Source: Hypomesus transpacificus
Taxonomy: Eukaryota > Chordata > Actinopteri > Osmeriformes > Osmeridae
NCBI RefSeq assembly: GCF_021917145.1
Contig: NC_061065.1
Span: 9,642,351 to 9,706,350 of the forward strand
DNA length: 64,000 nt
Direction of reading: 5' to 3'
Part shown: positions 1 through 64,000 of the stretch, piece by piece
Layout of the letters: every line of letters begins with the position of its first letter
How positions within the stretch are numbered: the stretch's first letter is position 1
Translations under genes and position numbers: made by a program
Notes under the pieces: generated by a model
The model's input: the letters and a program-made list of their open reading frames with translations, nothing else
The model's database searches: none
Told to the model about the DNA's origin: nothing

Positions 1-50
1 TGAGCAACCTGAATTTTATTCTAAACTGAAATATATTCGTTTGAGAATTC

Positions 51-591
51 GGTCTTGTTTAAATTTCAATTGTAAGAATTTAATATCTTTAAAAACTCAA
101 TACATTGTCACTAATCTTCTTCCATATGTGTGTGTGTGTGATGCAGTATGTGTGTGAGAGAGTGTGTGTGTGGGAGGCAGTGTGTGTGTGTGAGGCATTG
201 TGTGCTTCCTTTTCCGACAAAACAAACACTGCCACTTCCTGTTCCTACAAAAAACAAACATTGCCACTTCCTGTTCCGACAAAACACAAACACTACCACT
301 TCCTGTTCTGACAAAACACAAACACTGCCACTTCCTTTCCGACAAAAAACAAACACTGCCACTTCCTGTTCCGACAAAAAACAAACATTGCCACTTCCTG
401 TTCTGACAAAACACAAACACTGCCACTTCCTGTTCTGACAAAACACAAACCCTGCCACTTCCTGTTCAGACAAACACAAACACTGCCACTTCCTGTTCAG
501 ACAAAACACAAACACTTGTTCCGGCCGTGTGTGTGTGCACACACATATTTTAAAAGGCATTGAATACTTATTATTGAAATTTAAACAAGAC
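51..591. mobile_element. Non-autonomous terminal-inverted-repeat element carrying an internal tandem array
   Basis: The sequence at 51-95 (starting ggtcttgtttaaatttcaat) is repeated in inverted orientation at about 549-591 (ending attgaaatttaaacaagac). The arms are roughly 40 bp and imperfect. Between them sit short GT-rich stretches and a tandem array of roughly 30-bp units. No transposase frame is present, so this is a MITE-like derivative. The superfamily is not assigned because I see no clear target-site duplication. Confidence 0.6.
205..520. repeat. Tandem repeat, about ten units of 29-32 bp
   Basis: Units contain the core ccacttcctgttc followed by tgacaaaacacaaacactg, with small insertions and deletions between copies. 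The long overlapping open frames on both strands here come from the repeat and are not genes. The array lies wholly inside the inverted-repeat pair at 51-591. Confidence 0.85.
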
Positions 592-1853
592 TGATGCGAT
601 CAAATCTTGCAATAATATCTCTTCCTCCTTCTTTCTCTCTCTACCGGCCATTCTCTATCTATTGTGCCCTCTCAGCCCATTCCTCTATTTATATCACAAT
701 CTCGCTTCTTTTTTTCTACATCTCTTCTCTCTTCAGCCTATACAATATACACAGCCAAGCTTCTTCTTCAGATTGGAGTAGTCAAAGAGGCCGGCTGGTA
801 TTTATGTGAGGGACCCCTAGGAACCATCTAATGGAGGGGTTAAAAAGGTCATTCGATGTTACAGCAAGAAGAAAGATGAAAGAGAAATAGGACGTTAAAT
901 GTTGATTTGGTGAGAACCTTCCTATCCCCCCCCCCCCCCCCCCCCCCCCCGACAGCCTTTAATGACAGAACCCAGACCCCAGACTATGACCCCAAGCATT
1001 GCTTCAGGGCTCCAGCCTGAACTGTGCTGAGGCTTACGTCATGCACAGAGGAGGGGGTTGAAGCAATCATCTGCAACGGCCATCCCTATATGAAACCATT
1101 ATACTTGGAATTGTACACAACCCCACCTTCCACACTATAGTTGATACATTTCATATCCCTACAGATATGGTTTGCTTTACCATTGGTTTCAGTGTTGGTA
1201 GACCTGACATCCTGTTCTACAGTTAAACTGTGTATAACACAAGCCATACAGCTGTGCTCTGATTGGTGGGTGGCAGTGTCCGTCAACTGAATCTTGAGCG
1301 GCACAGGCCTACTATACTGTATTGTGTGTCTTATCCGTTAAAAGGGACCAAACCAAAACAAAAATACTCTGCCAGAATTATACTGTGAAAACACACATTC
1401 AATAAATAATTTGAAACGGATATCCCGCTAAATAAAAAATTATCCTCTTCTCTCTCTGCCTTTCTCTTTTTCTCTCACTCTTTCCATATCTCTCTCTACC
1501 TCCCTCTCCTTCCTTCTCTTTCCTACTCTCCATCTCTGTCTCCCCCTTCATCTATCTCTCTCTTCCTCCATCCTTCTCTCTCCCTTCCAGCCGAGGGAAC
1601 ACATCACTCCTAGCTCAAGGCTGTGCACCTGGTGCTGGCGCTGGGCTGTGAAGTCAGCTGCCTGCTCATCACCAATCTTGCCAGCCGGAGGAAGCGGGTG
1701 TTTTAGAAGGACAGCTAATTATAGGCGGAGAGGGATGTGGACACGACGTTCCAGCGTTGGCGGAACGCATGAACTCTCTCTGCGGTTCAGAACCCTGTCA
1801 GGGGCGGGACAACGGCAGACAGCACCGCTCGTGTGAGTGTGTGTGTGAGAGAC

Positions 1854-1856
<3 letters not shown>

Positions 1857-1933
<77 letters not shown>
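1857..1933. repeat. GA dinucleotide microsatellite
   Basis: An almost pure (GA)n run with one or two ATA interruptions at its left end. Confidence 0.95.
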
Positions 1934-1937
<4 letters not shown>

Positions 1938-4294
1938 AAGAGAGAAGGGAAAGTAAGGAATCATTCTCTCATCCATCTTGGTTGTTGCCGTCTGCAGGAA
2001 AGCGTTTCCAATTGATGCATCAATTCTGGCTGCTCTGAAACACTATTGGACCCCCACACACATGCACACATACACACACATGCACACATACACCCACTGC
2101 AACTTGTTTTTTCTCCTTCTCTTTCTCTCTCTCTCTCTCTGTCGCTCTCTAACACACACATACCACCATCCTGACACGAAGATGGATGACACAGGATAAT
2201 GTTCTCATCCACTTCACACTAGGATACCACCACAAAACAGGAGCTAAATAGTTTCCATCACACTATTATTGCAGGCCCATGAACGAGCCAGGAGAGGGTC
2301 AAACATTTGAAGTAGGAACTCCAGTTACAAGCTCCACTTTTTTTCCAAGGAGAAAAAAAAGAAAAGAAAAGTCAGATGAGTTGAAACAAGGAGCACTTGA
2401 TGTATTTATGTGTGCATCAGCTCCCAGGCCAGGCCTCTCTTCAGACAAACCTGCATCCTCGCAGCACAGCACGGGGTTCTTAGAGGGAGCAAAACAACAG
2501 CCTGAGGTTTGTGTCATCACCCCCCCCCCCCCCCGCACAGAATCCCAGCGTTAGAGCTGGAGATCCACAAAAACAACAGGGCAGGAATGAGGGACCAGCC
2601 GGAGGAGAAGAAGGGGGTGTGGAGGTAGAGAGAGAGAGACAGACCAGGGTGAAGGAGAGAGAGCAGCAACCTTGAAAGGGGTAGAGACAGCTGGACATAT
2701 AGATTGAGGTAACTGTAGGATACCCATCCTTGTCACCCCTCTTTGATGGAAATCTAGATAGATACTTATCTCACATGAGCGCTGAAGTCTGGCCAATCAT
2801 ACCTTGTTGCAGGTTGCTGCATCTAAATGTAATGACTGTCTAGGCTATTTCTCATTCATTTTAATTTCCGTCCTTAGACTATCTGACAGGTTGTGTTTAG
2901 TGCCTTCCTAGCTCTGCTTCTCCCTCTGGCTCACCATAAAACTTCTTCCAAGAGCAGGACTAACTGCGATCAGTATGAAATGATAAGACCTCCGTTGATT
3001 ACCCATGAGCATTTGCATAATTTGAGTAAAGTAAATAACTCATGGACATCAACTTGGGGCTTGTTTTGGCTAACTGAATGCATCACGGTGAATGGCAAGA
3101 TTAGCTGAATTTGGCCTTTATGCGGATTTGTGTGTAGATAGTTGATTGTCAATATGTAGAATTGTACTGGATGCTAAAAACGAATTGTGTGCTAACTTTT
3201 TTGTTGTTGTTGATTTTTTTGCTTTTTTATTTATTTTTATTGAGCAACAGTTAGCTGACGGTAGCTTTCAGCTAACTTAAGGTTCTGTTGCTGACATGAG
3301 TAACTGCCGTTTCACATGAAATCCAAAGTTCTGTGTTGTGATGACGTTGTTGATATATCCAACCAAGGGCTAACACTCGGAACTCGGTAGCCTGACAAAT
3401 AAGCCATGTAATAGTGTTTAATATTCACTCACTCACTTAAGCAGCAACACATTTTGTTCTTTGTCTCCTGGCTTTAGGCAGGAAGTTGCTATGCCCAGAC
3501 TTTCCTGTGGGTCTTCTGGCTCCTGATACTTTCTGTTCACTAAAGGATTAAAAAAAAACATTAAATTTACATTTGATACCTAATTTTGGCAGCTGAGCGA
3601 TGAAATGCTTTAAATCACAATCTTAAGTCTGGAAATGGGCACTGGATCAGAGTTTCCCTGTTAAGCTCATTGCATGAATCAGTTGTACTCTCTAGCGCTC
3701 GCCAATGCAAAACTTTAAGCATTTTTTATGCCAATTCAGAGATAAGCTCATTCGTGAGTCATGTTCAATGAAATGTCTGTCGAAACCACAGGAGTTATAC
3801 AAATTCACTACTACCCTGTGTAAGTACATTGAGCATACATTACTACATCATACAGAACGATGTGAGCCTAACTTCCTGTCAGTCATCCCCAAATTCTTCT
3901 CCAGTGTAAGTGTCCTTGAGTAGCAGGGAGAATTCACAGGGATTCCTTTACCAATGAAAGTGTTTGAGTTCTTAATGAAAGCTTGCAGAGGATAGGCCTA
4001 AAACAAAGAGCTATTATTCACCCTGCACCTTATGTAGTCAAGGACCCTGTTAATAAGCTTTAAGAAAAATAAAAAGTTTGAAAAGAAAAAGGGGAGGGGT
4101 GCTTTTGTGAAGACCCTGTAGGACCCTGTCTGTCCGAACAAACGGATCATCACTCCCGATGTCCAATACATATTCATGAACTCAAAGCAAAACTATACTG
4201 TATAGTAGTGGAAGTGTATCCGGTGTGAACTGGTGAAACTCACTCCTCAGGCATGTAATGGGCTACCCGTCTCTATGAATAGCTAGCTATTCTT

Positions 4295-4435
4295 TGGCGT
4301 AGCTGGTAGTGGTTGCGCTTGGCAGTCCAGAGTTGGCAAGTTCTATTCCCGATGGCAGCGAACGACGGCCCTGGCGGAGCAAGACCACGTCCGTTGCATA
4401 CCCGTTACAGATGTAGTAGAAGTAGTAATAATTAT
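4295..4435 (+). mobile_element. tRNA-derived SINE
   Basis: A polymerase III A-box-like motif (tggcgtagctgg) lies at about 4295 and a B-box-like motif (aagttctattcc) about 42 bases later. This is tRNA spacing, but the fold is degenerate and is followed by non-tRNA sequence. It is not a functional tRNA. Confidence 0.55.
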
Positions 4436-5381
4436 TGCCACTATTAGTAGGTACTATATTTTGTTTATTCTTCCAGAAAATGCTTCCAACTTCTTTACTG
4501 TCTTTAAAAGGGCTATTAACTCCCCCCACTGTCTGAGAGATGAACATGTGAAAGATATGACTGCATCAAGCAATGGACCGGAAGGAGAGCGATTACCTCC
4601 TTTAGATGTCACCTCACTTAGGAATGAGAGACATCTTTGCAAGAAGGGAGTAAACCACAATATGGATGCTATCATTAACCTGAGAGAGAGAGTGCTCTGC
4701 ATGGCATGAAATTCCTATCCTTCCTCCCACTTGCGCGCACGCGCACATACAGACACACACACACACATACAGACAGCACTGTAGACTATACAATCCTACT
4801 CATGTTACATTAAAATTAAATGACACATATAGGCCTACAATTGTGTGAACCGATGACTTCCAACACGTTACAGTAATGAATGTGTGAGTGTATACACGTA
4901 GCGTTTACACACACGGACACACATTATTCATACCCGACCACTATCTGCGTCCATTGCTCCAATTAACAGCTAAGTGCGGCGTATGACTGTGAGACATAGG
5001 TGCTTCTGACACACACGCGCATGCCCTCTTCATCTTATTGGTCCTTCTGATGAAATACTGAATTATTTGTGACGTGATCAATAGCCTATCATCTACAACA
5101 TAATAAATACAAGTACTGGTCTCCTTATCCACCATTTTATTTATGAATTCCATTCCGAATCGTTTGGGTGTCTGTCATCTGGGGTTAAATCTTCCCAATT
5201 CACTTTACATATAGCGATAGAATCAATTACCGATAAGCCCGATGTGATCTATGAGTCAGTTTAACGGAAGGTCGGTTGGGGGAAATGTGATTGGAGCTCT
5301 ACTGACACCTACAGGTCACATCTGACTTCATAGTTTGGGATCTGTACGATTTACAAGGACCTTCGATTCAGACCAGGTAAT

Positions 5382-5602
5382 ATCTAACACAGAGGTTTTA
5401 AACCCTGGTCCTCAGTGACCCCCTGTCCTGCATGTTCTAAATGTTTCTTTGCTCCAACACACCCGATTCAAATGAATGGGTCGTTATCTAGTGATGCAGA
5501 AGCCTGTTAACGACCATTCATTTGTGTTGGAGCAGGGAAACATCTAAAATGTGCAGGACAGGGGGTCCCTAAGGACCAGGGTTGAAGACCTCTGATCTGA
5601 CA
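5382..5602. mobile_element. hAT-type MITE with 8-bp target-site duplication
   Basis: The element body (5390-5594) begins cagaggttttaaaccctggt. The reverse complement of its end reads cagaggtcttcaaccctggt, and the match continues through the ccccctgtcctgca block, giving terminal inverted repeats of about 45 bp. The flanks atctaaca (5382-5389) and atctgaca (5595-5602) match at 7 of 8 bases, which fits the 8-bp duplication made by hAT transposases. No coding capacity. Confidence 0.85.
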
Positions 5603-5946
5603 TACAATTGTTCCCCGATTTGCTTACCAGATACGTGCACTTATCTAACTAGAATTTTTTTATTGAACCACATTTAAGTTCAGTCCGAGTTGTGAAATTA
5701 AGATGACAAAAATAGTGCTAAATGTGTCCTTGTAGTCGGCCTATTGCACCGATTTCTTGTGGACATAAATGTTGTAACTCATAATTACGAAATCAGACAT
5801 TTCGATGCGTACATTAACGCTGCACGTTGCTTACCTTTACGTAACATGGCATAAGAAAAATGATTGGCGGACCGCACTTCCGGGTTAGCCCATTCAGAGA
5901 GGTGTTGGCTCGGCGACACAATCAAGAATACAAAGAAAAGGGGACC

Positions 5947-7705
5947 ATGGCTGAAATATCGCTGTATCTCACCAATGTCAATGTATCTTTGGCCCAAAAC
6001 ATGGATTTAGATAAGGTAGGCTCGCCTGGTTACTTGCTATAAGAAGATTAAGATCACGTTAGGTGCAATCGTCCTGTATGTAAAAGCTATAATCAGTGCA
6101 TCTTTGTTAGCGTGTGTCACCATGCCCTTTGTTTTATACTAAGTTGACTTCTTGTTGTTGGGTCGCCATTGATTTCAGTTTTACAAACATATTCCCATTC
6201 ATCCCATATGACAAAACCAGCGTTTATTGTTCGCTCTACATTCTCCAGTTCATTGCCAGGCTAGCTAATCGGAATGGCTGAGTGCTAGACTGGAGCAAGC
6301 CCTAATGACAGCTTGTAGCTCTTTGATAATGATTATTAGGAGCCTGTTTGTCTGACCCAGAGCCCAAACACAGGTAAGGACTTTGAGAGTGTGGAGCTGG
6401 GGGACCTGGAGAGGAGAGATGGAGAGCAGAAGGAGAAGGCGCCTCGCAGGATAATTCACTTCTCCAGTGGAGAGACCATGGAGGAGTACAGCACCGATGA
6501 CGAAGAGGGGGAAGAGAAGGAGCCAGAGAAGAAAGATCTGTTGAAACCTGTAGATGCTGTAAGGATGTGTGACTCAGTGTGTGTGTGTGTGTGTGTGTGT
6601 GAGAGGGATTCAGTAGCTGTGCTTGTGAATGCATGATGAGTGTGCATGTGTGTGTGTGAGCCAGAGAGAGATTGAGTAGGTGTGTGCATGTATGTGAGTA
6701 TGTGTGTAAACACTGTTCGATGCTACAACAGTTTGTTTGTTGTGTTCAGTCTCAGATGACCTGGGGCCCATACTTCTGGTTCCACATGTGGAGGGCGGCC
6801 ACCTCCACCATTTCAGGTAAACAACATCTCAGGTAAACAACATCTCAGGTAAACAACATCTCAGGTAAACAACCTAACATCTTATACCCTAGCTCAGCTT
6901 CAACACAAAAATATTTCTAGACAGTAACTCCCTCTTAGGACACAACACGATTAACTAAAATGCCAGGCTGACTTTTTAGCTTGCTGGTTCTTCGGGGTCT
7001 TATGTTTGGATTAGGTACAGTTCTATAGTCATGTATGAAGCTCCCTGTGAGATTTCTTGTTAAAAGGGCTATAGCAATCAAATGTGATGTGATTTGATGC
7101 AGCTTGTGACTACGTAGGAGAGAGGATGGCCTCCCTTTTTGGGATCACGTCGGCAAAATATCAGTACGCCATCGATGAGTACTACAGGATGAAGAAAGAG
7201 GTTTGTGTATGGAAGTGTGCATGGATCACTGTAATGCCAGTGCAACAGAAAATAGCTTCCCCGTGTTGAATCAAGGATTTTCAAATGACAATAGTTCTGT
7301 CATTACTTTATCCTTAAAGCAATGCATTTTCAGGCAGAGAACTTTCCAAAGCAGATCCATACCATCCAAAGAGTAATGTTTACGAGTAATGTTTACATGC
7401 ATCAGTAAATGCTTAAACCAATGCCTAAGGATGGAAACAATGATTGTAAATAGAGTATAGACGTGAACATATCAGTAATTTCCTCGTCCTCCCCACAGAA
7501 AGAGGAAGACGAGGCAGACAGTCGTCTGTCTGAGGAAGCCGAGCGATACTTTGACGAGCTGGGGTGTCACGACAACCAGGATGAACCAATAACAGGCCAG
7601 TCTGAGGTCACCGCCCCCTCTTCCAGCGTCTCTTACGAGGTTGAGAATGATCCGGAAGCCACACCAACTGTCATCCGAGTACCAGCTATTGTCACGACAA
7701 CCTAA
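5947..7705 (+). CDS. fam177a1: FAM177A1-like protein, five coding exons, 212 aa
   Basis: Exons join in frame: 5947-6015, 6361-6558, 6750-6816, 7103-7200 and 7499-7705 (TAA). The product matches the FAM177 family, small vertebrate proteins whose molecular role is poorly defined. Recognisable blocks are RRIIHFSSGETMEEYSTD in exon 2, WGPYFWFHMWRAATSTIS in exon 3, and CDYVGERMASLFGITSAKYQ then YAIDEYYRMKKE in exon 4. These form the conserved core. The C-terminal exon is acidic and variable, with RLSEEAERYF retained. The start was chosen because gggaccATGg is a strong Kozak context and exon 1 splices in phase 0 to 6361. The exact 5' end of exon 2 is the least certain boundary, since a second cag lies 16 bases downstream. 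The human homologue lies near PSMA6 and NFKBIA, as here. Confidence 0.9.
6575..6602 (+). repeat. GT microsatellite in fam177a1 intron 2
   Basis: A (GT)n run beginning about 17 bases after the exon 2 donor at 6559. Confidence 0.9.
6810..6873 (+). repeat. 16-bp tandem duplication of a splice-donor segment
   Basis: The exon 3/intron 3 junction ttcag|gtaaacaac is followed by three further copies of atctcaggtaaacaac. Each copy carries a complete cag|gtaaac donor consensus. The first copy is taken as the true donor because it preserves the FAM177 reading frame into exon 4. Confidence 0.85.
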
Positions 7706-8561
7706 CCAATCCCTTAAGCTGTTTGTTAATTCAGTTATATGATTACCTGGTTTGTTTTGAGTTGTCAAGGAGGATCACTAATGTGTGTCTTTCAGAGCAC
7801 TTGATCTTGGTTGGAGGGACTCAACAGTTGAAGAAAAGCAATGTATTTCAGTTACGTTGTGGGGGCAGTTTCATAGATTTATGCTACTTTGCTGGAAGCT
7901 AAAGAGTCCATTCTCAGTGGCCTTACTGCTCTTAACTCCTACAGAGTTTGAATATTCTCACCCTGACACCTCCGACTGAGTCAAAAGCCTAGTAGCCTAA
8001 ACATTAATGCACTTGAACACAGATAGCACTTGCTGCCCTGTTGAACTGCTTTATTGAACACTAATATGCCACTTTGTCACTTCATTTTAATGTAAGTGTG
8101 TTTAAAATCATGTAGAGCACTGAACATCATTAGAATTTGTCTTTGTGGAAGCAGACACCGTGTAGCCTTACCTGTTTATACAGAAACACCTGGGCAGGGC
8201 TTGAGGCTTCCAGCCATCCGTTCTCAACACAAGTGGAAGTATGTTAAATAAGAAAACACGTTTTTTTTACTTATGTTTCATTTAATTTCAGTATTGCCAG
8301 TGGTATGTTTGAGTCAAGAGTGTGCAACCCTTCAGAAATGAAAGGGAATTTAAATAACCCCTCGTTTCCCCCCCCCCAAAGGAATCTCCAGAGAAGTACA
8401 TTCTCATAGGAATACACAAACTCACATTAATGTTGAAAACCCTTTTTGATATTCATGTATTTATTTTCCTCGTACTGACTGAGCACTTTTTCATTAACTT
8501 ATTTCAGAGTTTTAGTATGTGATAACATCCTAATGAACTGTTTACCAATGAACTGTTTACC

Positions 8562-8567
8562 AATAAA
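8562..8567 (+). terminator. Candidate polyadenylation signal of fam177a1
   Basis: AATAAA about 860 bases after the stop codon, followed by T-rich sequence. Another AATAAA lies near 9230, so more than one 3' end is possible. Confidence 0.5.
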
Positions 8568-11103
8568 CAGTTATCATTCAACTGCTTCTGCTGTTTTGTC
8601 CAGACTCTAGTGGATGTTTCTGAGATGCCTGCGGAGGCTAAAAAGTCCTAGCAATGTGACTGGTGGTGTTTGTCATCAACAAGGCACTCAGTGTCCTGCC
8701 CCCACCCTGAGCTGTGTAAGGTCACTGATTTTGCCGGACAGTCCTACAATGCTGCTTTCTGAGGTCACACCAGGGTCTTCGGGCCAGGGGAGGTTAGACA
8801 GAGCCAACCTCATGACCTCACTATTCAGGACCAGCTAATTCAGTGCTGGCATGGTTGGATCATGGACAACAAGCAGAACACATGGATGTTGCACGGGATC
8901 TCAACTTAGTATTGTAAAGACTTAAGAAACTACGTTCACTAATGTGATTTTAATGCATGTTTTCTGCCAACACAGTAAGATGTATTCCCTGTGAACTGTC
9001 ATGTAGGAGCTGTCACTATCTGGTTCCATTAGTATCAGTTTATTTTGAATGGTCTCTGTGGTGAAAGTGTTGTGGAGGGACTGATTATTTGTATTCATCT
9101 TTGTATAGTGCTGGTGTCTAGGCTCCAACCAGGCCAGACAAGGACAGCCTTGTACAGCACACAATAACCCATTCAACACACCAGCCAGACCAGCCTAGTG
9201 ACAGACACCCGCAATTCGTCCAGTCAAAGAATAAATACCTCATATACAGGACAGACAGGCACAGAATCTTCATTTAGTGAGGAAATCAAGTTTTCAAGTT
9301 AGAGATGGCAGAAAAATTTAATTTGATTTTGGAACTATGAACCTCAAGTCAAATCTGTATTTGACCTGTCTATTTTTTCAGGACTTCGCTTCAACAAAAG
9401 TCTCATTTGTCCGGCTGCTCTCCAACTCACAACCACCTGGTAGTGCCCCCATTATACCACCAGGGGGTGGTATTATACTATGACATAGGTTAGAATGCAA
9501 GGTTACTAAGGGGACGGATAAACGGTAAACAAACATGCTCTCCTATCTTGACTTGATTTGTCAGAGAATGGTTGGAGAAGAACCACACCTTTGACCACAC
9601 CTTCGACAGCAGGTCTTGTGTGACATAACGTCTTCTTGGCAAACTATGAGACACACAGCAGTCAGCAGGGAATCAGTGATTAAGAGGGAAACTCCAGAAG
9701 GAAGGATGCACAATGCCTGTCCTTGTGACTGAATGAGCGAGTGACAATATAGTTGGCTATTTTCTGTTAAAGTGTGACCAGCACGTGCATGCATGTAATT
9801 CCCTCATGGCAAAACTTGGCAAATTTCTCTCATGTACTTCAAAGTGAGAAGCAGAAAGTTTGCTACACAGATCATGTGTGGCTTCCACCAGAAGGAGATG
9901 AGAAACAGCAGCTTTTCTGCTTCAGCTATGGCTTTCTACTCAGCAAGAGAGCGAAAGGTAAAGAGAAATAGGTGGAAAAAGAGACAGGGAGTGAGAGAGA
10001 TAGCTAGTTACAGCAAGAGAAAGAAAAGTAGAAAAGTGAAGGTAAAGAGAGGGAGAGAGAAAGGTACAGAGGTGAAGAGAAAGAGAGACAGAGGGAAAGG
10101 TAGCGAGGGGGATTTCCATGTTGTCTCCTTCCTTGCCCCCAGGCTTGCTTCCTCATGTTGAAAACAGTGACCTCCTCTCCTCTGAACAGGAAAACACAGC
10201 CAGTGCTGTCAAACTGGAATGTCAAAATCGTTTTGGAGAACGGGTGAAAAGTTTGACGTTCCTTCAAGCAGCAGCTTGCATCAAGCTGTCACTAATTCAT
10301 TGCAGGCTTATGATTTGCACAGCAGTCCTCTGTGTACTATATTGAGTATTGCAGATGTTATGTTGTCCTCTAAATTTGACAGTAATTCATGCTACACATT
10401 TTCAAAACCTGTGAAAGCCCCAGACGGTGTGATCTTCCGTTTTGTGATTTTTCTCCTGTGTGTGTGTGCCTGGTCAGACTAGGTTTAGCATATTTTCATG
10501 GTGGCCATACCACAGTCCCATTGTCTGTACAGAGTGCAATACAAGTACACACACGCATTCACATGCAAACAAGCACGCAGACATACGCATGCCCTGCAAC
10601 CTGGAAAGTCCCTGCTAGAACTACACAGCCTACTATTCACAGATGCACAGCTAAAAGGGTGCCACAAAAAGACACCAGAGCAGTTATAAACTTTACCACC
10701 ACCACTCAAGAAAGCAAACCCAAAAGTACTTTTAAACAATTATGAGCTTGCGGATTGATTGTTTTTTTGTTTTGTTTTTACTTGAGAAAATGCATGTGAA
10801 AGGATGCATTAGGGAGGGAAAAGCACTCCACTACTATCTGATGTTTGTGGGATGACAGTTAAGAGGATAGGAATGCATCAGTCAGCAGGTTGGATCATCC
10901 TGACCAAAGTACAGATTGTATCTCGACACCTGAGACACAAAAGTTTCCTTTTTAGGGCCAGATATATCAGTTTCTGCTGGTAGGAGGCACTGTACCTGTG
11001 ACTCCTGTCTCAACCTGCCATTGGCTGTTTATCTGGAATCAATGTAAATGTCATAAACAATATATTTGCTTAGCATTCAGCGTTATTCCAAAGCAATAAT
11101 ATT

Positions 11104-11162
11104 GACAGGGATTTGAACCTGCAACCTCCTGAACCGCAGTGCAATGCTGTAACCACGGAGAC
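11104..11162 (-). mobile_element. tRNA-derived SINE fragment
   Basis: On the minus strand ggttgcaggttcaaatccc is a B-box. It is preceded by sequence resembling the D and anticodon arms (ctccgtggttacagcattgc). No intact cloverleaf or terminator is visible, so it is a SINE head rather than a tRNA gene. Confidence 0.5.
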
Positions 11163-13352
11163 AAAAACACCTCAATACCGTCTATTCTCCCAGGTCAGAG
11201 AGCAAGCTTTTGTGAAGCTGGGTTCAGGAGGGCTATTTGCACATGTTAATTCAATCTCATGCAAAATACTGTCTGTTTAAACCTTTTATTGAGACTTTAC
11301 CAGGGACGTAGGTTTCATTATACATGGGTGGGACACTTGCAATGGCAATCTGTCCACCCCCCCACCCACTTTTAATTAAGAAAATCACATTTAACAGCTG
11401 CATCCTCAGTTACGAAAAAAAAAGGGTCCCACCCACGTTTGAAAGCAAACTGAGGCCCCTGGACTTCACCATAGTAGCATGTTATGTAAGTTTCTACTCT
11501 GGATTATCAGTGAACGGATACATCGTCCTTTGCCTTTGTAAAGCAGGGCGAGGAAGCTTGTCCCTTTGTGCAGAGTTGTTTGTCTTACTGCTTGTTGTAG
11601 TAAAATAGAAAGGAGACATCCCTGTGCTGTTCTTGGGCAGGGTGGCTGATTGACTCATGCTCAGACACACGCTACGAACTTCGCCCAGGCCCAGACTCCC
11701 TGTCTATGATTCGGGTGGAGCTGTTGTATCCTGACAACAATGTCAAACAGAACAGTGTGTCCCCAACCAGCCCTGTCTGTTGACGCGTACACTCACACTT
11801 CTAGTGGCAGCACAGGATCTGTCACCTTACAGGCCAGGACCAGTGTGTACCAGTCTGTCTGTACTTTTCACAGTCACCGCCCCCCCCCACAGATACAACA
11901 GATACACACACTCAAAACATTCATACATTATAACCACAAACAACAAAGAATTTGTTTGGATTTTTGGAAAAGACCAGAACATTCAGTCCTTCTGGAGATG
12001 TGATCAAATGAAGGGGAAGTCTCTGTGTTGATAAGACAAGAAGCCATTGCAGTGCACTCCGGCATGCATGATTTCACTGCAATCCAAACATCTTATCCAC
12101 AGTATGAAAGAAATAGAGGAAACTCCCTCCTTTTCTTGTGCTTTGGGAAACCCACGCAACACAGGGAAAGACGAACAACATGTATTTACAGTGCAGGTTG
12201 GAGGCTGTATTTTACCCTATATTTATACTGTATATACATTTTTATATTGCGGTTTTCGTTCCAATTTAGCGTTTTTGAGCTACTGTTTGTAGCCACTGCC
12301 AAGTCCTGTGGTAGAATTCCTTGCATTTCTCCCTTCCCAGAGTCGGTCAGGTTAATTCAGGACTATTAGCACATCAGACGACCGCTGTGCTTGTTCTGTC
12401 TCTCTCACCTTCACTCCTCAGAGTCTGACTGTCTGGACTGAAATAGATCATGGAATTGAATGGCAGGATGAGGGGATGGAGAAGGGATGAAGAGTGGTAA
12501 CTCCCTTTGTTCAGACTTCTGGACTCACTATAGAAACATGCAGCGGTAGCACAGAGGAATTCCCCCAGTAAGTTCAAACGATCACAGATGTTGGTGTGAC
12601 TGGTCGACTTTTACTATGCACAGCTGGGCCCAGACCAGACCCCCTCCCCACCACCCCCAAACACACACACATGCTCTCTCTCTATCTCTCTCTCTCTTTC
12701 TGCTGGTCTGGAATAGTGATTCAGTGGAACTAGTGAGCTACTGTAACAGTCAGACAGCCAAGCCTGCTGCTGCACACCCTAGGGCGGATTGAGGGCCTGC
12801 TAAGAACATTATCTGGCAGCTGGGATTGAGGCGGAGGGAAAGTTTGGGGGATTTCAGAACAGAGATCTTGCGGTGCTCACATCAGGAAGTAAAAGTATCG
12901 TTAGGGGTCAAGGGTCATCTGGAGCCTTGTCTGAAATCTATCTAATACAATCGTTCCTTTCATTTACTGCAAAATCAGCGACAATGTGATTCTTCTCTGA
13001 AAGGCTCTCAGAATAGACTGCAGATGGTTGCACATCCTCTGCTGCAGGACAGTGTGATGGACTGGATGTTTTCTTACTTGACTGTGTCTATATACATCCA
13101 GGCCAGCTAACTGCACCTCAATTTACTGTGTTGAAAAAGTCTGCGTCTTTCATGTTAAGATACAACATGTGCTGTAAGGAAAACATACCAGTACATACTC
13201 TTACCATTCCAGTTTTACAGATCCTGTCAAATGCTTTGAAGCCATGCCAAAGATGTTTCCGTGTTGCCAGGGTTGTTTTCTTGAGCCTTCCTGATGGTGC
13301 AGGATGTAAAAGAGCATAGTGGGAAATTCCCACAGTCCTAGGAAAACTCAGA

Positions 13353-13463
13353 GAATAAGTAAGGGATAATGTATAGAACGCTTCGCGTCGGGGTGCTGTT
13401 CGTCCTGTCGGGGCTTATTTTCCCTATAATGACCGGCGTTCTATACATTATCCCGCTTATTAC
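13353..13463. mobile_element. Short palindromic MITE
   Basis: The left end, gaataagtaagggataatgt then atagaacgc, is mirrored by the right end gcgttctatacattatcccg then cttattac. The arms are about 28 bp with one or two mismatches, around a GC-richer centre of about 55 bp. No target-site duplication was resolved. Confidence 0.75.
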
Positions 13464-14384
13464 ACGGCTACTTGCCGAAAAAATAACTTAACACAGTGTA
13501 TATTTCTAATCTTAAACCACCTTGGGGGGAGCGATTGAGTTAGGAGAGTCGGCCTCCAGAGATGGTTGTTGACACAGAGGGGTGCAGACCATGGCTTGAT
13601 ACAATTATACTGTAAGAATTGGTAGAGCATTTTCAGCTCTCTGCATTGGCTTTACATTCATTCAGCTGGGACATTATTCAAATAGCCACAGTTTCTTCAA
13701 ACAAAACAACACTCCCAACATGATGCAGTCACCATGAGCCACATAACTGCATTGTGTTTTTTTGTGGGAGTGAAACGGATTTCTCCCCTCCAAATTCCCC
13801 AGTCTCTCCCAACCATGAGCTTACACTGCAGACAGTCTAGGCTGACTATCTATTCCTGAGTAGTTATTTCACCGTATGCAAATGTCCTCAGCTACCAAAG
13901 GGAATGTTTTACTAAATTGGCTGCTTAATGAATAAATAAGTGTGTTGGAGGGGATTTTGGTGCATTCTGTGAGGTGACTCATGTTTTCCGATATTGCTCT
14001 GACCTTCCCACTCTTGTGCTATATATCCAAGTGAACCAAAACGTGCCCACCAACCATGTTTCCTATCCATGGCAACTGTTCAAAGGTACAAGTCTAAATT
14101 TAGACACAATAGTGGTAAGCCAGTTATGACTTGACAAAACTAGACTGTGAATGGACAAATCTGTGGAAGAGTCTAGATGTTCATGTGTGCCTGCACTGTC
14201 CATGAACATTAACAAACTTGGTTTGTAATGTACTTGTTTGTCCATTGTGACATAAATACATCTTTGCTAGATTCATGTAGTAGACCCCGGCTCTATAAAT
14301 AGGTGTGGGGACCTCTGCCCTGACATAGTGGCACTGGATTGTTTGCTCCATGAAAGATTAGTGACTTCTCCCTTCTCTGCAATG

Positions 14385-14485
14385 ACAGGGGACATCTGTA
14401 ACTAGGGCACATAACTGCAGATCAAGAGGTCTCAGTTTCAAATCCTCCTCTGGATGTTGCTTTGGAGGTAAGCGACTGCTACAAA
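14385..14485 (+). mobile_element. tRNA-Cys-derived SINE remnant
   Basis: The string aactgcagatcaagaggtct followed by cagtttcaaatcc resembles the anticodon loop and T-arm of tRNA-Cys. The tail gctttggaggtaagcgactg resembles the fish SINE tail. The A-box is eroded. Confidence 0.55.
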
Positions 14486-16231
14486 AATATATGATTTATT
14501 TATTGACGGGTCTCTGGACAGTGTTCTTACTAGGACACTGCTTTTTCTGCACTCCCCCCTGCCTGCCTGTCTGGTTCAAAAGGGTTTATCTGTCTACATG
14601 GAGCCCAGGCAGAGATACTGTGTGGCAGGAGTATGAAAGAGCCTGGGGGTCAGAGGTCGGGTTGCTGTTTGATGTACACAGAATGACCTAAGAGTGGATG
14701 ATCTGCTTTCTGGTTCAGCCGACCAAATGTATGATCATAAAGGATAAGAGTTCATGTGAAGACACAAGATGTGAACTTGATATGGTACCAGATAGATGAT
14801 GATTCAGGCAGAGAGAGATGATTAAGAGACAAGTAAGCTCACTTGTGGAACCTGATAAACACTATAGCTGGAAAAGCATTTTTGAAAACATACTCTGTCT
14901 GGGCTGGTTTGGTGAGAAGTTCTCAGCCTTGAAAAGGAGGAAAAGAAGAAGAGGTTTTGTGTTTCCTGATAGCCTGTGAACAGAAACGATGTTTACTTCC
15001 TCAATGCGGTTTCTTGGTGTTGAGAGTTATTGCTGTTCTCTGAAGCAATCTTGTGTTTGTTGTAGAAATCCCCAGGTTGATGTGGATTGCTTGTGATAGC
15101 TTGTTTTAAAAGTATATCTAATTGTTCATGATAACTAATCTATTCAATGTTGGAGCTATCGTAATCAATGTTGTAATCAATGTTAGTGCTGCTGTAATAA
15201 ATATAGTTGTTGCACTGTAATTGAGACGTCATTGTTGCATTGTAATATCATTTTTTATTCTCCGCGTCTGGAATCTGAGAAGTGGTTATTTTGCAATGTT
15301 TCCAGTGAATACAGACTATTACTTGACTCTGACCACCGAATACCATAGAACTATGCACCTTCCGCTGTACTTTCTGTATGCAACATTTGCAGGCCAACGT
15401 CGCTCTAAATAAAAGCTTATGTTGAATAAATAAAAGGTAAGTTGCTATAGAGCTCATTCACCAAAGTTGCATGTGAAGAGCAGACTCTTTGCATATTTGT
15501 CTTAGTTTACAGTGATTACAGTCTCCATGGCCATCCATGTAGGTCTATGTGCAGAAGAATATATTGTAAGTCTTTAGTCTACCTTTGGGCTATTCATCCT
15601 AGAGCATGGTATTTACTGTAACGTTTGACGGTGACATTTTGACACTGTGCGGCCTTTTGTTACAATGACACCTGTCAGTTAACACTCAGCATGCATCCTC
15701 GTTCATCGTCATTCACATGGCGACAAAATTGAGGACTTTTGTGTGACACGCAAGCCCATCTCAGCTCTGGAAAACTTGATTTGTATCCAAATGTTAGGTT
15801 TCGATTTTATAGAAGAGAACAGATATCATAAACAGGGGACGTGGGGGGCATATTTTGGGACGTGAAAAAGAGGTAAATGAGAAAGCTTGAAGAGAACGTT
15901 TTTATAATTCTAGACATCTCATATAACTCATACCCTTTCAAGCAGGAAAGACACCAGATACCTCCAGTAATAAAATAATAACAAGATAGAAATGTAGTTA
16001 ATATTTATCCTCTAATACAAGGAAACAATTCAATGCAAGAAACTCCCAAGAGAGTTTAGAAAAGCAGTGTAACCGAACAGATTGACCCAATTGGCACTAA
16101 CCCAGGTCAGACAAAACCCAAGTTTGGGCTTTTCCAGATATCACATATCCCTTTGTCTACAACGCTTTGTATTTACCTTACAACAGATGGGGATTCTAAC
16201 CACTTATCTGCACAAACAAGGACAAGGGAAG

Positions 16232-16323
16232 GCCCAGAGTTTTATAATGCTAAGAGCCCAGAGTTTTATAATGCTAAGAGCCCAGAGTTTTATAATGCCC
16301 AGAGTTCCATAATGCTGAGAGCC
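16232..16323 (+). repeat. 24-bp tandem repeat, three full units plus a partial unit
   Basis: The unit gcccagagttttataatgct then aaga starts at 16232, 16256 and 16280. A shortened and diverged copy starts at 16297. Confidence 0.9.
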
Positions 16324-17696
16324 AACAGGAAACATTGTGTGATCTTTTTGCAGTTTCATGTGCAATTTAAATGTATAATGTGTGATTCAAGTCAATTTTA
16401 AGTAATCTCTGCCTTATTATATGTTAGTTCTTCCTGGGGAAACACAGCAGATATCTATGCATTCTTATCTAGAGCACAGAGCACACTTAGTAGTAGTTCT
16501 CAAGCTATAAAAAAACATATCGCACATTTATTTATGGTGTTGTGAAGCACCATTGGTTGGTTCCTGCGTGCATGAGTGTGTTTCTGTGTGTGTGTGTGTG
16601 AGTGTGTGTATGTGGGCACCGCTAACAGCAGGTGTGAGCTAAGGTTGAGCAGCACCTGACCACAAAGAGGGTATGTGGAACCATTTCAGAGCTTTGAAAT
16701 GCCCACAGTCCTGTCTGGGAGACCAGGCAGAAGTAAGGGGGGAGTTTCTGTCAGGCCACACTGTAACCATGGTGTATATATTTTTAGACAGATTGTGCAG
16801 GATTGAGTAAAGCCTAATTTTTATATTCTCTCATTTGTGTGTGAAACAAAAAGAGATACACTTGTAAACTAGCTTGTATTGACTCCAATACTGTTCGTTC
16901 CTTTAATCTAATCTCTCTACTGTGTCTTTTAAGAAATTTGAGGTTAGCATTTCTTCAAAATATTGTGGTTATTTACATCATAAATTAGATAAGATTCCAA
17001 CTAATCATAATCTGATATTTAAAGATATTTCCTGCTGTTGCACTTAAGAACACCTAACTATCAAACATGCAAACATGGGCATCTTAGTCCTAAGCAACAT
17101 CAGAAAGGTATATTTCCCTCTGTGATTAAATTAAAATGAAGCCACTTTGTTTTCAGAAAATAATGCAAAAAATGTAACAAATTCAAGAACAACATTTTAA
17201 AAAAACATACAACACAAATAGTAAAACCATTTATAACATAATTGGTAACCCCTATGTAAAACTTTCCAAGAAAGATCCAGCCAACTGAAAAGCTCTCAGT
17301 TAAATGTTAAGTGAATGTCGCACAACCTACAAACCTCCAATGTGCTTGGAAAATATTAACCATTAGATTGCTGTGATGTTTCAAAAATACACACGCTCAC
17401 TGTTTGTGGAGATCCCCCTGCTCCCCAAGAGAAGGTTGGGCCCACGCCTGACAACCAAGGGAACGGGGGTGGGGGTCTTTCCTCTCTACAAGACAGGCCT
17501 GCTGTGTAGAGGGCGGTGGTAGAGGTGTTAGAATGGAGGTAGGGGAACAGACCTGAACTGACTGTCTGTTCATTCATTGTGAAATACACGGGGGAGGGGG
17601 CTCAGACAGGCGCTTTTCTTTTGGATAGATAGGTACAGTTGGTGGATGGATGGAGAAAGACAGACAGAGAGAGAGACAGAAAGAGAGACAGAGGCG

Positions 17697-18061
17697 GATG
17701 GAGGGAGGAGGGAGGGAGGGAGGGAGGGAGGGAGGGAGGGAGGGAGGGAGGGAGGGAGGGAGGGAGGGAGGGAGGGAAGGAAGGAAGGAAGGAAGGAAGG
17801 AAGGAAGGAAGGAAGGAAGGAAGGAAGGAAGGAAGGAAGGAAGGAAGGAAGGAGGGAGGGAGGGAGGGAGGGAGGGAGGGAGGGAGGGAGGGAGGGAGGG
17901 AGGGAGGGAGGGAGGGAGGGAGGGAGGGAGGGAGGGAGGGAGGGAGGGATAGACAGATAGACAGATAGACAGATAGACAGATAGACAGATAGACAGATAG
18001 ACAGATAGGCAGATAGACAGACATATAGACAGATAGACAGATAGACAGATAGACAGATAGA
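17697..18061. repeat. Compound tetranucleotide microsatellite: GGGA, GGAA, GGGA, then ATAGACAG
   Basis: An uninterrupted GGGA block (about 17701-17775) turns into GGAA (about 17776-17850) and back to GGGA (about 17851-17948). An 8-bp ATAGACAG array then runs to about 18061. The very long poly-PSLP and poly-REGG open frames on both strands are by-products of the repeat. Confidence 0.95.
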
Positions 18062-18737
18062 TACATTGCTTGCTTTCTTGATTAATGGATTGACACAGAT
18101 CGGCTTCACATCAAGTCACATACAAAGTCCTTACAAGCTTCAGTATAATCCTAAGGTTTTTAAATTGTTTGTGTATTTCCAAGTATGGGACAACATTGAA
18201 CATGTTTTGAAAACATGTGTGTGTGTGTGTGTGGTTGAGAGGCCAGAATGTGTCACAGTAAAGGTCTAGTGTTGTAATAGATCATTCCAACCAGCCGTAA
18301 CATGCCATAGTGTTGACTAAACTGGCAGCGACAATTTTGTGTGTGTGTGTGTGCTTACAGGCACGTGAATGCATGTGTAACCTGTGTGTGTGTGAACGTG
18401 TGTGTGAGTGTATACGTGTGTGTATGCATGTGTGTGTGATGTAGGCTAGGATACACTTCATTTTTTGTTAATTGTTTCACATTTAGCCATGACTTCATAC
18501 TCCTCATTAACAATGATCGAATACAGTCACCAGTCGGCTCTGGAAAAACACTGTCTCTATCACGCAGTATCACTGTTATCACAAAAGTAGCATAATGTTT
18601 ATTCTACAAACAGATGGAAATGCAGACGTTAATTCTCACATTGTGAAATGTTTCTTTCACTAAAACTCCCCCATTTCACCTTCATTCCTATCCAAAGAGA
18701 GAGATAGACCACAGTGAGTCGAGGAGGGAATTATCCT

Positions 18738-18855
18738 CTAGTCGGGTGGCTGAGCGGTTAGGGAATTGGTCTTGTAATCCAAAGGTTGCTGGTTCGAAAT
18801 CCCGGCAGTGCCAAATGACGTTGTTTCCTCGGACAAGGCACTTAATGTTATCATC
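18738..18855 (+). mobile_element. tRNA-derived SINE directly upstream of the psma6 pseudogene
   Basis: The A-box-like gtggctgagcggttagg and B-box ggttcgaaatccc are 40-50 bases apart. They are followed by the body sequence gtgccaaatgacgttgtttc, which matches the same family on the minus strand near 56.6 kb. It ends about 70 bases before the first recognisable psma6 exon. Confidence 0.75.
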
Positions 18856-18923
18856 CCACATCTCACATCACCCTCTCTTCTCCCTACTTCTTCATCTCTC
18901 TCCCCCTCCCCACCCCCCCTCAG

Positions 18924-19997
<1,074 letters not shown>

Positions 19998-20221
19998 TGC
20001 TAAGAACTTTCTCCTCCCTGTCTGAGAGACAATCAGTGAAGAGATACTGATGCTAAAATCTACCTCCTTCCTGTCTGAGAACCTATCAGTAAAGAGAGAC
20101 TGAGACAGAGACATACCTCCTTCCTGTCTTAGAGCCAATCGGTGAAGAGAACGGGACAAGTAAGCCCCAGAGATGGAATTATGTTACTTTTTGTTTACTG
20201 TATATTTACCCTGTTCCATTC

Positions 20222-20227
20222 AATAAA
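20222..20227 (+). terminator. Relic polyadenylation signal of the psma6 pseudogene
   Basis: AATAAA about 225 bases after the ancestral stop codon, followed by T- and GT-rich sequence (tctgttctgcaagattgttc). Confidence 0.45.
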
Positions 20228-20306
20228 AATACATTTTTGGAGTAAAATCTGTTCTGCAAGATTGTTCATCCTGATGCACAGAAATTATACAAATGATCAC
20301 TAAGAT

Positions 20307-20395
20307 GGGTGTAGCTCAGTGCTAGGGCGTTTGACTGCAAATCTAAGATTCAAGTTTCCCTTTTTGCATGTTACTTTGGTTAAAATTGTTATTGC
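20307..20395 (+). mobile_element. tRNA-Cys-derived SINE
   Basis: gggtgtagctcagtgctagg is an A-box in tRNA-Cys context, followed by gactgcaaatc at the anticodon position and a degenerate B-box (attcaagtttccc). It lies just past the pseudogene's polyadenylation signal. Confidence 0.65.
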
Positions 20396-21680
20396 AAAAT
20401 TCTGACTTTTATTATTTATTATTACTTAGCATGACATCAGTACTTGTACACCACCATGTACTGCAAGATATTATATTATTAGGTCTTATTCATTCAGATG
20501 TCTGTTCCCAGGTATGAAAGTGAGCCCTTTACACAACTACCATTGACGTGTGTCTTAAATAAGCTTAGCTTCAGTTGGACTGATTTAGAAGCTGGGAATT
20601 TTTTTTGTGGGACTTGATCTGTGCAAAACTCAGCTGTGACTTCCTGTTGCGGTTCAGTGCTCTAGATCACATGATATGGGTACTACCATTAACACGACTA
20701 CAGTAGTTGTGACCTACTTAACCTTCTCTACTCAAAATTCAAAAACCATTTCCTGTTCCTACAGTATCAGAAATAGATATGTTTATTTCTAAAAGATCCA
20801 AGTAGAACCATTAGAGTCTCCTTTAAAACCTTGTATATAACCTTAAATACCTTATATAGATATACATCTGGCCAATTCTGAAGAAAGCTAGTTGTTTTTT
20901 TATTTTAGGTCAAAGAAAACATAGATATTCAGATCAGGACAAAATGGTTGTTAACACCCACTGGAAACTAGAAAGCTGACGTTAACACCTTTTAAAGGTG
21001 TAAACAGGCTATCTTCTACAGGCTATTTGGGGGGATTTCCTGACTTTAGCATTAATGAAGATAAACGACAAAGTAGTATATATTCGTTTTAGTATTCATG
21101 TGTATTTGAATGAAAGCAAAGTATTGTTCCTTTTAACTGTGACCACTAGCAGTATTCCCTTGTTGCTAACTAGTTATATCCTGTCAGCTGAGCTAGCTCC
21201 TGGCTGGACATTGCTTCCTTGGCATCGTGACACGGAGGTTGATGACGATCTAAAAAGTTTCAGATTTCCTCTTTTTCAAAAATGGTGTCCCTGAGTACAG
21301 TGACCTGGCACTAACTTCCTCTTCACTCGACCCAATCAGTCACATATTCTCAGGAACATCTTAGTGAAATATTACATCAACTATTGCATGTCCTGGAGAG
21401 TTTGATAACATGACTCAGTGAACCAGTGACCTCACCCTTACCAGGAAATCCCAGAATGTACAAAGGGTTTTGAGGGGGACTTTCTGAAGCCTGTACGTTA
21501 CTACTGTGATGGTTTTCCTTACCAGTAAAGTACTGTGAAGCAGTGAGTCTTAAGAGACAGATCACGATCTAACTGTGTCAAAAAGTCCAGGAATCACTTT
21601 CTCTCACAAAATGAAAGCAACTAGTCAGAATCCATTGATATTCAAAAACAAATTCAGAATTATTTTCAATAAAAAGATGT

Positions 21681-21686
21681 TTTATT
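21681..21686 (-). terminator. Polyadenylation signal of nfkbia
   Basis: AATAAA on the minus strand, about 315 bases past the nfkbia stop codon. The 3' untranslated region between is AU-rich near its end. Confidence 0.6.
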
Positions 21687-21999
21687 CACAAATAATATAT
21701 TTCAATATATATAAAAAATATCTCTCTGGTCTGTCTATTTACAGTATGTTACAGAATATCTTCCATTATATACAGTACATGAACACTGTAGCATTCTCTT
21801 CTGAGGTCAGACGCCTGGTGCCTTGGAACATCTTGAACGTGACCGGTCTATCCAGACCAATCGGAATGGCCTCTTCAGTCTGGGCGGCGTGGCCGGCTCT
21901 GAGCTGGGCACCCCTGCCTTCTTAGACCGGCCGTTCCTGACCGTATGCCAGACTAGCCAGCAGCAGCGACACACCACCACATTGGTGCAGACGACATCT

Positions 22000-24073
22000 T
22001 TAGTTCTCCCCGAACTTGATGTCATCGTACATCTGCAGAGAACGAGAGACCAAATTGAAAAAACGTACCGTTAGAAATAATAATGTAATAACATTATGTC
22101 ATAATCCATGTTATCTGGAACATTAACAGTGCAAAATGGACAGGGCGCAAGTCTGTCCAGAGGCAGTGGAGGACAGATTGAGCACATGATGTGTGTGAGG
22201 GTGATGGGGCTGAGCTCACCTCATCATCTGACATGAACTCCTCCTCGCTCTCCTCTGATTCGCTTTCGGGCAGTTCCAGGAGGTCCTGAGCTGTCTTCTC
22301 GAACAGTTGGTGGCGGATCTCCGTGTTCTGTCGGCCGTATGTCAGGTGGTATGGTGCGAAGCCCCCGTATGTCAGACTGTTGACGTCCGCCCCAAGGGCC
22401 AGAAGCCGGTGGACTAGGGAGGGATTCTGGAGGTCCACGGCCAAGTGGAGGGCTGTGCGACCGCTACACTGCTCCTACAAGAAAAAGGAACACAGTCAAG
22501 TTAGATCCACTTGTCTTTTTTCAACTTTTCTCATCTCTCCATTGTTAGAAATGTTTGGTTTTATACCAGAGACTCCCATGGGATGACACCTACCTGTGCG
22601 TTGATGTCTGAGCCCAACTGAACGAGATTCTCCACCAATGACAGGTAGCCGTTTATGGCAGACAGGTGGAGACAGTTGTGTCCTGTAACAGGAGAAGATT
22701 GTAGGTCAGAACACCACAGAATATCAAGATGAGTGAGATACATGGAAGCTAGTTCTAAAAGCTAATAAGCATGGCGTGGGAGGGTTTAAAGATGGCAGAG
22801 CAGGCTCACCACTATAGTTGGGCACGGTGAGGATGGAGGTGAGGTGATGGTGGCAGTTCTGGGTGAGGACGCTGAAGCAGGCAAGGGAACCCTTCTTGCA
22901 GGCAACGTGAAGGGCTGTGTTCCCGCTATTGTCTGCTAGCCTGGGGTCACAGCCGGCCTTCAGCAGCCTCTCCACCAGGTGAGGCTGCTCAGTCACCACA
23001 GCCAGGTGGAGCGCAGTCTGAAGGGAGAAGAAGATGAAGGCCTTTAATGACACATCCTTATCTGATGCATTGTTCATGGCATTAAATGGGGATTAATAGC
23101 TGTTTGTAATGTACTTTTTAGTTTAAAGCAAGTTTTAATGATCATAATTAAAGTAATAAAGAAGGCTTGGAAGTGTATACAATTTCACTTAAGTTAATTT
23201 TGTTTAACACATGGTCATTCTCGTGGGTTTACCTGTCTCTGGTTGTTCTGTACATTCAGGAATGATTCGTTTTGAGACAGCTTGATCATCTGGAACGCAT
23301 ATTCTGTGGCTTCATGAATAATGGCGAGGTGGAGGAACCTGTGAAAAAGTGGGTGGAAAGCTTTGATTAAAAAAAATTGTTTTAAAATACGCGGAGGAAG
23401 TGGCTGAAAAAAAGAACAAAGCTGAGCACTAAAGCGTTGCGCAAGAATGGATTTTTTTTTCTCTGGGTTATTTCCACTAGTTGTGGCTCGACACATAATG
23501 CTTTATCAGTTGCTGGCAGAGCGCCAGGGACTTTCCTGAATGCGCACTGTTGAATGTAGCGCCGCCCATGTTAGATTCTGTGCCAAAACCTTTTCGAGTT
23601 TTTTGCTTGTTTGTTTACTTGCAAACTTATATTAGGGAATGTGTAGCCGAGGCTAATTCTTCCATCTTTACTTGGTATTAATATTATGACATCTAATAGA
23701 AGTGCATTTTAATGCGTATGCACAAGGCGGTCTTAAAACAAGAATCCTTCAATTTTTTGCAAAGACATAGTTATTTATTACTAATAGCATTAGCCTACTT
23801 GAAGTTGCAATATAAAACATGTACTTACGTGTCTCCGTCATCGGTCACTACTTTTTTCCAGGGTTCAGAACCGCACTCCTTTGGCATGGTTTCTATAGCG
23901 ACCACTCTTAAGTCCTCCAACTCTTTCGCAAGGTTATTATATTCCTCCTCTTTTAACGATTCCAACCCGCTATCAAAGCGATCTTCATGGCAAGGTAACA
24001 CTTTACCATGTTTAAGATCCATTTCATCAAAGTAATCCATTTCGCTGTGACTCGACTCTCTATAGACATCCAT
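22000..24073 (-). CDS. nfkbia: NF-kappa-B inhibitor alpha (IkB-alpha), six exons, 311 aa
   Basis: The product holds Rel/NF-kappaB dimers in the cytoplasm until IKK phosphorylation triggers ubiquitination and proteasomal destruction. Exons in transcript order: 24073-23829, 23338-23233, 23017-22810, 22682-22594, 22474-22220 and 22032-22000. All join in frame. Exon 1 carries the phosphodegron [15 protein letters not shown] with serines at 35 and 39, plus upstream lysines at 21 and 24 that are likely ubiquitin acceptors. Exons 2-5 encode the ankyrin repeats ([88 protein letters not shown]). A PEST-like acidic tail, [18 protein letters not shown], follows. The last exon adds only [10 protein letters not shown]. 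Kappa-B sites upstream suggest the known negative feedback. A paralogue is possible elsewhere, so an a/b suffix is not assigned. Confidence 0.96.
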
Positions 24074-24150
24074 AGCAAATATGGCTGATACTGAAGTAGA
24101 CTGTTCTGTGGCTAACTTTGAATAGAGTATGAGTGGATCGAGGGAGGTGC

Positions 24151-24160
24151 CTTTTATTTA
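24151..24160 (-). promoter_or_regulatory. Candidate TATA element of nfkbia
   Basis: On the minus strand taaataaaag lies about 80 bases before the start codon. This spacing would place transcription start near 24120-24125, giving a short leader. Confidence 0.45.
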
Positions 24161-24183
24161 AGGCTTGGGGAGGAGGCTGCTTA

Positions 24184-24249
24184 GGGGATTTCCACGTTGA
24201 GTTATCTAGGGAAACTCATAGACTGGGGTTTTTAATGGAGAAAACTCCC
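24184..24249. promoter_or_regulatory. Cluster of candidate NF-kappaB binding sites upstream of nfkbia
   Basis: GGGGATTTCC at 24184-24193 is a full match to GGGRNWYYCC. GGGAAACTC at 24209-24217 (+) and GGGAGTTTTC at 24249-24240 (minus) are near matches. All lie 110-180 bases before the nfkbia start codon. In mammals NFKBIA is induced through kappa-B sites in its proximal promoter. Confidence 0.6.
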
Positions 24250-24259
24250 CCTAAATAGA

Positions 24260-27200
24260 TCCGTAGAGTAAGAATGAAAACCTGTAGTTTCCTATTAGCC
24301 AACATTAATTAATGAGATGTGAACAATAGCCTAGAATTCGTTACAGCTGCTTTTAGACGACTGAGTGGAATATCCTGTCATGGGTAGAGCTAACCCAGGT
24401 ACACTTTACTTGAAGTTGTGCCACATTAACTGAGGTTAGGTAGCTGACTTAGAACAAAGATTGTAAAAACTAAATTTCAAATTTCTATTTCCAAATGTGA
24501 CGCGCTGAGAACATGTGTGCAGATGAACAGATGTATGAGATATCCGCAACCATGGTAAATAAATGGAAGTTGCAACGAGTTCTTCTGGATATGCTCATTT
24601 GCATGGTGTGCATACTTCATTGCATCTTATCTGAGCCCAAGCGAAAAATGTAAGCCTACGTAAAGTATACATATGCATTGTAAGTTGTGCATAAAAAATC
24701 ATTAAGCACAATTTTAATTGTGTGAAGTACAGTATTAACAAAGAAATGAGATTGGCCTCATGCTTGTTGAAGCCAATGTTGCATTTATCTCTGTGTTAAA
24801 ATTGTTTACATAACTAGTTTTGCTCCTTTTATTTTCACCGTATTTTTTCCCCTTTTCTGAAAGGAGGAAACCTTAAAGTTTGCTTAATGGAAACTTGCAA
24901 AAGAAACATATTGTGACACTATGTCTCATTGAGATGCATTTGGAATAACCCTACAAATGTAGTAGCACAAATGTCAAACGTCCACAGAATTATGATTTCC
25001 CCACAACATACTGTAGTCTCCCAAAACTTGGGAGACAGCCTCAGGTAACCTTTGGGAAATTGTTGAATTTTTACCCACGCCACCCCACTTGAAGGATGTG
25101 AATCTTTGTGGATGTTGAGCAGGGGAAATCCTTTGTATTGTAGAGGTTTTAAGTGTAAGAGTATCTACACAGGCGCCCTGCTCTTGACATACAAACTAAA
25201 AAGCCCAGGGTTTCCTCTGTTTGCCCACTGATACGCCCATATCTAACAACATAGCAACCGTCTCCAAGATCATCAATCCCACCTCTTATAGGCTGATACT
25301 CAAAGATGGCCTTCGGTGTATAGACGCACACACCCTCCCCTTAGGAGCAGTCTCAGCATGGTGCGAGTGTGCGTCATACTCTGCTGAATGTCATGAAGAG
25401 AACATTCAGCCCTGCGAGTCTCCTGTCCCTGGTGGATTCCTTACATTCTTCTCTCTGTGATAGTAAGGACAGAAGCTGTACACATTGTGTACTGTGTCAT
25501 GTACCGACTTTTTGGGGATTGTGCTTGTTGTGTCTGTGTATGGTCAGACGTTTTACACAGCACATTAAATGGAACTTCCAGTTCTGTGTTCTGATTGTTC
25601 CCCACTTGTCTTTTGTTTACATGGGGTTGTCATGCACACTGGCTACTCAACATTGCCCCCTACATGACTAATGGTACCTGGCTACCTGGTAAAAATAGAT
25701 TTGGCCTGATCCAGAAGCCTTTCCTGACTGACCTCTGTTCTCTATGTAGAGCAAGCTGCAGACTTACACATATAGTATTTATAGAGCTCTTACACAGATG
25801 GGTATAGTTCAGTTGTAGAGCATATGACTGTAAATCAAGGGAACAGCTAGAAATCTCCCCTCTGCATGTCTCTTTTCATTTTCAATTATCATTACTGACT
25901 GTGTAGTCAGTTTATGGCATTATTGTCACATTATGTACATCGCTCATTGACTGTAATTACCTGGGTCATGTATGGTCAGTTTCGGACAGTGGTTTGGACC
26001 AATCAGCGTCCTCTGAGGAACTACTGGCAGTTACAAGTTAGACAGTGATAGATTGTTCATCCAATCACCTACCAATTATAATTTTTTGTGCTTGCCCTTT
26101 TTCACAGTTTCAAAGGACGACATTCCAGAGAGTTACAAGCCATCTGGCAAGTCAGGTTAATATAAACCTCCATTTCACAGTTATTTCCCCCACTTTTAGA
26201 TATGTTAGTGTGTGGTGGAAGTGATGTGAAAAAGGGTTTTTCATTGAGAAAGGTTGTCACATGGTCCTGACATCGCCTTGAAGGAGGTGAGTCAAAAGTT
26301 GCCACTGTAACAAAGGGACTTTACCCTTACAATGGTATTCAAAATGTGCCCCTGGAATATGTAATGTGAAGTATCTTTACGTTCTCTTTCTCGTCCTGAA
26401 TTACCAATGAATGACTGGTTTCCGTCTGAGGTTAGGAGGTGTTAACGACGTTTATTGATTGATTGACACAAAAAAAGTTTTGCATATTTTTGCCTAGGCC
26501 ACTCCCTTGACATTGTGAAGCGTTCTGGAAAATGCATTTGATTGTCGTAGTTCAATTTGCAGTTTCCTTTCATTGAACACAGATTATTGCAGATTTATGA
26601 AGTATAATCTGTGTACGAGCGTGAGCAAAGGTAGTAAAATGTATGGTGAACAAAAGGAATGAGAAAAAAAAGGTGCATTGGTAACACAGCTACGTCAGGC
26701 ACCAGGTTTCATCTTTTGAAAGGTAAAATGAGAAAACCCCTGGGCAAATGGACTTCAGAAGCAAATTAATTGAAACCATGAACTAAGATCAGCCCTCTGA
26801 GAGTGTGCCTCCCCTGTTGCTTGCAGGGTTTCAGACTGAATGTGTGAGTTCAGGTTTTCGGGGAAGTGTGGGTGTGTTTCGGAGTAGGGGTTATACCCAT
26901 CTATTCGGCAAGTATTCCCATGGTGATGGGGGCATGTGCTGTTACCCCATCAAACAAACTGACCGCCCGAAGCCCTGGTGCCACTAGGACTGAACTAGGA
27001 CTGGACTGGGGTTAAAACATCACTTCCATGTCAATACTGGTTAGACAGTCCCATGTTACTGTGTGTGTGTGTATGTGTGTGTGTGGGTGTGTCATAGACA
27101 GTTGGCCCGATATAGTGTGTGCTCGTGCATGCGATGCATTTTTTTTTTTTAAGTTATGATTGCTAATTGTTCACAACTCTTACAGTTGTGAAGTCCTGTT

Positions 27201-28150
27201 TTTTTTATCCTTAAAATAAAAAAATTAAAAAACTCTGACAGCAGCATTCTTTTGACTAATGGGACTTTTATTCATTAACTTTTTAACTCGTGGATTTACA
27301 TTATCGTATTTTTTGGTCCCAAATGTTTTATAACTTTGTGTAAATAATTTAAAAAAAAAGAACTACCTACCTAATTTTTGGAAAATAATCTTATTCTAAA
27401 TAATCTTCAAATCAAACACCTATCAATACTGACTATTAAACCTTATACCACTGCTGGATTTACCGCTCCATGAGACCCTCTGCTGTTCGCTGATACACAA
27501 TCAAAATCCCAGTGGCGGTTCTGGCACATTGTGCGCCCAGGGCGAGTTGGGCCAATTATTTATGTAGACCAACACTGTAAGAGTAGGATGTTCTAGATTT
27601 AAATAAGCTCTCCACTGAAAGAGCCCCACTGCGGTAAACATTAGGTTCTGTTCTGCAGTAGCCTACAGCGTGAACAACAGTAAGCAGTTAGAACCAACCT
27701 CAACCCAAATTCATCGTCAACGTTTTATCATCAACGTCCAGAAATATGCTTTTGTGCTCCATTAATCCAATTTAATTCCCATGCATACTTTATATGCATT
27801 CTAATGAGTATATCCCACTATTAATCATTTCTGAGCTAAAGTTATTTTTGGAGGGTGGCCCAGTAAATAATTGGACAGATTTAAAGAGTTTAATACCAGA
27901 GTGACATACCTGCTCCTACCAGTCCCATAGGAACAATCAGACGTTAAACGGGACTGCATTGCTCTCTTCTGGTTCGAAAAAGAATTACAGGAAAAATAAT
28001 TGCCATAATTCTTTATTTTTGTATAATCTAGCAGCATGAATAAAAGAAAAAAAACACAAACATATAATAAAGGCATTTAAAATTTAAAATTAAACGATGT
28101 TTAAATTATGATCTAAAATGTGTGCATTAACGCAGCGGTGAAAAAAATAA
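24260..28150. other. Intergenic interval between divergent nfkbia and brms1l
   Basis: INSM2 and RALGAPA1 occupy this position in human. I see no exon of either. Contents are a tRNA-Cys-type SINE (25799-25880), GT runs near 27060, AT-rich sequence at 27150-27420 and a motif near 27510 (agtggcggttctggca) resembling the end of a repeated fish element. The two genes are transcribed away from each other. Confidence 0.55.
25799..25880 (+). mobile_element. tRNA-Cys-derived SINE fragment
   Basis: atgggtatagttcagttgta gagcatatgactgtaaatca resembles the 5' half of tRNA-Cys with mutations. The T-arm and tail (ctctgcatgtctcttttc) are degraded. Confidence 0.55.
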
Positions 28151-28155
28151 AAAAG

Positions 28156-28167
28156 ACTACAATTCCC
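28156..28167 (+). promoter_or_regulatory. Candidate ZNF143/Staf site in the brms1l promoter
   Basis: ACTACAATTCCC matches the core of the ZNF143 (SBS) motif common in housekeeping promoters. It lies about 210 bases before the brms1l start codon. Confidence 0.5.
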
Positions 28168-28378
28168 TGCAGCGAAGTGCCCGTTCTTCAACCGTTGTCG
28201 ATTGGTGGATGGAATTGGCCATGTTTTCTGTTTTAGTTGTGTAGTTAGCTAACTACCAGCTAGCTAACCACGGTAAGATGTTCTATATGAGTTGAACACA
28301 AGCTGCGCCAGTTATAAAAAAAAACAAGTACATTGTCCTTATCCGTAGTCTCGTACTAGCTAGATTTTGTGCAGCATA

Positions 28379-31037
28379 ATGCCAGTGCATTCTAGAGAAA
28401 AGAAGGAAAGCAACCATGAGGAAATGGAGGTCGATTACCCTGAGCAAGACGCCAGCAGCACCGACGAAGATGACACAGTCAGTTCGTCTGTGTCTGAAGA
28501 TGGAGATAGCTCTGGTAGGGAAGTTTTGTAAATTGCAACCTGTAAACTTGACAACCTTATTGAACTCCTAATGCATTGCCAAACGTTTACGGTTATTGTT
28601 GTGTGTTCAGAGATGGATGACGAAGATTGCGAAAGGAGGCGAATGGAATGTCTGGATGAGATGACCACCCTGGAGAAACAGTTCACTGACTTGAAAGAGC
28701 AGTAAGATATAACTAAATAGCCAGCAAATGTGCATGATTGTCTTACACTGCAGTATCTGGCTGTCTGGTATGTACATACGTTTTCAAAATATACCTTGTG
28801 TGTGTGTGTCACCCGCGTGGCGTGCATGTATATTTGTGTGTGGGCGTGTATATGTCCAGGCTGTACAAGGAAAGACTGAACCAGGTCGACTTAAAGCTAC
28901 AGGAGGTCATTTCTGGTTGTGCTCAGGAGTATCTGGACCCTCTGGCCAACCTACAAGAAAACATGCAGATCAGGACTAAAGTAGCAGGTCAGTAGACTAT
29001 ATTCAAGAGACTTTAATGACACTAGATGATATGAGGGTGAAATAGATGCCTTACCTGGAGGAATGCCGTTTTCTCTTTAGGAATTTACCGTGAACTGTGT
29101 TTGGAGTCGGTGAAGAACAAGTACGACTGCGAGATCCAGGCTGCCTGCCAGCACTGGGAGGTGAGGGGTCAAACGTGTCAAAGTGCTGATGAATCACCAT
29201 ACAGGAGATGCTGTGCATTGTGAGCATGTGTTGAGAAGGCATTTGTTAAGGCTCAACGGTAGACACGGTTGTCTGTGGGGGGTGTGCATTTTCTCAGTGT
29301 AGTGCTTGGTCAGTAAAAGAGCCCATGTCAGACGATGCTGTTTTTATCAGGTGCGTTTATCCTCCCTGACAACCGTGTGCATCCCGACAACTATCGTCAT
29401 AGCAGCATCAACAGATCAGGAAGAATAATGCATAATAAATTAAAAGAACACGCAGTGTACAAATATCCACCTGATGTCAAAGGTGACAAAGAATGGCGAT
29501 GACCCTCACAGAGCCTTCAGAGATTCCGTACGCCATTGACGGACTGTGATGTTAGCACTTGGAGCGTGACATGTGGATCTGTTACCTGTGTTTCCAGAGT
29601 GAGAAGCTACTTCTGTTTGACACCGTTCAAAGTGAACTGGAGGAGAAGATCCGACGTCTGGAGGAAGATAGACACAGTATTGACATAACCTCAGGTACGG
29701 GATCGATCACGTTGACGCACGTACACAGTCACGCTACAAGTGGGGGATGAACACATGGCAGAAGCACACAGTGTATTATGGATGTCAGAGGTAGTTATGA
29801 GTGGGAGATTTCCACTGCAGTTTTTTCAAGAAAAGCATGTGACTACGTACGCCCAGTCTGATTGGTGCTTTTGTGTTACAGAATTGTGGAATGACGGGTT
29901 GCACTCCAAGAAGAATAAAAAGAAGGATCCTTTCTGTCCTGTCAAGAAGAACAAGCCTGTGGTCGTCTCAGATATCTTTTCATTTCCACACCTTGCGTTT
30001 CCTCTGAAGTTTAAGTTGCTATCCACCCCACTTAGAAACTGTCAGTGTTGATGGTAGTTTCAAGTGTGCACAGTATGCCTTCCTTAACCTCTCTGTACGT
30101 CCATATATTGTTTACATGCTACAAGACCTGGATATACTTGAGGACTGGACCGCCATAAGAAAGGTATTTGTCAGATAACCACGACAATGGTATTTTGTGT
30201 CTGGTTTAGTTGTTGTATTTGACCTCTGACCTTTTGAGCTGGTAGGTGGTTGACCTTTGAGCTGGTAGGTGGTTGACCTTTGAGCTGGTAGGTGGTTGGA
30301 CTTTGACTTCTGAACTGGTTGGTTGTGTGTGTCTCAGGCAATGGCATCACTGGGGCCCCACAGAGTCAAGGTGGATGGTAGGAGACCCTCTGAAATACAT
30401 ACATACATTTTAGTTTCGTCAGCTGCTTAAATAAGTAAATACTTTGAATATGTCCTATCTGGGAGGTGCGTGATCTTTCTTATTGTAGCCCCTGACACTG
30501 TTCTCTCTGTCTCCCTTTCTCTCTTGTCTGCTTCCCCATCTTTCTTTATCTCTGCTCCTTCCCTATTCCTTCTCTTGCCCGTCCTCCCTCCCTCCCCCCG
30601 TCCCTCTCCCACCCTCCCTCTCTGTATCCGTCCAGTGCCCACCAAGCCAGAGCGACCCCACCATGTGGCACGGTCTGAGGATGGGAGGCTGTTCTACGAC
30701 AGCCAGTGGTTCAGCAGAGGACAGGTCATCTGCATCCACAGGAAGGACGGATACCCCACCAGGTGTGTGTGGGAGCAGTTTTAGATATCTTTGTGTGTGT
30801 GTGGGCAGGGTGTGGAAACATATTTTTGTATCTGGGAGAATGTATTTGTTGGTGCATGCTAGTGTGTTCACATAGGTATTTCTGTCTGCAATTTGTCATT
30901 TTCCTCCACTGCTCCTCAGTGCCATCATCACCACGATCAACCAGGAAGAGGTGTGGTTCAAACGGCTGGATGGCACCAAGTCCAAGCTCTACATCTCCCA
31001 GCTGCAGAAAGGCAAATACACCGTGAAGCACTCCTAA
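28379..31037 (+). CDS. brms1l: BRMS1-like protein, ten coding exons, 323 aa
   Basis: A nuclear Sds3-family subunit of SIN3-HDAC co-repressor complexes. Exons: 28379-28514, 28611-28701, 28860-28987, 29081-29160, 29598-29694, 29882-29971, 30099-30163, 30338-30377, 30636-30762 and 30920-31037 (TAA). They total 972 bases and join in frame to 323 residues, the human length. Landmarks are the N-terminal [10 protein letters not shown] and acidic serine-rich stretch, [11 protein letters not shown] and [16 protein letters not shown] (coiled coil), [39 protein letters not shown], and the C-terminal [20 protein letters not shown]. The exon 6-7 junction uses AT-AC rather than GT-AG ends. Replacements relative to human cluster in exon 9. 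Synteny with nfkbia supports brms1l rather than its paralogue brms1. Confidence 0.96.
29972..30098 (+). other. brms1l: U12-type AT-AC intron in brms1l (intron 6, 127 bp)
   Basis: The intron starts atatctttt, one base from the U12 donor consensus atatccttt. It contains ttccttaac at 30080-30088, an exact U12 branch-site consensus, and ends ctctctgtac about 11 bases later. With these ends exon 6 (VVVS) joins exon 7 ([10 protein letters not shown]) through a glycine codon, reproducing the family sequence. I see no GT-AG pair that keeps the frame and the conserved residues. Confidence 0.9.
30236..30315 (+). repeat. 23-bp tandem repeat in brms1l intron 7
   Basis: The unit gagctggtaggtggttgacc then ttt starts at 30236, 30259 and 30282. 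A degenerate further copy runs toward exon 8. Confidence 0.9.
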
Positions 31038-32327
31038 AGTCCCCCAGGTCACCCTGCCCTCACTCGGCCCTCTGGGGGGGCTCTCCGGGCTCTCTGACAC
31101 CCAACGAGGCAGATCCCTTCCTCCCGCTCCCCTTACTGTTAGGGAAACCTCCTATAGTCTCCTTTTTAAAATGTGTATCTACTGTATGTTGATGTTCCTC
31201 AATGCCACCAAGTGTCATTCTGTGAACTGGAGATCCCATGCTGCTAAAAAAGGGAGGGTGGCTGTGAACTGACCTGCGCCATGATCGCTGGGCGCTGTGT
31301 GCCTTTCTAACAAGATGGTGCCTAACTCCTGAATATAGTCCTGTAGACGTGGTGAAGCCTTCCTGGCATTAGGGGAGGGGCATCGCTGACAGGATGATAT
31401 TTACTGAATAGGTTGATAGATGGAATCTGCTCTATGGCTTAGTGTAAGCTATAGGCGAAACGGGTATGTTAAATTTAGGTCAACGAGTGCAATAGGAGAA
31501 TTAAAGTCTCCTTATCAACTATTTTATTCTACAAAGGTCAACCCTCTTCCATGGAGGTGACCTGACTATAGAGGAGTTTACTTCACTGTGAGCTTGATAT
31601 ACTTCTACTGTTGGCCTGCTGTTGTTGCCATGCATGTGTGTCATCTGCCCTTCATCTTCTCACAATGACCCCCGTGTAAACACTACGCTTACAAAAGCTC
31701 AATGTACTCATAGCTGGCTGTACACATAGATCCCTTCCACCTTCTCTCCGTCCCTCCCTCTTCCCCATACTCCCCTCCATTCCCTCTCCCTCCCTCCCTC
31801 TTCTCCTTCCTCCCCCTCCCCCTTTCTCTCTGACATAGGCCTAAGTGGTTGTCCAGGTGTCCCAAATAGACACTAGTTATCATGTGTCCTCATCAGTATA
31901 ATGAGTTCAGTTTTGTACAGTGAGTTTGAGTGTTATCTTCTAATGTTGCGATCAGAGTGATGACTCTGGTTGGAAAGGTGACCGGTCCATGCTGTCCCAG
32001 TTGTGGGCACATTTGATTGTGTGTGTGTGTACAAATGATAGGTTTGAAGAGACAGATTTATCTCTACCTGTATAAAAAAACTGCCAACAGTATTGTACTC
32101 AGAAGTGATGTAAGATCATTATGTAATTGATATTTAAGTTTAGGCTGTGTAAAGATTTATTTTGCAATACCATCAATATGTTACAAAAGTAGGTTTTTAA
32201 TGTTTTAAGAAGAACATAGACTCACTACCTTGCATCATCCAAAACCTAAATCCTATTTTCAGATTGTGCTAAATGTTAAAGACAAATGCAGCTTGTATGA
32301 CATTATTGTGCCAATGCATGTACAGCA

Positions 32328-32333
32328 AATAAA
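32328..32333 (+). terminator. Polyadenylation signal of brms1l
   Basis: AATAAA about 1.29 kb after the stop codon, followed by a T-rich stretch (ttatttcattttgtattgg). The interval 31038-32330 reads as a long 3' untranslated region. Confidence 0.6.
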
Positions 32334-32415
32334 TTATTTCATTTTGTATTGGAAGATTCACTTGTGAAAGTACACATGGGAATGAAGGACCTTGATGAGA
32401 CTGCTAGTTCTGGCT

Positions 32416-33015
32416 TTCCCTAACTCCTCCATCTCAAGAGGAGGGGGGCCCTTCATGACCCGCTCTGGCTGTCCCTAACTCCTCCATCTCAAGAGGAGGG
32501 GGGCCCTTCATGACCCGCTCTGGCTGTCCCTAACTCCTCCATCTCAAGAGGAGGGGGGCCCTTCATGACCCGCTCTGGCTGTCCCTAACTCCTCCATCTC
32601 AAGAGGAGGGGGGCCCTTCATGACCCGCTCTGGCTGTCCCTAACTCCTCCATCTCAAGAGGAGGGGGGCCCTTCATGACCCGCTCTGGCTGTCCCTAACT
32701 CCTCCATCTCAAGAGGAGGGGGGCCCTTCATGACCCGCTCTGGCTGTCCCTAACTCCTCCATCTCAAGAGGAGGGGGGCCCTTCATGACCCGCTCTGGCT
32801 GTCCCTAACTCCTCCATCTCAAGAGGAGGGGGGCCCTTCATGACCCGCTCTGGCTGTCCCTAACTCCTCCATCTCAAGAGGAGGGGGGCCCTTCATGACC
32901 CGCTCTGGCTGTCCCTAACTCCTCCATCTCAAGAGGAGGGGGGCCCTTCATGACCCGCTCTGGCTGTCCCTAACTCCTCCATCTCAAGAGGAGGGGGGCC
33001 CTCCATGACCCGCTC
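32416..33015 (+). repeat. 55-bp minisatellite, eleven nearly identical copies
   Basis: The unit begins gtccctaactcctccatctc and contains aagaggaggggggcccttca and tgacccgctctggct. Copies start every 55 bases from 32416 to 32966. Only the first copy (t for g at its start) and the last (ctcc for ttca) deviate noticeably. Each unit can form a small stem through ctcctc and gaggag. It starts about 80 bases after the brms1l polyadenylation signal. Confidence 0.97.
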
Positions 33016-35252
33016 CTCCAAAGGAGGTTCCCTGGGAGGTTTTCGTTGTCTGGAGGGTTTAATTGCAGTTCTATGGGCATGTGTAAAGACTGATGTGACA
33101 GCCTGTAAAAAGGTCTATCAACTAGTGACTAACACAATGCAAGCCGTGAATAATCAGCCAATGTCTGCTGACTGAGTGAGGACTGAATCTGCTGGTCTTG
33201 GCAGTGTCAGCTAGACGGATATATCCTCAGCACAGGTCAAACCACATCTCAGTATGCTTCCAGAACAATCTGAATATAACGTTTCAGCACCTGTAATGAT
33301 CATGATGTCTCCCCTCCCAGCTGCCTGACTCCAGAAGGTTCCACGGTTAAGCCAGACCTGTCTGATGAGGCTCAAACAAAAGTCACCTCTGAGGTTCACC
33401 CAGGCCTGCTGGATCCCTCTGGATGAGGAGGGGCTTGTTTAGAAAGTGCTGAGTATTGCCCTTTGATGATGGCCCAGAGTCTGCTGAGCTAGTCAACTCT
33501 TCAGCCGTAGTTTCTGCCAGTGGGGCACTCAGTAGATTAACACATATTTGAGATCGATTCAGGATATGGTCAAATGATCCTCCTATTTCAACCCCTCCAT
33601 GAATCATAAAACCGTTTCTTCTCAGGAACCATGCATACAATTCTGGTACTTTTTTTTGTATTTGCTCAGATCTAGAATTGGTTTCATAATACTCATGTCA
33701 ACCATAGATTGAAATAAAAGCATCTGTCAGTGAAGACAACCACTTCTATCATGCAGTACGAAGTGGACTCGTTTCACCCTGGTGTAGTTCAGCATGCAGT
33801 ACCCCCCTTCTGCCAGCGTGTGTCAGTAGACCTCCATCTTGTTGGAGCCGGCTGCACTAGATGACAGAAGGAGGGAGGAGGTTCCTGTATCTGGGGCACC
33901 CTGCTGAAGTAAGCCTCCCAGCTGATGAAGAGATAGATGGATGGATGGAGGGGGAAGACTGGTCTAGTGACAGGCGACTCACTGGCCATGTGTGCTAGCT
34001 ACTGCTGCATGGGGTGTATGGGGAGAGGATCCCTATCACCACACCAGAGGCCACAGCAGGATCGTGTGTCACTTCCACATCTCTCCAGAGAGTTCTCTCA
34101 GCTCAGTTCATACACTCTGTTTCTCTCTGTCTCTTTTTTCTTTTCTCACTTTTTATTGATCTCTTTCTCCTTAGCATACCCTCCCTGTCTCTCTCTTTCT
34201 GTCTCTCTCTGTCTCCATCTCTGTTTCTCTCCTTCTATCATACTCCCTCTGTCTGTATCTCTAACTCTCCAGTTCTGTACCAGTGAGTCTGTTAGGTGGC
34301 TGGTAGTGGTTTCTTGCTGGGTGCAGTGATCGCTGACGCCTTGATGGATGAGTGCTGGGATGAGGCCCAGATGGATGAGTGTTGGGCTGGCCTCTGGTCC
34401 ATCTATAGTTCATGAGTAACCAAAAGAGGAGGGTCATTGGGACGTGTTTAATGCAACACTGGGGCTAAGTAGACCGTGAAAGTGTGACACTGCGCTAAAT
34501 TACTTAGATCCCTGCCCCTGTGTGTGTGTGCACGTGTGGGTGTGTGTTTGAATGCAAGTGTTGGCGTGTGCTTGTACTAGAACGTAAACGGCACACATTC
34601 CTAGTCGCACCTTTCATGACAAAGAGCAGTGAAGCTACTCCTTAGGGGAGAAGGGAAGTGCTAACCAACACTGGGCCCTCCAGGGTCAGTATTTCCGGCT
34701 TGGCACAGACACGTGGCTCTCCCAACCAAATTAGCCTTCTCTAGGTGTGTTAGTGGTGCTATTGCAGTGCCCTAGAATTCTTCATTAGCAGCTCGCTGTA
34801 TCGCTTGTCATGCACACCCACCCTCTTTCAGCTGTCTGAGGAGGGGAGGGGGGGAGGGGAGGGGAGGGAAGGGAGGAGGGGAATACACTTCATACTGGCC
34901 AGTAAGTGCATCAGTATAAGTTACCTTTGTCAGCTCACTAGGCTAGTTGGAGGTGACAGGCCTGCTTCGGTTTCCCAGCCCAGGTCACCTTCTGACAGGC
35001 TTGATATGGAAAGGAGCACTTGCATGCAGGCGTGACCCACAGTCTGCTGGTGGAGTGTTGTAGTTATGGGAGTCACATAGACATGTTCAGAATCTGACCC
35101 TCCTTGCTTAGGCACACAGGCTGAGAATGTGGTTGATATGGAAATGTAGTCAAATGCTCAACCGGCCTCCTGGAGTCTGTAGATGCTTTGCTGGGGCACA
35201 TCGCTAATCTATTTGAGCCTGAATTAGCTCAACTCATTTTGAAGGGAATGTC

Positions 35253-35287
<35 letters not shown>

Positions 35288-36095
35288 CAGTGCTGCACTG
35301 GACACAGACTCAGTGGACTGAGAAGAAAGCTCATCCAGCCTTTTGGCTGCAGTCCTAATTGGCTGTGTTGACAGGATGCTAACGCAGCACTTCTCAGACA
35401 GGTATGGTGTTTCTAGCCTTTCATTTATGGGTAAAGCTCCACTGAGGAATTCCCCACATTTCCAACATGGAAACACTGGCCTTCTAGGAAGCTCTCTGAC
35501 AAACTGCAGAGCAGTTTTTTCCTTTGTTATTTTTTGCTGAGGAAACGAGGCTGGAGAGAAGCCAGGTTTAATGACACGCCTCAGACCATCAAGATGAGGA
35601 GATTTTCTGCATTTCAACCTGTTCTGCTTGGGCACACACACACACTCATTAATTAATTAATGGATCTGGTACTTCAGAATCTATAAATTCAGATGCCCTG
35701 GGTAGAGATAATCAGACTACCACATGCAGGGGAACACTCAACTCTGAAGGACAACACACACACACACTCGTTCATACACTCATACACACACGCAGACACG
35801 CTCACACACACAAATACATTTGCCTCCTGACAGACACATACACTCACACACACACAAACATTGAGGGGCAGCTCAGAGGCAGAGGGGTGTTTGGGTGAAA
35901 GAAAATGCCTAACCAGCATTTTCGAGAGACCATGTCCAGTGAGAAATGTGATTGGTTCTCAAGGCTACTGTTATCAAACACTCAGGAAGAAGAAGAGATG
36001 GCAGACTCACTCCATCCCAGAATAGTCCCAATAGTCTTCTGGAGAGGGCCTCCTGGAGGAGGATGTAGAAGAAGACCATGAGCCACAGGTCAGGT
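33016..36095. other. Intergenic, no recognised gene
   Basis: I see only low-complexity pyrimidine stretches (about 34110-34270), GT runs (about 34520 and 35252-35286), a G-rich stretch (34840-34880) and CA-rich sequence (35755-35860). Open frames lack similarity to any family I recognise. Confidence 0.5.
35252..35286. repeat. GT microsatellite
   Basis: A pure (TG)n run of about 35 bases. Confidence 0.9.
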
Positions 36096-36505
36096 TTCAG
36101 GAGCAGGACACAATAAATACTTGTCTGTTCAACTGAAGGGGAAGGATCTGACCCTGAATCCAGCCTCGTCTATTCTCACAGAACCATTCTCAGATCCTTT
36201 AGCCATTGAGGGAGGGGGGAAGGGTGAGGGAGGGGGGCGAGGGAGGGGGACTGGACGGGGTGGCTGGGCGCTTGAGTGTTGTGTGCAGCAGTCTTAGGAC
36301 TGTCAGGATGCTGATGCTGGAGTGGGAGTGTAGTAAAAGGCTTATACTCCCTCCCTCCCTCACCCCCCCCCTCCCTCACCCCCCCTCCCTCAATGGCTAA
36401 AGGATCTGAGAATGGTTCTGTGAGAACAGACAAGGCTGGATTTAGGGTCAGTTCCTTCCCCTTCAGTTGAACAGAGAAATATTTACTGTGCCTTGCTCAG
36501 TTCCC
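36096..36505. repeat. Large inverted repeat (foldback), arms about 150 bp
   Basis: The sequence from about 36096 to 36245 recurs as its reverse complement at about 36350-36505. Anchors are gttcaactgaaggggaagga (left) against tccttccccttcagttgaac (right), and agatcctttagccattgagg against cctcaatggctaaaggatct. The arms are roughly 90 percent identical by eye, with a spacer of about 100 bases. The inner ends are G-rich on one arm and C-rich on the other. No coding capacity. Confidence 0.9.
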
Positions 36506-37209
36506 TACCTCCTCCTTCTTCTCCTACTGTTTCTCTCGCTTTACTACCCCTCTTCATTTCTCCCTCTGCTTTTCTCTCTGTTTCAGCTCTCTCTCTCCCT
36601 CTCTGTCTCTCTCTCTCTGTCTCTCTCTTTCTACTTTCGCTGTCTTACTCCCTGATCTCTCTCTCTCTGTGTACTCTGTCTCTCTCTGTCTCTCTTTCTT
36701 GTCCTCTTTCTCTCTTTGAATGTCCGGTTACATGTTTGTTGAAGATGATGAAACAGCAGCGTTAGATGGCTGGGCTGAAAGCAGTCCCCTGTAGCTGGAG
36801 CAACCAGGCCTTTCCGGAAGGCTTCTGCTCCACTGAGCTGCTTCAGGAAACTCCAACTGCCCGTTTCATGAGGCTGTTTCAGATTGGTCCCAGTAACTCA
36901 TACAGCACTGTCGTGTCAGAGTCATTCATTTGTGTTTCTCTGTGTAATTTGTTTCACTGAGCTGACTAAAGTTCCTCTTTTATGGGCCTGTTCCTAGATA
37001 TCGGTTTACTCAGAAACACTTCTGTTTATGACACAACAAAGGTCACCCGACAACACTTTGTTAGGGGACAATAAAGGGAAAACAAAGGCGGTCTCTCCCT
37101 CTCGGAAAAGATGAGACTCTTGTTGTCAGCCTCGTTGAGAGAGCTGGATATGTGAGTTTGTAAAGAATGTGTCTGGTGTGTGTGTGTGTGTATAGAATGT
37201 GTGTGTTTG

Positions 37210-37216
<7 letters not shown>

Positions 37217-37291
<75 letters not shown>
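37217..37291. repeat. GA microsatellite
   Basis: A pure (GA)n run of about 65 bases with one GAAA interruption near its right end. Confidence 0.95.
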
Positions 37292-37292
<1 letters not shown>

Positions 37293-38073
37293 GTGTGTGA
37301 ATAGAACGTGTGTGTGCTTACATGTAGACAGAACAGGGCCAGGCGACCAGATGGAACCCACACAGTAATGACCTGTAAGGGAAAAGAGGTTGTCTCTGAG
37401 GCCTACTGAAGTGGGACGAAGGGAGGGTTTGTAGTAGAGAGTGAAAACTAAAAGCCTGTTGTGTTTGGGTGTGTATGTGTGTGTGTGAGGGCGTGTCTCT
37501 GTGTGTCTGACACACAATGGAGATCTTAACAAATCCTGTCATGTCTCCAGCCTGTTGCGGACATGAATATTCATCAAGTCGCTTGTCAGTGGTAAAAGCC
37601 TTGAGCTGTAGCAGTGAGGCTATAGAGGGCCTGGGGATGCTGCTCCGCCATGAGGCCCTCAGTTCAACTTTGAGTCTTTGTGGCTGTGGGAAGCTAATTT
37701 CATTCTAGAATGATGGAGAAACCCGTGTTGAAGTCAGAAGACATGAGACAAACCAAATACATAATGTACCCGCTGTTGGGCTGTCCCAGAGTCAAAGAAG
37801 TCATTGTTGTCCTCTGATGCTAACCCTATCAATGTGATCCTGCTAAATTCCAACAATGTGGCTTATTTTCTGTGAATGACAAGGAACATCCGTAGTACTC
37901 AAGTCAACACGAGTAAGCACGTTCCTTGTGAGTATGTTCAATACCAGCCCCAGAGACTTGCTCAGCCTGTTTATAAATAAATAAGTATGAACTTCTGACC
38001 ATGCTCCATTTTCCCTGTGCTGGCTATATCTTACCACTGTATTATGCTGTACACATACACACATTATTTCCAC

Positions 38074-38075
38074 AC

Positions 38076-38115
<40 letters not shown>
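38074..38115. repeat. CA microsatellite
   Basis: A (CA)n run with one cg interruption at its left end. Confidence 0.9.
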
Positions 38116-38117
<2 letters not shown>

Positions 38118-38876
38118 GCATCACTCGAGGCTGCAACATCCACCCTGGCCTCCCTGCCTCTAACACCAACCCTGGCCTCCCTACGATTACATAACCCTGC
38201 CTGCAATGAGGAGGAAGAGGACTAAACAGTCTTCCTCTCCATACCTCGGCCCTCCTTTCCACCCTGAGCTTGGTTGAGCTTCAGTCCTGCCCCAGGCTGG
38301 GCAGGAAACACACATAAAGAAGTCACTTCGGAAGAGATGGCCCCATCCACCCGTCTCATACATGTTAGAAGCGGGGATGAATGGAGTTACGTGTGCAAGT
38401 GTCTTTATAAGGAAGCGCTCTGCTCCATTATCTGTCAGGGACCTAATGCAAGAACACTGAGCTTTTGTTGAAAGGGCTTTTATTGTGAAATGGAGGGAGG
38501 TCTGATGGGTTCGGGTACAGAGACACTACAAGGAGACAGGAGAGTCACTAATGGAATTCTGACCATTTTCCCAACAGACACCGTTTTTTTATTTTTATGC
38601 TTTTGAGCTTTTACAAAGTGCCTCTTACTGTAAAGTAGTCAGACTAATCATGATGTTAATGAACAAATTTGAAACTTCCTGTTTTCCTAGAGAGACTGTT
38701 ATTAACATTGTGAGATGTCTATGCCAGTAACCCCCATTATAGGGTGATGGGCCTAGTCTACCCATACATTATGTATGTCTGTATACTAGAATATTCTATA
38801 TATGTACTGTGAGGGTGTTCACTGCAAATCTCTACAGTACATGGATGGCTATTGGGACTCTGTTTCTCTTTTCCTT

Positions 38877-39140
<264 letters not shown>

Positions 39141-39696
39141 CATCTCCTCACCCCAACCCTGATCTCTGACCAAGTTCCTGTAGCCAATCAGCCATCCCAG
39201 CTGTATTATTGATGAGTCTTCTCACATGGCAGCTCATAAACACTGTGTTATCATTTAGGCTCTGGTATCTCTCTGTGTGTTTGTGTGTGCACCAAGCAGA
39301 AACACTGTGTTATCATTTAGGCTCTGGTATCTCTGTGTGTGTGTGTGTGCACCAAGCAGAATTGCTGTGTTATCATTTAGGATCTAGTGTCTCATTACCA
39401 CGCAGACGGCCCTATACGGGTATTACCTCAATGGCTGCCCCGTCCTGCCTCGCCTCGCCACGTCCCGCCGCGCCCCACCTCGCCTCACCATCTGTTCGTT
39501 ACCTGGTGCTGGGAGTGGATTGGGTCGATTGGGTCCGGTTGATCTGACGAGAGCACTCCAGCTGAAACCCAAGCCTGACTGGCTGGATGAGTGGCTCGTA
39601 GACTGGCTGCTGGTTTGGGGGCAGTAGACCACATATCCTCTGACGTTCAGAGAGATGGAAACAGGAAACAGAAGAGAAGTGGTGGAACACAGTGAC

Positions 39697-39890
39697 GGCT
39701 CTGCTTGAAGAAGCCGGCTCTGCTTCAGACCTCAGGCTCTGCTTCAGACCTCAGGCTCTGCTTCAGACCTCAGGCTCTGCTTCAGACCTCAGGCTCTGCT
39801 TCAGACCTCAGGCTCTTCTTCAGACTTCAGGCTCTGCTTCAGACCTCAGGCTCTGCTTCAGACCTCAGGCTCTGCTTCAGACCTCAGGCT
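39697..39890 (+). repeat. 19-bp tandem repeat, about ten copies
   Basis: The unit ggctctgcttcagacctca repeats every 19 bases from 39716 to 39887, preceded by one diverged unit at 39697. Because 19 is not a multiple of three, all three frames stay open. The SGSASDLRLCFRPQALLQT open frames are therefore repeat artefacts. Confidence 0.95.
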
Positions 39891-40259
39891 TGTTAGATGT
39901 TCACTCTTTGATTCGTGTTTTCAGGGAGCGCAAGGGCGTCGATTAAGTTCCGGGCTGGCGTTTGTGACTAATGGGAGATTCCCCCTCATTAGAGGAAGCT
40001 GTAATTAGAGAGTAAAGAACGCTAAATCACCAAACCCTCACTGCATGGGTCCAGCCTGGCTGCTGGAGGACGGGAGGGACATGGTTGGTGAGGTGGACGT
40101 CCCTGATGCACTTCACTTCGAAGGCGTGTTTTTTTCTGTTGACTGAGGTGTGGAGATGTCATGTTGCACATGACTGAAGGCTGAGGCCTCAAGATGGACT
40201 GTCAGCTCTGCCTACCTGTGACCAGGCCTCAGAGCTGGTCCTGCTCATCAGCACCTATC

Positions 40260-40278
40260 ACACACACAAACACACACT

Positions 40279-40321
<43 letters not shown>
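40260..40321. repeat. CA microsatellite
   Basis: A (CA)n run with a few interruptions at the left end. Confidence 0.95.
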
Positions 40322-40325
<4 letters not shown>

Positions 40326-40427
40326 GCCAGCTTGTGATTACACACGCTCATGAATGAGTCAAGTCAAGTCAATTTTATTGATCCCACTAGGGGAAATTGG
40401 TTTGACACCAATAGTTAGACACCTCGG

Positions 40428-41029
40428 GCCCTATCTTGCACCCAGCGCAATTGACTTTGTACATCGACGCATGTATCATTCCTATTTTGCACTTAACGCA
40501 CAGCGGACTTTTCCCTCCTCAGACGCACGTCGGTAAATTAGGGAATGAACTTAAGCTCCTGGGGGCGGTTCAGCGAAAAGAGGAGACGTGTTCAGGCGCA
40601 AACGTCCCTGGTGCTATTTTGCAGTTTCAGAAAACAATGCCACCACAGACCAGGAAAAACGTCTAAAGTCAATGGCGTGTTATTCAGATGTTATTTTAAG
40701 GGCGCATGCTTGGCCCATGAGCACTGCTGGCGAGGCTAGGGTCTTCTTCCTGCGAAGATGCGTTACATTGTTTTGATTTATTGTATGGCTGTGTTACATT
40801 CCTTTCATGTCAATGATTACAAATATTTTCACCTGATTTGTAACGCTCTGATTGGTTTATTGCACGTTACGCCCAAACCACACCCATTAGTACTGTAGCT
40901 ACTTCAGACCTACCCATTTTAGATTTGCGTCAGGCGCAAGAGTCATTTATCCCGCCGGTATAATAGCACCACCGCCGGATTCCCGCCCACAAAGTTACTT
41001 GCGTTTTAGATCATTAAAATAGGGCCCCT
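40428..41029. mobile_element. Non-autonomous DNA transposon, probably hAT-like
   Basis: The left end gggccctatcttgcacccag and the right end taaaatagggccc form short terminal inverted repeats (gggccctat). The flanks gacacctc and ctcatctc agree at 5 of 8 positions, so an 8-bp target duplication is only weakly supported. The internal sequence is rich in gcgc/gcgt-type words (acttgcgttttagatc, gcgtcaggcgcaagagtc) and resembles a common teleost repeat. There is no transposase frame. Confidence 0.6.
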
Positions 41030-42431
41030 CATCTCTCTCTCCTGAATACGACCGCAAAACAAGATGAGGACCCAACAGCCGTGGTTACACTAAGGACACA
41101 TCATCATTTACCCAAAGAGCAACGTGGCCAACGAGCAACCCACCACTAATTCTGCCATGATCTCATCCACAGTGCGGCTGTCCCCTCCCCCAGCGTAGAG
41201 CGCCTCCTCTCTCTGTGCTGTCTCTGCATGACCTTTGTGCTCCGGCACTTTCTGTGAAGACTGAGGCTTTGTCTCCTGCTGACAGCTCTTCATTCATTCA
41301 GCCCCTCACTGGTGTCTGACCTGGCCTGTCTTGTCCCCGGGAATGAATGTGCTGTTTCAACACCACTGTCTGTCAGCACCTTTCACAGACAATATACTGA
41401 AGTCCAGAGAAGCTTTCGCCTGCCATCCCTTCTGCCATGGCTCTCCCCGGCCCTGACAGCACTTTCCCACAGCAGAAATGGTGACCCGGTCTGTCGCAGT
41501 GAGAAAACACTGACTCTGCGAATTGCCTTGGCACTCAACTATACTGTCAGAGCATGCAGAAATACTGGCATGGGGGTTGGGGGGGGGGGGGCATATTAAA
41601 GTCGAGGAATAAACAAGACCGTGACAGACCGTTGGGTTGTAATTGAATTGTTCCCGACAGCCGATGGGGGAAGCGCAGGCTGTTTGGACTCAGGTTTTAT
41701 AGAAGAGTTCAATCAGAAGATGACGTGAACTTTGTTGGGTATGGCTCCCAGACTCATGCCCCCAGGGTCAGCTCTGCTCGTGCTGACATCCAACAACAGG
41801 GAGCCTATTTGTGTACGATGCACAAGTGCTTTTGTTTCCCTTTTACCGTTTCAAGATAACAGGGACATCCGTAACCATAGTAATGGCTTCTTTATCTAGG
41901 TGTTGAGTTGTGGTGGTGTTATCCTCTCCAGTCACTGAGTACCACGGCTGTGAATAACGCTTCAGAAGAAGGACTGAGAAAACCACCGCCCTGTCCTGTC
42001 TGCAGGAATAGACACAGGTGACATATTCACCAGTAGATACATTTTTCATCATCAAAAATTTAATGAATTGATGTTTTTGCTGGTGGGGACTTTGTAGTCT
42101 GACCTTCAGGAGATGTTACTGCCTCTGCTTCTTCTTTATCGCGTCTGCAATGCTGCTACTGCATTATGTTTGGATTTGGATGTTATTACCTCTGCATTGC
42201 TGCTGCAAGACCAAGCTCCTTACCCCCTCCCCTCCTGCATCCATCCAGTCCCCTTACCCCCCCCCCCCCCTCACCCCTCTCTCTGCAAGGTCTCTTCCCG
42301 TCCTTGGCTGACCAGCCTGCAAGAGCTGGAGTGCCAGAGCGATTTGGTCTGTGTGGAACCCGGGAAAGATTATGCTGCAAAGGGGGAACACATCACTGAG
42401 AGGAAATCCCTGGCTAGAGGATCCCAGCTCA

Positions 42432-42434
<3 letters not shown>

Positions 42435-42502
<68 letters not shown>

Positions 42503-42550
42503 CCTCTCTCCACTCTCTCTCCCTCTCTCCACCCTCTCTCCCTCTTCCTT
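42435..42550. repeat. CT microsatellite
   Basis: A pure (CT)n run to about 42490, grading into CTCC-type repeats. Confidence 0.9.
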
Positions 42551-42944
42551 TCTCTCTCCACCTCTCTCTCTCCCTGCCTCCTGGAGGTTTATCCCTCTAA
42601 AGAGCTGCTGACGCTGATGCAATCCACTGCCACTAAGTCATCCCCGTCCGTCCGTGTGTGTGTGTGTGTGTGCGGTCACACTATGTTTGCATTGTGTGCG
42701 AGTACATGTTGGTGTGCTTGTGCATGCGTGCACACATACACACTCTCTCACACACACACACAATGGACGCGGTAGCTGTGTCGGCACTCTTGGCATTGTG
42801 TTGTTGTTTGCAGTAACTGCTGTGGGACCCAGTACAGCATGAGTTTGTGAAGTAAGTCTTGGTGGTGTGACGAGTCAGCCCTTGTGAAGAGACTATGGGC
42901 CTCTGGGTGCAGGTGAGCCCCACAGTGGAGCTGGAGGAGATGTG

Positions 42945-42992
42945 CAGGTCTCTTCATATGCAGACCAATGTTCTACCGCTGAGATGAACCTG
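42945..42992 (-). mobile_element. tRNA-like SINE head fragment
   Basis: On the minus strand ggttcatctcagcggtagaa then cattggtctgcatatgaaga resembles the 5' half of tRNA-Cys. No B-box or tail was found. Confidence 0.4.
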
Positions 42993-43572
42993 CACCTGAT
43001 GTCAGCGTTAGTGGGTCTCCCTGGCGAGGATGTGGCGACATCAAATCTGTTGTTCCAGATGGATGTGTGCTCAGGGTGCTCTCCCAGCTGACGGAGAGCT
43101 CTTTCTCCCCGGCCATTATTAAAGGTTGTTTGTTTTGCCAGCTGATTTTTTCATTAGCAGAGATCTTATATCATCGCCCGTGAATATTGCATGAGTTCCG
43201 AGGCTCTGTTGTCGTGACAGCGTCGGGTTATTTCGGGTCAGAGATGGATGGGGCTCTGTTCTCCTGGGTGGATGGAGGGAGAGCAGATTCATTAGGAGAA
43301 ACCCTGCCACGTAGACACTCGCCGGTGAAGGGAAAAATGGAATAGTAATAAAAAAGCATGAAATAAGAACGGATGAGTGATTGTTGCTCATAAAAATGAA
43401 AATGCACTGTAAGACAAACAGAGAGGCAGGCAGAGAGAAAGAGAGAGAGAACAAGATGGATAGAATGAGTAAGAAAGAGAGGGAGAGATAGAGAGCAAGA
43501 GAGAGAGAGGTACAGTATGCCCTGGTGACTGAGGGAACTCCTGATCATGACTTTGTCTTGCAGTATCTCACC

Positions 43573-43574
<2 letters not shown>

Positions 43575-43629
<55 letters not shown>
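43575..43629. repeat. GA microsatellite
   Basis: A pure (GA)n run of about 54 bases. Confidence 0.95.
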
Positions 43630-43631
<2 letters not shown>

Positions 43632-43721
43632 CACCAGAAGGATGGAGCAAGAAAATGAAAGAGAGGAAGGCCCAAGCTGCTAATTGAAAAGAGACAGGCT
43701 TGATTTAGAGGGCCGCTGGAC

Positions 43722-43785
43722 TGGAGGGCGGGGGGGAAAGGGGGGGCGGGGGGGGCGGGGGGGAGGGGTGGGGGGGATGGGAGCC
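43722..43785 (+). repeat. G-rich tract with quadruplex potential
   Basis: At least six runs of four or more G separated by one to four bases (for example ggggggaaaggggggcgggg). The spacing suits an intramolecular G-quadruplex on the + strand. Confidence 0.7.
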
Positions 43786-45601
43786 AGGCTGCAGTGGGTA
43801 GGGTTGTGTCATCACCCTGCAGTGCTCTCATCCTCCCTGCATGCTCTTCATTAACACCACACTGCCAGAATGGACACCAGGGCCTCCAGCATCCAGGAAA
43901 CCACAGCCCAAATCTAATCATGATGGTGACTGTGGCAGCACTCTGTAATTAATGTAGGTTAATAATGATGAAGTGAGGGAAGCTTAATGAAAGTTTTGGA
44001 GCTTGGACAATTAAGAAGTGCTTCCTGAACCGTCCTCCATGACCCAGTAAATGCATCGACACAAAAACATCAGTACATCGTGAAACAGTCAGTGGTGCTG
44101 TGTGAGAGGGGATGGAAACAGCATAGATGACTTCTATAGTTCGACCTGTGTGTGTGTGTGTATGCATTTTATTCAACCTTTTTCTTTTTCAAGAGCGTCT
44201 TAGCTAAGATGTATTTGTCTGTGTGTGTATATGTGTGAGCATGGTTGTGCACACATATTTGTTTGTGTGTGTGTGTTGCTGTAGAAAGTCCTGGAAGCCT
44301 CCCAGAAGAGATGCTGCTCCTGACTTAACCTCGTCATGTCTACATGATGACTCGTTAATACAGCAGGACACTCTTCACCAACAAACACAGCTATTTGTTG
44401 CCACACACACACACCACACACACACACTCAGGGCCGTCTCATCAGCGTGTCAGTTGTTTCCAGCAGCTGTGATACGTGATAGGCCGGTCTCTCCCTGCTT
44501 GCCATGTCTCTCCTTACCGCCTCGCCATGCGCTGCTTCATTTACACGTGAAATATTGATGTGCTTAATTTAACCCTGCAGCGTCTCAGGTGTCAGTGCAG
44601 AGGGGAGGTCTGCAGGGAGCTGAGCACACACTCACTCACACTCGCAAGCACTTCATGCAGATCCGCGCGGGGATTTGCTGACGGGGGTGTTCCACCCCGC
44701 CTCATTGGTTGTTGGTTTCTAGAGACGGGTAGTTCAGTGTCAAAGATATGTTTACCCTGACTACCCATCGGTCGTTCTTTCATTCATTTATTCTATCTAT
44801 CTACGTATCTGTCTATGTATCTGTGTGTATGTGTGTGTGTGTGTGTATGTATGTATATATGTATGTATTTATCTACTGAATATCGATTGATTTACGTATT
44901 GAGCTATTTATCTGTTTCTCTCTCTTGGGTTTGTGTTGCTAACCTCTCGAATGTATTTCCAGTACTGCTGTAGAGCTACAGCTGATGTAGCACAGTAAAC
45001 AGTCGGTGATAAGACACATGGTCTGTACTGTACACGACACGCAAGGGGTGTCATCCAGCCCTTATGGAAAGCAGATCCTGTCTGTTAACAAAACACAGCT
45101 TCTGCCTTCAGGAAAGGGGGAAATGCTGAAACTAATTCACAAAGTCAGATTGGGGCCGAGACCAGCCTGTAGGGCGAAACAGTCCGACTCGACTCTTCGC
45201 CTAATATGGTGTAATCCCAGGCCAAATACGGTCAAACAATGTGGTGATGGGGCTTCATAGGTAACAGTGCAGAACAGTGAACTGCCTCTTAGCTGGACTG
45301 TCTGGCGTGACTGCTACTGTAAAAGCTAACACACATTACCCTTGTTCTCCTTACTAGGACAAACCATCGTGGAGGCATAATGGCATCGCTAGGGTTTATT
45401 TAAACTCCCACTTGCCACCCTCCCTCCATCCCTCACTACACCATCCCAGCAAGAGCATGATCCTGTTGCCTGGCAACCCATTGGATCTTGGAAAGACGAG
45501 TCATAGATTCATAGATGTTTGTGCCTGTGTGTCTCAGTTGTGGAAGCAATGGTTTCATACTCGACAGTTCTCTGGTCTAAGAAACCTTGCCTTAGAAAAG
45601 T

Positions 45602-45700
45602 GTTTTATAAATATAAACGGGAGGGTCCAAAAGTCTGAACATGAGATATATGTTCAGACTTTTGGACCCCCCCCGTTTATATTTATAAAAATAAAACACT
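45602..45700. repeat. Near-perfect palindrome or MITE-like hairpin
   Basis: The left arm, taaatataaacgggagggtc then caaaagtctgaacat, pairs with the right arm, atgttcagacttttggaccc then the cccc-run and cgtttatatttata. The arms are about 37-40 bp with a loop of roughly 7 bases. The motif gtccaaaagtctga resembles the ends of Tc1/mariner-type fish elements. It lies just beyond the presumed 3' end of the calm transcript. Confidence 0.85.
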
Positions 45701-45755
45701 GCTACGGTAACACATACAAGTACCACATGACAATGATTAAAGTTCATGGTCTTTT

Positions 45756-45761
45756 TTTATT
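45756..45761 (-). terminator. Candidate distal polyadenylation signal of calm
   Basis: Minus-strand AATAAA about 935 bases past the stop codon. It is preceded on that strand by a long T-rich tract (45764-45793). A nearer AATAAA lies at 46515-46510, so two 3' ends are possible. Confidence 0.45.
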
Positions 45762-46695
45762 TGAAAAAAAAAAAAAAAGAAAAAAAAAGAAAGACTATTA
45801 GCATGTACAACTTGGAATGGATGTAAACTGAACCCAGCGGAACAGCAAATAAAATACTCCTGACAGCCTGCCGACACAGACCATGACGCTTCCCACCCTG
45901 CTCGCGTCCCAGTCAAGGTACAGAGCAAAATAATAACATGAAGAAATTGATTCTCCTTTGTCAGAAAGAGGACAAAAAAAAAGAAGACAATCTCACTGTA
46001 AGACTCTGAAGCACTTCCTGTTTTCAAGGAAGGACACACAAATAGTAGATGGCCGTCCAAAAAACATAAAAAACAAACAAAAGAAAAACATGCCTTACAT
46101 TTGAAAATGTATATATCTTTTTTTTGTACATTATGTATTTTTATATCTCTTAACTAGCATACAATTAAGTCCCGTTCCACTTTCATCTTGAATCAGAACC
46201 AGGTTCCTTTCCCAAATACAAAAAACTGTACCAAACCAACGACAGGACAGGCCAGTGGAATCTGCACGCTGTGACTGGCAGGAGAAGGGCTGCAGTCTCA
46301 AGCTGCATGCATGAAGAACAGAAGACAAGGTGGCCACCAGCCCAAACTTCACCACCAGCAAATGGAACTGGAAGGAGTTCGCCAAATGCTTCGCTTCAGT
46401 TGGAAGGTAGCAGATACGTTTTTTCTCGTAAGTACTGATGCTAAAATTATCTTTGGGGACAGGATCACTAACCATTTCTCATGCAGATATTTTTGTACTT
46501 TTGTCATTATTTATTTTTTTGTTATGATCTTTTTTTGTGTTTTTCTGTGTGGACAGAAGGATATCTTATTTCAACATTCAATAATTTTCTATACAGAAAC
46601 GGTATGAATAAATGAACATTTTTTTTTCCAAGAGGTAAGTAAAACATTATATATATTTTTTCTTCTAAGAGGGGGCGGAACAGGGTGGCCAAGCT

Positions 46696-55248
<8,553 letters not shown>

Positions 55249-55599
55249 GTTTGACGAGTCTGAGCTGATTAGCCTATCTAAGAAGCAGACTACGAGTGCT
55301 CTCGTTCCTTAGATGGAGTTCTATCAGCAAGATAGAGGTGTGTATATTCGCCGTGGTTGGAATGGGGTTAGCTCTGTATCCCTCCGCCACACTAGCACTG
55401 ATCACTCACTTCCTTATTCTATGCTGCAGATATTTGGCCGGAGTTCCCTCCCTAAAAGGCGGAGACACGTCATCCACAGACCCAGCAGCGGTGGACGAGC
55501 CTACTATAGAACGGTTATACAGATTGCTGTCCTGATAGATATAGCCTACAGTGTAAGCCCTACACCATGTCAGACTGCGCCACAATCTGGTCAAAATGT

Positions 55600-58440
55600 G
55601 TTATGTCTGTAGATTGAATGTTGATATGTACAATACATAGAAAACTGTAAGAAGGTTCACTAGTTTCAATTTGAATAAGATGCTAATACATCTATGGCAT
55701 TATTGCCAGGCGGAGGACACACCAGTGAAACCTTCTCGCTCCATTTCTCTAGTGGATCTAATGACAAATTTTGAGCCTATATTTTACAACCCAATTGAGC
55801 CCAAGCCCTATAATAGACCTACATCGAGTTACAGCTTATACAACACACTGAATATATCTTGAGTGTCTGCATTTTGCACATATCAAACCTGACAGCACAG
55901 GCTATAGGAAAAGTAGGCCTCAAGAATCACCACATGCGCGGAACTACTTTTGGCGGATGGATATTTCCAGTGCATGAAAAGGCTGCCTCGTTGACACTGG
56001 AGAATTTGCTATGCTGTTCTGTGACAGCGCGTCTGATTGGTTACAACAGAGCCGCAATATTATACTCCATGTATTGCAGGCAATTATTGGCTACGTCGGA
56101 CCTGCATTGCACCAGGCAGTAGGGCTTCATCAAGATCCCATAAATACAATAAAATTAAATCGAATGTATCTCAGTGCCGATGGTGGTCAGATCAGTTCAA
56201 TTGAAAAATTTAACTCTGAGAAAATGTATCTTAATTTGGAATCGGAGCCTGACAAGTGCAGAAAGGTTGAAAATACCGAGACTTGCCATTGGATGGGGCG
56301 GACACTACTAGAAGTGCTTGCGGAGACGCGGAATTTAAGAATGAAACAGAACTGCGGTAGTGTAAATGGGACAAAAACTCCAGATTATAATTGATTCGTT
56401 TGAGCGGTTTTCTATATCGTGGACATATACCAAAATGTTATTTCTTAATATCATGTTATTACATTTGCTAAAGATAAGACACAATTCAAATGAATAAAGG
56501 AGGTTCGGTTACTTCATTTACATTAGATTGTGTTTGAATGCTACATCCTATATATTTATATTTAGTCATTTAGCAGACGCTCTTATCCAGAGCGACTTAC
56601 AGTAAGTACAGGGACATTCCCCCGAGGCAATTAGGGTGAAGTGCATTGCACAAGGACACAAAGTCATTTTGCATGGCCTGGAATCGAACTGGCAACCTTC
56701 AGATTACTACACTTAACTATAGGCTTTAGGTGAAGTGTCGAGACTTGTCCGGTGAGTTACTTTTACAGAGTAAAGTTGTAGCATATGGTGGAGTGATAGA
56801 CCAAAGCACCACCAAGTGGTCAATGCTGTTTCCATAGAGCCCGTAAGGTGTTTATTCAAATAGCCCGGCATAGGTTATGTACATAGGCTACTAAAGGAAC
56901 TTTTGTCAGGGTAAATTAGGCTATCCCGTGAAAATATACACAAACTTGGCATCAAGTTTCTGTAGGCTCGTTAAAATACTTCTCATAGGCCTACTTTAGT
57001 CCAAGCCGTCATAGGCTACATTCTCATGCACGTGTGTGTCAAACTACTTAGCACTATCCCTTGAATTGATTGGGCAAGTCTCATTAGAATATTACTCCTC
57101 TGTCCATTCACCGACCAATCTCCACCACATGCCTACACGTCACCCTTCAATTAAATTCGTTTTTCACTGTTTGCTGAATGTGCTACGATGTGCGAGCTAG
57201 CCCGCAGCTGCGGTTGAAATGCGTGACTGATTTAATAAAGATGCCGTGGAGAGTTGAGTCAAGTAGAGGCTGCGGCAGCATTCTCACTCAAGCCTAAACG
57301 GGGGTGCTGCATATGGGCCTTTCTGCTGAGTAGGCCTACAAAGTTACACATGGATTCACATCAAGTGGAATTAAATCAATGTTGCTTTTCTCCAAGTGTC
57401 AAACTGCAGCGCTACTGCCTGAGCGGCTTAGCAGGATTAAGCAGCTCGCTATGTTGGAATAGTTCTTCCACAAGAAATCAAATTCTGTTTCACAGCGTTT
57501 TCACACAATTTAAAGTGTGGATGTCGTTTTTGAGCTTTTTCAGCTTTTTGTGCTTTTTGAGCTTGGAGTGTTGGGCTGGGTTCAAATCATATTTGCCCAC
57601 ACGCCTCATCATCCTTAACCCACACTGATAACTTACGTAAAACACAGTACTATATCTTTGTGTTAGGATAATGAAGAAAAACGTATTTTGAAAAACAAAC
57701 TCTGCAGTACCCCCTGCTGGCAGAGTCGTTTTCAGGTCAGCCAAAACTGGCCCGCGATTATTTCATGACATGTTGGTGGTGATGACACGTTTAAATGTCC
57801 ACAGCGCTAAACCCCCAACATTAAAAAGTTCCATGAACCTAGCCTCTGAACTAATTAGGAGTGAAGACCAGGGCCACCTTGAACCAGAATCGAAAGTGCG
57901 AGACGTAAATGACCAGAAAGCCCGGGGTGATGAACAGATGGAGGTGCTGTTGGCACTTGTAATGGGACTATGACAAGATGTGAAATCGTTAAGGTGCAAC
58001 CGCACAACTCTGCGACACGTGCCCAGCGATCTACTCTCCATGAATGTTACAGCCCCACTGCAAAACCTGGGATCCCAGCAGCGAAGTCGATACCTGGGCT
58101 GGGCATGTGAGCCGTGAGAGGTTCGAACCAGCTGGATCTACCGCCGCTCTTACATGAGTAGCCTAATCTAGCGAGGCCTGGGACAGCCAGGCTTGTTGCA
58201 CCAGCATGGAGGACGTAAAGAAGTGAATAATTACACATTTGAGGATTGCGTAAAGATTTTCTTGGTTTTGTCTTCCTTCTCCTGATGAGTAAAACTAAAT
58301 TGTCTTGACCCTGGCTGGGTGAATAGTTTGTGGTTCATTCTTACATGGCTCAAACACTGAGGGATCGAGTGAACCTCACAGGAAGACTGGTCACATGTCC
58401 AATATAAAAAAAAACATGGATACATTTTAACGCATGCTCA
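55600..58440. other. Intergenic between calm and psmc1, same-strand neighbours
   Basis: AT-rich unique sequence with one SINE (56560-56735). A tRNA-like motif lies at about 58080-58140 (minus strand ggttcgaacctctcacgg). Open frames at 56011-56394 and 57254-57628 show no family similarity and no splice-supported extension. Confidence 0.5.
56560..56735 (-). mobile_element. tRNA-derived SINE with fish-type tail, nearly full length
   Basis: On the minus strand the B-box ggttgccagttcgattcc is followed by gcaaaatgactttgtgtcct, a central body, and the tail cgctctggataagagcgtct then gctaaatgact. The head and body match the SINE at 18738, and the tail is the domain shared by many fish SINEs and their partner LINEs. 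Confidence 0.85.
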
Positions 58441-58453
58441 CAGTACAACGTTT

Positions 58454-58459
58454 TTTATT
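58454..58459 (-). terminator. Polyadenylation signal of psmc1
   Basis: Minus-strand AATAAA about 145 bases beyond the stop codon, giving a short 3' untranslated region typical of a housekeeping gene. Confidence 0.65.
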
Positions 58460-58600
58460 GTCATATACAGACGGACCACATGAACCATAACAAAAAGGTG
58501 GGAAGTCAAACATTAAGCCATGCACAAAATATATCAAAACTCTCAGGGTAGACAAACTGCAGGAGCCAGGCTTCTCTTTCACACGGGGAGGGGTCAGGGG

Positions 58601-63130
<4,530 letters not shown>

Positions 63131-63149
63131 TGTTGCTGTCTCACTAAAG

Positions 63150-63156
63150 TGACGTC
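63150..63156 (+). promoter_or_regulatory. Possible CRE/ATF half-site near the psmc1 start
   Basis: TGACGTC lies about 20 bases upstream of the psmc1 ATG on the genomic + strand, where the promoter or leader would be. This rests on a motif match only. Confidence 0.3.
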
Positions 63157-63159
63157 TTT

Positions 63160-64000
63160 CTACGGCAAGTCGTGAAGGACAAATGGTCAGGAGAATGCCC
63201 AAAACCTAATTTATTAAGTAATTAAGTCAACTACATGAGAAGATCAATGACTGTAAAATGAATGCAATCAACAACATGCTTCATTAAAATAGCAATTTAC
63301 CACAGTCATTCCGTTGTTGTAAACATACCTTTAATATTTTAAGGTAGACCTAATAAAAAAATAACGCCATGTTAAAGTGTTAATTAAAGCCATGATCTAC
63401 TAGCCGAACATCGGTTCAAGCTGATGAAGATTAAGGCAGTTTACAGTTGGCTATAATACTTTGTAATACAATAGGCCTACAATATTTTCAAGCTGTGTTA
63501 CGTAGGTGGATTTACACAAGAGGCAAGTCGTGTGTCTCCCCATCACACGATCAAAGCTCATTCGAGGCAGTAGGCCTACATTCTATTCACACCGTACCCT
63601 CTGAAGAGTCATTAACCGACTTAGTGTAGTTTAAAATACATATATATAATTTAGATGTGTACGTGATGTGGTTTAATGGTCAGTGACTAAGTCTACCAAA
63701 CAGTGCCAGTTACCGCTTTCCTTTTGATTTATCGATTTATATTACTGTTTTGTTAGCATTCTTCTATCCAAAGCAACGTACACGCCTACTCAAATTGCAT
63801 CGTCCATATTTTGATGTGGTGTACCTGCCTATGTTGACGGTAAAAGGGATTTTTGGCACTTAAACATCTAATCCCTAGTTGTTACCTTATAGTTTTATGT
63901 TTGAAAAACAGAACTTGGATTTTACGTATTTTACGAGATGTAATAACTCCTCTCCGGCTGCGGTCCTCACAGGTTGACTGACATGCAACGAGGGTCTTCA
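63160..64000. other. Upstream flank of psmc1, no gene recognised
   Basis: AT-rich sequence without recognisable exons. A fragment at about 63750-63790 (ttagcattcttctatccaaa gcaacgtac) resembles the fish SINE tail. Confidence 0.5.

Follow-up and report, generated by a model that had tools for sequence, protein, structure and literature searches.

A predicted U12-type AT-AC intron in the brms1l gene of Hypomesus transpacificus

Intron 6 of brms1l in Hypomesus transpacificus is, with a probability of about 0.96 as judged from its sequence, a U12-type AT-AC intron, and it would be removed by the minor spliceosome. The gene lies on the forward strand of the window (the whole stretch of DNA that was analysed, 64 kb). 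The features that define the gene and its intron 6 are the following:

28379..31037, + strand: brms1l coding span, 10 coding exons, 323 aa, open from ATG to TAA
29882..29971, + strand: exon 6, ending ...GTCGTCTCAG
29972..30098, + strand: intron 6, predicted U12-type AT-AC, 127 bp, phase 1
29972..29980, + strand: 5′ splice site ATATCTTTT, 8/9 to RTATCCTTT, with C at +5 and T at +6
30080..30088, + strand: branch site TTCCTTAAC, 9/9 to TTCCTTRAY
30097..30098, + strand: AC 3′ splice site, end of intron 6
30099..30163, + strand: exon 7, starting GTCCATATATTG

The sequence-only reading had proposed the donor ATATCTTTT, the exact branch site TTCCTTAAC, the AC end, the 127-bp length and a spacing of 11 nt, and each of these was recovered where it had been placed.

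We take the gene to be brms1l rather than brms1. Its product matches Pfam Sds3 (PF08598) over residues 60–180 of 323, scoring 75.4 bits where the cut-off is 25.4 (E = 8.7e-21), and so carries the profile of the BRMS1/Sds3 family. Its PDB matches are the BRMS1 coiled coil (2xus/4auv), the C-terminal domain of SDS3 (7sxi) and, more weakly, SDS3 in 4zqa and 8i03. Scans for relatives confirmed 0 of 36 pattern matches in bacterial/archaeal contigs and 0 of 15 in viral contigs. The spliced translation reads through all 10 exons in frame, for a total of 323 aa and no internal stop, and eight of the nine introns have GT-AG ends, intron 6 being the one with AT-AC. A pseudogene copy or an assembly error, which would make the junction meaningless, is difficult to reconcile with a gene in this state and appears extremely improbable. 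Two tandem repeats were also observed: a 23-bp minisatellite within intron 7 (30227–30321, 3.4 copies, 94% matches) and a 55-bp repeat just 3′ of the gene (32409–33000, 10.8 copies, 99% matches), which may extend past 33000 because the scan stopped there.

Elsewhere in the window the following features were found:

22094–22474 and 22724–23092, − strand: ankyrin-repeat exons (Pfam)
23825–24157, − strand: ORF with an IkappaB-alpha-like start, upstream of the ankyrin-repeat exons
47279–47668 and 50244–50624, − strand: EF-hand exons of a calmodulin-like gene (Pfam)
56560–56613, − strand: UnaL2 LINE 3′ element (Rfam RF00436, 64.9 bits)
59698–60066, − strand: AAA ATPase exon (Pfam)

RF00436 was the only Rfam match at the gathering threshold. 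The ankyrin-repeat gene (22094–24157, − strand) is presumably nfkbia, and NFKBIA and BRMS1L are neighbours within one region of human chromosome 14. The EF-hand gene (47279–50624, − strand) is taken to be calmodulin, and the AAA ATPase exon presumably resembles the proteasome subunit PSMC1.

The 5′ splice site of intron 6 follows the extended U12-type sequence ATATCCTT(T) at eight of nine positions, its sole mismatch to RTATCCTTT being the T at +6, and the branch site has no mismatch. The distance from the second branch-motif A to the final base of the intron is 11 nt, within the optimum of 11–13 nt given in passages of PMC3584512; as the same passages leave the role of branch point to either A of the motif, the branch-point distance would be 11 or 12 nt. 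The AC terminus fits the reading frame, and the junction is unable to slide because exon G and intron A differ, as do intron C and exon G. According to the established mechanism, the donor would be read by U11 and then by U6atac, U12 would pair with the branch site and leave an A bulged out as branch point, and the 3′ splice site would be the AC that follows 11 nt after the branch A. Of the last 20 nt ahead of the AC, 16 are pyrimidines, including 7 that belong to the branch motif; the corresponding stretches of the other introns contain 17 (introns 8 and 9) or 10–14 (the other six). A distinct polypyrimidine tract is said to be absent from minor introns in passages of PMC3584512, and with 16/20 pyrimidines intron 6 does not clearly show this absence, a point against the U12-type reading.

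Intron 6 scores 8/9 against the U12 donor consensus and 9/9 for its best branch-like match, whereas the other eight introns score 2–5/9 and 5–7/9, respectively. In intron 9 a branch-like match of 7/9 stands at the distance seen in intron 6, but the donor there scores 4/9. Duplex energies, which are estimates for assumed snRNA segments, give for the intron 6 donor the weakest U1 pairing of the nine introns (−1.6 kcal/mol; other introns, −4.5 to −10.2) and the strongest U6atac pairing (−4.2 kcal/mol versus −1.5 to +1.5). The U12 energies (−7.6 for intron 6; −7.8, −7.1 and −7.5 for introns 3, 8 and 9) and the U11 energies (−2.1 versus −2.5 for intron 3) do not discriminate, and neither was counted as support.

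Splicing of intron 6 by the major (U2-type) spliceosome was weighed as an alternative. AT-AC ends alone do not define the class, as passages of PMC2831892 state, and the CENATAC work put the number of AT-AC introns of the major type, or of related subtypes, at 85 (PMC8280824). The U2-type AT-AC introns of sodium channel genes, however, have G at +5 (PMC2831892), where intron 6 has C. The U12 donor and branch site together with the poor U1 pairing also speak against a U2-type intron, which we consider scarcely credible.

We then asked how often such signals arise in the window. ATATCYTTT occurs twice (1.07 expected) and TTCCTTRAY twice (3.41 expected), and TTCCTTAAC with an AC 8–14 bases on is found once (0.28 expected), a count reached in 21 of 100 shuffles. 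The single motifs of intron 6 are thus unremarkable in 64 kb; their combination is rare. Both strands were scanned for donors of at least 8/9 whose +2 base is T and whose +5 base is C, followed 50–2000 nt downstream by a branch site and, 8–20 nt past the branch A, by a fitting AC or AG. There were 13 such donors on the + strand and 8 on the − strand, and one 9/9 branch site on each. Within these limits a single pair combined donor, 9/9 branch site and fitting acceptor, namely intron 6. When the branch site was relaxed to at least 8/9, 14 pairs were obtained (12 on the + strand, 2 on the −), intron 6 included, and looser pairs therefore do occur by chance. In 50,000 dinucleotide shuffles of intron 6, with the first and last base kept and the AC end not demanded, the donor arose in 45, the branch site in 42 and both in none. 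The weight of the evidence thus lies on a perfect motif placed exactly at a coding junction rather than on the motif by itself.

Alternative junctions were enumerated for a minimum intron length of 50 bp and for GT-AG, GC-AG, AT-AC, AT-AG or GT-AC ends, taking donors in 29882–30059 and acceptors up to 30163. This gave 136 in-frame, stop-free choices, AT-AC 29972–30098 among them, and that choice alone (1/136) yields the expected 13-residue junction sequence. These ends had been claimed in the sequence-only reading to be the only ones preserving the conserved protein. The uniqueness holds among the 136; the yardstick, however, was that reading's own translation, which makes the claim only partly independent, and the match of the junction peptide to conserved vertebrate BRMS1L is presumed. 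The junction, near residue 208 of 323, is covered by no Pfam match, Sds3 ending at residue 180, and the 50-aa junction peptide alone matched no Pfam family. PDB relatives span residues 4–140 and 207–275 of a 277-residue query and leave the junction, near residue 162 there, outside; a text search with the junction peptide gave no paper carrying it among the matches listed.

An ordinary GT-AG intron with slightly shifted ends, which would alter the protein a little but keep the frame, accounts for 34 of the 136 choices, such as GT 29965, 29962 or 29959 with AG 30064 or 30073. However, the U1 pairing of these three donors is weak (−2.6 to +0.8 kcal/mol), and the two AGs are preceded by 10/20 pyrimidines (likewise 10/20 in brms1l intron 2). 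None of the 15 GT donors in 29882–30060 is strong: each has a poorer U1 pairing than seven of the eight GT donors of the gene. Two are slightly above the weakest of the eight, that of intron 2 (−4.5 kcal/mol): GT 29898 (−4.9 kcal/mol), which on this count equals the intron 2 donor, and GT 30054 (−4.8 kcal/mol). Use of the former would remove most of exon 6, and the latter is in 0 of the 136 in-frame choices. Every GT-AG option would add or remove residues in the stretch that we presume to be conserved. Such an intron seems very unlikely, if a little less so than the other alternatives. On signal scores, frame enumeration and U1 pairing, the GT-AG and U2-type AT-AC readings of intron 6 were both rejected, and the U12-type AT-AC reading is retained.

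Reading into a retained intron 6 meets a stop at codon 234, compared with 323 codons when it is spliced; retention would therefore give a 233-residue product without everything encoded past exon 6. The RNA retaining it would presumably be subject to decay, and brms1l output may be lost when U6atac is limiting, by analogy with what is reported for the human gene. A further step, for which we see a rather low likelihood, is that intron 6 could act as a dosage switch of brms1l as in the human gene: with a weak AT-AC donor (T at +6), limiting U6atac might lead to retention, the 233-aa truncation and less Sin3-HDAC co-repressor.

Passages of PMC3728624, whose starting set was the minor introns predicted in U12DB, list BRMS1L as one of the minor-intron genes that are suppressed in HeLa cells and that anisomycin induces, and report that the range of U6atac dependence was not explained by AT-AC versus GT-AG ends. 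The proposal of a U12-type AT-AC intron in brms1l, which the sequence tests favour over the other readings, fits this: the gene is the same, with a minor intron in human and a predicted one here. Orthology of the two introns is probable, and their positional identity is only inferred since these passages give neither intron number nor termini. PMC3728624 was the sole literature match for BRMS1 with U12 and minor spliceosome and for BRMS1L with minor introns, and the only one naming BRMS1L among the matches listed by a broader search. BRMS1L was in none of the matches listed by a further broad search, and no match was found for BRMS1L, U12 and intron retention together. Because human BRMS1L is already named as a minor-intron gene (PMC3728624), intron 6 is not novel; it looks real but ordinary, and no understanding is changed. 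It is a clean minor-intron example, useful for gene-model checks at the brms1l locus.

The AT-AC class had also been called rare. This is true among all introns, but among U12-type introns the AT-AC share is 22% in zebrafish, 12% in the pufferfish Tetraodon and Takifugu and 26% in human (Table 2 of PMC7367187). The sequence-only reading further supposed that standard annotation tools might misplace the junction, a weaker claim than that of the intron itself. In zebrafish zrsr2 mutants, according to passages of PMC9501576, GT-AG and AT-AC ends are alike in retained and non-retained U12 introns, and the retained ones are shorter; brms1 is absent from the main text of that paper. Compared with the classic U12-type AT-AC introns described in passages of PMC2831892 (ATATCCTT, TCCTTAAC, AC), intron 6 of brms1l shares the A at +1, the C at +5, the exact branch site, the AC end and the 11-nt spacing, and differs at donor position +6, where the classic introns have C and intron 6 has T.
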